In this document: positions 1 through 64,000 of the stretch, one piece after another | How the letters are laid out: the number at the start of each line of letters is the position of its first letter | Position numbering within the stretch: position 1 is the stretch's first letter | Source of the DNA: Jatrophihabitans telluris | Lineage (GTDB): Bacteria; Actinomycetota; Actinomycetes; Mycobacteriales; Jatrophihabitantaceae | DNA: 64,000 bases | Assembly: GCF_023516435.1 (NCBI RefSeq) | Contig: NZ_CP097332.1 | Location: 3,224,001 to 3,288,000, forward strand | Direction: 5' to 3' | Translations under genes and position numbers: made by a program | The notes under the pieces: model-generated | What the model saw: the letters and a program-made list of their open reading frames with translations, nothing else | Databases searched by the model: none | What the model was told of the DNA's origin: nothing

Positions 1-1496
1 ATCGCACCCCACGCCCGCTCGGCCAGCGCGCACAACCGCGGGAAGGCCATGTAGTCGACCCGCTCTGGACTCGGCAGGTATTCCCCCCAGAGCTGGCCCT
101 GGGAGCCGATGATCCGGTCGCGGACGGACTCGTCCTCAGCACCCGCGCGAACGTCGTAGTCGTAGACGTCGGCCAGTGTGGTCAGGCCGCCGATCGCCAG
201 CGGTTCGTCGGGCGCCTGCGACTGGTACCAGTCGAAATAGCTGCGCTGCTGGGGCGTCATGATCACCTGGTGTCCGCGAGCCGCCGCGTCCAGACCGTGC
301 TGCTCGTCCCGCCACGCCATGACCAGCACGTGCTGCGGCAACGCCTCCGTCGCCGCCTCGTCCCACACGATGGGGACCCGCCCCCGCTCGGTCAGGAACG
401 CCACCAGGTGCTGGGAATACCAGTCCTGGACCGCGGATGCACCGTGTTCGCCGCGTTCGCCGAATCCCCCGGCGGCCAGCCCCCGTTCGGCCAGCCAAGC
501 CTGCACGCGCGGGCTGGACTCCCACTCGGTCGTCGGGCACTCGTCGCCGCCGATGTGGATCCACGGCGACGGAAACACCTCGAGCACCTCGCTCAGCACG
601 TCGTCGACGAACGCGACCGTCGCGGGCTCGACATTCAGCACGCTGGTGTGGATTCCCCAGCGGGTGGAGACCGGGATCGGCTGGGTGGCGTTGCCGAGTG
701 CGGGATAGGCCGCGACGGCGGCCGTGACGTGACCGGGTAGATCGATCTCGGGCACGACGACTACCCCCCGGCGGCGCGCGAACTCGACGAGGTCCCGCAG
801 CTCCTGCTGGGTGTAGAAGCCGCCGTGCGGCCTGCCGTCCCCGCGTGCTTGATCGGCATGACCGGCCGGGGACTCCGACCGCCACGCCCCGACTCGGGTC
901 AGTTCCGGGTACCGGCGGATCTCCAGCCGCCAGCCCTGATCCTCGGTCAGATGCAGATGGAGGCGATTGAGCTTGTGCGCCGCGAGAGATTCCACGTACC
1001 GGTACAGGTAGTCCACTGGCTGGTACCACCGTCCGACATCCAGCAGCGAGCCCCGCCAGGGCAGCCGGGGCGAGTCGTGGATCCGCACCCCGGGGATCCC
1101 GGCGGCCCCACGGTCGTCGCCGAGCAACTGGCGCAGCGTCTGGACTCCGTGACGCAGACCGTCCACGGCACTGGCCGTGATCGTGACGGCGTCCTCGCCG
1201 ACATCGAGCCGGTAGGCCTCCAGGCGGGCATCGAGGTGGTAGGCCTGCCGGCCGGCGGCCTCGGCGACTCCGGTCTGAGGGAGCGGGTCGAGGCGAAGCT
1301 GAATGCGCCGTTCACCCTTACCGGTCAATGGGAAACCGGCTTCCCCCAGGTATTCCCGCAGCAGCTCGCCGACCTCCTCCGTCCCCGGGTCCAGGTCCAA
1401 GCCCGTGGTCTCGTCCAGCCAAAACAGCTCACCGGTCAGCTCGATGTGGCTCGGCATCGGCACCAGGCCGAGGGCGGCGACGTCAGCGACATCCAT
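1..1496 (-). CDS. Beta-N-acetylhexosaminidase, GH20 family (3' end outside window)
   Basis: This enzyme removes terminal beta-linked N-acetylhexosamine from chitin-like or peptidoglycan-derived sugars. The frame is open from an ATG at 1496 to the window edge, so at least 498 codons are seen and the C-terminus is missing. About 130 N-terminal residues look like the GH20b domain. The catalytic barrel follows, with the segment LHLTEDQGWRLE near residues 175-187. The catalytic Asp-Glu pair lies in HIGGDEC at residues 318-319, and the late motif QGQLWGEYLPSPERVDYM is also present. No signal peptide is visible with this start, so it may be cytoplasmic. It diverges from the thioredoxin gene 104 bp away. 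The family call is secure; the exact substrate is not. It could feed the amino-sugar-like uptake operon at 46-52 kb, but that is inference. Confidence 0.9.
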   Translation of the reverse strand, partial: MDVADVAALGLVPMPSHIELTGELFWLDETTGLDLDPGTEEVGELLREYLGEAGFPLTGKGERRIQLRLDPLPQTGVAEAAGRQAYHLDARLEAYRLDVGEDAVTITASAVDGLRHGVQTLRQLLGDDRGAAGIPGVRIHDSPRLPWRGSLLDVGRWYQPVDYLYRYVESLAAHKLNRLHLHLTEDQGWRLEIRRYPELTRVGAWRSESPAGHADQARGDGRPHGGFYTQQELRDLVEFARRRGVVVVPEIDLPGHVTAAVAAYPALGNATQPIPVSTRWGIHTSVLNVEPATVAFVDDVLSEVLEVFPSPWIHIGGDECPTTEWESSPRVQAWLAERGLAAGGFGERGEHGASAVQDWYSQHLVAFLTERGRVPIVWDEAATEALPQHVLVMAWRDEQHGLDAAARGHQVIMTPQQRSYFDWYQSQAPDEPLAIGGLTTLADVYDYDVRAGAEDESVRDRIIGSQGQLWGEYLPSPERVDYMAFPRLCALAERAWGA

Positions 1497-1600
1497 CCAG
1501 CGACCCTATCGGCTCGGGCCGCCCGGACCTCGGGAATGTCCGGCGGCGCCGGATTGCTGAACCCAAGAACACCACCGAGACCCAGAGCTGGAGCAGTGCC

Positions 1601-2005
1601 ATGACCACCACCCTGACCGCGGAGACCTTCGAACAGACGGTCACCGGAAACGACATCGTGCTCGTGGACTTCTGGGCATCGTGGTGCGGGCCGTGTCGCA
1701 TGTTCGCGCCCGTCTACGAGCAGAGTTCGGCGAGCAATCCCGACATCGTCTACGGCAAGGTGGACACCGAAGCCGAGCAGTCCCTCGCCGCGGCCGCCAA
1801 CATCACCTCGATCCCTACGCTGATGGCCTTCCGCGAGGGCATCCTGGTCTTCTCCCAGCCCGGTGCGCTGCCCGCGCCGGCCCTGGAACAACTGGTCAGT
1901 GCCGTGCGTGATCTGGACATGGACGACGTGCGCCGTCAGGTCGAGGACGCACAGACCGCACAGGCCGCGCAGGCCGCGCAGGCCGCGCCCAGCACCCAGG
2001 GCTGA
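1601..2005 (+). CDS. trxA: Thioredoxin
   Basis: This 134-residue protein is a thioredoxin, a cytoplasmic disulfide reductase. The active site WCGPC places the redox cysteines at residues 29 and 32, and the cis-proline loop TSIPTL follows near residues 72-77. It is longer than the usual 105-110 residues because of a C-terminal tail made mostly of Ala-Gln repeats (AQAAQAAQAAP). The ATG at 1601 is preceded by a GGAGCAG-like Shine-Dalgarno site, and upstream codons lack thioredoxin similarity. It converges with serB, with only 5 bp between the stop codons. The gene name is generic, because actinomycetes carry several thioredoxins. Confidence 0.92.
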   Translation: MTTTLTAETFEQTVTGNDIVLVDFWASWCGPCRMFAPVYEQSSASNPDIVYGKVDTEAEQSLAAAANITSIPTLMAFREGILVFSQPGALPAPALEQLVSAVRDLDMDDVRRQVEDAQTAQAAQAAQAAPSTQG

Positions 2006-2010
2006 CCCGC

Positions 2011-3252
2011 TCAACTCAGCGAAGCGAGCCCCTCACTCGGGCCGTCGCCGGCGTCGGCGGCCTCGATCTCCGAGCGGGAGATGCCGAGGATGTAGAGGAC
2101 GACGTCGAGGAACGGCTGGTTGACGGCCACCTCCGCGCTCTCCCGCAGTGCGGCTTTGGCGTTGAACGCGATGCCGAGTCCCGCGGTGCGCAGCATGTCG
2201 ATGTCGTTGGCACCGTCGCCGATCGCGACCGTCTGCGACAGCGGGACGTTGAACGCTCCGGCGAACCTACGTAGCGCGCTGGCCTTGCCGGCTCGGTCCA
2301 CCACCGGTCCGATCACCCGGCCGGTGACTCGTCCGTCGATGATCTCCAGCTCGTTGGCCGCCGCGAAGTCGAGTTCGAGCTCGTCCACGAACCGATCGGT
2401 CAGCACGGTGAAGCCACCCGAGACGACCCCCACGGCGTAGCCGAGCCGCTTGAGCGTGCGCACCAGGGTTCGGGCGCCCGGGGTGAGTACCAGGCCGTCG
2501 CGAACCCGGTGCACCTCTGACTCCGACAGCCCGGCGAGCAACGAGACACGCGCAGCCAGCGACTCGCCGAAGTCCATCGATCCGGCCATGGCCGACGCGG
2601 TGATGGCCGCGACCCGCTCGGCGACCCCGGCCAGCTTCGCCAATTCGTCGATGCCCTCGCCCTGAACGAGGGTGGAGTCGACGTCCAGCACGACCAGCCG
2701 CTTGGCTCGCCGCGCCAGCCCGGCCGGCTCCACCGCGATGTCGAGGCCCGTATCGCTGGCGGCCCGGACCAGCACTGCGCGCAACTGTTCGGCGTCGGCG
2801 TCGGCGACCATCATCTCCAGGCTGGACACCGGATAGCTGGACAGCTGCGTCACCGATTCGATGTTGCCGCCCACGTCGGCGATCCGCTGAGCGACGTCGG
2901 CGAGGGCACCGGGGCGCAGCGGGCGGCCCAGCACGATGACGTGCAACCGGGCAGGCGAGAAGGTGGAGGGCCCGTCCGCAACCGTGGCCGCGGGCTCATT
3001 GTCGGGCTGTTCGACGACCACGACCTCGTGCTCCATGCCCAGCGCCGAACAGGTGTTTCCGACCGATCGGCGCAGTGACGCGGGGTCCCCGCGCAGGTCC
3101 AGGACGACACCGAGGATGACCCGCTCCCGGATTACCACCTGCTCGACATCGACGACGTCGACATCATGCGCGGCGAAGGAGGAGAAGAGGGCAGCGGTCA
3201 CTCCGGGACGGTCACGTCCGGACACGGTGACAAGCACGCCGATGGGATTCAT
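2011..3252 (-). CDS. serB: Phosphoserine phosphatase with ACT domains
   Basis: SerB dephosphorylates phosphoserine in the last step of serine synthesis. The 413-residue protein starts at the ATG at 3252 (MNPIGVLVTVSG); the longer open frame upstream reads into the ctaD spacer and is not family-like. The N-terminal half carries ACT-type regulatory sequence (VTVSGRDRPGVTAAL, then a second unit around LHVIVLGRPL). The C-terminal half is a HAD phosphatase with the nucleophile motif DVDSTLVQGEGIDEL near residue 187, a GVVSGGF motif, and the metal motif GDGANDIDML. This architecture matches mycobacterial SerB2. It lies 44 bp downstream of ctaD on the same strand, so co-transcription is possible. 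Confidence 0.95.
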   Translation of the reverse strand: MNPIGVLVTVSGRDRPGVTAALFSSFAAHDVDVVDVEQVVIRERVILGVVLDLRGDPASLRRSVGNTCSALGMEHEVVVVEQPDNEPAATVADGPSTFSPARLHVIVLGRPLRPGALADVAQRIADVGGNIESVTQLSSYPVSSLEMMVADADAEQLRAVLVRAASDTGLDIAVEPAGLARRAKRLVVLDVDSTLVQGEGIDELAKLAGVAERVAAITASAMAGSMDFGESLAARVSLLAGLSESEVHRVRDGLVLTPGARTLVRTLKRLGYAVGVVSGGFTVLTDRFVDELELDFAAANELEIIDGRVTGRVIGPVVDRAGKASALRRFAGAFNVPLSQTVAIGDGANDIDMLRTAGLGIAFNAKAALRESAEVAVNQPFLDVVLYILGISRSEIEAADAGDGPSEGLASLS

Positions 3253-3296
3253 GCGGAGTGTCGGTGGGCGGCAGCTGCGGTCAGCTGAGGCGGACC

Positions 3297-5099
3297 TCAG
3301 CTGCCGGGGTCGGTGTCCCGGTTGCCCTGCCGCTCGCCGTCGCCACCGATGACGGAGGCGCCGACGGAGGCAAGTGTCTCGTGGTGCTTCACGTGGGCAT
3401 GCGCCTCGCGCTCGAGTCGCTCGATCAGGTGCGGGTAATGCGCCTCGAACGCGGGCCGTTCGGAGCGAATGCGGGGCATGGACGTGAAATTGTGGCGCGG
3501 CGGCGGGCAGGACGTCGCCCACTCCAGCGAGTTGCCGTGGCCCCAGGGGTCGTCGGCGGTCGCGACCTCGCCGTAGCGGTAGGACTTGTAGACGTTGTAG
3601 AGGAACGGCAGCATCGATGCGCCGAGTACGAACGAGCCGACCGTGGAGATCGTGTTCAGGGTGGTGAACCCGTCGCCGGGGAGGTAGTCGGCGTACCGGC
3701 GGGGCATGCCCTCGTTACCCAACCAGTGCTGCACCAGGAACGTGGTGTGGAACCCGAAGAACGTCAGCCAGAAATGCAGCTTGCCCAGTCGCTCGTCCAT
3801 GTAGCGGCCGGTGAACTTCGGGAACCAGAAGTAGACCCCGGCGTAGGCGGCGAACACGATCGTGCCGAAGAGGACGTAGTGGAAGTGGGCCACCACGAAG
3901 TAGGAGTCCGACACGTGGAAGTCGACCGGGGGCATCGCCAGCAGCACGCCGGTGAGACCACCGAAGAGGAACGTCACCAGGAAGCCGACCGAGAACAGCA
4001 TCGGAGTGTCGAACGTGATCGAGCCCTTCCACAGGGTGCCGATCCAGTTGAAGAACTTCAGGCCGGTGGGCACCGCGATCAGCAGTGACATGAACGAGAA
4101 GAACGGCAGCAGCACGGCGCCGGTGGCGAACATGTGGTGCGCCCACACCGTCAGCGACAGGGCGGCGATCGACAGCGTCGCCAGTACCAGGCCCTTGTAG
4201 CCGAACAGCGGCTTGCGGCTGAACACCGGGAAGATCTCCGACACGACACCGAAGAACGGCAAGGCCAGGATGTAGACCTCGGGATGGCCGAAGAACCAGA
4301 ACAGGTGTTGCCACAGGATCGCGCCGCCGTTGTCCGGGGCGAAGACCTGGGCGTTGAGGTGGCGGTCGACCCACAGCACGAGCAGGGCCGAGGTGAGGAT
4401 CGGGAAGGCGAGCAGGACCAGCAGCGAGGTCACCAGGATGTTCCAGGTGAAGATCGGCATCCGGAACAGGGTCATCCCGGGGGCGCGCAGGGTCAGGATC
4501 GTGGTCACGAAGTTCACGCCGCCGAGGATGGTGCCCAGGCCGGAGATGGCCAGGCCGACGATCCAGAAGTCGGTGCCGGTCCCCGGTGAGTTGATCGCGT
4601 CGTTGAGGGGCAGGTAGAAGGTCCAGCCACCGTCAGCGGCACCTCCGGGCGTGAGGAAGCCCAGGCAGGCGAACGTGGCACCGAACAGGTAGAGCCAGTA
4701 CGAAAAGGCGTTCAACCGCGGGAAGGCCACGTCGGGCGCGCCGATCTGCAGCGGCAGCACCAGGTTGGCGAAGGCGAACACGAGGGGCGTCGCGAAGAAC
4801 AGCAGCATGATCGTGCCGTGCATCGTGAACAGCTGGTTGTACTGCTCCGGCGAGAGGAACTGCAGGCCGGGACGCGCCAGTTCGGCGCGCATGATCAGGG
4901 CCAGGACGCCGCCGAACATGAAGAAGGTGAACGAGGTCACCATGTACATGCGGCCGATGAGCTTGTGGTCGGTCGTGCGGAGCAGGTTCAAGAACATCGA
5001 GCCCTTGGTGACCGGCGACGCGGGGAAGGGCCGCGAGACGATCGGGGTCGGCTCGATCGCTTCCGGGCTGCCCGCCTCGGGATCAGCAGTCGTCGTCAA
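3297..5099 (-). CDS. ctaD: Cytochrome c oxidase subunit I (aa3 type)
   Basis: This is the catalytic haem-copper subunit of the terminal oxidase, an integral membrane protein with about 12 helices. Signature segments include [14 protein letters not shown] (CuB histidine and cross-linked tyrosine), AHHMFATG (CuB histidines) and [10 protein letters not shown] (haem ligands). I placed the start at the TTG at 5099, giving 600 residues beginning [10 protein letters not shown]. It follows a GGAGG site with 6-bp spacing. An ATG at 5240 would add 47 residues unlike the family and would run towards the repeat array. No ctaC or ctaE is nearby, which is common in actinomycetes. The region upstream carries the 32-bp repeats, so any promoter must lie between or inside them. 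Confidence 0.95.
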
Positions 5100-5254
5100 C
5101 TCTTGCCTCCGGCTCTCACAGCACTGCACGTACCGCAGATGATGCGCCCGCTCGGTCGCCACTGACCCGCGACCCAGGGGTTGGGGTGTTCCCAAGTCGA
5201 AGAATAGCCACTGACCGGCCCGACGGAACCACCGACCCACGGAAAGCGACGTCC

Positions 5255-5510
5255 GTCGAGGTTGCCCTCGTTGCCGGCTGCTGCCCGTTGACGTTGCCCT
5301 CGTTGCCGGCTGTGGCCCGTTGAGGTTGCCCTCGTTGCCGGCTGTGGCCCGTTGAGGTTGCCCTCGTTGCCGGCTGTTATCCGCTGAGGTTGCCCTCGTT
5401 GCCGGCTGTTATCCGTTGAGGTTGCCCTCGTTGCCGCCTGTGGCCCGTTGAGGTTGCCCTCGTTGCCGGCCGTGGCCCGTTGAGGTTGCCCTCGTTGCCG
5501 GCCGCTGCAC
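5255..5510 (+). repeat. 32-bp tandem repeat array 1a (8 units)
   Basis: Eight units start at 5255, 5287, 5319, 5351, 5383, 5415, 5447 and 5479, with an exact 32-bp period. Each has the core GTTGAGGTTGCCCTCGTTGC, then CGGC and a variable 8-bp linker such as TGTGGCCC, TGTTATCC or CGTGGCCC. The first core has GTC for GTT. The array sits upstream of ctaD. No long frame across it is convincing as a gene, because 32 is not a multiple of 3 and the predicted peptide keeps changing frame. Confidence 0.97.
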
Positions 5511-5562
5511 GCGTGGTGCTGCCCGATGTGTCGGATTCGACCATCGACGGAACGCTGGCCAC

Positions 5563-5718
5563 GCAACAAGGGCAACCTCAACATGGACGGCCACGCAACA
5601 AGGGCAACCTCAACGTGGACGGCCACGCAACAAGGGCAACCTCAACGTGGACGGCCACGCAACAAGGGCAACCTCAACGTGGACGGCTGCGCAACAAGGG
5701 CAACCTCAACGTGGACGG
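5563..5718 (-). repeat. 32-bp tandem repeat array 1b (5 units, inverted)
   Basis: Five units start at 5563, 5595, 5627, 5659 and 5691, again with an exact 32-bp period. The plus strand reads GCAACAAGGGCAACCTCAAC, the reverse complement of the array 1a core, followed by a nearly constant linker (GTGGACGGCCAC). The array faces array 1a across a 52-bp gap and ends 56 bp before the fgd start codon. The linker differs completely from that of array 1a, although the two are neighbours. Confidence 0.97.
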
Positions 5719-5774
5719 GGGCTGGCCCGTACCCGGTGTTTTGTGCCCCTGCCCCGTGATGTAGAGACTTGGGC

Positions 5775-6788
5775 ATGGCGAACACGTTGGGACACAAGTT
5801 CGGATACAAGGCTTCGGCCGAGCAGTTCGGTCCGCGCCAGTTGCTCGACTACGCAGTCCGGGCCGAGCAGGTCGGCCTGGACAGCGTCACCGTTTCCGAC
5901 CATTTCCAGCCCTGGCAGCATGACGGCGGCCATGCGCCGTTCTCGTTGTCCTGGCTGGCCGCGGTTGGCGAGCGAACCGAACGAGTCCAGCTCGGCACCT
6001 CGGTCCTTACCCCTACGTTCCGCTATAACCCAGCGGTCATCGCGCAGGCCTTCGCGACGCTGGGCTGCCTCTATCCCGAACGCATCTTTCTCGGCATCGG
6101 CACCGGGGAAGCCCTCAACGAGGTCGCGGTGGCCCGGCTGGAATGGCCCGATTTCAAGGAGCGCTTCGCCCGGCTGCGCGAATCGGTCGACCTCATCCGT
6201 GCCCTGTGGAACGGCGAACGGGTCACCTTCGACGGCCAGTACTACCAGTGCACCGACGCCACCGTCTATGACCGGCCCGCACAGCCGGTGCCCGTCTACA
6301 TCGCCGCCGGCGGTCCCGTCGTCGCCCGCTACGCCGGTCGCGCTGGCGACGGGTTCATCTGCACCTCGGGCAAGGGCGCGGAGCTGTACACCGACAAACT
6401 GCTACCGGCGGTCGCGGAGGGCCTGGACAAGGCCGAGCGGCCCGGCGACTCGATCGATCGCATGATCGAGATCAAGCTCTCCTACGACACCGACCACGAG
6501 CAGGCCCTCGACAACACCCGATTCTGGGCCCCGCTGGCCCTGACGGCCGAACAGAAGCACGGCCTGCACGACCCCGTCGAGATGCAGCAGGCCGGCGCGG
6601 AACTGCCCATCGAGCAGATCGCCTCGCGCTGGATCGTCGCCTCCACACCCGAACAGGCCCTCGCCCAGATCAAGCCCTACCTGGACTACGGGTTCAACCA
6701 CCTCGTCTTTCACGCACCCGGCCACGACCAGGACCGCTTCCTCACCCAATTCAGCGAACAGGTCCTGCCTGCGCTCAAGGAACTCTGA
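5775..6788 (+). CDS. fgd: F420-dependent glucose-6-phosphate dehydrogenase
   Basis: The enzyme oxidises glucose-6-phosphate while reducing coenzyme F420, supplying F420H2 to reductases. The 337-residue protein is a luciferase-like (beta/alpha)8 barrel, very close to mycobacterial FGD1 as I remember it. Shared stretches include [18 protein letters not shown] (catalytic His and Trp), [38 protein letters not shown] (active-site Glu) and [15 protein letters not shown]. The ATG at 5775 gives [14 protein letters not shown], which matches the family; a TTG two codons upstream is also possible. A hairpin at 6826-6849 may end the transcript. Its upstream region is repeat array 1b. Confidence 0.96.
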
Positions 6789-6825
6789 ACCAGGCGACGC
6801 CCCCAGCCGATTCCGCCGGGTTTCC

Positions 6826-6849
6826 GGAGGCCATGAGAGCGAGGCCTCC
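6826..6849 (+). terminator. Hairpin downstream of fgd
   Basis: A perfect 7-bp stem (GGAGGCC and GGCCTCC) with a 10-base loop lies 38 bp after the fgd stop codon. There is no long T tract, as is usual in high-GC actinomycetes. It is a plausible terminator. Confidence 0.45.
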
Positions 6850-6882
6850 AATTGCCTTTACGGCCGCCTCACGTGTGGTTGA

Positions 6883-6910
6883 ATCGGCGGTAATCGGCGG
6901 GTATCGGCAG
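6883..6910 (+). repeat. 10-bp direct repeats ahead of the 523-residue gene
   Basis: ATCGGCGG occurs at 6883 and 6893, and ATCGGCAG at 6903, an exact 10-bp spacing just before the ribosome-binding site of the next gene. Spacing of one helical turn could mark an operator, but nothing else supports this. Confidence 0.4.
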
Positions 6911-6924
6911 TAGTAGGAGCTGGG

Positions 6925-8496
6925 ATGGAAGCGAGCGGTACGGAGCCTGCGGGCGCGGCGGCTGGGACGGATACCTGGCTTCCGCCGCCGGCAACGGGCC
7001 ATGCGCCGGCGGGTGGTGCCGGCCCCTTGCTGTTACCGCCGCCCGGCAGTGAGTTGCAGTGGCAGGGACAGTATTGGGGGCTCATGCCTCCCCCGCCGCC
7101 AGTGGTGGCACCGCCCCGACGCCGGCGACGCGTGCTGCTGCCTGCGGCCATCGTGGTGATTCTCGTGGTCGCGGGTGTCGGCGGCGGTCTGTGGTGGCGC
7201 TCGGCCCACAAGCCGATCGCGTTCAGCCTGAACGGCAAGCTCGTCAACCATCCGCAGGCGGTCATTGCCGCTGGCGAGTCCGCGGTGGCCACGCTGATCG
7301 CGCACCGGACGGCCGCCACGGACGGCTCGCCCCGGTGCTACTTCACGACCGAGGAGGCCCACGCGACGGCGTCGGGGGCGCGGCCCATCAGCATGGCGTT
7401 GCTGTGTGGCCCGGTGCTGTTCACCGACAGCCTCGCCGGGCGCAACCTCATCCGGGTCCCCTTGCGGATGACCCCCGCCGGAGACCGGGTGCAACTGGTG
7501 CCGGCCAAGGCCGCCGACTCCACCGAGGCCCTGCCCAAGGCCACCGTTCTCGTCCGTCCTGACCAGAGGCCGTTCCCGGCCTCGGCCGCGGCTCTGGTGG
7601 CACCGAAAGCTCCCGCCGCCAAGAAGGACGCCTTCATCCGGGCGAGTGAGGGTGACGTGGTCCCCGTCGGGCTCAGCGGCATCCCCTTCGTGGACAAGAC
7701 CATGGGCGGTCTCGAAGGCTCGGTGCGGCTGATGCGCGCCGGTCAGATCAGTCGGTACGGCAGCGGTGAGCAGACCCGATCGGCCCCGACGGGCGAGCGG
7801 ATGATCTTCTTCGACTTGCATGTAAACGCGGCCGGCAGTACCCCGGTGGACTGGGGCGTGCGGGTGGACGGCACCGTTCGAAAGTCTTCGAGTCCAGCCC
7901 TGTCGTACCAGACACTGGTCGTCGCCGTCCCGCAGACCGCCACCGTGGACGTGGTCCTGCGCTCGCACGGCACGACCCAGACCCTGTCGCTGCCCGAAGG
8001 AAAGCCTGGTGCGAACAACATCGCGGTGCTCAGCCGCCAAAACACCTACGAGTCCCTCCACAAGACGGGCCAGGTCTCGGTGCACTACTCCGGCTACGGC
8101 CAGACCGAGGACGACACCTATCCGGTGAGCGCACGGTCCGCCTACCTCGAATACTGGGGAGGCGGACCCGCCGGCGCCAAGCACCCCGCAGACCCTGGCT
8201 ACGCCTACCTCGACCTGCCGATCAGCTACCTCGACAAGAAGCAGTCGGCCACAACCCCTTTCGCCTTTCCGCCGGAACTGCTGAGGCTGACGACGAAGGA
8301 CGGCCATGTGTACCGGGCGACGGATCTAGCCGTCGGCATTCCCGCGATGTCGAACAAGGTGTACTCGGTCTTCGAGGTACCGGCCGACTTCACCAGCGGC
8401 ACGGTCACTGTTTCCGGCACGTACCACTACTCCGACGGCGGGGTGGCCACGGTGACCAAACCGTTCTCCGTTGCCGTCGCGATCCCTGCAGGCTGA
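6925..8496 (+). CDS. Membrane-anchored protein with Pro-rich cytoplasmic tail
   Basis: I do not recognise the family of this 523-residue protein. Residues 1-64 are rich in Pro, Ala and Gly. A cluster of five Arg at 65-69 precedes one membrane helix at about 70-91, giving an N-in, C-out signal-anchor topology. The remaining roughly 430 residues would lie outside the cell and look like beta-rich domains, with regular segments such as GERMIFFDLHVNAAG and GTVTVSGTYHYSDGG near the C-terminus. The ATG at 6925 is preceded by TAGGAGCTGGG. Typical high-GC codon use supports a real gene. It converges with the DyP peroxidase gene, with 19 bp between them. Confidence 0.8.
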   Translation: MEASGTEPAGAAAGTDTWLPPPATGHAPAGGAGPLLLPPPGSELQWQGQYWGLMPPPPPVVAPPRRRRRVLLPAAIVVILVVAGVGGGLWWRSAHKPIAFSLNGKLVNHPQAVIAAGESAVATLIAHRTAATDGSPRCYFTTEEAHATASGARPISMALLCGPVLFTDSLAGRNLIRVPLRMTPAGDRVQLVPAKAADSTEALPKATVLVRPDQRPFPASAAALVAPKAPAAKKDAFIRASEGDVVPVGLSGIPFVDKTMGGLEGSVRLMRAGQISRYGSGEQTRSAPTGERMIFFDLHVNAAGSTPVDWGVRVDGTVRKSSSPALSYQTLVVAVPQTATVDVVLRSHGTTQTLSLPEGKPGANNIAVLSRQNTYESLHKTGQVSVHYSGYGQTEDDTYPVSARSAYLEYWGGGPAGAKHPADPGYAYLDLPISYLDKKQSATTPFAFPPELLRLTTKDGHVYRATDLAVGIPAMSNKVYSVFEVPADFTSGTVTVSGTYHYSDGGVATVTKPFSVAVAIPAG

Positions 8497-8515
8497 GATA
8501 CCGGGGCGGGAGCGG

Positions 8516-9820
8516 TCAGCCCAGCAGCCGCTGGCCGACCCAGCCGCCCTCCTCGGCCCCCGGAGGCACGGCGAACAGGGCCGAACTCTCGTGCCGGATG
8601 AACCGCTCGAGGGCGTCCCGGGCGGCCAGCTTGCGCTGGATCGGCACGAATACCTCGCGCGGATCGGTCTGGAAGGCCTGGAAGAACAGGCCCGCGTCGG
8701 GGGCACCGTCGCCGCGCAGGCCGTCGTCGTAGCTGTAGCCCCGACGCAACATGGTGGCTCCGCCGTTGTTGGCCGGGTGCGTCAGCCGCAGGTGCGCATC
8801 CGCGGCGATCACCGGGCGTCCGTCGGCACCGCTGGCGGAGAAGGACGGTGTGCTGTGCTCGGAGCCGCCCGTCAGCGGCGCGCCCGAGTCAAGGCGCCGA
8901 CCGATGACCGCCTCCTTGGTCGGGACGCTCGTCCGGTCCCACACGTCCAGCAGCATCCGGATGCGTCGGCATACCAGGTAGCTACCGCCGACCATCCAGT
9001 CCGGGCCGGTGTCCGCACCGACCCACACCGCGAGGTCGCGGCGCGCTCCGTTCGGGTTGTCGGTGCCGTCCAGCTGACCCATCAGGTTGCGTGGCGTCGC
9101 CGTCGCGGTCCCCGTCCCAGCCCCTGTCCCCGTCCCGGTCGCCGGTGACGCCGCCGGCGGGGAAGCCGGCGGGGCAGCCGCGCCCGGCAGGAAACCGTTC
9201 TGCGTCCAGCGCGCTCGACCGGCCGGCCCCACGATCCGCCCCAGGGCGCGGGCGACGGACACCGCGAGCAGCTCGTCCTCGGCACACACCTGTACGGCAA
9301 GATCGCCCCCACTCCGGGACGGCACCAGCTCGTCGGTGGGGAAACTGGGTAGGGGCGCCAACGCGGGGGGAACAGCGACGCCTGCCGCACGGACCAGCCG
9401 CGGTCCGAAGCCGAAGGTGACGCTCAGACCGGCCGGCAGCAGCCCTGAGGCAACGGAGCCCTGCTCGGGTATCCAGCGGCCGGCGGTCATCTGGGCGGCC
9501 GCCTGACTGAGCCTCCGCATGAGCGTGGCCAGTGCCGTGCGACCTTCGGCCAGGGTCGACTCGCCGAGGTCGAAGGCGATGAAGCGCAGGTGCGCCGGGG
9601 CCTGGTCGATGATCCCGGCCTGGTGGGGTCCGAAGAAACCGACCGAGCCGCGGTATCCGGCCGCGGCCGCCGACGGCGCGCTGCCGCTTCCGTTCCGGTG
9701 CAACGACACACCGGCCGTCCCCGCCACGGCGCCGCCGGTCATCGCCGCGGCCACCAGGCCGGAGGTGCGCAGGAACGTGCGGCGGCCGGGGCCGTTTGCG
9801 GGAGGGATCGGCTCGGACAT
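8516..9820 (-). CDS. DyP-type haem peroxidase, Tat-exported
   Basis: This is a dye-decolourising (EfeB/DyP-like) peroxidase of 434 residues. The N-terminus holds a twin-arginine signal (RRTFLRTSGLVAAAMTGGAVAG), so it should be exported folded with haem. The family motif GxxDG is seen as GQLDGTDN, followed by WMVGGSYLVCRRIRM; the likely haem-ligand histidine lies in DAHLRLTHPANNG. The ATG at 9820 (MSEPIPPANG) places the twin arginines at the expected distance; an in-frame codon 48 bp upstream is less likely. A low-complexity Ala-Pro then Gly-Thr-Ala insert interrupts the middle. No efeO or efeU genes are adjacent, so a role in iron uptake is not supported by context. Confidence 0.92.
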   Translation of the reverse strand: MSEPIPPANGPGRRTFLRTSGLVAAAMTGGAVAGTAGVSLHRNGSGSAPSAAAAGYRGSVGFFGPHQAGIIDQAPAHLRFIAFDLGESTLAEGRTALATLMRRLSQAAAQMTAGRWIPEQGSVASGLLPAGLSVTFGFGPRLVRAAGVAVPPALAPLPSFPTDELVPSRSGGDLAVQVCAEDELLAVSVARALGRIVGPAGRARWTQNGFLPGAAAPPASPPAASPATGTGTGAGTGTATATPRNLMGQLDGTDNPNGARRDLAVWVGADTGPDWMVGGSYLVCRRIRMLLDVWDRTSVPTKEAVIGRRLDSGAPLTGGSEHSTPSFSASGADGRPVIAADAHLRLTHPANNGGATMLRRGYSYDDGLRGDGAPDAGLFFQAFQTDPREVFVPIQRKLAARDALERFIRHESSALFAVPPGAEEGGWVGQRLLG

Positions 9821-9927
9821 CGCCGTCCAGTCTGCCTGGCTGTGGTGCGCGGTGACGAAGTGGATCATCGCCTGGGAGAGGTGACCTCGATTCGCGCACA
9901 GCGGATGGTTGCGATATCAACAGCTCT

Positions 9928-11019
<1,092 letters not shown>

Positions 11020-11181
11020 GCACGCCTTCGCGGCGCGGCGTTCACGGCGGCCTTCGCGGCGGCCTTCGCGGCGGCGTTCGCGGTGCGTTCGCAGTGGGCG
11101 CGCACGCTCGGTGGCAGGCGCTGCGCCCCAGCACGCCAGCCGGGGCTGCGCTGATGGCCCCGGGCTGACAAGATACCCAGC

Positions 11182-12654
11182 ATGATCGCTCGCAAGCGCC
11201 TAAGCACACCGGCCGTGCTCGCCAGCGCCGCGACCGGCCTGCTGTTGCTGTCCGGCATCTCGCCGGCGGTCGCAGACTCGAGGTCGGCCTCGCGGGCCGG
11301 CTCGGCACCGGCGCTGTCCGCGGCCCGGGCGAGGGTCCAGCCCACCCCCGGATCGTCCTCGGGCGGCGACCCGTACTTCCCGCGGCAGGGCAACGGTGGC
11401 TACGACGCGCTGGGTTACCGCATCCACGTCGAATACACGCCCTCCAGCCATGCCCTGAAGGGGCATGCCATCGTCCGGGCCCGGGCGACGAAGGCGCTGT
11501 CGAAGTTCAACCTGGACCTGCGACGCACGATGAAGGTCACCAGCGTCACCGTCGACGGCAGAGCGGCCCGGTTCAGCCAACCCGCCAGGGCTGTACAGGA
11601 ACTGGCCATCACCCCGGCGAAGGCGCTGCGCAAGGACCAGACGTTCACGGTCAGCGTGCGCTACGCCGGCACGACCACGCCGGTCACGGATCCCGACGGT
11701 TCGCCGGACGGGTGGATTCCGACCCCGGACGGCGCGTTCGTCGCCAGCGAGCCGCAGGGATCGCCGTCCTGGTTCCCGGTGAACGACAGCCCGAAGGACA
11801 AGGCGTTGTACGCGGTGTCGATCACCGTGCCGAAGGGGATCACCGCGGTCTCCAACGGCAACCTGCTCTCGGCCAGGACCGCGCACGGACGAACCACCTG
11901 GGCCTGGCAGCTGAATCAGCCCGTCTCCAGCTACCTGGTCACCGCCACGGTCGGAAAGTTCACGCTCACCAAGGGCCGTACGGGTAAGGGCGTGCCCTAC
12001 CTGATCGCGGTCGATCCGACGCAGCGCAGCCAGTCGGCCAAGGTGCTGAAGAAGCTGCCGGCCATGGTCGACTACTTCAGCTCGGTGTACGGCCGCTACC
12101 CCTTCGGCAGCGCCGGCGCGATCGTCGACAACGCTCCGAACGTCGGCTACGCGCTGGAGACCGCGACCCGTCCCGTCTTCGACTCGGCCCCGGACGAGTT
12201 GACGCTGGCCCACGAGCTGGCGCACCAGTGGTACGGCGACGACGTGACCCTGGCGCGCTGGCGGGACATCTGGCTCAACGAAGGCTTCGCCGAGTTCTCC
12301 TCCTGGCTGTGGGACGAACACTCCGGTGGCACCAGCGCCGCCGCGCACTTGAGCACCCTGATGGCCGTGCCCGCCGACGACCCGGTGTGGAGCCCGCCGC
12401 CAGGCAACCCCGGTTCGGCCGCCGCGATCTTCTCCGACTCGGTCTACGAACGCGGCGCGGCCACCCTGCAGGCGCTGCGGGAGAAGCTGGGTGACCCGGT
12501 GTTCTTCGCCGTCATGCGCGGCTGGGCGGGTGCTCATCGCTACGGCAACGCCACCGTGCCCGAGTTCGTCCACTTCGCCGGCAGCGTCAGCGGACAGGAC
12601 CTAACCGCGTTCTTCCAGAACTGGCTCTACGCCAGCGGCAAGCCCACCCGCTGA
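11182..12654 (+). CDS. Secreted M1-family zinc metallopeptidase
   Basis: The 490-residue protein starts with a Sec signal peptide (MIARKRLSTPAVLASAATGLLLLSG, with cleavage likely after the AVA near residue 31). It carries the M1 zinc-binding motif HELAHQW, with His344, Glu345 and His348, and the third ligand Glu367 in WLNEGFAEF. The aminopeptidase GxMEN motif is replaced by GYALETATRP, as in some actinobacterial relatives, so substrate binding may differ. It lacks the long C-terminal ERAP-like domain and is about half the length of PepN. The last 54 bp overlap the 3' end of the convergent MFS gene. Confidence 0.92.
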   Translation: MIARKRLSTPAVLASAATGLLLLSGISPAVADSRSASRAGSAPALSAARARVQPTPGSSSGGDPYFPRQGNGGYDALGYRIHVEYTPSSHALKGHAIVRARATKALSKFNLDLRRTMKVTSVTVDGRAARFSQPARAVQELAITPAKALRKDQTFTVSVRYAGTTTPVTDPDGSPDGWIPTPDGAFVASEPQGSPSWFPVNDSPKDKALYAVSITVPKGITAVSNGNLLSARTAHGRTTWAWQLNQPVSSYLVTATVGKFTLTKGRTGKGVPYLIAVDPTQRSQSAKVLKKLPAMVDYFSSVYGRYPFGSAGAIVDNAPNVGYALETATRPVFDSAPDELTLAHELAHQWYGDDVTLARWRDIWLNEGFAEFSSWLWDEHSGGTSAAAHLSTLMAVPADDPVWSPPPGNPGSAAAIFSDSVYERGAATLQALREKLGDPVFFAVMRGWAGAHRYGNATVPEFVHFAGSVSGQDLTAFFQNWLYASGKPTR

Positions 12655-13890
12655 ACCGCTCCGCTGGCTGCGCAGGAACACCGCCGCGAGACCCGCCGCG
12701 ACCAGGCAGGCGACCGCGCCCAGAGCCAGACCGGCCCGGCCGCCGTACTGCTCGGACACCGCCCCGGCTATCGGTCCGCCGATCGGGGTGGAGCCCAGAA
12801 AGGCCACTGCCCACAAGGCCATCACCCGACCACGCATGGTGGGCGCCGCCTCCAGTTGCAAGGTGCTGTTCCCCTTCGCCATCACCCCGACGCTGGCCGC
12901 GCCGACCAGTGTGAGCGCGACCAGTTCCCAGTACAGCGACGGGGCCACGGCGGCCCCGCCGATGACGAGCCCGAACAGGGCCGCCGACTTGACCAGTGCC
13001 CGGACCCCGGTCCGGCCGCGCGCGGCGACCCACAAACCGCCGACCACCGCACCCGTACCCATCGCCGCCGTCATGAAGCCGTAGGCCTGCGCTCCACCGC
13101 CGAAGGTCTGCTTCGCCACGACCGGCAGCACGACCTGGAACTCGTAGGCCAGGCAGCCGATCAGAGCCATCATCAACAGCGGTACCGCGATCGTGGGGGT
13201 GCGCCGGACGTAGCGCAGCCCTTCACGAAGCTGGCCGCGGGCGCGGACGGCCGGCGTCGAGGGCTGCAGGGCCGAGGTGTCCAGTCTGAGCAGCGAGACC
13301 ACGACCGCGACGAAGCTGAGCGCGTTGAGCAGGAAACAGATCCCGATACCGCCCAGGGCGATGATCACCCCGGCCACGGCGGGCCCCACGGCGCGCGCGG
13401 CATTGACCAGCACGGAGTTGAGGCTCACCGCGTTACGCAGCTCCGCCGGGCCGACCATCTCCAGCACGAACGCCTGCCGCGCCGGGTTCTCGAAACAGTT
13501 GTTGAGGCCGAGTAGGAAGGCGAGCAGGTACACCTCCCACAACCGAACCGCGTGGGTCACCGTGAGCAGGCCGAGCACGAGCGCCAAAAGACCCATCAGA
13601 GACTGCAGCACGACCATCAGGCGGCGCTTGTCGACGCGGTCGGCCACGACGCCCCCGTACGGTCCGAGGACCAGCACCGGCAGCGTCTGCAACGCGACGG
13701 ACACCCCGAGGGCCGTTCCGGAACCGGTCAGCTGTAGTACCAGCCAGCTCTGGGCGACGGTCTGCATCCAGGTGCCGATGAGCGAGACCGCCTGGCCGGA
13801 GTAGTAGCGGCGGTAGTTGCGGTTGGACAGCGAGGAGAAGGTCTGACGTCCGAGACCGTTGACGCGACGAGCGAGCACGGCACCGGTCAT
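12601..13890 (-). CDS. MFS multidrug/metabolite exporter
   Basis: This 429-residue transporter has about 12 membrane helices and resembles the MFS_3 (EntS-like) exporters. Visible features include GVVADRVDKRRLMV, the loop between helices 2 and 3, and RGRVMALWAVAFLGSTPIGGP in the second half. The ATG at 13890 overlaps the stop of the MarR gene by 4 bp (ATGA), so translation is probably coupled. The pairing with a MarR repressor and its operator at 14428-14443 suggests control by an unknown small molecule. The upstream extension of the open frame runs through the MarR gene and is not coding for this protein. Confidence 0.93.
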   Translation of the reverse strand: MTGAVLARRVNGLGRQTFSSLSNRNYRRYYSGQAVSLIGTWMQTVAQSWLVLQLTGSGTALGVSVALQTLPVLVLGPYGGVVADRVDKRRLMVVLQSLMGLLALVLGLLTVTHAVRLWEVYLLAFLLGLNNCFENPARQAFVLEMVGPAELRNAVSLNSVLVNAARAVGPAVAGVIIALGGIGICFLLNALSFVAVVVSLLRLDTSALQPSTPAVRARGQLREGLRYVRRTPTIAVPLLMMALIGCLAYEFQVVLPVVAKQTFGGGAQAYGFMTAAMGTGAVVGGLWVAARGRTGVRALVKSAALFGLVIGGAAVAPSLYWELVALTLVGAASVGVMAKGNSTLQLEAAPTMRGRVMALWAVAFLGSTPIGGPIAGAVSEQYGGRAGLALGAVACLVAAGLAAVFLRSQRSGSAGGLAAGVEPVLEERG

Positions 13891-14396
13891 CGGGACGGGC
13901 TCGGTGTCGGTGTCGGTGTCGATGTCGGTGTCGGTGCCGGTGTCGGTGTCGGTGTCGGTGCCGAGTCGTCCATGACGATCGCCAGTGATTCCAACGCCGG
14001 CAGCGCGTCGAGCAACAGCGCGGAATGCTCGGGGGCCATCAGCTGCACCCGTTCGGTGAACAGTTGACCGCGTTGGCGGCGGAGCCGGTGCTGCAGTCGT
14101 TGGCCGGCCGCGGTGGCCTGTATCTGCAATGCGCGGCGATCGTCCGGGTCCGGCGTCCGGGTCAGCAGGCCGGCTTGTTCGAGCTTGCCGATGACGCGGG
14201 ACAACATGGTCGGATTGATCCCTTCGAGCTCGGCCAGTTCGCTGGCGCTCAGCGGACCCCGCCGCACCACGGTGCCCAGGACCGACAGCTGGGTGTGGGT
14301 CATCCCGTCGACGGAGACGTGCCGGTCGACCAGTTTCACGATGCGGCGCAGGGCTATGCGCAATCGAGTGATCTCGTCGTCGGAGAACTGCGACAT
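13887..14396 (-). CDS. MarR-family repressor with Pro-Thr tail
   Basis: This 169-residue protein is a winged-helix MarR regulator. The recognition region is LSASELAELEGINPTMLSRVIGKLEQAGLLTRTPDPDDRR, about residues 49-88. After the dimerisation helix the last 26 or so residues are almost pure Pro-Thr/Ser (APTPTPTPAPTPTS...), encoded by a hexanucleotide repeat (GGTGTC units on the plus strand) at about 13898-13965. Such a tail is not part of the family. The gene heads a two-gene operon with the MFS exporter and is probably autoregulated through the palindrome just upstream. Confidence 0.92.
   Translation of the reverse strand: MSQFSDDEITRLRIALRRIVKLVDRHVSVDGMTHTQLSVLGTVVRRGPLSASELAELEGINPTMLSRVIGKLEQAGLLTRTPDPDDRRALQIQATAAGQRLQHRLRRQRGQLFTERVQLMAPEHSALLLDALPALESLAIVMDDSAPTPTPTPAPTPTSTPTPTPSPSR
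13898..13965. repeat. Hexanucleotide repeat in the MarR gene 3' end
   Basis: About ten imperfect GTGTCG-type hexamers, with variants GATGTC and GTGCCG, code for the Pro-Thr tail of the MarR protein. Length changes would stay in frame, so slippage would alter tail length without shifting the exporter frame. Confidence 0.85.
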
Positions 14397-14427
14397 GTCC
14401 GCCCCTTCTCGTCCCCATCCGAATTTA

Positions 14428-14443
14428 CTTGCCTATCGGCAAG
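14428..14443. promoter_or_regulatory. Palindromic MarR operator (CTTGCC-TATC-GGCAAG)
   Basis: A perfect 6-bp inverted repeat with a 4-bp spacer (CTTGCCTATCGGCAAG) lies 32 bp upstream of the MarR start codon. TTGCC/GGCAA dyads are typical MarR sites. It is placed to repress the MarR-MFS operon and perhaps the divergent secreted-protein gene that starts at 14533. Confidence 0.7.
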
Positions 14444-14532
14444 CATACATTGTCCCGAGCGGTCCGTCAGCGCATCCTTGCGGCACGGTCCCTTCAGACC
14501 GCGTGGTCAAACACCACCACGAGGAGCAGGCC

Positions 14533-15066
14533 ATGACCAGCAACTCCACCGTCCCCCGCCGCATCGGCGCCGGCAGCGCCGCCCTCATCGCCCTGGCAGC
14601 CGCGATCTGGGTGGCGGTCCTACCCCAGCCGGCCGCCGCCCTTCCCGCCTACGTGTGCGGAACGGTGTCGGGCGGATCGAGCAGCGTCTCCGCCCACGTC
14701 GTCGACGTCCGGGTCGGCCAGCACGTCGGCTTCGACCGCTTCGTCGTTCAGTTCGCGGGCTCGAAGATCCCGAGCTTCACGCTGACCCCGAAGTCCAGCG
14801 CGGTGTTCTACCTCGACGGCAGCGGCAAGCCCGTCACCCTGCGGGGCACGGCCGGGTTGAAGGTGGTCATGCGTTCGACCACCGGGATCGGCACCTTCTC
14901 CGGGCCGACCGACATCAGACCCGCCTTCGTTCAGCTGCGCGAGGCTCGCCAGATCGGTGATTTCGAAGGAGTGACGAGTTGGGGACTCGGGCTGGCCCAC
15001 CAGTCCTGCAAGCGGGTCTTCACGCTGACCGGGCCGACCCGGCTGGTCATTGACCTGCCCCACTGA
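14533..15066 (+). CDS. Secreted AMIN-like domain protein
   Basis: This 177-residue protein has a signal peptide (hydrophobic stretch at about residues 13-34, then AAALPAY). The mature part has the pattern of the actinobacterial AMIN-like domain: VVDVRVGQHVGFDRFVVQFAGSKIPSFTL, a central segment, then a C-terminal FEGVTSWGLGL and LTGPTRLVIDLPH. AMIN-type domains bind cell-wall polymers, so a surface role is likely but inferred. The ATG at 14533 follows GAGGAGCAGG. The 3' end overlaps the convergent peptidase-like gene by 20 bp. Confidence 0.8.
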   Translation: MTSNSTVPRRIGAGSAALIALAAAIWVAVLPQPAAALPAYVCGTVSGGSSSVSAHVVDVRVGQHVGFDRFVVQFAGSKIPSFTLTPKSSAVFYLDGSGKPVTLRGTAGLKVVMRSTTGIGTFSGPTDIRPAFVQLREARQIGDFEGVTSWGLGLAHQSCKRVFTLTGPTRLVIDLPH

Positions 15067-16090
15067 GCGCCAGGCCCAATGGGGCGGACACGGCGCCGAA
15101 CCACTGCACGTGCTCTCGCACCATCTGCCAGCAAAAGCCGGCCTGTTCCTCGCTCAGGGGATCGGGAACAGTCGCGTCGAAGCTGAAGGTGTACTGCTCA
15201 CCGGGATCGACCGAACGGTCGAGTTCGACGCGCTGGAGGCCCCATGCGCGGTTGTCCCGCGGTCCCGCGCTGCCCAGCCGGTAGCCCTCAGCGGCCGACC
15301 AGGTCGTGGATCCGGTGTTGGTGACCGAGACTTCGGCTCGCAGCGTCAGGCCGGGGATGTAGCTTTCGGCCGCGGCGGGAACCGTGACCTGCACCCGCGC
15401 ATCGTCGAGATAGAGCGGGGCGGGATCGGCCCACCGGTAGCTGCCCAATGCGAGTAGACCGCGAACCCCGAGCGTGCCCGAGGTGCCGTTCGTGTCGATC
15501 GTGCCGGGGGAATCGGGCCCGGTGTCCAGGGAGATCTCGATCGAGTCGTCGCCGGGATGGTTCGAGTCATAGACCTGAAGGCGGAGCAGCGAGCCCGACC
15601 GCTGGTAGCCGTAGACCAGCTCGACATGGTTGTCGAACACCGCCCAGGGAGCCGGTGAGCGGGTGAGCACCAGGCCGATCGGACACAGCTTACCGGCGTC
15701 GATCATGCTGGTGATCACGGCACATTCGGCCACGGTGTCGGCGAACAAGCCGGCCCCGAAACCAGACTGCCCGTCCGGTTCCGCGGTCGCCCGCAGCCAG
15801 CGGGCCACCGTGGCCGGACCGCCGAAACTGTCCCGAAGCCGGCGCTGGATGACATCGACGACCGGACCGGGAACAGCGGTGGAATCCGTGCCTCGAAGCT
15901 GCGGCCGGCCGGCCTCGAAGATGTCGCGCGCGATGAAGGACATGCCGCCACAGAAGCCCATCCGGGAGGTGTCGATGCCGATGTCCGGCAAGCCGGGAAT
16001 CGGAATGCGCAGTCGGGTTGACGCCGCCCACGGCCCGTTGCTGAACAACGCCGCACTGGTGCTGGGCAGGAACCCACTGACCTCGGCCAT
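15047..16090 (-). CDS. Putative papain-like cysteine peptidase with NBR1-like Ig domain
   Basis: I do not know a name for this 347-residue protein. Residues 1-190 show a possible C39/papain-like triad: Cys47 in GFCGGMSF, His155 in DNHVELVYGY, and Asp175 or Asn177 in VYDSNHPGD. The YDxNxPG arrangement is typical of C39-like folds. From about residue 235 a domain resembling the NBR1 FW Ig-like domain follows: RAEVSVTNTGSTTWSAAEGYRLGS, then DPGEQYTFSFDATVP and GFCWQMVREHVQWFG. No signal peptide is visible. The ATG at 16090 follows GGGGGAG; a start at 16129 is less likely. Repeat array 2 lies 103 bp upstream. Catalytic activity is inference. Confidence 0.65.
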   Translation of the reverse strand: MAEVSGFLPSTSAALFSNGPWAASTRLRIPIPGLPDIGIDTSRMGFCGGMSFIARDIFEAGRPQLRGTDSTAVPGPVVDVIQRRLRDSFGGPATVARWLRATAEPDGQSGFGAGLFADTVAECAVITSMIDAGKLCPIGLVLTRSPAPWAVFDNHVELVYGYQRSGSLLRLQVYDSNHPGDDSIEISLDTGPDSPGTIDTNGTSGTLGVRGLLALGSYRWADPAPLYLDDARVQVTVPAAAESYIPGLTLRAEVSVTNTGSTTWSAAEGYRLGSAGPRDNRAWGLQRVELDRSVDPGEQYTFSFDATVPDPLSEEQAGFCWQMVREHVQWFGAVSAPLGLALSGAGQ

Positions 16091-16192
16091 CGCCACTCCC
16101 CCACGCTGCGTCCGGAGCTCTCCCGACATCGTCCTCCGACGGGACCGCGATGGGGCAGAGCGACCGGGCAATCCCCGTGATACGTCCCTGAC

Positions 16193-16320
16193 GTTGAGGT
16201 TGCCCTTGTTGCGCGCCGTCCGAGGTTGAGGTTGCCCTTGTTGCGCGCCGTCCGACGTTGAGGTTGCCCTTGTTGCGCGCCGTCCGACGTTGAGGTTGCC
16301 CTCGTTGCGCGCCGTCCGGC
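16193..16320 (+). repeat. 32-bp tandem repeat array 2 (4 units)
   Basis: Four units start at 16193, 16225, 16257 and 16289, with a 32-bp period. The core GTTGAGGTTGCCCTTGTTGC is followed by the locus-specific linker GCGCCGTCCGAC. The last unit has CTCG in place of CTTG. The array lies between two minus-strand genes, starting 5 bp past the stop codon of the LuxR-type gene. Confidence 0.97.
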
Positions 16321-16325
16321 CGAGG

Positions 16326-16742
16326 TCAGTCGAGCAGGCCGTGCCGGCGAGCGACCACGACCGCGTCATTGCTGCTCCGGACGCCGAGCTTGCGGCGAGC
16401 CGAGGCCAGGTGCTGGGCGACGGTGTTGACGGCCAGTCCGAGCTCTTCAGCGATCGAGCTACCCGAGTGCCCCACGCCGATCATCGCCAGGACGGACTTC
16501 TCCCGCGCGCTCAGATGCGGCGTGCGGACGTCGAGCGACTCGCGCCGGTCCTCGGTGAGCCGGCGGTACTCCTCGCCTGCGAGCAGGACCACGTCGCGTC
16601 CCGACGGAACCCGCAAGGTCGCCGTCATCGTCCCGTCGGCGATGAGCTCGACGATGTTCGCCCAGTCCCCGCCGATCCAATCCCGGCCCATCGAGGCGTC
16701 CGGACCGGTCGACATGAGATCGGCGCGCTTCTGCCTGGGCAA
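16326..16742 (-). CDS. Small LuxR-type helix-turn-helix regulator
   Basis: This 138-residue protein ends in a LuxR/GerE DNA-binding domain (LSAREKSVLAMIGVGHSGSSIAEELGLAVNTVAQHLASARRKLG). The preceding 70 residues are not a recognisable receiver or PAS domain; ADGTMTATLRVPSGRDVVLLAGEEYRRL could be a small sensory or dimerisation unit. I chose the TTG at 16742 because AAGGAG stands 5 bp upstream; ATG at 16715 lacks such a site. The stop codon is followed almost at once by repeat array 2. Targets are unknown. Confidence 0.82.
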   Translation of the reverse strand: MPRQKRADLMSTGPDASMGRDWIGGDWANIVELIADGTMTATLRVPSGRDVVLLAGEEYRRLTEDRRESLDVRTPHLSAREKSVLAMIGVGHSGSSIAEELGLAVNTVAQHLASARRKLGVRSSNDAVVVARRHGLLD

Positions 16743-16840
16743 ACGGGCTCCTTGGTCGAAGGGCAGGCGGGTTGCGCCCTTCGTCAGTCTGACCTATGAC
16801 GTTGCGTAATCGACCATGGCCTGAACTGGAGTCAATTGGC

Positions 16841-18409
16841 TCAGTAACGGCTCTCGAAGGCAGCCGCCATACCCGCCTGAACCTGGAGAATGTCCATCAT
16901 TTGCACCTGGACGCTGTCCAGCCGACCGACGATCTCGCTGGTCGCTTCGATCCCCCGCGAGACGGATTCGCTGCTGAGCTGGATGCCCGCGACCTGCTCG
17001 GCGACGTTGGTGGTCGCAGCCGCTGTGGCGCGCGCCAGGTCCTTGACCTCACTGGCGACGACGGCAAAACCCTTCCCCGCCTCACCGGCTCGCGCGGCCT
17101 CGATGGTGGCGTTGAGGGCAAGCAGGTTGGTCTGGTCGGCGATGTTGGAGATTATCCGGATGACCTCGTTGATCGAGGCCGACGCCTGCCGCAGTCCGTC
17201 GACCTCGCCGATCATCTGACGAGCGCGGTCGTTGGCGTCGGCTGCCACGCGCTGGGCACTGTCCGCGGCCTGGCGCAAATCGTTGATGGTCTGCAACAGG
17301 TCCTGGGCACTGCGGCTGTCGACGTCGGCCCGGTCCAGGATCGCCAACCGCTGGGACACGAGCTGCTGGACGTTGCGCAGGGCCGACATCCGCGAGTCGG
17401 ACAACTCGACGGTCTCGGTCGTGAAGAAGTCCATCGTGCCGACGATGTGTCCGCCGATCGAGATCGGGAAGCACACCCCGGACCGCACTCCGGCCCGCTG
17501 AGCCGCCGGGGCCCGAACACAGTCGGTCATCTCGGCCAGGTCGGCGACGAAGACCAGGTCGTTGCGGTCCCAGGCCCGGCCCGAAAGACCGACGCCGCGG
17601 GCGAAGGAGGCCTTGAGCGTGATCTCTCGAAACTCCTGGCCGGCCGAGCCCGACTCCTGGTCGAAGCGCAGCAGCTTGCCGGACTCATCCAGCTTCCAGT
17701 AGGAACCGTAGGCCCAGCCGAAGGAACTGCGAACCGCCTCCAGGGCCGCCCGCAGCGCAGTGGGCACGTCGGTCGCTGCGCCGATCCGCTCGACGACATC
17801 GGTCACCGCCCTGCGATCGTCGATGGCCTGCTTGAGCTCGGCCAGCGACACCGCCCGGCTGCGAGCCATGCTCGCGATCCGCCCGATCGTCTTCCACTTC
17901 TCTCCGCGGGCACCGAAGAACGGAAGCGGGCCCGTTCCGTAGTACTCCATGACCGCCGTGAGTCGGCCGTCCTCGAAGACCGGCAGGGCGCATCCGCTGC
18001 GCATCCCGGCCCGTGCGGCCGCACTCCAGCGCAGGCAGGTCGCGGTGTCGTCGATGTCGTCGATCAGCACCGGCTCGCGAGTCGTTATCGCGCGGCCGAG
18101 CAGGCCGTCGCGCTGGGACACCGTGGTCTCGCCGTGGATCGCGTCGGCCAGCGCTTTCGACAGTGCGCCGGTCTCGGCGTTGCGGCGCAGACGGCCGTCA
18201 GTTGTGACGCACCAGACCGCGCCGTAGGCCAGACCGAGCGACTTCACCAAGGACTCGACGGTCACCCGGTCGGCATCGGCGAGGCTGGGGACTCCCTCAC
18301 CGAGTTCGCTGAGCAGGACCTCCAGAGCCTCGACGTCTTGCGGCAGGCCGGACGCCGCCGGGTCGACCGTGCGCGGGTGCTGGCGGTTGGTCAGTCGCAT
18401 ATGGTTCAT
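16841..18409 (-). CDS. Soluble GAF-GAF methyl-accepting signalling protein
   Basis: This protein of about 520 residues combines two GAF-like sensor regions (about 35-190 and 205-350, with [26 protein letters not shown]) and a C-terminal methyl-accepting signalling domain. The conserved hairpin tip is intact: [47 protein letters not shown]. No membrane helix or HAMP domain is visible, so it is cytoplasmic. The first ATG at 18409 has poor spacing; the ATG at 18403 sits better behind GGGGGA. No che genes are nearby, so its partners are unknown, and it may control something other than flagellar motility. Confidence 0.88.
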
Positions 18410-18505
18410 TCCCCCGGGGACGTGGGCTGCCGATTTCTAGAACATGGATCGACGCCATCTAGACAATGCTGAGGATCTGTCCCACAACGGCACGGATTGA
18501 CCGGC

Positions 18506-20824
18506 TCAACGGGCGGACGCGCGCAACTCGTCCAGCCATGGTGTCCAGGCCTCGGCCGGCTCGGGCCTTCCGTGCAGGTAGCCCTGGATCACCTCGCACT
18601 CCAGCTCCTGGACCGCGGCCTGTTGCCTCGCCGTCTCCACTCCCTCGGCAACCGTGATGAGCCGGAGCGACTTCGCCAGTTGCACGATGGCGGCGACCAA
18701 CGCCCTCGCCTGCTCCTCGCCGGTGTCCAACGCGGTGATGAAGCTGCGATCGATCTTGAGGCGACTCACCGGCAGCCGGCTGAGACTGGCCAGCGACGAG
18801 TAGCCGGTGCCGAAGTCGTCCAGCGACAGCTCGGCTCCGAGCGCCTTGAGCTGCAGCAGCACCTCCACCGACCGTTCGTCCACCACGACCGATTCGGTGA
18901 CTTCCAGTTCCAGACGGTGCGGCGGCAGGCCCGACCGGACGAGGGCGTCCGCCACGGCCTCCACGATGCGCCCGGACCTCAGTTGCGCGGCGGAGAGGTT
19001 CACGGCGATGCGCAGGTCTCCGGGCCACTGCGCGGCCTGTTCGCAGGCCGCGCGCAATACCCACTCACCGATCGGGACGATGAGTCCGGTCTCCTCGGCG
19101 ACGGTGATGAAGGTGGCGGGCGCGATGATGCCCTGGTCCGGGTGGCGCCAGCGGAGCAAGGCCTCGAAACCCAGCAGCTGCGTGTCGGTGGCCCGGACCT
19201 GTGGCTGGTAGTACAGCTCCAGTTCGCCACGCCGCAGGGCCAGACCCAGCTGCTGTACGGCCATCGAGCGTTGCTGCGCGGCGGCGCTCAACGGTGGCGC
19301 GTACAGCTGCAGCTGGCCACGACCGGACGCCTTGGCCGCGAAGAGGGCGAGATCCGCGGCGCGCATCAGGTCAGCGGCCGATCCCCCGGCATCCGGGTGG
19401 TGAGCGGCCCCCACGCTTCCGTTGATCTCCAGCCGAGCACCGGCGACCAGGAACGGTGCCTGCAGGTCGGCGAGCAGGTCTTCGCACTGAGCGGCCACGA
19501 GGGCGTCGCCGCGTTCGGACAGGATCAGGCCGAACTCGTCGCCACCCAGCCGGCCGCAGAAGATCTGACCGTCAGCCGTCTGGTCCGCCGCCCAGGCCCG
19601 GATTCGCCGGCCGACCGCAGCCAGCAGCGCGTCGCCGGTGGGATGTCCCAGGGTGTCGTTGACGGTCTTGAAGTCGTCCAGGTCGAGGATGGCCAGCCAG
19701 AACCGCTCCCGGGCGCGGACGGCATCGGCGACTCGTTCGGTCAGCGCGTACCGATTGGGCAGGCCGGTGAGCTGATCGACCGTCGCCAGGGACCGGATGC
19801 GATCGAGCTGGCGGGTGGATTCGGTGACGTCCGATCCGACTCCGCGCCAGCCTTCGGAATCGGCTCGCGGTTTACCGGACAGGTTCCACCAGCGTTGTTC
19901 CCCGCCGACCCAGACCGGTTGGACCACATCGCGAAACGCCTCACCCCGATCCAGGTGGGCCGCGACGACGTTGCCGCCCTGGATCGCGCACGGGACGGTC
20001 AGGTCGTCGAGCAGTTGGACCAGGGTCAGCGCGCCCAACTCGTTCTTGGACCGCCCGGTCACCTCGGCCATCCGCGAGGACACGTGGGTGAGCCGACCGT
20101 CCGGTCCGGTCTCCCAGAGCCAATCGGGGCTGCCGTTCTCGAAGTCGTCCAGCAGCAGGGCCACCTTCTCCCGCTCGGAGGCCGCACGCAGTTCGGCGAC
20201 GTAGCGGGCATCGAACGTGGCCGACACATGATGGGAGGCCATCAGCATGGCAGCGAGCCAGATCCCGATCATCACGATCTGACCGGTCGCGAGGAACGGA
20301 TCCCGCACATCGACGGTCGAGGACAGTCCGACCCCGCTGGTCAGGATGAAGGCCAGCGCCGCCGGGAAGTAGACGGCCACCAGATGCGCACCCGCGGCGG
20401 TGAAGGCCATCATCGCGAACGGCATCGCAATTTTTCCGGTCGGCGTGAGATAGCCCTTGAGACCCGTGTAAAAACCCCAGTAGAGGCTCGCCGTGCTGAC
20501 CATCGTCACGATCGCCTGCCACTGGTCGAAACTATGGACCGGACCGAAGCGGGCACGCAGCAGCCAGAACGCACTGGAGGTCAGGACGACGGCGCTGACC
20601 GACAACAGCCACGCCCAGCGGGCGAAGCCGGCCTCGGGACTGAGATAGGCGTGGACGAGAACGGTCGTTCCCGCGACCAGCATCAGCGCTCCGCGCGGGA
20701 ACAGGTACGCGACCGTATCCATCTGCCGCTGCCGCACGAGCCGTTCTCGCTCCGGCGAAAGTCGCTGGTCCACGACCACTAGACGCGGCCGCCCGGCGGT
20801 CATGGCGCATTCCACGCCGCACAA
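18506..20824 (-). CDS. Membrane PAS-GGDEF-EAL cyclic-di-GMP enzyme
   Basis: The protein has up to 772 residues. The first 210 form about six membrane helices. A PAS domain follows (GSPDWLWETGPDGRLTHVSSRMAEVTGRS, about 232-260). The GGDEF domain has intact LATVDQLTGLPNR and RLGGDEFGL. The EAL domain has EALLRWRHP, VNLSAAQL, ELEVTES, SLDDFGTGYSSLASL, KIDRSFI and VAEGVET. Both active sites look complete, so it could make or break cyclic di-GMP. An ATG at 20803 (MTAGRPRLVV) is an alternative start. It follows the same strand as the GAF-methyl-accepting gene but is separated by 96 bp. Confidence 0.93.
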   Translation of the reverse strand: MCGVECAMTAGRPRLVVVDQRLSPERERLVRQRQMDTVAYLFPRGALMLVAGTTVLVHAYLSPEAGFARWAWLLSVSAVVLTSSAFWLLRARFGPVHSFDQWQAIVTMVSTASLYWGFYTGLKGYLTPTGKIAMPFAMMAFTAAGAHLVAVYFPAALAFILTSGVGLSSTVDVRDPFLATGQIVMIGIWLAAMLMASHHVSATFDARYVAELRAASEREKVALLLDDFENGSPDWLWETGPDGRLTHVSSRMAEVTGRSKNELGALTLVQLLDDLTVPCAIQGGNVVAAHLDRGEAFRDVVQPVWVGGEQRWWNLSGKPRADSEGWRGVGSDVTESTRQLDRIRSLATVDQLTGLPNRYALTERVADAVRARERFWLAILDLDDFKTVNDTLGHPTGDALLAAVGRRIRAWAADQTADGQIFCGRLGGDEFGLILSERGDALVAAQCEDLLADLQAPFLVAGARLEINGSVGAAHHPDAGGSAADLMRAADLALFAAKASGRGQLQLYAPPLSAAAQQRSMAVQQLGLALRRGELELYYQPQVRATDTQLLGFEALLRWRHPDQGIIAPATFITVAEETGLIVPIGEWVLRAACEQAAQWPGDLRIAVNLSAAQLRSGRIVEAVADALVRSGLPPHRLELEVTESVVVDERSVEVLLQLKALGAELSLDDFGTGYSSLASLSRLPVSRLKIDRSFITALDTGEEQARALVAAIVQLAKSLRLITVAEGVETARQQAAVQELECEVIQGYLHGRPEPAEAWTPWLDELRASAR

Positions 20825-21106
20825 TTTCGAACACTCGAATTAGTCCGCAGTCAACGAATTGTATTTCCGCCCGGCCCGCCACGAGCGCATATCGTCGTCC
20901 GCCCTCGTACCGGGTGGTTCCGGCCGGCGTCCCGGGTCGGCATATGTCGGCGTTGTGCGGTCGGTCCATGACCCTGCGTAGCGGTCGAGGCCAATTTTCG
21001 ATCAGACAGTACGAGGACCGTCGGACGCCGTCATGAGGAGGCACCTGTCGGCGTCTAGAACCCGTAAAGGCCTTAGGTGCCAAAGATGATCAGTCTGGGG
21101 AAATTC

Positions 21107-23095
21107 ATGAAGGAACGTGGCATGGACATTCGTCGTCCGATGTCCGTAATCGTATCGGCCGTCATCGTGTTGCTGGCATTCGTGGCCGGGCACACGCAGC
21201 GCGCCGAGGCCGCCTCGATCGCCGGGGCGATCACCAAGGTGACGACGTCGCCGCAGTCCGTCCCGGTAGGCGGCCAGGTGACCTCGAACATCGACTGGCG
21301 CGTGCCCGACGGCGCGCACGCCGGCGACACATTCACCCTCACCCTCGACCGGCGGTTGACCAGCCTGCCCCCGTCGTTCGACATCAAGGACCCGGCGGGC
21401 AACGTGATCGCGAAGGCCACGATCACCGATACCGTTCCCGCGGTCATCACCTTCACCCTGACCGACTACGCGGCGCGCCACACGAACACCTCCGGCACCG
21501 CCTTCGTGATGTCGACCTTGAGCGCCGCTCCGGGTGACCAGACCCTCGTCAACACGGGGGGCGACGGCAACACCTGGAAGTCCCAGGTCACCGTCACGAG
21601 CACGTCGGCCCCCCGCACCCACGCCCAGAAGTACGGCGTCTGGACGGGCCGCGACCAAGGCCGTACCAACAACAACGGGTTTCTGAAGTGGACCCTCGAG
21701 ACACGGACGGGGCCGTTCGACTCGGCCGTCCTCGCCGACACCGCCCAGAGCCCGCAGACCATCGACTGCGGTTCGGTCCTGGTGCAGAAGGGTGACACCA
21801 CCGGCGCCAACGGCGGCTTCAATCACGCCGTGGCGTTCAACGGTGCCGTCACCTGCTCCAAGGGCGCGATTTCGGTGGCACTCGGCGCCGCTGCCGCGGG
21901 CGAGCTCTACCGCGTCACGTTCTCGGTGTCGCTGCCCGCCCCGACCGGGGTCGGGACGCCGCCGAGGACCTTCAGCAACACCGCTGCCGAGACGGTCAAG
22001 ACGGTCAACGGCACGAAGTCCTACCAGCCCAGCGCGAGCGTGACCCAGTCCTCGGCCGGCGGCCAGGGCGGCGGCACCACTCCCACCCCGGGCATCTCGA
22101 TCACCAAGGACGACAGTGCCGGCCACGCCGCCGACACCGAGGCCGACGCGACCTCGCTCCCCTCCGGAACCACCGGGCTCGTCTACACGATTACCAACAA
22201 GGGGGCCGAGGCGTTGAAGTCGGTGGTCGTGGGTGACACCGTCGTCTCGAACGGCACCGTGACCAGTCTGATCTGCTCCTTCCCCGACGGCTCCAAGGGA
22301 ATCCGCTGGGCTGGTCCGTTCGAGGTGGGGGCCCACTTCACGTGTACCGCCACCCTGTCCGGCGTGCAGTCGGGCACGGTGCATCAGGACGTTGCCACCG
22401 TCGAGGGCCAGGGGTCGGTTTCCGGCACGAAGGTGACCGACAAGAACCCGTACTTCGCGCACCGATCCCCGTCCGTGCGGGTCGGCGACTACGTCTGGAT
22501 CGACAACAACCACAACGGAATCCAGGAGCCGGGCGAACCCGGCATCCCCGGGGTGAGCCTGACGGTCGCGACGCCCGACGGCCAGCCTGTCACCGACGTG
22601 ACCGGTAAGCCGGTCGGCCCCACGAAGACCGATGGGTCGGGCAAGTACCTGTTCGAGGAACTGCCGCCGGGCCAGTACGTGGTGCACCTGGACGGAACGA
22701 CCGTCCCCGCCGCTCTCGTCTCGACCCTCAGCGGTCAAGGCGCCCGGGAGCTCGATTCGTCCACCGGCAGCGCCACCAGCACCGTGCTGGCGGGCGGTGA
22801 GCAGGATCTGACGCTCGATTTCGGGTTCTACTACGAACAGGTCAACAACCCGCCCGCCCCGCCGAGCACTCCGAGCACACCCAGCACGCCGCAACCGCGT
22901 ACTCCGGTGACGAGCACGCCGCCGTCGAGCACCCCGGTACCGAGCACACCGGTCACGGCCCACAACACCGTGACCAGGAGCTTGCCCAACACCGGCACGG
23001 CCACCGAGCTGACGCTTGCCTTCGGCCTGCTCCTGCTCGGCCTGGGAACGATGCTGCTGGTCGGCGTCCAGCGACCCCGTCGGCAGCGGCACTAA
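21107..23095 (+). CDS. LPxTG cell-wall-anchored adhesin-like protein
   Basis: This surface protein of about 662 residues starts with a signal peptide (helix at about residues 12-32). An adhesin-like N-terminal region is followed by a repeat-type beta domain (GISITKDDSAGHAADTEADAT...). An SdrD B-like module with calcium-site residues comes next (VGDYVWIDNNHNGIQEPGEPGIPGV, ending GQYVVHLDG). A Pro-Ser-Thr stalk (PPSTPSTPSTPQPRTPVTSTPP) leads to the sortase signal LPNTG at residues 626-630, a hydrophobic helix and an RPRRQRH tail. ATG 21107 follows TGGGGAAATTC; ATG 21122 is an alternative. No sortase gene lies in this window. A perfect 13-bp hairpin follows the stop codon. Confidence 0.9.
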   Translation: MKERGMDIRRPMSVIVSAVIVLLAFVAGHTQRAEAASIAGAITKVTTSPQSVPVGGQVTSNIDWRVPDGAHAGDTFTLTLDRRLTSLPPSFDIKDPAGNVIAKATITDTVPAVITFTLTDYAARHTNTSGTAFVMSTLSAAPGDQTLVNTGGDGNTWKSQVTVTSTSAPRTHAQKYGVWTGRDQGRTNNNGFLKWTLETRTGPFDSAVLADTAQSPQTIDCGSVLVQKGDTTGANGGFNHAVAFNGAVTCSKGAISVALGAAAAGELYRVTFSVSLPAPTGVGTPPRTFSNTAAETVKTVNGTKSYQPSASVTQSSAGGQGGGTTPTPGISITKDDSAGHAADTEADATSLPSGTTGLVYTITNKGAEALKSVVVGDTVVSNGTVTSLICSFPDGSKGIRWAGPFEVGAHFTCTATLSGVQSGTVHQDVATVEGQGSVSGTKVTDKNPYFAHRSPSVRVGDYVWIDNNHNGIQEPGEPGIPGVSLTVATPDGQPVTDVTGKPVGPTKTDGSGKYLFEELPPGQYVVHLDGTTVPAALVSTLSGQGARELDSSTGSATSTVLAGGEQDLTLDFGFYYEQVNNPPAPPSTPSTPSTPQPRTPVTSTPPSSTPVPSTPVTAHNTVTRSLPNTGTATELTLAFGLLLLGLGTMLLVGVQRPRRQRH

Positions 23096-23128
23096 CCGCC
23101 GGCTGACCGAATACACCGGCAGCCAACC

Positions 23129-23175
23129 GGTGGGCCGATGGTCCCTATCGCGTACAGCGAAGCCATCGGCCCACC
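23129..23175 (+). terminator. Strong hairpin after the LPxTG gene
   Basis: A perfect 13-bp stem (GGTGGGCCGATGG at 23129-23141 with its complement at 23163-23175) encloses a 21-base loop, 34 bp past the adhesin stop codon. It is the longest perfect hairpin seen in the first half of the window and a likely terminator. Confidence 0.65.
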
Positions 23176-23269
23176 GTCAGGCCGCCCAAGAACGGCACCC
23201 GTACCGCCCGCCGCCCACGGCCGCAGGCGCAGAGACATCCGAACTCGATCCAGAAAGAATGCGAACACC

Positions 23270-23521
23270 GTGACCTCCGCGCGACTGTCGTTGATTCCCG
23301 CGCCACTCACCCGTGCGGCGCGGCGTCGTCGACGACCACACCGCACGTCCCCTGAAGCTCTTGCGGCCCGGGCCGCCTTCGAGGCTGCGGCCTCGACCGG
23401 CTGGGCGATCGGCAACGGCGGACGCGCCGAACCGGACCCCGGCGCGGCCCATCGCGACGGCTCGATGAGCGCCGAGGCCGACGGCCCGCGCACGAGCCTG
23501 CGCACGTCCGTTGAGCACTGA
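23270..23521 (+). CDS. Possible small Arg/Ala-rich protein
   Basis: The region 23176-23643 holds no clear gene. The best candidate is an 83-codon frame from a GTG at 23270 (MTSARLSLIPAPLTRAARRRRRPH...), preceded by an AGAAAGA stretch. Third-position GC is fairly high, but the composition is simple and no domain is recognisable. It may not be translated. Confidence 0.25.
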   Translation: MTSARLSLIPAPLTRAARRRRRPHRTSPEALAARAAFEAAASTGWAIGNGGRAEPDPGAAHRDGSMSAEADGPRTSLRTSVEH

Positions 23522-23643
23522 GGCCGACCCAGGCAGACCCACGCCGACCCAGACCGACCGCAGCGCACCCGACCGACCGGCGACATCACCGCCGGATTGC
23601 CCCGTCTCGACAGTGATTCCCATCGCCCTTCGGAGGTCTCACT

Positions 23644-24000
23644 GTGTTAGCCAATCGGCTCGATCAGGACCGGCGCGGCCGCCCTGCGAGATCTGCAACC
23701 TCTCCCTACATCGACGCCAGCTTTCTGTCCGGCGGCGCGTTCGAGGCCGCGGTCCATCCCGCCGATGCCATCCGCCGGCACGGCATCCGCGAAGACACCA
23801 GCTGGTGCGGAATCGCGATCGAGGACCTGCGGCCCCTCATCGTCGACTGGGACCCGACGCGTCCCGACGCCTGCCCGGACTGCCGAGCCTGGATCAGCCG
23901 GCTCGGCCTGCCGATTCTCGAACCTTCAGTGGCCCGGTCCCGGCGCGCGGAACTGCTGGCCCGGTGGGCACGCCACGACGGTCCCGACGATGTCTGGTGA
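23644..24000 (+). CDS. Conserved-looking hypothetical protein (118 aa)
   Basis: I do not recognise this 118-residue protein. The GTG start follows GGAGG with 7-bp spacing. It contains segments such as ADAIRRHGIREDTSWCGIAIEDLRPLIVDWDP and a CPDC pair near residue 79, but only one such pair, so a zinc site would need partners. No membrane helix or signal peptide is seen. Its stop overlaps the start of the next gene by 11 bp, which suggests co-translation with the helix-turn-helix protein that follows. Confidence 0.6.
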   Translation: MLANRLDQDRRGRPARSATSPYIDASFLSGGAFEAAVHPADAIRRHGIREDTSWCGIAIEDLRPLIVDWDPTRPDACPDCRAWISRLGLPILEPSVARSRRAELLARWARHDGPDDVW

Positions 24001-24400
24001 CACCGGGGCGGATCTTGTGACCGAGGCTCAGGCAACTCCACCCGGGTCGAGGACCACGGGAATCGACGAGCAGGAGCGGATCACCGCCGCCGAGGCATCC
24101 CGGTTGACCGGCTTCACCCCGCGCCAGATCCGAATCTGGGCCTCGCTGGGGCTATTGCGTTCAGAGCTGGACACGACCGGGCGGAAGACCTTCCGCAAGG
24201 ACGAGATCCTGGCCTTCCGCCCGCCTCCGGCCCTGTGGGGACCGTCCGAGGCGGCCTTCCGGTTGGGAATCTCGCTGTCCGAGCTGTACCGCCACGTCCG
24301 GCTGGGCAACCTGCCGGTCCGGCGCACGACCGGGAACCGGCTCGCCTTCCATCCCGACGATCTGGCGCCGATGCGGGTCCGGCCGTCGCCGCCGCCGTGA
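23990..24400 (+). CDS. MerR/excisionase-like helix-turn-helix protein
   Basis: This 136-residue protein contains two short DNA-binding-like units. Residues about 30-70 read ITAAEASRLTGFTPRQIRIWASLGLLRSELDTTGRKTFRKDEI, a MerR-type helix-turn-helix. Residues about 80-130 (ALWGPSEAAFRLGISLSELYRHVRLGNLPVRRTTGNRLAFHPDDL) resemble an excisionase-type unit. The ATG lies inside the end of the preceding gene. No effector domain is present. It converges with the ZIP transporter gene, with 11 bp between. Targets are unknown; it could regulate the upstream adhesin locus. Confidence 0.75.
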   Translation: MSGDTGADLVTEAQATPPGSRTTGIDEQERITAAEASRLTGFTPRQIRIWASLGLLRSELDTTGRKTFRKDEILAFRPPPALWGPSEAAFRLGISLSELYRHVRLGNLPVRRTTGNRLAFHPDDLAPMRVRPSPPP

Positions 24401-24411
24401 GCGGTGCGCGT

Positions 24412-25287
24412 TCAGACTCCGGCGGCGGTGATGATCGCGTCGGTGGCGAAGCCGGCGACCAGCCCGATGAGCAGACCGTAGGCCAGCAGATCCGATCGCC
24501 GTGCCTTCGCCGCAACACCGAATAGCTGGGCGACGACGTAGATGATCGATCCGGCGGCCAGAGTGAGGAAGACCACGGACACCGCCTCACTGGTGAACCC
24601 GTGTCCGACCCAGGTTCCGATGAACGTGGGGCCGCCGCCGATCGCCGCCAGCCCGAGCAGGAAACGCCAGGACGGGCGATCGGCCGTCTCACCGGCGAGC
24701 GGGGCCACGATGCCGAAACCCTCGGTGGCGTTGTGGAGCGCGAATCCGATGACGAGCATCGTCGCGAGCCCGATCTCCCCGGAGGCCGCGGACTGCCCGA
24801 TGGCCAGGCCTTCGGCGAAGTTGTGCAACCCGATGCCGACCGCGATCAGCAGCGCGAGGCGGCGAGCCGGTGACCACGCTGCCACTCCTCGCAGCGGAAG
24901 GCTGTCGCTGGCCTGTTCGTGCACAGCCATCGCGCCCGGACCGATGTGTCCCCGCGAGGCCGAGGCTCGAGAGCGGGCGGCCATCCACCGGTCGTAGGCG
25001 ACCAGCGACAGAAGACCGACCGCGAGACCGCCGCCGAACAGGCTGCCGTAGCCGAAGACCGGTCCGAGACCGCCCGTCCCGTCGTGGGTCGCGACCAGGG
25101 CCGCGTCGACCGGCGACCACGCGGCGGAGAACACGTCCCAGACGAGGAACAGCAGCACCCCGATCGCAGTCGCGTTGAGCAGCAGGCGCAAGGATGGCAT
25201 CGGCCGCCGGATTCGACCGACGGGCAGGCCGAGGAGAATGGTCCCACCGGCCAGCAGGCCGAGGAGCAGCGTCTTGGTCAGGCTCAC
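24412..25287 (-). CDS. ZIP-family metal transporter
   Basis: This 291-residue membrane protein has about eight helices. The two metal-site motifs of the ZIP family are intact: HNFAEGLAIG and HNATEGFGI. The cytoplasmic loop (residues about 100-135) contains only two His (GHIGPGAMAVHEQ), fewer than the His-rich loop of many ZIP proteins. The family moves Zn, Fe or Mn into the cytoplasm. No metal-regulator gene is adjacent. It diverges from the UPF0014 permease gene with a 153-bp gap. Confidence 0.9.
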   Translation of the reverse strand: MSLTKTLLLGLLAGGTILLGLPVGRIRRPMPSLRLLLNATAIGVLLFLVWDVFSAAWSPVDAALVATHDGTGGLGPVFGYGSLFGGGLAVGLLSLVAYDRWMAARSRASASRGHIGPGAMAVHEQASDSLPLRGVAAWSPARRLALLIAVGIGLHNFAEGLAIGQSAASGEIGLATMLVIGFALHNATEGFGIVAPLAGETADRPSWRFLLGLAAIGGGPTFIGTWVGHGFTSEAVSVVFLTLAAGSIIYVVAQLFGVAAKARRSDLLAYGLLIGLVAGFATDAIITAAGV

Positions 25288-25440
25288 CGGAGTCCCCGAT
25301 CGAATAGCGGTTTGAACGACATAGGCAAGGCTGCCCTAAGTTGGTCCGTCTTGCAAACGGGGGTGAGCAACGAGTCGGTCACACCGTGATCTCATCGGTG
25401 AGTCGGAACCGTCGACTGAAAGAGAAATGGGGGCTACCCG

Positions 25441-26181
25441 GTGTCACCGTACGTCCGGCTCGGCATCGGTCTTCTGGTCCTCGCGGGCATCACGGTGGGT
25501 GTGCTGGGCTACGCCGGCATTCCCCAACGGCGAGCGGTGCTGCTGGCCTCCGCCCGCGCGATCGTCCAACTCGCCTTCGTCGCGGCGGTCCTACGCGGGG
25601 TCTTCGCCGCACCGGTTGCCGTCGTCGCCGTGATCACGGTGATGTTCTCGGTGGCCACCTGGACTGCCGGCCGCCGTCTGCGCTCGCACGAGAGGGCCTA
25701 CCGCGCGGTTGTGCTCGCCTGCTTCGCGGGAGCCGGGGTGAGCATCGCCATCATCGTCGGCGCCCCGGTCCTCAGCCGCGACGTCCGCACGCTGGTCGCT
25801 GTTTCCGGGATCGTCTTCGGCGGCACGATGACCGCGGCCACCCTGACCGGACGCCGGCTCTCCGACGGGTTACGCCTGCGGCGGGACGAGATCGAGGGCT
25901 GGCTGAGTCTCGGTGCCACCAGCCGCCAGGCCGTGCGTCCGATTGCCCGGCTGGCCGTCTCGGAAGCTCTCGTACCCGCGCTGGACCAGACCCGCACGGT
26001 TGGCCTGGTCACCCTTCCGGGCGCGTTCGTGGGCGCCTTGCTCGGTGGCGCCAGCGCGGTGGACGCCGCTCGCTTCCAGATTGTCGTGCTAGTCGGCCTG
26101 CTGTGCGCGGAGTCCATCACGGCGTGCCTGCTGGCCTACCTGCTCGGGGCGCCTGCCGTGCTGCCAAGCGACGAACGATGA
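25441..26181 (+). CDS. UPF0014/FetB-type ABC permease
   Basis: This 246-residue protein has about seven membrane helices and matches the UPF0014 family, to which the Escherichia coli iron exporter subunit FetB belongs. The family core is visible: GTMTAATLTGRRL, EIEGWLSLGATSRQAV and LDQTRTVGLVTLPGAFVGALLGG. The start is a GTG after AATGGGGGCTACCCG. The partner ATPase (FetA) is not adjacent, so it must be elsewhere if the pair exists. Convergent with uppP. Iron export is inferred from the family only. Confidence 0.88.
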   Translation: MSPYVRLGIGLLVLAGITVGVLGYAGIPQRRAVLLASARAIVQLAFVAAVLRGVFAAPVAVVAVITVMFSVATWTAGRRLRSHERAYRAVVLACFAGAGVSIAIIVGAPVLSRDVRTLVAVSGIVFGGTMTAATLTGRRLSDGLRLRRDEIEGWLSLGATSRQAVRPIARLAVSEALVPALDQTRTVGLVTLPGAFVGALLGGASAVDAARFQIVVLVGLLCAESITACLLAYLLGAPAVLPSDER

Positions 26182-26223
26182 GGTGCCCAGCGCCAGCGCC
26201 AGCAGCAGGAACCCTGTCCGGGG

Positions 26224-27192
26224 TCAGTGCAGGATGATCAGCGACCCGGCGCCGAAGAGCAGGCAGTACCAGGCGAACGGACGCAGCGAGCGCTTCTCGA
26301 AGTACCGGCTGAGGAAGCGGACCGACAGGTAGGCGCCGACCCCGGACAGCACGCTGCCGAACAGGACCTGCGGACGGATGCCGTCGCCGAGCGGACCGAA
26401 CAGATCCGGGACCTTGAGCACCCCGGCGGCGAGGATGACGGGCGTGGCGAGCAGGAAGGAGAAGCGGGCCGCGGCCTCGTGCGAGAGCCCGCGGGCCAGA
26501 CCGGTGGCCATTGCCGCCCCGGAGCGGCTGATGCCCGGCGCCAGGGCGAGAATCTGGGCCGCGCCGATCAGCAGTGCGCGCGGCCACGGCAGCTGGGCCA
26601 GCGTGTGATCCAGGTCGGTGTCGCTGGGTTCTTCGCTCTGGTGGGAGACCGCCATCGGGCTGGTCGACACGGTCTCGCCCGCCCGGTGCCGCGAGGCGGG
26701 AACGGTCTCGACGAGATCTTCCTGCTGGACGGCTCGCCGCTTCCAGCGCTCGGAGGCGAACAGGATGAGGCCGTTGACCATGAGGAAGATCGCGGCGGGC
26801 GTGGGTTTGCCGAGAGTGGTGCGAAGCGCGTGTTCGAGCGCCAGGCCGGCGATACCCACCGGAATCGTGGCCAGGATCAACAGCCAGCCCAGGCGTTCGT
26901 AGTCGTTGGAGATGCGGCGGTAGCGCAGCGAGGTGAACAGGCCGGCGATGATGCGGACCCAGTCCCGCCAGAAGTAGATGATGAGCGCCAGCGCCGTGGC
27001 CACATGCAGGCCGACGATGAAGGCCAGATACGGAGACTCAGGCGCGTTGACGTTGAGGTGCTTGGCCCAGCTGCCGCCGATCAGGGCCGGGATCAGCACG
27101 CTGTGGCCGAGGCTGCTGACCGGGAAGAGCTCGGTCACCCCCTGGATCGCCCCGATGGTTCCGGCTTCCAGCCAGCTCAAGTGTGCGTGCAC
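26224..27192 (-). CDS. uppP: Undecaprenyl-diphosphate phosphatase
   Basis: UppP (BacA) recycles undecaprenyl diphosphate, the lipid carrier for cell-wall synthesis, and gives bacitracin resistance. The 322-residue protein has about eight helices and both active-site motifs: GVTELFPVSSLGHS near the N-terminus and ALAPGISRSGAAM in the second half. It is longer than most UppP (about 270 residues) because of a hydrophilic loop of about 45 residues (KRRAVQQEDLVETVPASRHR...) between the halves. The GTG at 27192 follows GGGAGA; the upstream in-frame ATG lacks support. Confidence 0.93.
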   Translation of the reverse strand: MHAHLSWLEAGTIGAIQGVTELFPVSSLGHSVLIPALIGGSWAKHLNVNAPESPYLAFIVGLHVATALALIIYFWRDWVRIIAGLFTSLRYRRISNDYERLGWLLILATIPVGIAGLALEHALRTTLGKPTPAAIFLMVNGLILFASERWKRRAVQQEDLVETVPASRHRAGETVSTSPMAVSHQSEEPSDTDLDHTLAQLPWPRALLIGAAQILALAPGISRSGAAMATGLARGLSHEAAARFSFLLATPVILAAGVLKVPDLFGPLGDGIRPQVLFGSVLSGVGAYLSVRFLSRYFEKRSLRPFAWYCLLFGAGSLIILH

Positions 27193-27340
27193 GATTCTCC
27201 CGCCAAATATTGCCGAACCGGGCTCTGATCCCGGCACTCCAGAAGATACTGTGAGACGCTGACGATGTGAGAACGATGTACGTCCGGAGTCGGGCAGGTC
27301 AAATGTTGTTCACATCGAGCTCTGCCTAGAGTCCGCCGGT

Positions 27341-28033
27341 ATGCGAATCCTGGTGGCCGAGGACGATGTCCGGATGGCGAGTATGTTGCGACGCGGCCTG
27401 AGTGAGGACGGCTACACCGTTGACGTCGTCCGCGATGGCACCGACGCGATCTGGCAGGCCACCGAACACAGTTACGACGCAATCGTGCTCGACCTCATGT
27501 TGCCCGGCGCCGATGGGTTCGAGGTCTGCCGGCGCCTGCGGGAGGCCGACCGCTGGGCGCCCGTGCTGATGCTGACCGCTCGCACCGACGTCGCCGACCG
27601 GGTGCGCGGACTCGACGCCGGAGCCGACGACTACCTGGCCAAGCCGTTCAGCTTCAGCGAACTCACGGCGCGGCTGCGGGCACTGATGCGCCGCGGCGCC
27701 AGGCCGCGGCCGACCACCCTGGAGGTGGACACCCTGCGGTTGGACCCGGCGCTGCACCAGGCCTGGCGCAACGAGGAGCTGCTCGACCTCTCCCCCAAGG
27801 AGTTCGCGCTGCTCGAACTGTTCCTCCGCCATCCGGGCGAGCTGCTGAGCCGGACGAGAATCCTCGAACACGTCTGGGATTTCGCCTATGACGGCGCCAG
27901 CAACGTGGTCGATCAGTACGTGGCCTACCTACGCCGCAAGATCGATCGTCCCTTCGGTCTGGAGCAGCTGGAGACGGTCCGCGGGGCCGGCTACCGCCTG
28001 CTCGAACAGGCTCGCCCGGCCGCGGGAAGCTGA
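27341..28033 (+). CDS. OmpR-family response regulator
   Basis: This 230-residue regulator has an N-terminal receiver with the acidic pocket (VAEDD), phosphoacceptor Asp51 in IVLDLMLPG, and Lys in LAKPFS. The C-terminal winged helix is OmpR-like (DLSPKEFALLELFLRHPGELLSRTRILEHVWDFAYDGASNVVDQYVAYLRRKID). The histidine kinase starts 3 bp after its stop codon, so the pair forms one operon. The stimulus is unknown. Confidence 0.95.
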   Translation: MRILVAEDDVRMASMLRRGLSEDGYTVDVVRDGTDAIWQATEHSYDAIVLDLMLPGADGFEVCRRLREADRWAPVLMLTARTDVADRVRGLDAGADDYLAKPFSFSELTARLRALMRRGARPRPTTLEVDTLRLDPALHQAWRNEELLDLSPKEFALLELFLRHPGELLSRTRILEHVWDFAYDGASNVVDQYVAYLRRKIDRPFGLEQLETVRGAGYRLLEQARPAAGS

Positions 28034-28036
28034 TCC

Positions 28037-29425
28037 GTGCCGATCCGCCTCAAGATCGCGGTGGCCTCGACGTTGGCCACGATCCTGCTGCTGGGCGGAG
28101 CCGGCCTGATCTTCCTGACCACATTGCGCTCGGGTCTGCAGAACAGCCTGGACAGCACGCTGCGTTCTCGCGCCGACGAGTTGGTGGCACAGGTCGACGA
28201 CTCCGGCAAGCTCCGGAGCGGTACCGCGGCCCTGCACCTGCCGGCCAGCGGCTACGGCCAGATCCTGGGCCCGAACGGCCAGGTTGGCCTGACCACCACC
28301 GAGCAGCTGCGCATACCCCTGGTTGATGCGAGCCGGATGGTCTCGGTCAAGGGCGGCGGCACGATCTATGACGAGTCGGTGCAGGAGTCGGATCCGGCCA
28401 GCCATCGCATGGACGTTCGCGTTCTGGCCGTGCCGATCGGCAAGTCGGGCTACGTCGCCGCGGTGGCGATCAGTCGGGATGTGGTGGACGAAGCGGTTGA
28501 GCGGGCCGGCAAACAACTGTTGATCACCGGGGCCGTCGTGCTCCTGCTGGCCGCTCCCGGATCGTGGCTGCTGGCTCGGCAGGCACTGGAACCGGTGGAG
28601 CGAATGCGCGCGCAGGCGGCGGCCCTGGAGGCGCAGGACGCCGAGGAGGGCCTGAGCGTTCCGCGCAGCCGGGACGAGATCAAGCGGCTGGCGTTGACGT
28701 TCAACGACCTGCTGTCCCGATTGCACCAGGCGCTGGAGCGCGAACGCGCCTTCGTCGCCGACGCCGGGCATGAACTGCGTACGCCTCTGACCGTCCTTCG
28801 TGGTGAGCTCGAGCTGGCCCGCCGTCCCGGCCGGAGTCGGGAGGATCTCGAGGAAACCCTGACCGTCGTAGCGGCCGAAACCGAGCGGCTGATCCGGCTG
28901 GCCGAGGACCTGCTCGTCCTGGCCCGCGACGACAGTTCGGTCCCGCTGCGCTGGCATTCCTTCGACGTCGTCGCCGTGCTGGCCGGCTCGATCCGTTCGC
29001 TGGAGTCGCTGGCCGACCAGCACGCGGTGCGGATTCGCCTGGTGGCGCCGGACTCTTTGATGGCCGACGGCGACCCGGAGCGACTTCGTCAGGCGGTGGA
29101 CAACGTGCTGAACAACGCGCTGCGGTTCGCCCCGATGGGCTCGGAGGTCACGGTCACCGCTGGGGTAGCCGGACCCCTGGTCGACGTGGGGGTCGCCGAC
29201 CAGGGGCCGGGTTTCGCGGCCGAGTTGCTTCCGGTCGTCTTCGAACGGTTCCGCCGGGGCGACACTGCCCGGACCCGTTCGGAGGACGGCTGGAGTTCCG
29301 GACTCGGCCTAGCCATCGTCCGCAGCGTGCTGCGGGCTCATCGAGGTACCGCCGTGGCCAGTAATCGCACCGACTCCTCGGGGGCGCTGGTGCGCTTGCA
29401 ATGGCCACGGCGGCGCGAGGAGTAG
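28037..29425 (+). CDS. Membrane sensor histidine kinase
   Basis: This 462-residue kinase has two membrane helices (about 10-32 and 155-176) around an extracytoplasmic sensor of about 120 residues. HAMP comes next (LLARQALEPVERMRAQAAALEAQ). HisKA carries the phospho-accepting histidine in DAGHELRTPLTVLRGELELA. The ATPase domain has NNALRFAP, VADQGPGF and SSGLGLAIVRSVLRAHRG. The start is a GTG 3 bp after the response-regulator stop. It ends 1 bp before the stop of the convergent DUF347 gene, so antisense read-through is likely unless termination is tight. Confidence 0.95.
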   Translation: MPIRLKIAVASTLATILLLGGAGLIFLTTLRSGLQNSLDSTLRSRADELVAQVDDSGKLRSGTAALHLPASGYGQILGPNGQVGLTTTEQLRIPLVDASRMVSVKGGGTIYDESVQESDPASHRMDVRVLAVPIGKSGYVAAVAISRDVVDEAVERAGKQLLITGAVVLLLAAPGSWLLARQALEPVERMRAQAAALEAQDAEEGLSVPRSRDEIKRLALTFNDLLSRLHQALERERAFVADAGHELRTPLTVLRGELELARRPGRSREDLEETLTVVAAETERLIRLAEDLLVLARDDSSVPLRWHSFDVVAVLAGSIRSLESLADQHAVRIRLVAPDSLMADGDPERLRQAVDNVLNNALRFAPMGSEVTVTAGVAGPLVDVGVADQGPGFAAELLPVVFERFRRGDTARTRSEDGWSSGLGLAIVRSVLRAHRGTAVASNRTDSSGALVRLQWPRRREE

Positions 29426-29426
29426 C

Positions 29427-30248
29427 TCACCCACTCGCCTCGCCACGAACCTCGGCACGTTCCGTGCGGTCGAGCCGGGTCACGGTCAGGTACACGACAG
29501 CGGCCACGATCGCGACCAGGAACAACACGGTCGTTCCGGGCGTCCCCAGGCCGATCCCGCCGTCGGCGCGGGCGGATCCGAGGTAGTCGCCGAGGTTGGC
29601 GCCCAGCGGCCGGGTGAGGATGTAGGCGAGCCAGAAGGCGAGCACCGCGCCCAGGCCCATCCGCCAGGCAGCCGCGACAACGGCGATCAGCCCCAGCGGC
29701 AGCAGAACCGCCGGCCCCGGCGTCCATCCGGTGAGTTCCAGCGTCCAGTCACCGGCGGCGGTGCCCAGCGCGAACGTGGTGAGAACGGTCAGCCAGTAGA
29801 AGGCTTCCCGCGGGGCGGTGGTGATGGAGTGGATCGACAGGGTGCCCTCGCGGGCGTACCAGACGCCGAACACGACGAGCAGCAGGACGGTGAACAAGGT
29901 GGTGCTCATCCAGAGCGGGACGTTGTGGCCATCGGTGAGGTTGTCGGTCAACAGGGTGCCTACGACGCTGATCAGCACGACCGCGAGCCAATAGACGGCC
30001 GGCACGTAACGCCGGAGCCGGAACTGCACGGCCATGACCACAACGAGTGCGGCGGTGAAGACCCAGGTCGTCTTGGTCAGGCCGAAACCGAGGGTGCTGT
30101 TGATGTAGTCGGCGCAACTCTCCCCAACGGTCGTGCACAGGATCTTGATGATCCAGAAGAAGACCGTGACCTCGGGGACCTTGTTGAGCATCGTGGTCCC
30201 GGGACGTTGTCCTACCGGGACGGCGGTGTCAGAAATCATGATCACCAT
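29427..30248 (-). CDS. DUF347 (COG4705) membrane protein
   Basis: This protein of about 273 residues has eight or so membrane helices in four DUF347-like repeats. The first is typical: KVPEVTVFFWIIKILCTTVGESCADYINSTLGFGLTKTTWVF. Later copies read EAFYWLTVLTTFALGTAAGDWTLELTG and FWLAYILTRPLGANLGDYLG. Each has the FW...ALGT..GD pattern. Some relatives have been linked to metal export, but I treat the function as unknown. The ATG at 30248 is chosen because upstream codons are polar and family-unlike; ATG 30239 is also possible. Confidence 0.82.
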   Translation of the reverse strand: MVIMISDTAVPVGQRPGTTMLNKVPEVTVFFWIIKILCTTVGESCADYINSTLGFGLTKTTWVFTAALVVVMAVQFRLRRYVPAVYWLAVVLISVVGTLLTDNLTDGHNVPLWMSTTLFTVLLLVVFGVWYAREGTLSIHSITTAPREAFYWLTVLTTFALGTAAGDWTLELTGWTPGPAVLLPLGLIAVVAAAWRMGLGAVLAFWLAYILTRPLGANLGDYLGSARADGGIGLGTPGTTVLFLVAIVAAVVYLTVTRLDRTERAEVRGEASG

Positions 30249-30385
30249 GGTGTTGACGCGACCGTGTGAAGAGGATGTAAGCGAAAAAAATGTGCCGCCG
30301 CTCACCGGTCAGTCCCAGTCGGGCTTTCCAGCTCGGGGATGCAGAGGACGTGCGGTAGCGGCTACGGCACGGCTCGACGGGCGGC

Positions 30386-32443
30386 TCAGGCTACGGACTC
30401 GTCGCCCATCGTCGCGCGGGACAGGCCACGCCGGGCGTCGAGTGAGGTGACGCGACGCTGCAGGATCCAGTCGGTGATCTGCTCGGCCGGCATCGGTCGC
30501 GCCACCAGCCATCCCTGCACGCCATCGCAGCCGAGCGAGCGCAGAACCTCCTGCTGCTGAACGGTTTCCACGCCCTCGGCGATCGCCGGCAGGTCCAGCG
30601 CGTGCGCGAGATCGATGATGGCGCGCACGATCCCGACGTCGACCCGGCTCTCGCACACCTTGGACACAAACGTCCGGTCGATCTTGAGCTCGCCGACGGG
30701 CAGCGTCTTGAGCCGCAGCAGCGAGGAGTAGCCGGTGCCGAAATCATCGATGCTGAGCGGGATACCCATCCGGTTCAGCTCGGCCAGCACCTCCTGCAGC
30801 TCAGCGGTTTCCTCGGCCACGACCCGTTCGGTGATCTCGAGCTGGAGCAGGCCGGCAGCGATCCCGTAGTCCTCCAAGCCGCGGGCCAGCAGGTCGGTGA
30901 GACGGTGACCGGTGAGGTCGATCGGCGAGACGTTCACCGCGATCGGCACCTGCAGGCCGCGTTCGTTCCACGCCGCCAACTGGGCCAGCGCGACGGACAC
31001 GACCCGCTGGGTGAGCAGCGGCATGACATCGCTCTGCTCGGCCAGCGGGATGAACATGTCCGGCGGGACGAAGCCGCGGGAAGGGTGGCGCCAGCGAACC
31101 AGCCCCTCGACACCGAGCAGGGATCCGTCGGCGAGGCTGATCTTGGGCTGATAGTGCAGTTCGAGGACGTCATCGGCGATGGCCTGGCGCAGGTCGCTCA
31201 GCAGGCCGAGCCGATCAGTCCGGTGCGGGTCACGCTCAGCGGCGTAAAGGGCTATTCCCTGTCGCGATTGCTTGGCGGTGTACATCGCCACGTCCGCGTG
31301 CCGGAGCAGTTCCTCCTCCCCCGAGCCGTGTTCGGGGAACATCGCCAGTCCGATCGAGGCCTCGGCGCGCAACGACAGCGACTGGATGTAGATCGGTTCG
31401 GACAGGGCCACCCGAATGCGCTCGGCGATGGCCCGTGAGCGCCGTTCGTCCGCGTCGGGAATGATCACCGCGAACTCGTCGCCGCCGAGCCGGGCGACCA
31501 GATCCTCGGTGCGCACAGCCGTGGACAGTCGCTGGGCAACGTGTACGAGCAGGTCGTCGCCCACATGATGGCCCAGGGTGTCGTTGACCTCCTTGAAGTG
31601 ATCGAGGTCGATGAGCAGGAAGCCGAAGGTGCGCTTCTCCCGGAAGGACAGTTCGCGATTGAGGGCGAAGCGCATGCTGGCGCGGTTGGGCAGCCCGGTG
31701 AGCGGGTCGTGGCTGGCGTCATGCTCGTGTTCCAGCGACATCTGCGCCATGCGGTAGAGCAGGAGCAGCGGGATGAGCAGGGACGGCAACAGCTGCCACA
31801 AGTTCTGGGCGAGGATGACGATGGCGGGCGAGATTCCCAATACCGCAAAGGTCATCGTCGTGTAGTGGGAGAAGTCCTCGAGGAAGACCTCCTTGAACGA
31901 GCGGTCGAAGGAGATGATGCCGGCGACGAGGAACAGGTTGACCAGGAAGTACACGGCCCAGACGCCGAGAACCCAGGCCAGATCGAGCACGTGGAAGCGC
32001 GGCAGCGGGTGGTCGATGCTCGGACGGCTTCCGGCCACGTACATGACCAGGTAGGCGGCGAACACCGACGTGGCGTACTGGCCGACGTTGAACGCGACCT
32101 TCCACCACGGCTTCTCAGCGCGCAGGTCGGAGGCACAGGCCGCGACGCTGACCATCACGATGGCCGGCCACGGACCCCACAGGAACAGCATCGCGCACAC
32201 GAACGCGGTCGACATGACCACGCCCTGGGGGTCGTGTCCGCGTCCCTGGACCAGGGGCAACAACTCCAGCGCGACGAGCAGAGCGGCGCACATCAGCAGC
32301 GCCGGACCGCCGCGGGAGAAGGTCGAGGTCGCCACCTCGTAGCCGGCGATGGCAAGCAGGGGCAGCCCGCTCAGCACGGCCAGATGCCAGAATGCTGAGA
32401 ACTGCGAGAACCTCACCAGCGAGCGCGGTGGCGGGACACTCAT
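30386..32443 (-). CDS. Membrane GGDEF-EAL cyclic-di-GMP enzyme
   Basis: This 685-residue protein begins at the ATG at 32443 (MSVPPPRSLVRF). About seven membrane helices fill residues 1-230, a MASE-like sensor region. GGDEF follows with SHDPLTGLPNRASM and ARLGGDEFAVI intact. The EAL domain shows the variant GVEGLVRWRHP, with Glu kept, then VNVSPIDL, LEITERVV, SIDDFGTGYSSLLRL, KIDRTF and AEGVET. The catalytic acidic residues appear present, so it may be a phosphodiesterase as well as a cyclase. The longer open frame upstream has no membrane-sensor similarity and is probably not translated. Confidence 0.92.
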   Translation of the reverse strand: MSVPPPRSLVRFSQFSAFWHLAVLSGLPLLAIAGYEVATSTFSRGGPALLMCAALLVALELLPLVQGRGHDPQGVVMSTAFVCAMLFLWGPWPAIVMVSVAACASDLRAEKPWWKVAFNVGQYATSVFAAYLVMYVAGSRPSIDHPLPRFHVLDLAWVLGVWAVYFLVNLFLVAGIISFDRSFKEVFLEDFSHYTTMTFAVLGISPAIVILAQNLWQLLPSLLIPLLLLYRMAQMSLEHEHDASHDPLTGLPNRASMRFALNRELSFREKRTFGFLLIDLDHFKEVNDTLGHHVGDDLLVHVAQRLSTAVRTEDLVARLGGDEFAVIIPDADERRSRAIAERIRVALSEPIYIQSLSLRAEASIGLAMFPEHGSGEEELLRHADVAMYTAKQSRQGIALYAAERDPHRTDRLGLLSDLRQAIADDVLELHYQPKISLADGSLLGVEGLVRWRHPSRGFVPPDMFIPLAEQSDVMPLLTQRVVSVALAQLAAWNERGLQVPIAVNVSPIDLTGHRLTDLLARGLEDYGIAAGLLQLEITERVVAEETAELQEVLAELNRMGIPLSIDDFGTGYSSLLRLKTLPVGELKIDRTFVSKVCESRVDVGIVRAIIDLAHALDLPAIAEGVETVQQQEVLRSLGCDGVQGWLVARPMPAEQITDWILQRRVTSLDARRGLSRATMGDESVA

Positions 32444-32777
32444 CAGACCCCCCGATCTTGTCGGGAGTCCCATCGGGCGGTGAAGGCCGGATATGAGGGT
32501 TGTCCGGAAATGAGGGCCGGTCAGCGCGGGGTCGGTGAGGTCGAGCCGTCCTCGTTTCCGCCCCGCCGACGCGGTTGCACAGGTACCGACCCGGCGGATC
32601 AGCGGGCGGGCGGGTAGGTTGGAGCCAGAGCGCCGCGAGCAACCGTCGGCGCCACGCGCCGGACGTCCGTGATCCAGTAGCCCTGTGATCCACGGCCTGG
32701 CCTTCCGAGACAGTTCCTCTGCTTCGGGCCCCATAATCCTTCGGGGCATTCAAGGGACCACACGATGGGATCTGCAC

Positions 32778-33236
32778 ATGCCTAGCGTTACCAAGTCAAT
32801 CGATGTCGATGTACCCGTGACCACTGCGTACAACCAGTGGACCCAGTTCGAGACGTTCCCCCACTTCATGGGCGGCGTCGAGACGATCACGCAGACCGAC
32901 CCGACCCACTCGCACTGGGTCACCAAGATCGGCGGGGTCACCCGCGAGTTCGATACCGAAATCACCGAGCAGCACCCCGACGAGCGCGTGGCGTGGAAGA
33001 GCACCGACGGCACCAAGCACGCCGGCGTCGTGACGTTCCACCGCCTCGCCGACACCAAGACCAAGGTCACGGTTCAGTTGGACTGGGAAGCCGAGGGCCT
33101 GGTCGAGAAGGCCGGCGCCCTGGTCGGCGTCGACGACCACCAGGTGCACGCCGACCTGGAGCGCTTCAAGACCTACATCGAGAAGAACGGTGGCGCCGAC
33201 GGTGCCTGGCGCGGAGACGTCTCCAACCAGTCCTGA
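32778..33236 (+). CDS. SRPBCC-fold polyketide cyclase/dehydrase-like protein
   Basis: This 152-residue protein matches the SRPBCC/START-like family seen often as cyclase/dehydrase in actinomycetes. Visible segments are SIDVDVPVTTAYNQWTQFETFPHFMGGVETI, a W-containing strand (HWVTKIGGVTREFDTEITEQHPDERVAWKS) and a long C-terminal helix (DDHQVHADLERFKTYIEKNGG). The ligand and reaction are unknown. The ATG at 32778 matches the family N-terminus. The 334 bp between it and the divergent GGDEF-EAL gene hold no gene that I can support. Repeat array 3 begins 4 bp after the stop codon. Confidence 0.88.
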   Translation: MPSVTKSIDVDVPVTTAYNQWTQFETFPHFMGGVETITQTDPTHSHWVTKIGGVTREFDTEITEQHPDERVAWKSTDGTKHAGVVTFHRLADTKTKVTVQLDWEAEGLVEKAGALVGVDDHQVHADLERFKTYIEKNGGADGAWRGDVSNQS

Positions 33237-33239
33237 CCC

Positions 33240-33548
33240 GTTGAGGTTGCCCTTCTTGCGGGCCGCCCACCGTTGAGGTTGCCCTTCTTGCGGGCCACCC
33301 CACGTTGAGGTTGCCCTTCTTGCGGGCCGCCGACCGTTGACGTTGCCCTTCCTGCGGGCCGCCGACCGTTGAGGTTGCCCTTCTTGCGGGCCGCCCACCG
33401 TTGACGTTGCCCTTCTTGCGGGCCGCCCACCGTTGAGGTTGCCCTTCTTGCGGGCCGCCGACCGTTGAGGTTGCCCTTCTTGCGGGCCGCCCACCGTTGA
33501 CGTTGCCCTTCTTGCGGGCCGCCGACCGTTGAGGTTGCCCTTCTTGCG
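33240..33548 (+). repeat. 32-bp tandem repeat array 3 (10 units)
   Basis: Ten units start every 32 bp from 33240 to 33528. The core is GTTGAGGTTGCCCTTCTTGC, sometimes GTTGACG or CTTCCTGC, and the linker is GGGCCGCCCACC or GGGCCGCCGACC. It is the longest array in the window, begins 4 bp after the SRPBCC stop codon and is followed by a strong hairpin. Confidence 0.98.
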
Positions 33549-33567
33549 ACCGACCGACCAGACCATC

Positions 33568-33605
33568 GGCCGGGGCTCCGGATCACGTGATCCTGGGCCC
33601 CGGCC
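33568..33605. terminator. Bidirectional hairpin after repeat array 3
   Basis: A 9-bp outer stem (GGCCGGGGC with GCCCCGGCC) encloses a 14-bp palindrome (GGATCACGTGATCC). It lies between the convergent SRPBCC and PKD-protein genes and can fold in transcripts from both strands. The inner palindrome could alternatively be a protein site. Confidence 0.7.
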
Positions 33606-33668
33606 GTTGTCTATCTGCTCGCGCACGCTGTAAGCAATCTGCGGCGCGCTGATGCACCTGTACGCGGC

Positions 33669-34583
33669 TTATCGCGGTGCGATGAGGACGCTATGGGCCT
33701 GGCGGATCTCGATCGTGCGTGAGACAGCCGCCCGGTAAATGTCGCCAGGGATCAACACCGGGACCACGACACCGTCAACCGTGAACGAGCCCTGCCAATG
33801 CGCCACAACACTCACCGTATGAAAACCCGGGCGATACCAGGCGTGCGCGATATACCGACGACACACCGAAATCGACTCACACGGCACGCGATCCGAATAC
33901 GGCCTCCCCACCGGATCACCACCAGGCACCGAATACGTGTCACTGGACCCATCACCCCAAGACCACGTCGACCTCGTCAACCGCAGCGTCACCCGGAAAC
34001 GATGCCCACCCAAAACGAACGACTCAACCATCGGCCGAGCAAGATCACCAGACTCCGCCGGCGCCCGCAGAAAGAACACCACCCCAGCACGAAAGAGATA
34101 CCGCCGCCCACCCGACATCACCACCGGACTCGGCGCCCGCTTCATCACCTCCTCCCGCACCGCAGCCGTCGACGGCATCGCCGACCCCAGGGCAGCGAAG
34201 CACTTTATGTCGGTCCTCACCAGATTGTTCGACCCGGACTCATAAGTCTTGCTGACAGTAACCTCGTGCGTCGGATCCACCGGCTCGATTGGGCTGCGGG
34301 CGCAGAGTTGGATGTAATCCCCACACTCCGGTGGAGTCCCGACCGCCAGATTTGCACTAATCTCGGGCCGCGGACCGCAGCGAACGAAGGTCACGTACGT
34401 CGTAACTAGGCCCGTGCCGGCAGGTCCCTGACCGGTGGGCGCCGTCGCAGTGGCGCAGACGTAACGTCCATGCGGGTCGGTGCTGCAGAATCGCTCAGCT
34501 CGCGCGATCGCGGGCTCGGAAAGGCTGGCCACCACTAACGCCAGGACAATCAAGGTGGAGAATCGTAAGAGCCGAAGTCTCAT
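33669..34583 (-). CDS. Secreted PKD-domain protein, copy 1
   Basis: This 304-residue protein has a signal peptide (helix at about 8-24, cleavage near AIARA). The middle has several Cys (FCST, YVCA, VRCGP, PECG, QLCA), suggesting disulfides. The C-terminal half includes a PKD-like strand, STWSWGDGSS, then YIAHAWYRPGFHTVSVVAHWQG. ATG 34583 overlaps the stop of the upstream lipoprotein gene (ATGA), so the two are translated together. The last 175 or so residues are almost identical to the PKD protein at 35638, while the first 130 differ widely. Codons end mostly in G or T, unlike neighbouring genes, which suggests acquisition from another source. Confidence 0.82.
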   Translation of the reverse strand: MRLRLLRFSTLIVLALVVASLSEPAIARAERFCSTDPHGRYVCATATAPTGQGPAGTGLVTTYVTFVRCGPRPEISANLAVGTPPECGDYIQLCARSPIEPVDPTHEVTVSKTYESGSNNLVRTDIKCFAALGSAMPSTAAVREEVMKRAPSPVVMSGGRRYLFRAGVVFFLRAPAESGDLARPMVESFVLGGHRFRVTLRLTRSTWSWGDGSSDTYSVPGGDPVGRPYSDRVPCESISVCRRYIAHAWYRPGFHTVSVVAHWQGSFTVDGVVVPVLIPGDIYRAAVSRTIEIRQAHSVLIAPR

Positions 34584-35320
34584 GGTTGGCCGGCAAGGTA
34601 GGTATCGGAGATGATCCAGCGCGTTCCGGTCCACTTCGCGTATAGATCCAGAGGCAGCCGACGTGCGGGCTCGGTCTTTACAACATGCCCACCTCGTCCA
34701 ACCAGGTGGGACGCCGAGTAGGACAAGACCACCCGGACCACAACATCGGCTCGACTTCCGCCCTCATACGCAAACACCCTCATGCCGGTCAAGGCCTCTC
34801 GGCCGCCAACAACGTGTTGTCCCTCGCTGTCCATCCGGCTCAGGAATGAGTCGTTGTTCGTACACGTGGCGCTTTTGCAGACCAGACGGAGGAAGGCGTT
34901 TGAATTTGAAGCCAAAGCCCAATTGTCAGCGTCTATGTAATACTTCGCGGCGGCCACGGCGCCGGCTTGATCGTTGGTGAACATGGCCAGGTTGAATCTG
35001 GGTAGGACATCCCCGGTCTCCCTGAACGGCGCCGTCGTCGACACGCCGGCCGGCACCCACTCGGCGGGGCGCCCGGGCGGAATCTGATCCACCGGCACCG
35101 CCGTAGCGGATGCACTCGGCCCAGACACCCCGCCGCCGGAGGACGTCGAGGCCGACGTCGAACCTTGGGTCGCCCCGACCGAGCTGACCGCCGCGGATGT
35201 GCTCGATGCAGCCACGGTATTCGCTGTTGACCCGGTCACCGATCGAGGCGAATGCTGACACCCCGTCGAGGCCCCAAGGCCACCGACGAGAACAAGAATC
35301 ATGGCCGTCTGTCTGAGCAT
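34580..35320 (-). CDS. Lipoprotein, constant-N/variable-C family, copy 1
   Basis: This 246-residue lipoprotein has the lipobox STGC (Cys at residue 21), then a Ser/Ala/Thr-rich linker of about 55 residues. The domain that follows (VDQIPPGRPAEWVPAGV...GDVLPRFNLAMFTNDQAGAVAAAKYYIDADNWA) resembles DUF6318-type lipoproteins, with a later C-x5-C pair (CKSATC). The N-terminal 130 residues are nearly identical to those of the copies at 36554 and 37810; the C-terminal 115 residues are only distantly alike. It is coupled to the downstream PKD-protein gene. No Shine-Dalgarno site is obvious and CATAGT lies 6 bp before ATG, so the mRNA may be leaderless. Confidence 0.82.
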   Translation of the reverse strand: MLRQTAMILVLVGGLGASTGCQHSPRSVTGSTANTVAASSTSAAVSSVGATQGSTSASTSSGGGVSGPSASATAVPVDQIPPGRPAEWVPAGVSTTAPFRETGDVLPRFNLAMFTNDQAGAVAAAKYYIDADNWALASNSNAFLRLVCKSATCTNNDSFLSRMDSEGQHVVGGREALTGMRVFAYEGGSRADVVVRVVLSYSASHLVGRGGHVVKTEPARRLPLDLYAKWTGTRWIISDTYLAGQP

Positions 35321-35395
35321 GAGCGGACTATGCCAGCCGGAACACCCTCACGTCTCAGCAATCACACTTGTTGTGGAAAACTTCGACGTGGCGTC
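35321..35395 (-). promoter_or_regulatory. Shared lipoprotein promoter region, copy 1
   Basis: The 75 bp upstream of this lipoprotein gene are nearly the same as those upstream of the copy at 36554 (37283-37357), and about 60 bp match the copy at 37810 (38569-38632). On the minus strand CATAGT sits 6 bp before the start codon. Conservation in three copies supports a common promoter. Confidence 0.5.
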
Positions 35396-35427
35396 TCACG
35401 GGAGCGCCTACAAAGGCTGGTGGTCCG

Positions 35428-35461
35428 TTGGCTAGGCAGCCCATTCAAATTCTTGTTCTTC
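35428..35461 (+). pseudogene. Nudix gene 5' fragment
   Basis: TTGGCTAGGCAGCCCATTCA and the next 13 bases match the start of the intact Nudix gene at 37391 exactly (MARQPIQILVL). Identity stops at about 35461, where IS3-transposase-like sequence begins. Only 11 codons remain, so this is a remnant left by the duplication or by insertion. Confidence 0.75.
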
Positions 35462-35600
35462 ACAGAACTCGACATATCCGTTGCGCCAGGGTCCGCCGGG
35501 CGTGATGAGGCTCAGTCTGACGCCTTCGCCGCTCGAGTCGGCCACCGCGTCGCGGGCGAGTTCGGGCGGATTGCGATCCAGATTCGTAGACGTCCAAATT
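35455..35600 (-). pseudogene. IS3-family transposase fragment
   Basis: Read on the minus strand, this stretch encodes NPPELARDAVADSSGEGVRLSL and GGPWRNGYVEF. It matches the integrase core of the intact IS3 element at 62.4-63.6 kb (NGPELACDAMADWAGERVGLSF, GEPWRNGYVES). The ends of the element and its other domains are gone. The fragment sits exactly between the two duplicated cassettes. The 316 bp between the lipoprotein and PKD genes (35321-35637) hold only the shared promoter, the Nudix fragment and this scar. Confidence 0.8.
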
Positions 35601-35637
35601 CTCACTCGACCTGGATCAACCTGATCCGGTCTTGCCA

Positions 35638-36573
35638 CTATCGCGGTGCGATGAGGACGCTGTGGGCCTGGCGGATCTCGATCGCGCGTGAGACAGCCGC
35701 CCGGTAAATGTCGCCAGGGATCAACACCGGGACCACGACGTCGTCAACCGCGAACGAGCCCTGCCAATGCGCCACAACACTCACCGTATGAAAACCCGGG
35801 CGATACCAGGCGTGCGCGATATACCGACGACACACCGAAATCGACTCACACGGCACGCGATCCGAATACGGCTTCCCCACCGGATCACCACCAGGCACCG
35901 AATACGTGTCACTGGACCCATCACCCCAAGACCACGTCGACCTCGTCAACCGCAGCGTCACCCGGAAACGATGCCCACCCAAAACGAACGACTCAACCAT
36001 CGGCCGAGCAAGATCACCAGACTCCGCCGGCGCCCGCAGAAAGAACACCACCCCAGCACGAAAGAGATACCGCCGCCCACCGGACATCACCACCGGACTC
36101 GGCGCCCGCTTCGTTACCTCCTCCCGCACCGCAGCCATCGATGGCATCGCCGACCCCAGAGCAGCCTTACAGTCGATCTCAGTTCTCAAAAGGCGGTTCG
36201 ACCCAGACTCGTAGACATTGTTCGCAATCACCTCACGCGTCGGATCCACCGGCTCGCCAGGCCTCAGAAGACAAAGCAAGAGTGGACCGCTGCATACAGA
36301 TCCCATAGCGCGCAACGCGTCGGCGAACCCGGACCTGCGGGGACCACACCGAACTGTCTTCACGTAGGAGGCGGCCGCCGCCGAGGCCGCATGTGGGGTT
36401 CGGGATGCGGGCGGCCGCAAGGTGACCGCACAGTGGTAGCCGCCGAGAAGGTTGACGTCACAATCTCGCCCCTTCCCAACGCTAGGCGCGGCGCCCAAGC
36501 TTCCCGAAATTACGAACCACAGGATGACGAGGCAAAGTCCCAGCACGGCTCGCCTAGCTCGCCAGATAAACAC
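35638..36573 (-). CDS. Secreted PKD-domain protein, copy 2
   Basis: This 311-residue protein starts with a signal peptide (helix at about 9-28). Residues 30-135 carry Cys in positions comparable to copy 1 (DCDV, YHCA, VRCGP, SVCSG, LLLCLL) but otherwise differ. From about AALGSAMPS onward the sequence matches copy 1 almost residue for residue, including STWSWGDGSS and the RQAHSVLIAPR end. The start codon lies 20 bp inside the end of the upstream lipoprotein gene. Like copy 1 it is probably exported to the cell surface. The reason for sharing only the C-terminal half is discussed in the findings. Confidence 0.82.
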   Translation of the reverse strand: MFIWRARRAVLGLCLVILWFVISGSLGAAPSVGKGRDCDVNLLGGYHCAVTLRPPASRTPHAASAAAASYVKTVRCGPRRSGFADALRAMGSVCSGPLLLCLLRPGEPVDPTREVIANNVYESGSNRLLRTEIDCKAALGSAMPSMAAVREEVTKRAPSPVVMSGGRRYLFRAGVVFFLRAPAESGDLARPMVESFVLGGHRFRVTLRLTRSTWSWGDGSSDTYSVPGGDPVGKPYSDRVPCESISVCRRYIAHAWYRPGFHTVSVVAHWQGSFAVDDVVVPVLIPGDIYRAAVSRAIEIRQAHSVLIAPR

Positions 36574-37282
36574 CGTTAACCCGCCACATCGACCCGCTCC
36601 ACTTGGCCCACACCTCGTATGTCACGTTCGCTGCCGCCTGTTTCGCGAACGTCTTTCCGTTCGCGTCGATCACACGCCCCGCGGCCGTCGCCACGTCCAT
36701 GCGGATTACGGAATCTGCATTCGCCGACGGGTTGGGCGCCATCACTTCGACGCCCCCCACGCGCAGCCGACCGCCTTCTACGTGTCGATCGCCCTTAGTG
36801 CGCTTGGCAAACGCCGCAGCATCAGCCCGGCAACTGTCAGCGTCGCAAATCGCAAGATAGGCACTCGCAGTGTTCGACGCGCCGGCCCAGTTTCGCGCGT
36901 CTATGTAATACCTCGCGGCGGCCACGGCGCCGGCTTGGTCGTTGGTGAACATGGCCAGGTTGAATCTGGGTAGGACATCCCCGGTCTCCCTGAACGGCGC
37001 TGTGGTGGGCACGCCGGCCGGCACCCACTCGGCGGGGCGTCCGGGCGGAATCTGATCCACCGGCACCGCCGTAGCGGATGCACTCGGCCCAGACACTCCG
37101 CCGGCGGAGGACGCCGACGCCGAACCGCGAGGCGCTTCGACCGAGCTGACCGCCGCGGATGTGCTCGACGCAGCCGCGGTGTTCGCTGTTGACCCGGTCA
37201 CCGATCGAGGCGAATGCTGACACCCCGTCAAGGCCTCAAGGCCAACGACGAGAACAAGAATCATGGCCGTCCGTCTGAGCAT
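36554..37282 (-). CDS. Lipoprotein, constant-N/variable-C family, copy 2
   Basis: This 242-residue lipoprotein has the lipobox LTGC. Its first 125 residues match the lipoprotein at 34580 almost exactly (NLAMFTNDQAGAVAAARYYIDARNWA). The C-terminal half is divergent (CDADSC, GDRHVEGGRLRVGG, ending WAKWSGSMWRVNGVYLAS), yet keeps the Cys pair, a GGR motif and a W...W...YLA ending. This points to a shared fold under diversification. It is followed on the same strand by the PKD protein, copy 2. The divergent Nudix gene starts 108 bp upstream. Confidence 0.82.
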   Translation of the reverse strand: MLRRTAMILVLVVGLEALTGCQHSPRSVTGSTANTAAASSTSAAVSSVEAPRGSASASSAGGVSGPSASATAVPVDQIPPGRPAEWVPAGVPTTAPFRETGDVLPRFNLAMFTNDQAGAVAAARYYIDARNWAGASNTASAYLAICDADSCRADAAAFAKRTKGDRHVEGGRLRVGGVEVMAPNPSANADSVIRMDVATAAGRVIDANGKTFAKQAAANVTYEVWAKWSGSMWRVNGVYLAS

Positions 37283-37357
37283 GAGCGGACTATGCCAGCC
37301 TGAACACCCTCACGTCTCAGCAATCACACTTGTTGTGGAAAACTTCAACGTGGCGTC
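37283..37357 (-). promoter_or_regulatory. Shared lipoprotein promoter region, copy 2
   Basis: Near-identical to 35321-35395, with a few base changes. It lies between this lipoprotein gene and the divergent intact Nudix gene, so it may also serve the latter. Confidence 0.5.
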
Positions 37358-37390
37358 TCACAGGAGCGCCTAGAAGGGGTTGGTGGTCCG

Positions 37391-37837
37391 TTGGCTAGGC
37401 AGCCCATTCAAATTCTTGTTCTTCCATACAGCCAGATCGGGAGTGAGGTCCGCTACGGCGTCCTTCGACGAGCGGACTCCGCCGCCTGGCAGGGTGTGGC
37501 AGGCGGAGTCGAGGCCACTGAAGGCCCGGAAGACACGGCCAGGCGCGAACTCCAGGAGGAGCTCACCCTGAAGCACGCCGTGCCCGTCTTTCGTCTGGAT
37601 TCGGTCTCGTCGATACCGGCGTACCACTTTGACCGTTCCTCATGGGCACTCGACATGTACGTCGTGCCAGAATTTGCGTTCGCGGCCGATCTCACAGGCC
37701 AACAAGTACGCCTGTCCGACGAACATTCAGCGTTAAGGTGGCTGCCCTACGAGGACGCTCATGAGCTGTTGACGTGGGACAGCAACAGGACCGCCCTGTG
37801 GGAGTTGGATCAACGGCTACGGCGCGGGGATATCTGA
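37391..37837 (+). CDS. Nudix hydrolase
   Basis: This 148-residue protein has a Nudix box, GGVEATEGPEDTARRELQEELTL, about residues 36-58. It fits G-x5-E-x7-RE-U-x-EE-x-G-U except that Thr replaces the last Gly. The flanking pattern (PIQILVLPYSQIGSEVRYGVLRR, then SDEHSALRWLPYEDAHELLTWDSNRTALWELDQRL) suggests a (d)NTP- or dihydroneopterin-triphosphate-type pyrophosphohydrolase; the substrate is not known. The start is TTG at 37391; no better start exists. It overlaps the convergent lipoprotein gene by 28 bp. The intact copy shows what was lost at 35428-35461. Confidence 0.85.
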   Translation: MARQPIQILVLPYSQIGSEVRYGVLRRADSAAWQGVAGGVEATEGPEDTARRELQEELTLKHAVPVFRLDSVSSIPAYHFDRSSWALDMYVVPEFAFAADLTGQQVRLSDEHSALRWLPYEDAHELLTWDSNRTALWELDQRLRRGDI

Positions 37838-38568
37838 CGGCGGCCTGCCAGATAGAGCCCGGATACACGCCACATCGACCCACTCCACCTCAGGTAGACG
37901 TTTTCAACAGCCCTTCCTGCGGGCTCGACTTTCACGACGACGCCCTGGGCATTCACCGTCACGGTCGCGGCGAATTTCAGCCCGATCTGAACGATCCATT
38001 CAGCCCTTGGGGCGTCGTCGGACTTGAATACCGCAGAGCTCAACATTTGCTGTCTGCCGCCCTCGAAGTGGTAGCCCCGCTTCTGATGCGACCTCAGGAC
38101 CTCCGCGTTCGACCGACACGTTGCGTCATCACAGATGGCCTCAGTTGCGGAGGCAGAGTTTGATGCGAGTGACCAGTTGGACGCAGACAAGTAATACTTC
38201 GAGGCGGCCACGGCGCCGGCTTGATCGTTAGTGAACATGGCCAGGTTGAATCTGGGTAGGACATCCCCGGTCTCCCTGAACGGCGCCGTCGTCGACACGC
38301 CGGCCGGCACCCACTCGGCGGGGCGCCCGGGCGGAATCTGATCCACCGGCACCGCCGTAGCGGATGCACTCGGCCCAGACACCCCGCCGGCGGAGGACGC
38401 CGACGCCGAACCGCGAGGCGCCCCGACCGAGCTGACCGCCGCGGATGTGCGCGATGCAGCCACGGTATTCGCTGTTGACCCGGTCACCGATCGAGGCGAA
38501 TGCTGACACCCCGTCGAGGCCTCAAGGCCAACGACGAGAACAAGAATCATGGCCGTCCGTCTGGGCAT
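37810..38568 (-). CDS. Lipoprotein, constant-N/variable-C family, copy 3
   Basis: This 252-residue lipoprotein has the lipobox STGC and a first half nearly identical to the copies at 34580 and 36554. The second half is again different (CDDATC, RGYHFEGGRQQ, LRWSGSMWRVSGLYLAGRR). Unlike the other two copies it has no PKD-protein partner; the Nudix gene occupies that place on the other strand. Its upstream region matches the shared promoter for about 60 bp and then diverges. Confidence 0.82.
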   Translation of the reverse strand: MPRRTAMILVLVVGLEASTGCQHSPRSVTGSTANTVAASRTSAAVSSVGAPRGSASASSAGGVSGPSASATAVPVDQIPPGRPAEWVPAGVSTTAPFRETGDVLPRFNLAMFTNDQAGAVAASKYYLSASNWSLASNSASATEAICDDATCRSNAEVLRSHQKRGYHFEGGRQQMLSSAVFKSDDAPRAEWIVQIGLKFAATVTVNAQGVVVKVEPAGRAVENVYLRWSGSMWRVSGLYLAGRRQISPRRSR

Positions 38569-38669
38569 GAGCGGACTATGCCAGCCGGAACACCCTCACG
38601 TCTCAGCAATCACATCCCTTGTGGAAAACCTCTACAAGCCTGTCAAGCCGCGCTCGAGCATCTGCCAGC

Positions 38670-39152
38670 TCAGCCGCAACGTTCCCCGCTGTCGACCGCC
38701 CACGAACCGTCCTTCAATCGAGTCACGTGCAGGTGGACAAGGCCGGAAACAGCCGTTGCCTCGGTGGCATTCGCCGGAACCGCAGCGACGACCCGCCAGG
38801 ACGACTGTGCCGTTCCAAAATCGGGCTTCGCACCGTTGCGTGCGAAATCTCGTGCGGCCTCGACCGGACTGGCTGAGCCGTGCGCGCCCGCTGCGAGCGA
38901 CAGCGAGAACCCGGATCCAGAGTTCGCGCAGGCCGAAGCCTGCAGGGCCGGCGCCGACTGGTAGCCGCCGCCACCGCCCGCATTCGGACCGGCAGGGGTA
39001 GCGCCAGCGACAACGGACGAAGATGAGGACGACACAGGGGTCGAACCGGCTCCGACCCGCGATGAGCCCGGGCTGGCGCACCCCGCAAGCAGCGCACCGA
39101 CGACCGCCGACACGGCGCCAGCACACACCGTCGAAACGTGACGTTCCGCCAT
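38670..39152 (-). CDS. Putative lipoprotein (160 aa)
   Basis: This 160-residue protein has the lipobox LAGC near residue 25 (AVVGALLAGCASPG) and a Ser/Gly/Ala linker containing GPNAGGGGGYQS. Its short C-terminal domain (SPVEAARDFARNGAKPDFGTAQSSWRVVAAV...VSGLVHLHVTRLKDGSWAVDSGERCG) reads like a small alpha/beta sensor or immunity-like fold. It shows only weak similarity to the other lipoproteins of the cluster. The ATG at 39152 follows GGGAGGTGGTG, a good ribosome-binding site, unlike the copies downstream. Function unknown. Confidence 0.75.
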   Translation of the reverse strand: MAERHVSTVCAGAVSAVVGALLAGCASPGSSRVGAGSTPVSSSSSSVVAGATPAGPNAGGGGGYQSAPALQASACANSGSGFSLSLAAGAHGSASPVEAARDFARNGAKPDFGTAQSSWRVVAAVPANATEATAVSGLVHLHVTRLKDGSWAVDSGERCG

Positions 39153-39401
39153 CACCACCACCTCCCCTGTGCGGATGCGGCCGGCCGACCGATCCGTTGC
39201 ATCCTGGTGAGCGCGCCCCGAACAATTCACCAGTTCGCAAGATCGACCGGCCGCGATATCCGATCTTGCGTCCTAAGGTGGGAATTGCGACCGCAACCAG
39301 CCGGTCCCACCTCGGCAGCCACGTCCAGTCCATGCGCCGACCCACGTGTGTCGTTACGCGCACACCCTCACACGCGGTTGCCGTCTTTCGCAGGAGGTTC
39401 A

Positions 39402-40238
39402 ATGACCGAGATCATTGCCCATCACGGGCTTTTCAAGAACACCGAACTACATGTCGACGACACGGGGGGCTCGGGTGGTCCGGTTGTGCTCATTCACGGC
39501 TGGCCGCTGAGCGGAGAAGCATGGAAGCTCCAGGTCCCGGCGCTGTCCGAGGCCGGCTACCGCGTGATCACGTACGACCGGCGTGGCTTCGGCCGCAGCG
39601 ACAAGCCGGCCCGCGGCTACACCTACGACACTTTGACCGAGGATCTCCATACCCTGCTGGAAGAACTCGCGCTGACCGACGTCACGCTTGTCGGCTTTTC
39701 GATGGGCGGCGGCGAAGTCGCACGCTACTTCGGCCTTTACGGCAGCGAGCGTCTCCGTAGTGTCGTGCTGGCCTCGGCCGTGCCGCCGTACCTGATGCAG
39801 TCCGCCGACAATCCGGCCGGCCCGCTCACCGCCGCGCAGGCTGGTGAGATGACCGCGCAGCTCACCGCGGACCCGGACGCGTTCTACGACGGCTTCGTCA
39901 CCGACTTCTTCAGCGCGAACGGGGTTCTCAAGGTCACCGAGGAGCAGCGCCAGGAGGCGTTGGCACTGTGCCACCAGGCCGACAAGAAGGCCGCCCTTGG
40001 ATGCATGGCCGCTTTCGGTGGTACCGATTTCCGCGACGATCTGGCGAAGGTCACCGTGCCCACCCTTGTCCTGCATGGGGATTCGGACGCGACCGTGCCG
40101 TTCGAAGGCTCGGGCAAGCGTTCCCACGAGGCGATCGAGGGCAGCGAGTTGCACGTCATCGCTGACGCTCCGCACGGCTGCAACGTGAGCCATGCCAGTG
40201 AATGGAATGACGCTCTCATCCGCTTCCTCGCACGGTAA
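39402..40238 (+). CDS. Alpha/beta hydrolase (non-haem haloperoxidase-like)
   Basis: This 278-residue protein is an alpha/beta hydrolase like the cofactor-free chloroperoxidases and esterases. The oxyanion motif is IHGWPLSG, the nucleophile Ser100 lies in GFSMGGGEVARY, the acid is probably Asp in LHGDSD, and the histidine is in DAPHGCNVSH. YDRRGFGRSDKP is also characteristic. The ATG follows AGGAGG with good spacing. It is cytoplasmic by absence of a signal. True halogenation is unlikely; ester or perhydrolysis activity is the usual role. A strong hairpin follows the stop codon. Confidence 0.9.
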   Translation: MTEIIAHHGLFKNTELHVDDTGGSGGPVVLIHGWPLSGEAWKLQVPALSEAGYRVITYDRRGFGRSDKPARGYTYDTLTEDLHTLLEELALTDVTLVGFSMGGGEVARYFGLYGSERLRSVVLASAVPPYLMQSADNPAGPLTAAQAGEMTAQLTADPDAFYDGFVTDFFSANGVLKVTEEQRQEALALCHQADKKAALGCMAAFGGTDFRDDLAKVTVPTLVLHGDSDATVPFEGSGKRSHEAIEGSELHVIADAPHGCNVSHASEWNDALIRFLAR

Positions 40239-40244
40239 CGCGCT

Positions 40245-40305
40245 GTTCCCGCAGGCGGCTCCTCCGGCGGCTCACCGCGCCCGGCTCCGGAGCCCCTGCG
40301 GGAAC
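40245..40305. terminator. Bidirectional hairpin between convergent genes
   Basis: GTTCCCGCAGG-C-GGCTCC at 40245-40262 pairs with GGAGCCCCTGCGGGAAC at 40289-40305, a 17-bp stem with a single bulge. It lies between the hydrolase stop (40238) and the stop of the convergent lipoprotein gene (40323). Confidence 0.75.
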
Positions 40306-40322
40306 GAGACCCCGACGTCTCT

Positions 40323-41624
40323 TCAATGCGGGCAGCGCGGCAGACGCGGCAGGTGCGCCAGATCGACGACGGCTACTCCGGACGGCCCGATCCCGGCCCC
40401 GGTCACGGGATCGTGCGAGCCGTAGTCCCGCAAGGCCAGGATGGAGCCGGTCAGATCCCCGGCGGTTGAGCTTTTACCCAGGCGAGCAAGGCTGTTCGTC
40501 CTCAGGTCGAGAACGTAGGTACCGCCTGCGCTGATCACGACGAAGTCGCGGTAGACCCTGGGGACGAGCTGATCGGAAAGCCCGAGACGCGTGGTGACAG
40601 CGCCCGTGCCGGGCAGGAGCGTGATGCTGCTCCCCCACTGCACGCGCCACGCCCGAAGCTCGCCCATTCGGGTGCTCCAGCTGAGGGTGCCGGAGTGGTA
40701 ATACATCGAAACGGCGTGGTCCTCCGCTGCTGTAATGCCCGCCGGTACCGCGACAGGACGTCCGCTGCGCTCGTCGAAACCGGCCATGGTCATGGGCGGG
40801 TTGTCGTCCATCGGATTCGACGCCGCGACCGCGCGCGAAAACCACACGGCGGCGCCAACCAGCGCCACCGCTCCGAGGCGCCCGCGGTACATGGTTCGCA
40901 TGCGACCCGTAGCGAGGTCGTACTGGATCAACTCATCCGTTCCCAGCGGGCTGTCGGCCGCGGTGGGCTGCACCCAGTACAGGCTGCTACCGCTGAGGAT
41001 CGGGGCTACGTCGCCGCCCGGGAGCGGCACACCGTTGCTGTCGTGTGGATTGGAAATCAGTCGACGCAGCACGTTCGTCTTGCGGTCGAAGAGGTAGAGG
41101 AACCACAGGTTGCGGTCTCGATCCTCCTGTTTCAGGGCGTAGAAGAAGGCGACGTAGTCCCGCGTGACGACGTTGTACGTGAGCTGCCCGGTACCCGGTT
41201 GCGGCAGGTCGCCGACCTTGTGAACAAGTCGATGCTCACGGCCGACCAGGGCGATCTCAGCGACGTTGCCATGATCGGATTGTTGGAGGACGGCCGACCC
41301 GTCAGGTGCCGCGACCCCTGCCGTTGTGCCGTCTGCCTGGCGGTGCCACAGCGTTCCAGCGGCGATAGCCCTCCGCCACGCGACCGGTGCGCCGACCAGA
41401 CAAGGTTCCTTCCCCAGCTGGGACCCGGCGGGCGGACGGGCGAGTGGGCCGGGCAAGACCGAGCCTTCAGGCGACGGGGTGACGGGCGGGACCACATCGT
41501 CGATCACTGCAGAGCCTTGCCGCGTGCTGCACCCGGCCAGACACACCAACGAGGCCAGGACGACGACGAGAGCCGCAACCACCGTGCGGCCGTGCGGACA
41601 CCGGTGTCGTCGCTTGTCGTACAC
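40323..41624 (-). CDS. Large lipoprotein, possible beta-propeller
   Basis: This 433-residue protein has a signal peptide with lipobox LAGC (Cys32). After a short Pro-rich linker come repeated strand-like units of roughly 45 residues (LFDRKTNVLRRLISNP, LIQYDLATGRMRTMYRG, YVLDLRTNSLARLGK), each with an aromatic-x-D-x-x-x-x motif as in beta-propellers. No catalytic motif is apparent. The start is GTG at 41624. I do not recognise a named family; a surface binding or sensor role is inferred only from the fold pattern. Confidence 0.75.
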   Translation of the reverse strand: MYDKRRHRCPHGRTVVAALVVVLASLVCLAGCSTRQGSAVIDDVVPPVTPSPEGSVLPGPLARPPAGSQLGKEPCLVGAPVAWRRAIAAGTLWHRQADGTTAGVAAPDGSAVLQQSDHGNVAEIALVGREHRLVHKVGDLPQPGTGQLTYNVVTRDYVAFFYALKQEDRDRNLWFLYLFDRKTNVLRRLISNPHDSNGVPLPGGDVAPILSGSSLYWVQPTAADSPLGTDELIQYDLATGRMRTMYRGRLGAVALVGAAVWFSRAVAASNPMDDNPPMTMAGFDERSGRPVAVPAGITAAEDHAVSMYYHSGTLSWSTRMGELRAWRVQWGSSITLLPGTGAVTTRLGLSDQLVPRVYRDFVVISAGGTYVLDLRTNSLARLGKSSTAGDLTGSILALRDYGSHDPVTGAGIGPSGVAVVDLAHLPRLPRCPH

Positions 41625-41842
41625 GGAGCAAGACCCTAGCTGCGTGGACGGCCGTTCGTGGCCGAATCGACAACAATGTCGGTTCAGGCAGCGTTCGACC
41701 CCTACAGACCAGGGCTCAGCGAGCTGGACGAAGCACCTGACGGACCAGCTCAGCTCTCAGGCCGGTACCGGGCTCAGGGCAGACGTCTCCCCCATCGTCT
41801 GATCGACCGCGCTCGGCGGCACTTGAGGGGCATACTCCTCGC

Positions 41843-42181
41843 ATGGCTTACGACGAGGAGCTGGCCGACCGCCTTCGCGAGATCCTGTCTCAGGAGCGCG
41901 GCCTCACCGAACAACGGATGTTCGGCGGCCTGGCCTTTCTGATCGGCGGAAACATGGCGGTCGCGGCCAGCGGTCAGGGTGGCCTGCTGCTGCGAGTGGA
42001 TCCCGCCGACACCGAGGCGCTGGTCGACGAACCGCTGGTCGGACGGTTCGTGATGCGCGGCCGGGCGATGGACGGCTGGCTCCGGGTGGACACGGCCGCG
42101 GTGCCGAACGAACCGGAACTTCGCCGCTGGGCGACGCTCGGGGTGACCTACGCGCGCTCGCTACCCGCCAAGCGGTCGTAG
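41843..42181 (+). CDS. TfoX N-terminal domain protein
   Basis: This 112-residue protein consists only of a TfoX_N domain: MAYDEELADRLREIL, TEQRMFGGLAFLIGGNMAVAAS, GGLLLRVDP, FVMRGRAMDGWLRVD and the closing helix. Such stand-alone proteins are widespread in actinomycetes without known function; the link to competence is from Haemophilus TfoX only. The 217 bp upstream hold no other gene that I can support. Confidence 0.88.
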   Translation: MAYDEELADRLREILSQERGLTEQRMFGGLAFLIGGNMAVAASGQGGLLLRVDPADTEALVDEPLVGRFVMRGRAMDGWLRVDTAAVPNEPELRRWATLGVTYARSLPAKRS

Positions 42182-42222
42182 TCCGGCCACCCACCAGGCG
42201 CCGCCGACACCCGTCGTCGTCC

Positions 42223-42279
42223 GATCAGGCGGATCAGGCGGATCAGTCGGATCAGTGGCTGGATTGCAGCACGAGCCGA

Positions 42280-42300
<21 letters not shown>
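42223..42300. repeat. GATCAGGCG repeats and duplicated glgX 3' end
   Basis: GATCAGGCG-like 9-mers start at 42223, 42232, 42241 and 42250. Then a 23-bp segment beginning GATCAGTGGCTGGA occurs twice, at 42250 and 42278. The second copy is the true 3' end of glgX (coding for LLVLQSSH and stop); the first is a duplicate just downstream of it. Confidence 0.85.
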
Positions 42301-44490
<2,190 letters not shown>

Positions 44491-44502
44491 GAAAAGTCCT
44501 TG

Positions 44503-44955
44503 CTAGATGGGTTCGACTGGCTCGCGCAGTTGCGCGGCGAGATCGTGCAACTGCTGGCGAAGATCTTCCAGGTGCTGGCGGGCCAGGCCGGTCGCTACCT
44601 CGACCTCGGCCTGCACCGCGCGGGCGGGCTTGTACAGCGCGGCCCCCGCCTTCGTGAGCCGAACGGTGACGGTTCGCTCGTCTCCGCCGGGCTCGCGGAG
44701 GCGCTCAACCAGGCCGGCCTCGGCCATCCGCCGCAGCAGGGGTGACAGCGTGGCGCTGTCCATGTGCATCGCCGTACTCAGATCCTTGAATGCGACATCT
44801 CCGTGCTCCCACAGCAGCAACAGCAGCGCGTACTGGGTATAGGTAAGGCCGATCCGGGCCAAGCGAGGTCGGTATGCGGCCGTCATCGCCCGGGAGGCGT
44901 CGTGCAGCGCGAAACAGAGTTGCTGCTCCAGCACGAATGTCTCGTCGACCGTCAT
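44503..44955 (-). CDS. OhrR-like MarR-family redox regulator
   Basis: This 150-residue MarR protein resembles OhrR, the organic-hydroperoxide sensor. The reactive cysteine (Cys14) is in QQLCFALHDASRAM, as in one-Cys OhrR. LTYTQYALLLLLWE and the recognition segment MDSATLSPLLRRMAEAGLVERLREPGGDERTVTVRLT follow. OhrR normally controls ohr, but no ohr gene is near; glgX follows instead. Repression by oxidation state is inferred from the family. Confidence 0.88.
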   Translation of the reverse strand: MTVDETFVLEQQLCFALHDASRAMTAAYRPRLARIGLTYTQYALLLLLWEHGDVAFKDLSTAMHMDSATLSPLLRRMAEAGLVERLREPGGDERTVTVRLTKAGAALYKPARAVQAEVEVATGLARQHLEDLRQQLHDLAAQLREPVEPI

Positions 44956-45082
44956 CGCCCCATCCTAGGCGTTTGACAGGACGTCGCTGTGCACAGACAG
45001 CGCCACGGAGCCGCCACAGGGACGCCGCGACGCGCCCGATCCGCGCGGCACCTTTACAGAAATCCCACGTACCGCTACGGTG

Positions 45083-45112
45083 ATAGCGCACAACCGAATA
45101 GCGCACGACCGC
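45083..45112 (+). repeat. 15-bp direct repeat upstream of the sigma-like gene
   Basis: ATAGCGCACAACCGA at 45083 and ATAGCGCACGACCGC at 45098 lie side by side between the divergent OhrR-like gene and the gene at 45160. The rest of the 204-bp gap shows nothing I can name. The repeat could be an operator. Confidence 0.4.
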
Positions 45113-45159
45113 TACATAAAACCATGGGCGGGCATTGCTGTTGAAGGCGCCAAAAACGC

Positions 45160-45531
45160 ATGATCTCCTTGACCCCACGACCGTGGGAAGACAGCCTGCA
45201 CGCCCGCCTTACCGGTGCTCCCATCAACGAGGACGCACTGCTGGAACTGTTCGACCGAGTCGCGCCAGACGTGTGGGCCTACTCACGGCAACGCACTCGC
45301 GGTCAGCGAGCGGCCAGGCAGGTCGCCATCCAGGCCTTCCTCACGGCAGCTCAGCATCCGGCGATCTTCGCCGATCGCCGCGTGCCGATCCATGTCCGCA
45401 TGATCATGCTGGTGCACCTCGATACCGAGCGCGCGCCTGTGCGTCGATCGACCGCCCTGCGGACGAAGGTCATGCGGCTCCCGCGACGGCAGCGCTCCGA
45501 GACTCCCCGCACTGACTTGACCCTGGTGTAG
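45160..45531 (+). CDS. Short protein resembling sigma-70 region 2
   Basis: This 123-residue protein resembles the region-2 part of ECF sigma factors (LLELFDRVAPDVWAYSRQRTRGQRAARQVAIQAFLTAAQHPAIF). It continues with RVPIHVRMIMLVHLDTERAPVRRS and ends without a region 4 (the last 30 residues are Arg-rich). It could be a degraded sigma factor, an anti-sigma decoy or an unrelated helical protein. It is divergent from the OhrR-like gene. I see no anti-sigma gene next to it. Confidence 0.45.
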   Translation: MISLTPRPWEDSLHARLTGAPINEDALLELFDRVAPDVWAYSRQRTRGQRAARQVAIQAFLTAAQHPAIFADRRVPIHVRMIMLVHLDTERAPVRRSTALRTKVMRLPRRQRSETPRTDLTLV

Positions 45532-45689
45532 CGCACAGTCCACACCCGGGTCCCCTCGCCGGGCTCAGGGACTTGTCACACGGTCGGTCATCAACGATGC
45601 TTGCGAAGACTGGGCAAACGACTTCCTCGGCAACGCCGAACAGGACCGTGCCGAAGAAAGACATGCCGAACGTGCACGGAAGGACGACC

Positions 45690-45793
45690 GTTGAGGTTGC
45701 CCTTGTTGCCGAAAAGACCCGTTGAGGTTGCCCTTAGTGCCGAAAAGCCCCGTTGAGGTTGCCCTTGTTGCGAGCAACAAGGGCAACCTCAAC
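45690..45793 (+). repeat. 31-bp tandem repeat array 4 ending in a perfect palindrome
   Basis: Three cores start at 45690, 45721 and 45752 with 31-bp spacing and linker CGAAAAGACCC. The third is followed, after GA, by an exact inverted copy (GCAACAAGGGCAACCTCAAC at 45774-45793). The last pair makes a perfect 20-bp stem with a 2-base loop. The 406-bp gap between the sigma-like gene and the SIS gene holds this array and no gene that I can support. Confidence 0.97.
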
Positions 45794-45937
45794 GCAAACG
45801 GAGCGGGACTAGCTGAGCGAGCAGCCGCTGGCGTTCGAGCTCCGCTGGGAGTACATGCCTTTCAGATCAACGCCGAGTTCAAGACCGAACTGCGCCGGCG
45901 GCCGGAGCGTTGGCCGGGACTCAAGGCGCTGGAGGGA

Positions 45938-46951
45938 TCAGTGCCCTTCACCGGCCAGTGGTGGCCCGACCTTCGTGTCGTCCTGGTCGTAGCGGAACTC
46001 GTCGATGTCGATGCCGGCGCGCCTCGTCAGCTCACCGACCAGCAATTGGCCCGGCAAGATCTGGGTGATCGCCGCCGAGAAAGCTGCCAGAGAAGGCAAG
46101 CGCAGGACGCTGAGGTTGGGGGCCTCGGCTACCTCGTGGGACGTGATCAGCAGGCTGGGGATGTCGTGCCGGGCGGCGTATTGTGCGAGCGCGATCTCCC
46201 TTTCGCCGCCGAAGAAGATGCACCCGGTGCGCTCGGTCTGACATTCCATCGGTCCGTGCAGGTACTGGTAGGTCTCGTACCCGCTCGCGGGGATACGGGG
46301 ACCCTCCCGCAGCATCAGCGCGGTTTCGTGCACCGCGGACAAGCTCGCGCCCGACCCGACCACGTCGATGCTGGACAGGCCCGCGAACCGGTCGGCGACG
46401 TCACCAATCCGATCGTGCAGGTCGCGCAGCGTCGTTTCCACGAGGGCGGGCACCGCATCCCAGTCCTCGCCGGTTCCGGTCAACGCCTCGGCGAGCAACC
46501 CGAACGCCTGCAGAGTGGCTGTGAACCCGATGGTGTACACCCGGCTGTCCGGTCCGTGGCCGAGCGACAGGACCGAGTCCACCACGTCGGCGATCGGCGC
46601 GGCGGGCACATTCGTCAGGGCCAGGCGGGGCAATGGGGCCACCGCGCGCGCGGCTTCGATCGTCTCGCGACTCCGGCCCCCTTCGGTCACGACCAGGTAG
46701 CTGTCGGCCAGTTGCGCACCGGTTCCGTAGCCGGTCAGCTCGGCCGCGTCCACCAACTGCACCCGCCGGCCGTTGGCGATGAGTTGCCGGGCGAAGACGT
46801 GCCCGGCGTGCGAGCTGGCACCCATCGAGGCGACGCCGATCGTGCCGGCGCGCCAGGCAGTCAGGTCAAGGGTGGCGAGCTGGTCGAGAACGTGTCGGCG
46901 TGATTCGGCGAGAGCGGTCGGCTGGCCTTCGATGGCCTCGTTGTACTCCAT
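45938..46951 (-). CDS. SIS-domain sugar-phosphate isomerase/deaminase-like protein
   Basis: This 337-residue protein has two SIS domains, like AgaS or the isomerase half of glucosamine-6-phosphate synthase. Domain 1 includes GVASMGASSHAGHVFARQLI and VTEGGRSRETIEAARA; domain 2 includes VVGSGASLSAVHETALMLREGPRIPASGYETYQYLHGPMEC. No glutaminase domain is present. It is the last gene of a minus-strand operon, 10 bp after the second permease. The context suggests action on a phosphorylated amino sugar taken up by the ABC importer, such as isomerisation/deamination of GlcN6P-like compounds; that is inference. Confidence 0.85.
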   Translation of the reverse strand: MEYNEAIEGQPTALAESRRHVLDQLATLDLTAWRAGTIGVASMGASSHAGHVFARQLIANGRRVQLVDAAELTGYGTGAQLADSYLVVTEGGRSRETIEAARAVAPLPRLALTNVPAAPIADVVDSVLSLGHGPDSRVYTIGFTATLQAFGLLAEALTGTGEDWDAVPALVETTLRDLHDRIGDVADRFAGLSSIDVVGSGASLSAVHETALMLREGPRIPASGYETYQYLHGPMECQTERTGCIFFGGEREIALAQYAARHDIPSLLITSHEVAEAPNLSVLRLPSLAAFSAAITQILPGQLLVGELTRRAGIDIDEFRYDQDDTKVGPPLAGEGH

Positions 46952-46961
46952 CTGGAACTGG

Positions 46962-47810
46962 TTATCCCTTCACAGCGCCGGCGGACAATCCGCCGACGAC
47001 ATAACGTTGGAACGCCACCGCCAGCAAGACCGGTGGCACGGACGCGATCAGGCCACCGGCCGCCACCAGACCGAAGTCGGTGGAGTACCGGCCGGTGAAG
47101 TTGGCGATGGCCACCGGAATGGTCTGGGCATTGGGTGTCGAGGTGAAGATCAGCGCGTACAGGAACTCATCCCACACGAGCAGGAACGCGAACATGATGG
47201 TGGCGAACAGCCCGGGGCGAGCGACCGGAAGCATCACGCGGAAGAGTGCACCCATCCGCGAGCACCCGTCCACCCGTGCCGCCTCTTCGAGCTCGGCGGG
47301 GATGGTGAGGAAGTAGTTGCTCAGGATCCACAACACGAACGGCGTGACGTAGGAGCTGTAGATGATGATCAGCCCCAGCTTGGAATCGAGCAGGCCGAGC
47401 GAGCTCATGATCAGGTACAGCGGGATGAGCAACGCGATCGGCGGCAGCATGTAGGTCGTCAGGAACACGATCAGGGTCACCCGGCGGAACCGGAACCGCA
47501 GCATCGCAAAGGCATACGCGCCCAGGATGCCCACCGCCATCGCGACGACGACTGTGCAGCCGGCCACGATGGTCGAGTTCAGCAGGGACTGCCGGAACGA
47601 GGCCACCACGTCGCTGCCGCGGCCGGCGAACAGGTCCGAGTATCGGCCCAGGTCCAGGTGCTTGGGCAACCAGCGGTAGGGACGGGCGATGAGGTCCGCG
47701 GGCTGGGAGACGCTGGCCAGCACCATCCAGGCGAACGGCGCCAGGATGAAGATCGAGACCACGGCCGCGCAGAGATTGACGAAGACGATATAGCGCCGGG
47801 AGTACCTCAT
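46962..47810 (-). CDS. Sugar ABC transporter permease, MalG type
   Basis: This 282-residue permease has six membrane helices and the EAA loop EEAARVDGCSRMGALFRVMLPVARPG, which docks to the ATPase. The start at 47810 overlaps the stop of the MalF-type permease gene by 4 bp. It forms the inner-membrane pore with the MalF-type partner. No ATPase gene lies in the operon; actinomycetes often share one ATPase (MsiK) among sugar importers. Confidence 0.95.
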   Translation of the reverse strand: MRYSRRYIVFVNLCAAVVSIFILAPFAWMVLASVSQPADLIARPYRWLPKHLDLGRYSDLFAGRGSDVVASFRQSLLNSTIVAGCTVVVAMAVGILGAYAFAMLRFRFRRVTLIVFLTTYMLPPIALLIPLYLIMSSLGLLDSKLGLIIIYSSYVTPFVLWILSNYFLTIPAELEEAARVDGCSRMGALFRVMLPVARPGLFATIMFAFLLVWDEFLYALIFTSTPNAQTIPVAIANFTGRYSTDFGLVAAGGLIASVPPVLLAVAFQRYVVGGLSAGAVKG

Positions 47811-48766
47811 ATCAGCGTCATCTCGTCCCGTCGCAACGCCCTCAGGTAGACCGCCGAGAGCAGCAGGATGCAGATCACGATCACTTCGGCCAGGGCAGAT
47901 CCGTAGCCGAAGCGCTGGTCGGAGAAGGCTTGGACGTAGGTGAAGTACGCGATGGTCTGCGTGCCGTTGGCCGGGCCGCCACCGGTGAGGACGTAGACGA
48001 GGTCGAAGACCTTGAACGCGTCGATGGTCCGCAGGACGAGCACCACGGAGATGCTCGGCACCAGCAGCGGCAGGGTGATGTACAGCCACGTCCGGATCGG
48101 GCCGGCGCCGTCCATGCGGGTGCTCTCGTAGATCTCGGTCGGGATGGATTGCAGCCCGGTCAGCAGGAAGAACGCCACCAGCGGCGTGGTCTTCCAGACG
48201 TCGGCGATGATCAGCATGTTGAGCGCGGACGTCGGGGTGCCGAGCCAGGAGCGGTAGTCGTTGATCAGATGCAGCTGCGTGAACAGGGCGTTCAGGGAGC
48301 CGTACTGGGCGTTGAGCACGCCGCGCCACATGGCGCCGTTCACCACTGTCGGCAGGGCCCACGGCAGTACGACGATCGCCCGGAACAGCCAGCGGAACTT
48401 CACCGGTGCATTGAGCAGCAGCGCCAGGGCCATACCGATGATGAGCTCGAGCGCGGTGGAGCCGATGGTGAAGTACAGCGTGCGCCAGATCGTCGAGTAG
48501 AAGGCCTGGTTGGACAGGATGTCGGTGTAGTTGCGCAGCCCGACGAACGGGGTCGCCACCGGTACCGCGCTGTTCACCTCGAAGAAGGAGATGATCGTGG
48601 TGCGGATGATCGGGTACAGGATGATGCCGAAGACGATCAACGCCGAGGGCAGCAGGAGCAGCAGGGCCAAACGACCCTGCGGCTCCCCGCGCCCGCGCCG
48701 GTTACGTCGAGGTGTTCGGCCGGCCTTGGTGCGGCCGACCTCACCCAGCTCGGTGGCTGAACTCAC
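47807..48766 (-). CDS. Sugar ABC transporter permease, MalF type
   Basis: This 319-residue permease has an Arg-rich N-terminal tail and six helices. The cytoplasmic EAA-like loop reads IPTEIYESTRMDGAGPIRTWLYITLPLLVPS, with the family Gly retained. LLLLPSALIVFGIILYPI marks the first helix. It starts 5 bp after the binding-protein gene and overlaps the MalG-type gene by 4 bp. Confidence 0.95.
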   Translation of the reverse strand: MSSATELGEVGRTKAGRTPRRNRRGRGEPQGRLALLLLLPSALIVFGIILYPIIRTTIISFFEVNSAVPVATPFVGLRNYTDILSNQAFYSTIWRTLYFTIGSTALELIIGMALALLLNAPVKFRWLFRAIVVLPWALPTVVNGAMWRGVLNAQYGSLNALFTQLHLINDYRSWLGTPTSALNMLIIADVWKTTPLVAFFLLTGLQSIPTEIYESTRMDGAGPIRTWLYITLPLLVPSISVVLVLRTIDAFKVFDLVYVLTGGGPANGTQTIAYFTYVQAFSDQRFGYGSALAEVIVICILLLSAVYLRALRRDEMTLI

Positions 48767-48771
48767 CGCGG

Positions 48772-50094
48772 TTATCCGTTCATGAGCGAGCTCGCCGACT
48801 TCACCGCGTCATCGAGTGCGGCCTGGGCGGACTTCTTGCCCAGCAGCGCATTCTGCAACTCGGTCTGGATCAACTGCGAGATCGCGTTGTAGTTGGCCAC
48901 CTGCGGACGCAGGATCAGGTCGTTGAGCTGCTTGGCCGCGACCGGCAGCATCTTGGGCGCCTTGGCCAGCACACCGGAGTCGTTGTAGCTCGACTTCCAG
49001 ATCGGCAGCGCGTCCCCGGCGTACTTGTTCAGCTGGTCCTGGGAGCTGATGAACTCGATCAGCTTCCAGGCCGCGTCCTGGTTCTTGCTGCCGCGGCTGA
49101 TGGACAGCGCCATCGCACCGTTGACGCCTGGACGCTTGCCCGAGGGCCCGGCCGGCGTCTGCATGGGCGTGATCTGGCCGACGACCTTGGAGTTCTTGGC
49201 ATCGTTGGACGAGCCGAGGTAGTAAGTCCAGTTCAGACCCATCGCGGCCTGGCCGTTGTTGAGGGTCTTCTCGACGTCGGCCTCGAGGAACGTGGTGGAC
49301 GCGGGGTTGGTCAGGCCGTCGGTGACGGTCTTGCGCATCCATTCCAGGGCCTGCACGCCGCCCCCGGTGTTGATCGCGAGCTTGCCCGAGGAGTCGAGGA
49401 AGCTGCCGCCGAATGCCCCGAGCAGCTGGGTGTAATCGCACATGATGGCCTCGGCCTGCGACCAGCTCCACACCAGCGGGTACTTCACGATGCCCTTGGA
49501 CTTGATGGCCTGGGCGGCGGTGAGGACACCGTCCCAGGTGTCGAGCCCGCTCGTCGACGCACCGGCCTGCGACAGCATCTTGGAGTTGGCGTAGAACAGC
49601 TTGGTGTCCATACCCCACGGCACGCCGTACTGCTTGCTGTTGTACTGGGCGGTGCCGAACGCCCCGCCGAGCATGGTGGTCTGCCAGTCGCCCGGGTAGC
49701 GGGAGGTCACGTCGGCGACGATGTTCTTGCTGGCGAACTCGGCCGGCCAGATCACGTCGATCAGGACGACGTCGTAGGTGCCGGCGGCGGCGGCGGTGAC
49801 GATCTTGTCGTGCAGGGCCTCATAGGTCACGAAGGTCGGCACGACCGTGATGTTCGGGTTGGCGGCCTTGAAGTCCTTGAGCATGGTGCCCACGTCGGTC
49901 GTGCTGTAGCCGGCCTGCTGCATGAACAGCGCGTGGACGGTGCCGGTGCCACTGCCGGTCGAGCCGGAGTTCGACTTGCCGCCGGTGACGCTGCACGCCG
50001 ACAGCGCCAGCAACGCAGAGGCGCCGGCGCCCCCGAGCAGCAGCTGTCGCCGGCTGGGCTGGGTGAGTAGCGACAGATCCTGGATGTCTTTCAT
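48772..50094 (-). CDS. Sugar-binding lipoprotein of ABC transporter
   Basis: This 440-residue family 1 solute-binding protein delivers sugar to the permeases. The N-terminus (MKDIQDLSLLTQPSRRQLLLGGAGASALLALSAC) contains a twin arginine and a lipobox, so it may be exported by Tat and then lipidated. Motifs such as MLKDFKAANPNITVVPTFVTYEALHDKIVTAAAAGTYDVVLID are typical of MalE-like proteins. The ATG 50094 fits the signal. Located 53 bp after the kinase gene. The ligand is not readable from sequence. Confidence 0.93.
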   Translation of the reverse strand: MKDIQDLSLLTQPSRRQLLLGGAGASALLALSACSVTGGKSNSGSTGSGTGTVHALFMQQAGYSTTDVGTMLKDFKAANPNITVVPTFVTYEALHDKIVTAAAAGTYDVVLIDVIWPAEFASKNIVADVTSRYPGDWQTTMLGGAFGTAQYNSKQYGVPWGMDTKLFYANSKMLSQAGASTSGLDTWDGVLTAAQAIKSKGIVKYPLVWSWSQAEAIMCDYTQLLGAFGGSFLDSSGKLAINTGGGVQALEWMRKTVTDGLTNPASTTFLEADVEKTLNNGQAAMGLNWTYYLGSSNDAKNSKVVGQITPMQTPAGPSGKRPGVNGAMALSISRGSKNQDAAWKLIEFISSQDQLNKYAGDALPIWKSSYNDSGVLAKAPKMLPVAAKQLNDLILRPQVANYNAISQLIQTELQNALLGKKSAQAALDDAVKSASSLMNG

Positions 50095-50147
50095 TTGCGG
50101 TGCCTCCGAGGGTGATGGGCTGTGGCTCGTGGTGCTTGGCGAACTGG

Positions 50148-51071
50148 TCACGCGACGGTGCTGGCCGCCACCAGGGATCTGGCCAGCGCCAGCGCTCCCA
50201 ATACCGGCGGGTGATTCAGAATGCGGAGCTCGGCGTCGGGTTGGGCGACGGCGAGCGCGTCGGCGAAGGCGGTGCGCAGCCGGGACTGAGACACGATCAC
50301 GGCACCACCGGCGACGACCTGGGTGCCCGACACTCCCCGGCCCCGAAGCTGGGCCACCCATCGGGCCAGGGCCTTTCCGGCTTCGGTGATCACGCCTACC
50401 GCGTCGACCGATCCCTCGTCGGCGGCCAGGAAGACCTCCGGGGCATACCGTCCCCAGCGATGGGCCGAGGAATCCCGGCTCAGGGCGATCGCCAGCTGCG
50501 GACCGTCGGTGACGGCGAAGGCGCGGAAGAGCCGGTGGCCGAGCGGGTCGAGGCCCTTGCCGTTGTCCAGGCGGGCGAGCACGGCCCGGCAGCTTTCCCG
50601 GACCAGGCCGGCGGCACTGCCCTCGTCGCCCAGGACCCAGCCCCAGCCGCCGGCGGTGAGCAGTTCGCCCTCGTCGTCGCGGCTCACGGCGATCGATCCG
50701 GTGCCGACGACGACTCCGATGCCACCGGGTGCTCCCATGGCCCAGGGCATCAGCTCGGCGTCGTTGACCACCTTCACCGGGCCGGAGAAGTGGTGCTGAA
50801 GTTCGGCTTGCAGGTGCAGGCACTGGGCGGTGGAGTCACAGCCGTGGGCGCCGACGGCCAAGGGCTGAGTCCGGGCCGACGGCCCGAACGAGTCGAGCAC
50901 CAAGCCGGCCAGCGCCCGGGCGTTGTCCTCGACCGAACCGGTTCGCCAGGTCGGGGTGGGCACCACGTGGTCGAGGGACAGCTCGCCGCCGGTGGCCCGA
51001 GCCAGCTGCGTCTTGGTCGCCCCGACGTCGATGCCGGTGACCTCATCGGTGACCGGGGCGGTGGCTGACAT
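50148..51071 (-). CDS. BadF/BadG-type sugar kinase (N-acetylglucosamine kinase-like)
   Basis: This 307-residue ASKHA-fold kinase has the phosphate-1 motif TGIDVGATKTQLA, the acidic VNDAELMPWAMGAPG, phosphate-2 GIGVVVGTGSIAVSRD, and the BadF-type GGWGWVLGDEGSAAGLVRES. VVAGGAVIVSQS lies near the adenosine site. N-acetylglucosamine kinases of this family share this pattern. It is the first gene of the operon, divergent from the ROK regulator. Phosphorylation of an imported amino sugar is inferred. Confidence 0.87.
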   Translation of the reverse strand: MSATAPVTDEVTGIDVGATKTQLARATGGELSLDHVVPTPTWRTGSVEDNARALAGLVLDSFGPSARTQPLAVGAHGCDSTAQCLHLQAELQHHFSGPVKVVNDAELMPWAMGAPGGIGVVVGTGSIAVSRDDEGELLTAGGWGWVLGDEGSAAGLVRESCRAVLARLDNGKGLDPLGHRLFRAFAVTDGPQLAIALSRDSSAHRWGRYAPEVFLAADEGSVDAVGVITEAGKALARWVAQLRGRGVSGTQVVAGGAVIVSQSRLRTAFADALAVAQPDAELRILNHPPVLGALALARSLVAASTVA

Positions 51072-51148
51072 GGCGACATCCGTTCTGCAGGGCAGGGAGG
51101 TACTTCGCGGTGGAGCGGGTACCGGACAAAAATTCACGACCAGTGTTA

Positions 51149-51178
51149 GGCAGGTTAACAAACTCAGGATTACCTGCC
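51149..51178. promoter_or_regulatory. Inverted repeat between kinase operon and ROK gene
   Basis: GGCAGGT at 51149-51155 and ACCTGCC at 51172-51178 form a 7-bp inverted repeat with a 16-bp AT-rich spacer. It lies in the 185-bp divergent promoter region and is a candidate operator for the ROK regulator. Confidence 0.55.
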
Positions 51179-51256
51179 AAGATGTCTCCGCAGGTGATTT
51201 GATCACCGGTGCCGGTCCGGTGCGGCTGCCGCCGCCACAGGCAGAGGAGAACGACG

Positions 51257-52411
51257 GTGAACCGCTCGCGGGCAGCTCTGGAGCCGTATCCGATGACCGA
51301 CAGCGCGCGGGCCGTCTTCCGCCGACTGTCCAGCGTCGGGCCGACGACCCGTCCGGTCCTGAGCCAGCAGCTGAACCTGTCGCGCCCCACGATGTCGGCG
51401 GCGATGGCCGAACTGGCCAGTCACGGCCTGGTGCTGAGCAACGGTGAATCCCGCGGCCACACCGGCCGGTCCGCGGCGCTGTACTCGTTGGCGCCCGAGG
51501 CCGGGCACGTGCTGGTGGTCGAGCTCGGGGCGAGCCGGGTCCGGGTGGAGTCGCACTCGCTCGATTTCACGCTGATCGCGTCGGCCGAGCAACGCCTGAG
51601 CAGCTACCGGCGAACGGTCACACCGTCAATGGTGACCAAGGCGGCACAGCTGATCGACGAGGTCGTAGCGAGCACGGGTTTCGGTCACGGTCCCCTGCGC
51701 GATGTGGTCATCGTGACGCCCACCCTGCCATCGGAGTTGCACGCGCCGGGACGGCGCCCTGAAGGTGTAGGGCAGCTGGCCGAGGCGTTCGAGTTGCCGC
51801 CCGAGGTCCCCTATCTGGTCGAGAACAACGTCAACTGCGCGGCGCTGGCCGAACACCGCGCCGGGGCGGCACTGGGGGTGGAGAACTTTCTGTACCTGCA
51901 GGTCGGCGTCAAGATCGGTGCCGGCATCGTCATCAAGGGTGAGCTGCACGCCGGTGCGCACGGAGCGGCCGGTGAGGTGGCCCTGCTGCCGTTCCCGTGG
52001 TCGCCGGGCACGCCGCCGCGCCGGCTCGCGTTGGAGCACTACCTCGGCTCGGACGAGCTGATGAAACGGTGCCGATCCCGGTGGTCGGACAGCTCGCAAC
52101 CGGTCCCCCGCACCGCCGCGGCCCTGTATGAACTGGCCGCCGGCGGGCATCCACTGGCCGGTGAGCTGGTGGCCGAACATGCTGAGAACGTCGGCATGTT
52201 GGCCGCTGCGGTCATCAGCATCGTCGACCCGGAGGTGGTCGTTCTCGGTGGCGGCGTCGGGCAGAACGAGCTGATGCTGCGCGAGGTCCGCGCGACCGCC
52301 GCCCGGTTGGCGTGGGACACCGACATCCGCACCGGCGCACTGGGAAACCGCGCCAGCATCGTCGGAGCTGTGCACCTGGCCGTGGCGAGGACGCTCACCC
52401 GCCTGGCGTGA
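51257..52411 (+). CDS. ROK-family transcriptional regulator
   Basis: This 384-residue protein has an N-terminal winged helix (VFRRLSSVGPTTRPVLSQQLNLSRPTMSAAMAELASHGLVLSN) and a ROK sugar-binding/kinase-like domain (LVENNVNCAALAEHRAGAALGVENFLYLQVGVKIGAGIVIKGELHAGAHGAAGEV). The usual ROK zinc-site cysteines are not visible. The GTG at 51257 follows GAGGAG; ATG 51293 is an alternative. It is divergent from the sugar operon and probably represses it, with sugar or sugar-phosphate as inducer. Confidence 0.92.
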   Translation: MNRSRAALEPYPMTDSARAVFRRLSSVGPTTRPVLSQQLNLSRPTMSAAMAELASHGLVLSNGESRGHTGRSAALYSLAPEAGHVLVVELGASRVRVESHSLDFTLIASAEQRLSSYRRTVTPSMVTKAAQLIDEVVASTGFGHGPLRDVVIVTPTLPSELHAPGRRPEGVGQLAEAFELPPEVPYLVENNVNCAALAEHRAGAALGVENFLYLQVGVKIGAGIVIKGELHAGAHGAAGEVALLPFPWSPGTPPRRLALEHYLGSDELMKRCRSRWSDSSQPVPRTAAALYELAAGGHPLAGELVAEHAENVGMLAAAVISIVDPEVVVLGGGVGQNELMLREVRATAARLAWDTDIRTGALGNRASIVGAVHLAVARTLTRLA

Positions 52412-52445
52412 CCCTCGTAACCCTCGTGACCCTTGCGACCCTCAT
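52410..52445 (+). repeat. 9-bp GACCCTCGT repeat
   Basis: Four imperfect copies start at 52410, 52419, 52428 and 52437, immediately at the end of the ROK gene. No role is apparent. Confidence 0.5.
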
Positions 52446-52572
52446 GAGCCCGGCTCGCCCCAGCTCTTGACGTGCCAGGCTGGTAGGCGGAGGCTGTGGA
52501 CGCCCTGTCGAGCAGCACAGCGGGTAGGCAACTCGGTTTCCCAGCGGCCTGCTCCGGGGCAGCGGAGCGATC

Positions 52573-54111
52573 GTGACAATCGCGTCGGTGGCCTTTACGC
52601 CGCAAGCCAGCCTGCAGACGGACTATGTGAACCCGGCTCCGCCTCCGGCGACGAACTGGGCGGCCGATCTGGTCAAGCAGAACCGCAGCGACTTCGCGAT
52701 CCTCCCGTCCCTGCTGCAGCTGGCCGTGTGGATCAAGAAGGGGGACCAATTCCCCGTCTGCGCAAGGGAATGGGTGCAGGTCCTGGACCCAGCCGAGGAC
52801 TACGACCTCACCGCCGTCGGCTGCACCGGCTGGGTGCTCCAACCCGAGCTGGCCGGCACCGATGTTCCGTTCAACCATCCTTTCCGCAGCGATTGGGAGT
52901 GCATGGTCGCCCTGGATCCGGAATTCACCGGCCTACTCGCTCGGGGAAACGTCATCCCGGACGGCAAGGACGGGCTGATGGCGATGACCGATGCGAATCG
53001 TCTGGGCATTCCCGTGCCACCCGGTGGACTGCTGGCGGTCGAGCAAGACCAGAACTGTGTGCCGAGCGCCTTCAAGGACCCAGTCAGCGGAGCGGTGCAG
53101 GTCGGTGATCGGATCGCTGTTTTCGGGCGGTGGATTGTCGATGCCGGCCACTCGGTGACCGATCCTACGGGCGCCGAAGACAGCTACCGGGCCGAGGTTC
53201 ACCCGCCGCTGCTCATGGCGATCGGCGGCGACCGGCTCGACGCCGCTGGAAATCAATTGACCCGAATCGCCGTGACCTCGCGTCCATACCTGTCCAAACA
53301 GGTCTTCACGACGGACAAGGACTCGATCTACGACGACTCAGGCTCCGTGGACGGAACGATGCTCGAACACCTCAACAACGAGGTCGACAAGCTGACCAGT
53401 GGGATCTTCATTCCGGATTCCACGACCCTGGAGGCCCACCCGAAGATTGCGGCCAAGCCTTTCAGCGGAAGCCACTTCTACCGGCTGATCGTGCGACCAC
53501 CGGACTCGACCGGTGGCGGCGGTATCGGCGGCCACGGCGGAATCAGTGGGATCGGCCTGGGTGACGCCGAGGCCGAGCAGGTCGAGGTCAGCTTCCAATT
53601 CACCTGCCGTACGGGCATCGGTGTCGAGGTGATCCCGCAGACAGATCACGTGGAGCTGCTCATCTCGCTCAACAGCGTTCCGTACACGGCACCGCCGCTG
53701 CCGCCTCGTCAGACGGAGGTGTGGGACAAGGACAGGCTGAACGACGAATCCGCCGGCGCTGGGGATGTCATCACACTCGAACAGCTCAGCAGCCTGCTCA
53801 CGCTCAACCCGCTGAAGGTGACCACGGCCGAGCTCGCGCTGGCGCACGGCATCGAAACCGACCGCTACGAGGTGCCCGACGTGGACGTGTTCAACCGATC
53901 CCAGGCGGTTCCGTTCACGGCCGTCGATCAACTCCCTGGCGGAACCGCGGGAATCATCACCGACGACGGCCAGCCCTACCCGGTGACCGGGTTCCTGGAG
54001 ATCCGCCGACGCCGGCCGGACCAGAATCTCGGTGTCGGCGACGTAGCAGGATCCGAGTCCGGTGGTCCCATCCGGAAAGGCCCGACGCAGAAGGGAGCGA
54101 TGCCGTCATGA
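52573..54111 (+). CDS. Unrecognised protein (512 aa)
   Basis: I do not recognise this protein. It starts at a GTG and has no signal peptide or membrane helix. Near residues 175-220 the pattern GDRIAVFGRWIVDAGHS...YRAEVHPPLLMAIGG suggests a conserved catalytic or metal-binding core (Asp, two His and Glu close together). Before it, ECMVALDPEFTGLL resembles a beta-rich region. A Gly-rich stretch (GGGGIGGHGGISGIGLGDAE) sits near residue 315, followed by a beta-rich C-terminal domain. The stop overlaps the start of a small membrane protein by 4 bp (ATGA), so the two products are probably functionally linked. Confidence 0.75.
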   Translation: MTIASVAFTPQASLQTDYVNPAPPPATNWAADLVKQNRSDFAILPSLLQLAVWIKKGDQFPVCAREWVQVLDPAEDYDLTAVGCTGWVLQPELAGTDVPFNHPFRSDWECMVALDPEFTGLLARGNVIPDGKDGLMAMTDANRLGIPVPPGGLLAVEQDQNCVPSAFKDPVSGAVQVGDRIAVFGRWIVDAGHSVTDPTGAEDSYRAEVHPPLLMAIGGDRLDAAGNQLTRIAVTSRPYLSKQVFTTDKDSIYDDSGSVDGTMLEHLNNEVDKLTSGIFIPDSTTLEAHPKIAAKPFSGSHFYRLIVRPPDSTGGGGIGGHGGISGIGLGDAEAEQVEVSFQFTCRTGIGVEVIPQTDHVELLISLNSVPYTAPPLPPRQTEVWDKDRLNDESAGAGDVITLEQLSSLLTLNPLKVTTAELALAHGIETDRYEVPDVDVFNRSQAVPFTAVDQLPGGTAGIITDDGQPYPVTGFLEIRRRRPDQNLGVGDVAGSESGGPIRKGPTQKGAMPS

Positions 54112-54344
54112 CCCACCCGTCCCTTCGCCTCAGATTCTGGATCGAAGCCGGCTTGACGCTGCTCTTCGCTGTGGCTGTCGGCCTGACCCTCGCGCGAGCC
54201 GCCTGGATCGAACTCCTCTTCAAGGTGGACCCCGACCATGGGTCAGGCCTTTCCGAAGCGGTGATAACCATCGCGCTCGGCGTGGCCGCGCTGGTGCTCG
54301 CCGTTACCGCTCGACGGGAGTGGATGCGGCCTCGATCGGCCTGA
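54108..54344 (+). CDS. Small two-helix membrane protein (78 aa)
   Basis: This 78-residue protein has two membrane helices (about 9-30 and 48-66) joined by a loop with acidic and basic residues (FKVDPDHGSG), and ends with RREWMRPRSA. The ATG overlaps the preceding stop codon, which indicates translational coupling. No family is recognisable. It could anchor or export the 512-residue protein. Confidence 0.7.
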   Translation: MTHPSLRLRFWIEAGLTLLFAVAVGLTLARAAWIELLFKVDPDHGSGLSEAVITIALGVAALVLAVTARREWMRPRSA

Positions 54345-54374
54345 GAGCCAGGAGCCGGTGACGGTGCTGTGCTG

Positions 54375-54399
54375 TGTGGTGTGGTGTGGTGTGGTGTGG
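54375..54399 (+). repeat. TGTGG pentanucleotide microsatellite
   Basis: Five exact TGTGG units lie just after the small membrane protein gene. Copy number may vary between strains. The 328-bp gap between genes here holds this tract, a terminator and nothing else I can support. Confidence 0.9.
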
Positions 54400-54412
54400 T
54401 GGGAGATCAAAC

Positions 54413-54447
54413 GGCCCGGCCAGGTGTAGCGAGCACCTGACCGGGCC
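54413..54447 (+). terminator. Hairpin terminator
   Basis: GGCCCGGCCAGGTG pairs with CACCTGACCGGGCC (one G-T pair) around a 7-base loop, followed by TT. It is well placed to end the two-gene transcript from 52573. Confidence 0.75.
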
Positions 54448-54672
54448 TTGATCGAGCCCCCCTGTGAAGGGAGTCCGACCCGAGGTCCAACGTACTCGGC
54501 CGGTTGAGTGCCGGGATCGACAGGTAGTGCCTACCTGAGCCAAGGCCGCTGCCGTCGCGCATCGGTGTGCCCGTCCGCATGGGTCGGTATCAGGGCCTGC
54601 GCCGGGCCCTCTTCACCATGTCGACCGGATGGCCGGCAGCCTGCGACCCGATCACACGACAGGAGTCCGACG

Positions 54673-55584
54673 ATGCCCACGAACGCGGTCGAAGCCAGTG
54701 CGCGATTGTTCACCCGCGCCCCTCAACATCGCCTGCCGCGAAACGGCGATCCGGGCTACGTCGATGTCGCCCCGCTCGCGGTCGTCCCGCCCCATCCGTC
54801 GCCTGGAGACTTCTACTCCGTCGAATTGCCGGCCGCCCCGATCACCTGGCCGGACGCGACCCACCCGCTGACTTTCGGGTTCTGGGCCGCTCGCGATGAC
54901 GGCGGCTGGTACGAGGCACTGTCGAGCCCGGCGCCCTTCGCCGGCCGCGCGGGTGCCACACCGGAGACCGACGTCCGAGCCTGGTTCTGCGACTTCAATG
55001 GCGGCGGGCCGGGCCCGAGCCACCCGTACCTGATGCTGGACGAGCTCTACCTGAACACGGGGGCCTTGCTCGATGATCCCGACTTCGTCACCGACGTCAC
55101 CGATCCGTCACTGAACACCCAGGCGAACACTGATGGCTGGATCGCTACCGATCATGGTCTCACGCTGCGCGCGGCGGCATCTTTCGGTGGCGTGCAGCCG
55201 TATGAGTTCTACGGTTGGCAGATCATCGGCAGCGGGGTCAGCGTCCCACTCGCCGACCGCACCCGGCTCGATGTGAGCGCCGGCGCTTACGGCATTGCTC
55301 TGGCTGTGTATGCGAGCCCCACGGTGACGACGATCCCCGATCTTCGGTACCGGTTCCGCGATGTGAGCACGGATGAGGCGGTGCTGCTGATGGCTGCCGT
55401 GCGCAATGGTCTCGGGGCGGGACCGATCGGTCAGGTCCTGAGCCAGCTCGCTTCCGACGAGCTGATCCGTTCGATGACCGCTTCGATGACGGCAGATAAC
55501 GCTGTCGCAGTGGGGCAAATCCTCGATCAAGACGCCGCAGCAGCGATGAACGCGGCGCTGAAGGCCCTCACGTCCACCAAGTGA
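54673..55584 (+). CDS. Unrecognised protein (303 aa)
   Basis: This 303-residue protein has no signal peptide or membrane helix. It opens with a Pro-rich, beta-type region (YVDVAPLAVVPPHPSPGDFYSVELPAAPITWPDATHPLTFGFWAARDDGGWYEAL). In the middle is PYLMLDELYLNTGALLDDPDF, and it ends with an alpha-helical, Ala-rich tail (TASMTADNAVAVGQILDQDAAAAMNAALKALTSTK). The ATG follows AGGAG. I know no matching family. It shares orientation and unusual content with the 512-residue gene upstream but is separated by a terminator. Confidence 0.7.
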   Translation: MPTNAVEASARLFTRAPQHRLPRNGDPGYVDVAPLAVVPPHPSPGDFYSVELPAAPITWPDATHPLTFGFWAARDDGGWYEALSSPAPFAGRAGATPETDVRAWFCDFNGGGPGPSHPYLMLDELYLNTGALLDDPDFVTDVTDPSLNTQANTDGWIATDHGLTLRAAASFGGVQPYEFYGWQIIGSGVSVPLADRTRLDVSAGAYGIALAVYASPTVTTIPDLRYRFRDVSTDEAVLLMAAVRNGLGAGPIGQVLSQLASDELIRSMTASMTADNAVAVGQILDQDAAAAMNAALKALTSTK

Positions 55585-55606
55585 GTTGACGGCTGGTTCG
55601 CTCGAC

Positions 55607-55676
55607 GGGTTCAAACTCGGTGGGTTCAAACTCGGCGGGTTCGAACCAGGCGGGTTCGATGACCGTGCGGGTTCGA
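55607..55676. repeat. 15-bp GGGTTCRAA repeat
   Basis: GGGTTC-led units start at 55607, 55622, 55637, 55652 and 55669, four of them exactly 15 bp apart. They fill the gap between two convergent stop codons. A frame through them would encode GGFKL-type pentapeptides, but there is no good start. Confidence 0.8.
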
Positions 55677-55714
55677 CCACTGTGCGGAGCGCGCTGCGCG
55701 CCAGCACCGGGCCG

Positions 55715-56413
55715 CTAGTGGCCGGAGATCCATATGCGATCCAGGAGGAAGGAGAGATCACTCGGGTTGTCAGAGCCGCCGGCACGATCCAGCAGGACTG
55801 CCCGCAGCCCTGCTTGGCGAGCCGCCGCCCAATCCTCGACGGGGTCATCGCCCACGTGAAGGACCTCGTGCGGGGCCAGGTCGAGCTCAGCGCACGCTCG
55901 CAGGTAGATCCGCGGGTCCGGCTTGCGAACGCCGATCTCCTGTCCAACGATCGCGACCTTGAAGTAGCCAGCGAGTCCGACTCGTTCGAGGATTGTGTTG
56001 CCGTTGGTTATGTACGCCAACGGGATGTGTTGTGAAAGCGCAGAAAGGACTTCCGGTACCTCTGGGTACGGCGCGGTGGCGGTAAAGCGTGCCTCCAGGA
56101 AGAACTCCAACACCTCCTGCGGTCCTCGACCCTCGGTCAGGCCCGCGCGCTGCATGCACCGCCTGAACGATTCACCGCGGATGACTTCCATGGTTGCGCT
56201 TCGGTAGTCCGGATCCCGCGCGACCTCGTCCCGCATGCGAGCCAGCGCGTCCGCCGCAACAGTCAGGCCGTAGCGGTCTGCGATATGGCTTGAGGTTTGG
56301 CTCAGCGCCGCGCTCATCGCAGCGCGCAGATCCCACAGCGTGCCGTCGCCGTCGAAAGAGACCGCGCGGACGCCAGGGAGGAGGGTCGACGACACCTGAA
56401 GCCTCACAGACAA
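55715..56413 (-). CDS. HAD-superfamily hydrolase
   Basis: This 232-residue HAD phosphatase has the nucleophile motif SFDGDGTLWDL (residues about 19-29), a motif II-type Thr/Asn segment LAYITNGN, Lys in VRKPDPRIYLRAC and the acidic motif VGDDPVEDWAAARQAGL. An alpha-helical C1-type cap fills residues 30-110. The substrate is not evident. It converges with the 303-residue protein gene across the 15-bp repeats. The 217 bp to the next gene show nothing definite. Confidence 0.9.
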   Translation of the reverse strand: MSVRLQVSSTLLPGVRAVSFDGDGTLWDLRAAMSAALSQTSSHIADRYGLTVAADALARMRDEVARDPDYRSATMEVIRGESFRRCMQRAGLTEGRGPQEVLEFFLEARFTATAPYPEVPEVLSALSQHIPLAYITNGNTILERVGLAGYFKVAIVGQEIGVRKPDPRIYLRACAELDLAPHEVLHVGDDPVEDWAAARQAGLRAVLLDRAGGSDNPSDLSFLLDRIWISGH

Positions 56414-56630
56414 CCCGAAACCCGAACCTTACGGCGATCAACATACCGACTGAACCACCGGCCCGCTGGACCGCCCAGGGTCGTCCGCTCGAACTCATGA
56501 CCGGGCCGCCATTTGACGGTTCATCGAGTCGGGCCGCCTGTAGCTCTTCATCCCAGGCCGGCCCAGGAGAGCTAGCGCGCACGGATTACCGCGGAGGGCA
56601 GCCGAGGCGCACGCTGAGCTCGCCCAGGAC

Positions 56631-56897
56631 TTACGGACAGTGAAGCTGAGCCTTCTTCTGGCGGTCTGCGGTCAGCGCGCGCATGACGAGGACCCGTTCA
56701 TAGCCTGTCGCCCAGGCCAGTTCGGCGACGAGGTCACTGATGTCTTGAGTGAGCGAGGCACAGGTCGGCTGGGCGGTGGCTTGCGTCGTAGCGTGGGCGG
56801 GCATCGCAGAGAAACTGAGGGCGCCCAGCGCGACAGCCGTTGCGGTCATCACGCCTCCTGCTCGGCGATACATCGACGAGCTGTTCATCGAAAACAT
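56631..56897 (-). CDS. Small secreted protein (88 aa)
   Basis: This 88-residue protein has a signal peptide ending at AMPAHA, leaving about 55 mature residues. The mature part is helical with a Cys pair (TCASLTQDISDLVAELAWATGYERVLVMRALTADRQKKAQLHC) that could form one disulfide. The ATG at 56897 follows AAGGAG with 6-bp spacing, much better than the longer open frame upstream. Function unknown. Confidence 0.75.
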   Translation of the reverse strand: MFSMNSSSMYRRAGGVMTATAVALGALSFSAMPAHATTQATAQPTCASLTQDISDLVAELAWATGYERVLVMRALTADRQKKAQLHCP

Positions 56898-57158
56898 TGC
56901 GGTCTCCTTGCTCTGGATTCGGCGTAGTTGCCGGACACCAATAGAGTCGCCACGGCTCGCTGCCGGCGCATCGGGGAAAACCCTGCGACTACGCCACGCT
57001 GGTTCCGCCGAGACTGACACGCTCAGTCCTCGTCGACACGGACTGACTGTCGGCCGTCGGGCCGCGCCAGACGGTCTCGCGAAGGCGCCCCGGCGAATAC
57101 TTCCTCTCAAGCGCTCGCGTTATGGGATTCTGACGGCAGCCTCACCAGGGAGACACCC

Positions 57159-58124
57159 TTGTCTGAAGATGGAAGCGGATCGGACGCGAAGCCCTCACGC
57201 GCCCTCGACTCCTTCGACCGGCTTGCCGATCGAGTGCTCGACCAACGTCTGGTATTCATGCTCGCGTTCGGTCTTCTCGTGGTCATCGCCGCCGGAGTCC
57301 TGACCGCGACAACCCCGTCGACGCCGGTGGTGGCAATCGTCATCGGAGCCCTCCTCGCGCTCGCAATCAGCGCCATCGCCCTATTCGCGTGGGGATGCCG
57401 CACCTCGCCCGCTAGCGGTGACCGCTCTGAGTCTCGACTGCGGTCAGCGCCTGAACCGACAACCGCTCCGTCGCCTGCGGGATTCTCTGTGACCATCGGC
57501 GAGCACGGAGAATTCGTCGGAGGGGACCAGGCCGTGGCCACGGACTGCGTTCTTACGCTTCTGGAACTGCCAGCCGAGCGTCGTCGGCTGGATGTCAACC
57601 ACGTGCTCCTCACGAACCGCGACTGGGCTCGGGCTAATCCGGGCACGTATCTCACGCTCAAGGCCAATGTGGACAATTTTCAGCACGGCGTCACGGCGCT
57701 ACTCCAGGGCGGCGTTAGCTATCACTGGAAATGGGAAGCGGAATGGTTGGTCGCCGCCGTGCGCAACATGTGGGGTTCAGTCGGGAGGCAAGATTCGTAC
57801 GAATCCTGGTACGCCTGGCCGACCGGAGATCTCGATCGGCTCGTGACGGTCCGCGTGCCCTTGCTCTACTTCACCGAGACCGATTACTACCGGGAGCTTC
57901 TCACTCCTCGGCGACCGGTCGCGATAGACGCGATCGACCCTCAACTGGTGTGGGAGCACTTCGCTCCCGCGGTCGTACTGCGGTACGTCGCTGAGGACCG
58001 ATCCCATGAACTTCCGGTCAATCTGAACGACTACCTGGTCGCGCGAGGGAACCCGGCGGGGCTGACCGACCTGGCACCCGAGGAGGCCGGGCGCGTCTAC
58101 GGTCCTCAGCAGTGGTCCTGGTAG
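57159..58124 (+). CDS. Unrecognised membrane-anchored protein (321 aa)
   Basis: This 321-residue protein starts at a TTG behind AGGGAG. Two membrane helices lie at about 31-51 and 57-77; a short linker then leads to a soluble domain of about 210 residues. That domain contains FVGGDQAVATDCVLTLLELPAERRRLDVNHVLL and WYAWPTGDLDRLVTVRVPLLYFTETDYYRELL. I do not recognise it. Both termini are predicted on the same side of the membrane. Confidence 0.7.
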   Translation: MSEDGSGSDAKPSRALDSFDRLADRVLDQRLVFMLAFGLLVVIAAGVLTATTPSTPVVAIVIGALLALAISAIALFAWGCRTSPASGDRSESRLRSAPEPTTAPSPAGFSVTIGEHGEFVGGDQAVATDCVLTLLELPAERRRLDVNHVLLTNRDWARANPGTYLTLKANVDNFQHGVTALLQGGVSYHWKWEAEWLVAAVRNMWGSVGRQDSYESWYAWPTGDLDRLVTVRVPLLYFTETDYYRELLTPRRPVAIDAIDPQLVWEHFAPAVVLRYVAEDRSHELPVNLNDYLVARGNPAGLTDLAPEEAGRVYGPQQWSW

Positions 58125-58334
58125 GCATCCGCGGACTGGACAGCTAACGGCGCCGCCCTGGCGACAGCGCAGGCCGGCCAGGTTGTGACGCCCGGGCTGT
58201 CAAGCAGCATGTTCAAGGGTTTTCCCCGACGCCGTCGAAGGTTGTCCCCGGCAGGCTTGACTCTGCGACACCGGTGCATCCGGCCCGTCGTGAGACCGGG
58301 CCGAATGGCGGTTCGGTAGTCCAGAGGAGGCACC

Positions 58335-58829
58335 ATGACCGCGTTCGGTAGGAAGCTCGCTCCCGCAATCGCTCTCGCAGCTCTCGGCGCAGCTGGGATC
58401 ACGGTAAGTCTCACCCAGGGAGGGACGGCCCAGGCCGCGACGACGCCGCCCATTGCGAAGCCGACGGTCTATCAGGCGATGGCCGTCAATCAGAAAACCG
58501 TTCTGGGTCCGCAGTACGCGCCCACCACGCTCGCTGCGACCGCGGCCCTGCCAGCAGGCTTGTACCTCGTGACCTCGGTCGCCGGCGCGGTGATCGCCTC
58601 GCACGACCAGATCGTCTGCAGTGCCTCCGGGAGCGGCAACGACGGTGTGTTCGGCACCGCCGGCAACCCAGGGACGGGCTCCATCTACGGCACCGCCACG
58701 ATGACGGACGCCATCCGAGTCCAGGCCGGCCAGACGATCAAGCTTGTGTGCAACTCATTCACCTTCGGCCTTGGCACCTACGTCACTACAGCCGTCATCG
58801 AAGCCATCCCCGTCGCGGCGGTGCGCTAG
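58335..58829 (+). CDS. Small secreted beta-rich protein (164 aa)
   Basis: This 164-residue protein has a signal peptide (about residues 1-34, ending TAQAA). The mature part is rich in Ala, Thr and Val with repeated short strands and two Cys (QIVCSASGSG and IKLVCNSF) likely to form a disulfide. This suggests a small cell-surface or exported beta sandwich. The ATG follows AGAGGAGGCACC, a strong ribosome-binding site, so expression may be high. No family is recognisable. Confidence 0.75.
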   Translation: MTAFGRKLAPAIALAALGAAGITVSLTQGGTAQAATTPPIAKPTVYQAMAVNQKTVLGPQYAPTTLAATAALPAGLYLVTSVAGAVIASHDQIVCSASGSGNDGVFGTAGNPGTGSIYGTATMTDAIRVQAGQTIKLVCNSFTFGLGTYVTTAVIEAIPVAAVR

Positions 58830-58922
58830 CGGTGGGTCGACGCTTGCCTCAAGCGGAGGTGCAATCGGCTGAACGAGGATTGCGGCCGCAGTCGGGACCT
58901 ACGTCGCGGGGCCCGCCCGGCA

Positions 58923-61574
58923 CTACGAGCCGGGTTGCTGCCAGTCCGGCGAAGCGAGGCGTCCCGCGAGTTCGGTTCGGTTGCGGACCTGCAGCTTGCG
59001 ATAGACGCGGCCGAGATGGGCTTCGACGGTCTTCACCGATAGATGCATCTGAACCGCAACGTCTGTGTTTCGCATTCCGCGTGCGGCCAGTTCGGCAACT
59101 AGCCGTTCCGATGGCGTTAGTGCGGTCGAGGCGGCTCGTCCGAGGACTCCAGTACGAGCAAGTTCCTGTTCTGCTTGTACAGCGAGACCACTCGCGCCGC
59201 AGGAGGTGAACGTGCCGATCACGCGTTGCAGGAGCTCCTGCGCTTGGCGTCGCCGACGGGTCCGCCGGAGCAAGCTGCCCAGGGCCAACTGGACACGCCC
59301 GGCTTCGAGCGGGAGGCGCAGCTCCTCGAAGAGGTGGATGGCAGAAGCGAAATGTCGTTCGGCGTCGTCGGTCTCGCCTCGCGCACCGGCAAGGTATCCG
59401 TGTCCGGCTTCGGCGGCCGCGAGGCCCCACCGGCTACACAAGGCGTGTGACTGATTCTCGAGCTGGTCGAGTAGCGACGCGGCCTCGGACAGCTTGCCGC
59501 AGGCAGCGGCGACCTCCACTGCAGCCGGCAGAGCAGGGACGAAGGAGGGTTCGGCGATCCCGCGTACGCGCAGGTGGTCGACTGCTCGACAAAGGTGGTC
59601 CCAGCCCTCGTGGGGACGTCCGTCGAGGACGTGAACGAAACCGGCGATGAATTCGCCCCGGGCCGGGTCGCGGGGAGGGAGCGAACCTTGAAGCGCAAAG
59701 GCCTCCCGGACTCGCGTTTGGGCTTCGTCGCTGCGTCCCTGCCAGGCATTGACGTGAGCTAACTCGAGCAGAGCCGGAGTTCGGTCGACGCCCGCCTTTC
59801 GGTCGAGGAATCTGAGCAGCTTGGCTTCGGCCGAGGCCAACTGTCCAGTGCGCCGGTCCAATGCCGCCGTGTAAACGCCAGTAGAAGGGAACCCACCGTT
59901 GCGGAGGGCGAGGCTCTCCGCCTCGGCCATGAGCTGCCGCGCTTCGTCGTGCCTGTCGTCGAAATAGGCGATCACTGCCGCATCACTGAGCGCCAGGCTC
60001 GGCCAGTCGCAGCCGAGCGTGCGGTCGATCTCCACCGCGCGGGACAGCCGATCCCCGTCGACCGAGCGGCCGAGCAGGCGCCGATTCACGCACTCGTGCG
60101 CCGCGGCAGTCGCCCAGGTCGGGGTTCCCTCGCGTGCCTCGTCGAGGATGGCTTCAAGGTCGAGTTGTGCCTCTCGCGGCTGGGTCATGATGCGGTGGAC
60201 GTGTGCGCGTTGCGCCCGTGTGGCCAGTCGCAGCTCCTGCGACAATCCGGACAGCTCGGCGGCCTCGGCGAGCAGTTCATCGGCAACAGCCGCGTTGTCC
60301 TGCGACCAGGCAAGAATCCGCAACGCACGGTTACGTGCGGGTGCGGTCGTCGCGGAGGCTAACAACTCCCGTGCGAGCGTCGCCGCGGTCGCCGTCGCAC
60401 CGAGCTCGGCCTCCAGCTCGGCGAGCGTCACGAGCCGTCCCTCCGTCCGGCCATGTTCCACCGCAAGTTGCGCTAGCGTGCGCGCCCCGTCCAGATCACC
60501 GCGGGCGAGCGCCAGATCCGTGGCGGCGTCGAGTTCGGATCCAACCTTCTCGGACCCGATTCCGGAACGTGCGCGGTGCAGCGCACGCTCCACGGGGTCC
60601 CTCGCTACCCGCGCTGCGCGGTCATGCGCCGACCGCAGTTGCACCGCCGTTGCCTGTTCGAGTGCAGCGCTGGCCAGCAGCGGATGGCGAAAGGCGAGTC
60701 GTCCATCGCGTGCGGCGACCAGGCGTGCCCCCAGCGAATAGGGAAGGCCGTCGGGGTCCATTTCATCCGAACCCGCTTCTCCGCATACCGCGAGATAGCG
60801 CAAAGCCGGCTGTTCCTCCACCGGGACGGCCGCAATCTGTCTGGAGAGCAATGCGCTCAGCGAGGACACTCGACGGTCGGCCCCGTCCGGGCGGGCACGG
60901 TCATGTGCCAGTTCCACAGCGTAGAAAGGGTTACCGCCACTGCGCCGCACGATGTCCTCGACAGCTCCGGGCGGAAGCGGCCCGGAGGCGGATCGGCGAA
61001 TCAAAGCTCGCAACGGCTCGCCGGCTAGCGGGCCGAGCACGAACAGCGCTTCGTTCGGCATGGGGGCCTCGTGCGCCGGCCGACGCGTGGCGAGGACGCT
61101 CACTTCCCGCTGTTCGATACGCCGCAGCGCGAATGCGAGCGCCTTGAGAGAGCTGCGATCACACCACTGCAGGTCGTCCACCGCGACAACAACGGGCTCG
61201 TCCTCGGAGACGGCTCGCAACGCTGCCAGCGTCACTTCGCCGAGCGCGCGTGAGTCAACCGGGTCCCCGGCAGGAGCGTCACGGAAAAGAACGATATCGG
61301 CGACGCGCCGCAACTCCGAAGAAAGGGACGCATAGGCGCTCGATGGCATGGAATCGAGCAGATCGGCCAGCACGGCGAGACCGAGGTCTCGCTCAGCCTC
61401 GTGGCACGTAACCGACCACGCCAGGCGTAGCCGGCACTGTTCCAGCGCGCTCCGCAGCACCGACGTCTTACCGATCCCAGGCTCGCCCTCCACAACGACG
61501 CAGGCGTCGGCAGCTAGCGCGGCGAGGATGGCCGCGACGTCGTCCTCCCGGCCGATCGGCTGGCTGGCCTCCAT
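58923..61574 (-). CDS. LAL-type LuxR regulator with AAA ATPase domain
   Basis: This 883-residue protein is a large LuxR-family activator. Walker A is GEPGIGKTS near residue 34, Walker B is VVVAVDDLQWCD. A long helical repeat region (about 300-800) is TPR-like. The C-terminal helix-turn-helix reads LTPSERLVAELAARGMRNTDVAVQMHLSVKTVEAHLGRVYRKL. Such regulators sense an inducer or protein through ATP-dependent assembly. I used the ATG at 61574 (MEASQPIGRE); a GTG two codons upstream is possible. It has no evident target cluster alongside. Confidence 0.92.
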   Translation of the reverse strand: MEASQPIGREDDVAAILAALAADACVVVEGEPGIGKTSVLRSALEQCRLRLAWSVTCHEAERDLGLAVLADLLDSMPSSAYASLSSELRRVADIVLFRDAPAGDPVDSRALGEVTLAALRAVSEDEPVVVAVDDLQWCDRSSLKALAFALRRIEQREVSVLATRRPAHEAPMPNEALFVLGPLAGEPLRALIRRSASGPLPPGAVEDIVRRSGGNPFYAVELAHDRARPDGADRRVSSLSALLSRQIAAVPVEEQPALRYLAVCGEAGSDEMDPDGLPYSLGARLVAARDGRLAFRHPLLASAALEQATAVQLRSAHDRAARVARDPVERALHRARSGIGSEKVGSELDAATDLALARGDLDGARTLAQLAVEHGRTEGRLVTLAELEAELGATATAATLARELLASATTAPARNRALRILAWSQDNAAVADELLAEAAELSGLSQELRLATRAQRAHVHRIMTQPREAQLDLEAILDEAREGTPTWATAAAHECVNRRLLGRSVDGDRLSRAVEIDRTLGCDWPSLALSDAAVIAYFDDRHDEARQLMAEAESLALRNGGFPSTGVYTAALDRRTGQLASAEAKLLRFLDRKAGVDRTPALLELAHVNAWQGRSDEAQTRVREAFALQGSLPPRDPARGEFIAGFVHVLDGRPHEGWDHLCRAVDHLRVRGIAEPSFVPALPAAVEVAAACGKLSEAASLLDQLENQSHALCSRWGLAAAEAGHGYLAGARGETDDAERHFASAIHLFEELRLPLEAGRVQLALGSLLRRTRRRRQAQELLQRVIGTFTSCGASGLAVQAEQELARTGVLGRAASTALTPSERLVAELAARGMRNTDVAVQMHLSVKTVEAHLGRVYRKLQVRNRTELAGRLASPDWQQPGS

Positions 61575-61683
61575 TCGCACCGTTCAATAATGACGCCCGA
61601 CCTTGGCTGTAGCCGAACCTCTCGCCCGGAGGTTTTCGAGTTCCCCTCCGCACAGGGGCGCGTTGAGCGTCTAACTTCGTACC

Positions 61684-62256
61684 ATGAGCCGTGCCCGGGA
61701 GTGCCAGCCGACTTTGAATGGCACGAACGTCATTATCCGCCCGTGGCACATCGATGACGCGGACGCGGTATACGCGGCTTGCCAGGACAGTGCCATTCAA
61801 CGATGGACAACGGTCCCCTCCCCCTACGGCCGCTCCGACGCGATCGACTACGTCACGAGCATCGCCGCGTCAGCGTGGATGGACGGCGGCGGCATATTTG
61901 CAATCGTCGTCGCGGCGACCGGCCGTGTGGCCGGAAGCATCGGAGCACACCGGATGGCTGCGGGCGTCGCCCACATCGGTTACTGGTCAGTTCCGGATCT
62001 CAGAGGCAACGGATTCGTGACTGAGGCACTGCGGATCGTGACGAGATGGTTCCTCATCGAGCGGCGAGGGGCCCGCGTCGAACTCGTCGTCGAGCCGGCC
62101 AACGGGGCATCCACCCGCGTCGCCGAACGCGCTGGATTCACGTTCGAAGGAATTCTCCGACAGTGGATGGACCTTCGGGGGCGCCGCATCGACGTGGCGA
62201 TGTATTCGTTCATCCCAACTGACATCGGCGGAGCACTGAGGGACTCACACTCCTGA
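61684..62256 (+). CDS. GNAT acetyltransferase (RimJ/RimL type)
   Basis: This 190-residue protein fits the GNAT fold of the RimJ/RimL group. LNGTNVIIRPWHIDDADAVYAACQDSAIQRWTTVPSPY is the N-terminal part, and GSIGAHRMAAGVAHIGYWSVPDLRGNGFVTEALRIVTRWFLIERRGARVELVVEPANGASTRVAERAGFTFEGILRQ covers the acetyl-CoA site and the closing strands. The acceptor could be a protein N-terminus or a small amine. It is divergent from the LAL regulator. Confidence 0.9.
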   Translation: MSRARECQPTLNGTNVIIRPWHIDDADAVYAACQDSAIQRWTTVPSPYGRSDAIDYVTSIAASAWMDGGGIFAIVVAATGRVAGSIGAHRMAAGVAHIGYWSVPDLRGNGFVTEALRIVTRWFLIERRGARVELVVEPANGASTRVAERAGFTFEGILRQWMDLRGRRIDVAMYSFIPTDIGGALRDSHS

Positions 62257-62427
62257 CCCCCACACTGCCAGTCCGTTTTGTCTATATTCACGGACGTGCG
62301 CTGATGAGCGAAGGCTTATCGCATAGGGGTTTCCTCAAAACGGCGAACGTTGGCGAACGACCTCGAACCCGAACGCAGGCTGCCCTGGCCGGACCCCGAG
62401 AACTGATCTACTCGTTTTGAGAGTCGT

Positions 62428-63273
62428 TCATCGGTCGGTGCAAGCGGCAGCGTAGACCGCTGGCGCTTGGTAGCCGAGCGAGCTGTGTCGTCGGCGATGG
62501 TTGTAGTCGTCCTTCCAGTCGGTGATCACGACCCGGGCTTGGGCCAGTGACCAGAAGCTGTTGATGTTGAGGCACTCGTCTCGGACCCGGGAGTTGAATG
62601 ATTCGACGTAACCGTTACGCCAGGGCTCGCCGGGCGGGATGAAGGACAGCCCGACACGTTCGCCGGCCCAGTCGGCCATCGCGTCGCAGGCCAGCTCGGG
62701 GCCGTTGTCGCAGCGCAGCACCGTCGGGTAGCCGCGGGCGGTGGCGAGGCGGTCGAGTTCGTCGATGGGCCGGTCGCCGGTGATCGAGCGTTGTACGAGT
62801 CCGCCGAGGCATTCGCGGGTGTGCTCGTCGATGATCGACACCAGCTTGATCGGCCGGCCATCGGTGGTGGCATCGAACTGGAAGTCCACCGCCCACACCC
62901 GGTTCGGGGCATCGGCAGTGGGTCGGTCCGCAGCCGTGCTGGTGCCCAATCGCTTGCGTCGTCGACGTTGCGGCACCCGCAGCCCTTCATCGCGCCAGAG
63001 TCGCTGGATCTTCTTGTGGTTGACGTTCCAGCCCTCACCGCGAGCGTCGGCACAGGCGTTGCGGAACCCGCGCCGCGGATGGTCCTTGGCCCACTCACGC
63101 AGCCAAGCCCGCAGCGCTGCGTCCGGGTCACCCGGTGTGGTGCTCGCCGGGTCGCGTCGCTGCGTCGCGCGGTGATGACCGACGACGCGGCAGGCGAACC
63201 GCTCGGACACGTTCAGGACCTTCATCAGGTGGTGCACGGCAGCCCGGCGTCGCTCCGGGCTCAGAAGTTTCCC
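62428..63273 (-). CDS. IS3 transposase OrfB (DDE integrase)
   Basis: This frame encodes the rve-type integrase with an HTH_21-like region (HHRATQRRD...RRGFRNACADARGEGWNVNHKKIQRLWRDEGL) and the DDE core. The acidic residues are Asp in VWAVDFQFD, Asp in LRCDNGPEL and Glu in RNGYVESFNSRVRDECLN. It has no good start of its own; it is reached by -1 slippage from orfA at GGGAAAC (63267-63273), giving an OrfAB fusion of about 375 residues. The sequence runs to HSSLGYQAPAVYAAACTDR without interruption. Confidence 0.92.
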   Translation of the reverse strand, partial: GKLLSPERRRAAVHHLMKVLNVSERFACRVVGHHRATQRRDPASTTPGDPDAALRAWLREWAKDHPRRGFRNACADARGEGWNVNHKKIQRLWRDEGLRVPQRRRRKRLGTSTAADRPTADAPNRVWAVDFQFDATTDGRPIKLVSIIDEHTRECLGGLVQRSITGDRPIDELDRLATARGYPTVLRCDNGPELACDAMADWAGERVGLSFIPPGEPWRNGYVESFNSRVRDECLNINSFWSLAQARVVITDWKDDYNHRRRHSSLGYQAPAVYAAACTDR

Positions 63274-63548
63274 TTGGCGATCTCCTTCAACGCCGCCTCC
63301 TCCAACTCTGCATCGGCCAGCAGCCGCTTGAGCGTGGAGTTCTCCCGCTCGACATCCTTGAGCCGCTTCGCGTCGTCGGCCTTCAACCCACCGAACTGGT
63401 TGCGCCACCGGTGATAGGTCGCCTCGGACACCCCGAGCTCGCGGCACACCGCGGCCAGATCCTTGCCCTCGGCCAACAGCCGATCCGCCGTCGCCAACTT
63501 CCGCACGACCTGCTCCGGTGAATGCCGCTTCCTCGTCGCCATGATCAT
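63261..63548 (-). CDS. IS3 transposase OrfA (helix-turn-helix)
   Basis: This 95-residue protein has an N-terminal HTH_Tnp_1 domain (SPEQVVRKLATADRLLAEGKDLAAVCRELGVSEATYHRWRNQFGG) and a C-terminal leucine-zipper-like helix (LKDVERENSTLKRLLADAELEEAALKEIAKGNF). ATG 63548 follows GGAAGG; ATG 63542 is equally usable. It ends just after the slippery GGGAAAC, which directs part of translation into orfB. Confidence 0.93.
   Translation of the reverse strand: MIMATRKRHSPEQVVRKLATADRLLAEGKDLAAVCRELGVSEATYHRWRNQFGGLKADDAKRLKDVERENSTLKRLLADAELEEAALKEIAKGNF
63267..63273 (-). other. Programmed -1 frameshift site GGGAAAC
   Basis: In the orfA frame the codons read AAG GGA AAC TTC TGA, so G-GGA-AAC matches the X-XXY-YYZ slippery pattern. 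Shifting back one base opens the orfB frame (GGG AAA CTT CTG AGC). This is a standard control in IS3 elements. Confidence 0.85.
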
Positions 63549-63856
63549 CAAGCCTTCCTGTCCGCATCGGGGCATTCAGACTCTCACTCGAACTGGACCT
63601 ACGAATCGGGGTCAGGCCACCACCAGATCAGCCATCTCATGAAGATAGTCGATCGCCATGAGTCGCCCTGGCCTGACAGTGGTGCTTGATCACGCCTCGC
63701 GACGGTGTCCCGACTGAGTCAACAGCTAAAAGCCCGTCAATTTCCGTCGCAGGCGTCGATGGCAATCGTGCTTCAATCAGCAGTGCGATGGCTCAGTCTG
63801 CCGGCCCGAGAGAGCCACGAAGTTGGTCCCACCCCTCGGGAAGCGACTGCGCTGGG

Positions 63857-64000
63857 TTAGGTCGCCCACTCGGCAATCGCAGACTCGACTACCCGGAGCA
63901 TTGATCCTGAACCGGAGCCGTCTGGATAGACGATCCTTGCATCAGCCCTGGCGTTGTCGGAGATGAAACCCGTTGCTGCATGAGCGGCGCGCCGAGTGGC
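63857..64000 (-). CDS. Possible C-terminus of a gene cut by the window edge
   Basis: A minus-strand frame enters at 64000 and ends at a TAA at 63857, giving 47 codons (…ISDNARADARIVYPDGSGSGSMLRVVESAIAEWAT). The composition looks coding, but no domain is recognisable and no start is visible. The region 63602-63856 holds nothing that I can support. Confidence 0.35.
   Translation of the reverse strand, partial: ATRRAAHAATGFISDNARADARIVYPDGSGSGSMLRVVESAIAEWAT

Follow-up and report, generated by a model that had tools for sequence, protein, structure and literature searches.

What kind of locus keeps the outer ends of two adjacent genes nearly identical among its copies, and differs strongly across the junction at which the genes meet? 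The question arises from a stretch of 64,000 nucleotides of Jatrophihabitans telluris (contig NZ_CP097332.1, positions 3,224,001 to 3,288,000; hereafter the window), in which two pairs of genes and a third lipoprotein gene lie in tandem. Our reading, held with moderate confidence, is that these genes form a specificity cassette, old and polymorphic, whose exchange proceeds by recombination in its constant flanks, and that it probably encodes a matched extracellular recognition pair.

Architecture of the cassettes

An earlier note on this DNA had described two lipoprotein/PKD gene pairs and a third lipoprotein, and all five genes are confirmed, each on the minus strand. In pair A, the lipoprotein gene lipA (34580..35320), an open reading frame with a lipobox-like TGC by eye that was aligned with lipB, lipC and the distal lipD, is constant in its N-terminal half (to about 34940) and variable in its C-terminal half. 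Its partner pkdA (33669..34583), defined by its open reading frame, its ATGA overlap with lipA and the identity profile, encodes a PKD-like protein, putatively exported by its N-terminus, with a variable N-terminal half and a constant C-terminal half (from about 34190). Pair B comprises the lipoprotein gene lipB (36554..37282; open reading frame, identity profile and NG86 blocks) and the PKD-like gene pkdB (35638..36573). The ATGA overlap attributed to the pairs holds for pair A; in pair B the genes overlap by about 20 nt and pkdB starts with GTG. Since the genes overlap, no gene lies between the lipoprotein and PKD-like genes of the window. The third lipoprotein gene, lipC (37810..38568; open reading frame and identity profile), stands without a PKD partner.

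Each cassette is divided into blocks on the minus strand. The 5' constant block of cassette A (34941..35461) covers the upstream region, the signal peptide, the linker and the start of the NTF2-like domain; the variable core (34190..34940), with low identity to B and saturated synonymous sites, spans the lipA/pkdA junction; and the 3' constant block (33671..34189) covers the PKD-like C-terminal half, with a dS of 0.05 to B. In cassette B, the 5' constant block (36909..37424) lies at a repeat offset of 1962–1968 from A, the variable core (36159..36908) was placed by the identity profile with coordinates taken via the repeat offset, and the 3' constant block (35640..36158) is defined by repeat D4 and the identity profile. 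For lipC, the 5' constant block (38195..38600) rests on repeats D2 and D3 and the identity profile, and the variable C-terminal half (37810..38194) on the identity profile. A NUDIX-like gene (37391–37837, plus strand) lies between lipC and pair B. The block common to the region upstream of A includes the first ~34 nt of this NUDIX open reading frame, which suggests that a tandem duplication gave rise to the two cassettes A and B.

Divergence is concentrated in the core

The outer blocks of pairs A and B and of lipC are mostly 90–100% identical at the DNA level and the core of ~750 nt is 30–56% identical, in agreement with the constant-variable-constant mosaic proposed earlier. Measured in 50-nt windows, identity between A and B is 90–98% from about 35460 to 34940 (74–86% at a 6-nt indel in the linker), 30–56% from about 34938 to 34295, 62–76% after 34295 to about 34190, the last ~130 nt of the core, and 92–100% from about 34190 to 33671. 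On the lipoprotein side identity changes abruptly, on the PKD side over about 130 nt, and this base-level profile of the copies upholds the claim of sharp breakpoints with homogenised flanks.

NG86 estimates per block gave a pS of 0.02–0.14 for the lipoprotein constant half among A, B and C and of 0.05 for the PKD constant half between A and B, as against 0.68–0.74 for the variable halves of the window copies, whose amino-acid identity is 30–37%. Because dS among these copies is 0.02–0.16 outside the core and saturated inside it, duplication followed by plain divergence is excluded, and the simple old duplication that the earlier note had set against its mosaic is refuted by synonymous divergence. 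The lipoprotein variable halves of A, B and C share 30–37% mutually and 33–37% with the distal fourth pair D of the window genome, and are thus as distant from one another as from D. The PKD variable halves share 37% between A and B, and 21% and 33% with D. Pair D is not homogenised with A–C.

Copies within genomes

In the window, as in some other genomes, several copies have homogenised flanks, which speaks for intragenomic antigenic variation from silent cassettes, the analogy drawn in the earlier note. However, the window genome holds four lipoprotein and three PKD-like matches at E ≤ 0.01 and no further copies or fragments of either gene at that threshold, so that the archive of silent cassettes by which cassette antigenic variation is recognised was not found in it. 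Furthermore, 83 of the 93 genomes of family f14 carry a single PKD copy, and most genomes of this family could therefore not switch internally. This contradicts silent-cassette variation as a general mechanism, and we regard it as very improbable.

Among the paralogues of 12 multi-copy genomes, the constant-variable-constant layout is clear in seven, either throughout (G000; G016, with loci 2.5 Mb apart; G276; and G186, a tandem pair) or in part (one of three comparisons in G197, lipoproteins only in G042, and one PKD comparison in G031). It is weak in the other five (G036, G002, G007, G047 and G158); the paralogue comparison of G036 used its extra lipoprotein rather than the partner of the second PKD gene, which served in the correlation analysis.

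Orthologous loci with differing cores

Between f14 species, orthologous loci combine flanking DNA of 88–97% identity with different cores, which extends the expectation of recombinant alleles between strains to species. In 33 f14 pairs with both flanks at least 88% identical, median pS was 0.41 for the lipoprotein constant half (LIPc), 0.73 and 0.70 for the lipoprotein and PKD variable halves (LIPv and PKDv) and 0.17 for the PKD constant half (PKDc); the locus pairs compared are non-independent. In 18 pairs with flanks of at least 90%, the median nucleotide identity profile of the lipoprotein was 92, 92, 87, 88, 57, 49, 53, 49, 45, 47, 43 and 48%, followed by 43–58% in PKDv and 93–95% in PKDc. 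The hole is weak in one of these 18 pairs (L160/L163), and several have other low-identity stretches in the flanks (for example –300 to –100 in g33 and +100 to +700 in g39); in L135/L140 low identity extends through most of +0 to +1100. The 3' break falls inside PKDv in several of the orthologous pairs. Two further pairs, of ~7 kb loci from another order that are mostly 76–100% identical, have a hole of 700–800 nt at the same place, and a third comparison in that order, between two loci of one genome (L206/L207), shows the step weakly.

These f14 loci, together with the two locus pairs of the other order, support the cassette exchange proposed earlier; recombination would be the cause of different cores on near-identical flanks, as judged from the sequences. 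An old duplication whose inner halves diverged fast or under relaxed selection, without exchange, agrees with the lower conservation of the inner halves across f14. By comparison, core synonymous sites are saturated next to near-identical flanks both in the window genome and between species, and the nucleotide profiles agree, which leaves this explanation almost no probability. In both core halves pN was below pS in 33 of 33 pairs, with pS saturated in most, and there was no sign of dN > dS in the core halves of these orthologous pairs.

Distribution and pairing

The layout is not local to the window and is present in several actinomycete families. Of the 93 f14 genomes searched, all 93 contain the PKD constant domain and 92 the lipoprotein, mostly with a single copy of each, and match counts of the two genes are equal in 90 of 93. 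The lipoprotein lies directly upstream of 95 of 97 PKD genes; both misses (L143 and L144) are at contig ends and were dropped, leaving 95 complete pairs for analysis. The 97 were fetched out of 106 PKD matches, the nine left out being the second G146 copy, G323, G334, G193, G304, G237, G182, G336 and G337. Pairing is not readable from the order- and class-level searches, in which six to seven candidates were scored per genome. Outside f14 some PKD-like genes have no detected lipoprotein next to them, so that the pair is not general: this holds for 18 of 18 loci in the small-genome family f32, 2 of 2 f44 loci, L180 (f45) and 2 of 20 f33 loci (L204 and L213). Plasmids gave no match to the two PKD-like proteins searched, and phages none to the one searched.

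These counts bear on a toxin–immunity pair, in which the PKD-like protein would carry a variable toxic domain and the lipoprotein would protect its owner. The adjacent and covarying variable parts agree with such a pair, as do lipoproteins without a PKD partner, namely lipC in the window, L033 in G007 and L074 in G036. However, by match counts an extra lipoprotein occurs in only 1 of 93 f14 genomes (G036), which weakens the idea of orphan immunity genes, and the 18 f32 loci present the PKD-like gene with no lipoprotein detected beside it. Moreover, the aligned variable-half variants have Cys and motifs in common and are homologous to one another rather than diverse toxin folds, and no Pfam toxin match was obtained among the proteins tested; the toxin domains and frequent orphan immunity genes typical of polymorphic toxin–immunity systems were thus not found. 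We consider a toxin–immunity pair unlikely.

The two inner halves share a history

Across the f14 pairs, LIPv correlates with PKDv (r = 0.56) more strongly than LIPv with LIPc (0.51) or PKDv with PKDc (0.36), and the partial correlation of 0.47 between LIPv and PKDv was attained by 0 of 999 within-genus permutations. LIPv and PKDv have the same nearest neighbour in 43 of 95 cases, versus 22 and 18 for the own-gene comparisons. Trees of the inner blocks also describe the inner data better than trees of the outer blocks; in KH and SH tests every block rejects the tree of each other block, and one AU value, for PKDv data on the PKDc tree, was 0.08. Correlations, nearest neighbours and trees all support a common history of the variable halves, whose co-variation the earlier note had proposed to test; this history may reflect mere physical linkage, given that correlation mostly drops with distance. 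Allele matching is not strict, since LIPv is below 0.45 in 16 of the 42 f14 comparisons with PKDv of at least 0.65. The reverse mismatch at the same thresholds did not occur, and LIPv of at least 0.60 with PKDv below 0.45 was seen in 10 comparisons, nine of them between genera.

The 16 mismatches and a correlation between sub-blocks that mostly drops with distance argue for a surface target diversified against phages or antagonists, whose variable halves would be exchanged jointly only through adjacency, without lock-and-key; the exported appearance of both proteins and the many alleles at one locus point the same way. By comparison, exposure would not require the two genes to be equally numerous, as they are in 90 of 93 genomes, nor the core to end within each of them, and LIPv1–2 correlates more highly with PKDv3 (0.49–0.51) than with the nearer PKDv1 (0.42–0.45). 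A diversified surface target is possible, but we think it doubtful.

We favor the matched recognition pair, and propose a specificity module of two genes: the first would encode a lipoprotein with an NTF2-like (DUF6318-type) domain, the second an exported protein whose C-terminal half is PKD-like. The outer halves, comprising the upstream region, the export/anchor part and the start of the NTF2-like domain on one side and the PKD-like half on the other, are constant, and the inner halves make up a single ~0.7 kb cassette that spans the gene junction. Cassette alleles would be old and numerous, and homologous recombination within the constant flanks would move them between strains and species, the same process homogenising the flanks in multi-copy genomes. 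Outside the cell, the variable domains may bind each other or one ligand, and alleles may be kept by negative frequency-dependent selection, through recognition of self and non-self or through evasion of phages or antagonists. More speculatively, and with rather low confidence, the locus could represent a widespread actinomycete self/non-self recognition system, in which a tethered lipoprotein and an exported partner have matched faces under frequency-dependent selection and cassettes pass between species.

Domains and predicted folds

Both proteins look exported, with a signal peptide and lipobox recognized by eye rather than by a predictor. DUF6318 (PF19843; Pfam cut-off 23.8 bits), a family for which Pfam states no function and whose name was not found in the literature searched, is matched above the cut-off by lipC (25.6 bits) and by relatives in f14 and f33 (L073, 28.8; L091, 30.9; L217, 61.3), and below it by lipB (19.4 bits, E = 0.0014), lipA (13 bits) and L008 (14 bits). 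In the predicted structure of lipC, pLDDT is 76–93 per 10-residue block over residues 111 to 240, and residues 112–243 adopt an NTF2-like fold. Against solved structures, this model matches ARC6 with a Z of 12.8 over 126–127 residues, PARC6 with 10.9–12.1, and VirB8, TraE, NTF2 and Tim44 with 9.2–9.9. Sequence searches of solved structures gave nothing useful for the lipoprotein.

The PKD domain (PF00801) had no match in pkdA or pkdB in Pfam at E ≤ 1, nor in the PKD-like proteins of L073 and L008 at E ≤ 0.1; L091 and L217 reached 18.5 and 18.7 bits, below the cut-off of 23.5. Solved structures gave weak PKD matches by sequence to ColH and PKD1 (E 0.32–0.78). The protein is therefore named PKD-like only. 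Its structure model is poor (mean pLDDT 45), and NCBIfam had no match for the lipoproteins or PKD-like proteins of the window.

Comparison with known systems

The earlier note knew of no described system with this layout. This stands for the proteins themselves, as no account of a lipoprotein/PKD-like pair appears in the literature searched on hypervariable loci or among the papers listed on kin discrimination; it does not stand for the arrangement, for which agrBDC and comQXP are comparable. In Staphylococcus aureus, as described in excerpts of PMC10482373, a hypervariable region covers agrB, agrD and agrC in part within a conserved locus, forming allele groups with matched signal and receptor. 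The lipoprotein/PKD pair resembles this agr arrangement: its variable region likewise runs across adjacent genes between constant flanks and differs between related genomes. In Bacillus subtilis, excerpts of PMC4008528 describe adjacent, partly overlapping comQXPA genes, in which ComX and the N-terminal portion of ComP vary strongly, and pherotype groups. By these excerpts, agr consists of a peptide, its processor and a histidine kinase, and comQXPA is a quorum-sensing kinase system that the window pair resembles in layout; no histidine kinase or peptide-signal Pfam match was found in the two proteins of the window and the tested relatives. In myxobacterial kin recognition, as given in excerpts of PMC6372800, overlapping genes of one operon encode the surface proteins TraA and TraB; TraA has a highly polymorphic recognition domain, a distant PA14 homologue, within a more conserved remainder and drives outer-membrane exchange. 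On that description the variation lies in TraA, whereas in the window it crosses the gene junction and the predicted lipoprotein fold is NTF2-like.

An exchangeable hypervariable core in an otherwise conserved actinomycete locus would point to strong selection on an extracellular interaction undescribed in the literature searched, and Gram-positive soil bacteria could thereby gain an equivalent of the TraA or agr-type specificity systems. The locus is a clean example of different alleles at one site between near-identical flanks, and since flanks, alleles and pairing are clear, cognate and non-cognate combinations can be tested directly.

Neighboring genes

Neighbors were identified with a simple gene finder, used only for this purpose as it missed the lipoprotein/PKD genes of the window. 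A link to the Tad pilus was considered: a TadE/G-like gene occurs within about 1.5 kb in 0 of 95 f14 loci, among the matches listed, and is thus not part of the module in general. L034, L037 and L038, of the window's family, and L079 do have such a gene after the PKD-like one, with PF13400 confirmed for L034 and L038; in L032 the TadE/G-like match is about 2 kb off on the other strand. In the window, open reading frames resembling a response regulator and a sensor kinase by eye lie at 27341–29422, over 4 kb from the cassettes.

Cassettes with near-identical flanks and old cores

The cassette consists of constant outer blocks around a variable core of about 0.7 kb that spans the junction of a lipoprotein gene (lip) and a PKD-like protein gene (pkd). 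The constant and variable halves are termed LIPc and LIPv for the lipoprotein, and PKDv and PKDc for the PKD-like protein. The minus strand of the window carries the ORFs of a lone lipC (38568–37810), pair B (lipB, 37282–36554; pkdB, 36573–35638) and pair A (lipA, 35320–34580; pkdA, 34583–33669). In 50-nt windows, identity between A and B follows a square wave along the cassette: 90–98% from 35460 to 34940 (74–86% at a linker indel), 30–56% in the core as far as about 34295, 62–76% from there to ~34190, and 92–100% from ~34190 to 33671. The 50-nt profiles of B versus C and A versus C reveal the same step within the lipoprotein. By block (NG86), pS is 0.02–0.14 for LIPc and 0.05 for PKDc; for the variable halves from A, B and C it is 0.68–0.74, with 30–37% amino-acid identity. 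Since one duplication cannot carry two ages, either homogenisation acted on the flanks or the cores were replaced. Old and different core alleles sit on near-identical flanks.

A fourth pair, D, lies outside the window in the same genome (G000:1138347–1139944) and is not homogenised with A–C; no further copies beyond A–D were found in this genome at E ≤ 0.01. Among A, B and C, the LIPv halves diverge from one another as much as from that of D. By comparison, the PKDv halves of A and B (37%) are somewhat nearer to each other than either is to D (21% and 33%).

Of 12 multi-copy genomes, seven clearly show the constant–variable–variable–constant pattern (G000, G016, G276, G186, G197, G042 for the lipoproteins, and G031 for one PKD comparison), and five show it more weakly (G036, G002, G007, G047, G158). 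The two loci of G016 are 2.5 Mb apart, indicating that tandem copies are not required for homogenisation. At one of them, the lipoprotein is interrupted by two ORFs (L030 9702–10882) that we take, by eye, to be an IS3-type transposase pair.

Different cores between species

Family f14, possibly Geodermatophilaceae, provided 95 lip/pkd pairs for comparison. Between species of one genus, mean amino-acid identity is 0.65 for LIPc, 0.35 for LIPv, 0.39 for PKDv and 0.80 for PKDc (879 comparisons). Loci were syntenic on both sides in 438 pairs; both core halves fell below 50% identity in 11 of the 18 pairs with flanks at least 90% identical and in 113 of the 168 with flanks at least 80% identical. 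The median nucleotide profile of the 18 pairs runs from about 90% to 43–58% and back to 93–95%; in some the 3' break falls within PKDv, and the hole in L160/L163 is weak. The clearest example is L091/L126, with flanks of 94% and 97% and identities of 0.88 (LIPc), 0.37 (LIPv), 0.32 (PKDv) and 0.99 (PKDc). In 33 pairs with flanks at least 88% identical, median pS is 0.41 for LIPc, 0.73 for LIPv, 0.70 for PKDv and 0.17 for PKDc; the higher LIPc value suggests a 5' break that is often inside or upstream of the lipoprotein constant half. The f14 locus pairs have genomes in common and are not independent. Core pN is lower than pS in every one of the 33 pairs, with pS saturated in most, so nothing points to a burst of amino-acid change.

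In f33, a family of another order, the ~7-kb loci L217/L218 and L219/L220 are mostly 76–100% identical per 100 nt, except for 700–800 nt at the same junction with 42–74% identity. The step is weak in a third f33 comparison (two loci of one genome).

Shared history of the inner halves

Across f14, the correlation is strongest between LIPv and PKDv (r = 0.56), followed by LIPv–LIPc (0.51), LIPc–PKDc (0.47) and PKDv–PKDc (0.36). With both constant halves controlled, the LIPv–PKDv correlation is 0.47, matched in 0 of 999 within-genus permutations. LIPv and PKDv share their nearest relative in 43 of 95 cases, LIPc and PKDc in 31, LIPv and LIPc in 22, and PKDv and PKDc in 18. Tree costs, in log units, for the LIPv data are 847 (PKDv tree), 1879 (LIPc) and 2900 (PKDc); for PKDv, 1167 (LIPv), 2154 (LIPc) and 2522 (PKDc); for PKDc, 1064 (LIPc), 1904 (PKDv) and 2398 (LIPv); and for LIPc, 449 (PKDc), 663 (PKDv) and 728 (LIPv). 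The outer blocks therefore group together, as do the inner blocks, across the gene boundary, and each block's data reject all other blocks' trees (KH and SH).

Counter to strict matching, LIPv fell below 0.45 in 16 of the 42 comparisons whose PKDv was at least 0.65; the reverse mismatch occurred in none at the same thresholds and in 10 with LIPv at least 0.60. Correlation between segments mostly decays with distance, as expected from linkage alone; a minor departure is PKDv3, whose correlation with LIPv1–2 exceeds that of PKDv1.

We propose that cores would be exchanged by homologous recombination within the flanks, that the inner domains of both proteins would make contact outside the cell, and that core diversity may be kept by frequency-dependent selection, with kin recognition, phages and antagonists as candidate selecting agents. 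Hypervariable regions across adjacent genes in a conserved locus are described for agrBDC (PMC10482373), a comparable region is known as protein variability in comQXPA (PMC4008528), and TraA is a polymorphic surface receptor of a two-gene operon (PMC6372800). None of these systems has the lipoprotein/PKD-like proteins of this cassette. In the open-access full-text collection searched, no paper contained DUF6318, none joined three or more of lipoprotein, PKD domain, gene conversion and Geodermatophil-, and none joined PKD domain-containing protein, lipoprotein and Nocardioides; no open-literature title among the matches listed fitted the pair.

The two proteins and their pairing

LipC scores above the DUF6318 cut-off in Pfam, with lipB and lipA below it. 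Its structure model, confident over residues 111–240, matches NTF2-like domains, best ARC6 (Z 12.8 across 126–127 residues), then PARC6 (Z 10.9–12.1) and VirB8, TraE, NTF2 and Tim44 (Z 9.2–9.9). The constant block extends to about residue 128, within the first helix (116–136) of the predicted domain, which is variable from there on. By eye, the N-terminus of the PKD-like protein resembles a signal peptide; the protein also has a Cys-containing variable part, and its C-terminal half carries a WGDG motif like that of PKD domains. Because Pfam reported no PKD match in the window proteins and a score below cut-off in two relatives, we call it PKD-like.

A profile of 16 PKD-like proteins matched 108 of 298 genomes at order level and 168 of 345 at class level; with only 6–7 candidates scored per genome, these counts give presence of a PKD-like match, not pairing. 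In f14, the genes are paired nearly 1:1: all 93 genomes have the PKD constant domain (one copy in 83), 92 have the lipoprotein, and match counts are equal in 90, the others being G036 (an extra lipoprotein), G268 (a lipoprotein split by insertion) and G336 (none found). In G268 a 495-aa ORF, transposase-like by eye (L116 4357–5844), splits the lipoprotein shortly past its constant part. The lipoprotein lies directly upstream of the PKD gene in 95 of 97 f14 loci examined, the remaining two being at contig ends, and was detected upstream in 18 of 20 f33 loci examined. By comparison, it was detected upstream in none of the 18 loci (L181–L198) of f32, a family with genomes of 1.3–2.2 Mb, and in small genomes the PKD-like protein may therefore serve an independent role. 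In L034, L037, L038 and L079, the PKD-like gene is followed by one that is TadE/G-like (PF13400 confirmed for L034 and L038); no such gene was found downstream among 95 f14 loci.

Surroundings of the cassettes

A 47-nt match (98%) between 35415–35461 and 37378–37424 includes the first ~34 nt of a NUDIX-like ORF (37391); the copy upstream of lipA is probably a scar of the cassette's tandem duplication. Upstream of lipC, 38670–39230 holds a further small lipoprotein-like ORF without a match in Pfam or NCBIfam. Downstream of pkdA, a 32-nt unit is repeated about ten times in tandem (33238–33557); a 24-nt stretch of this unit is present 114 times genome-wide with at most 2 mismatches (39 forward, 75 reverse), often at 32-nt spacing, and its reversed control 0 times. 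More than 4 kb from pkdA, plus-strand ORFs at 27341–29422 resemble, by eye, a response regulator and a sensor kinase.
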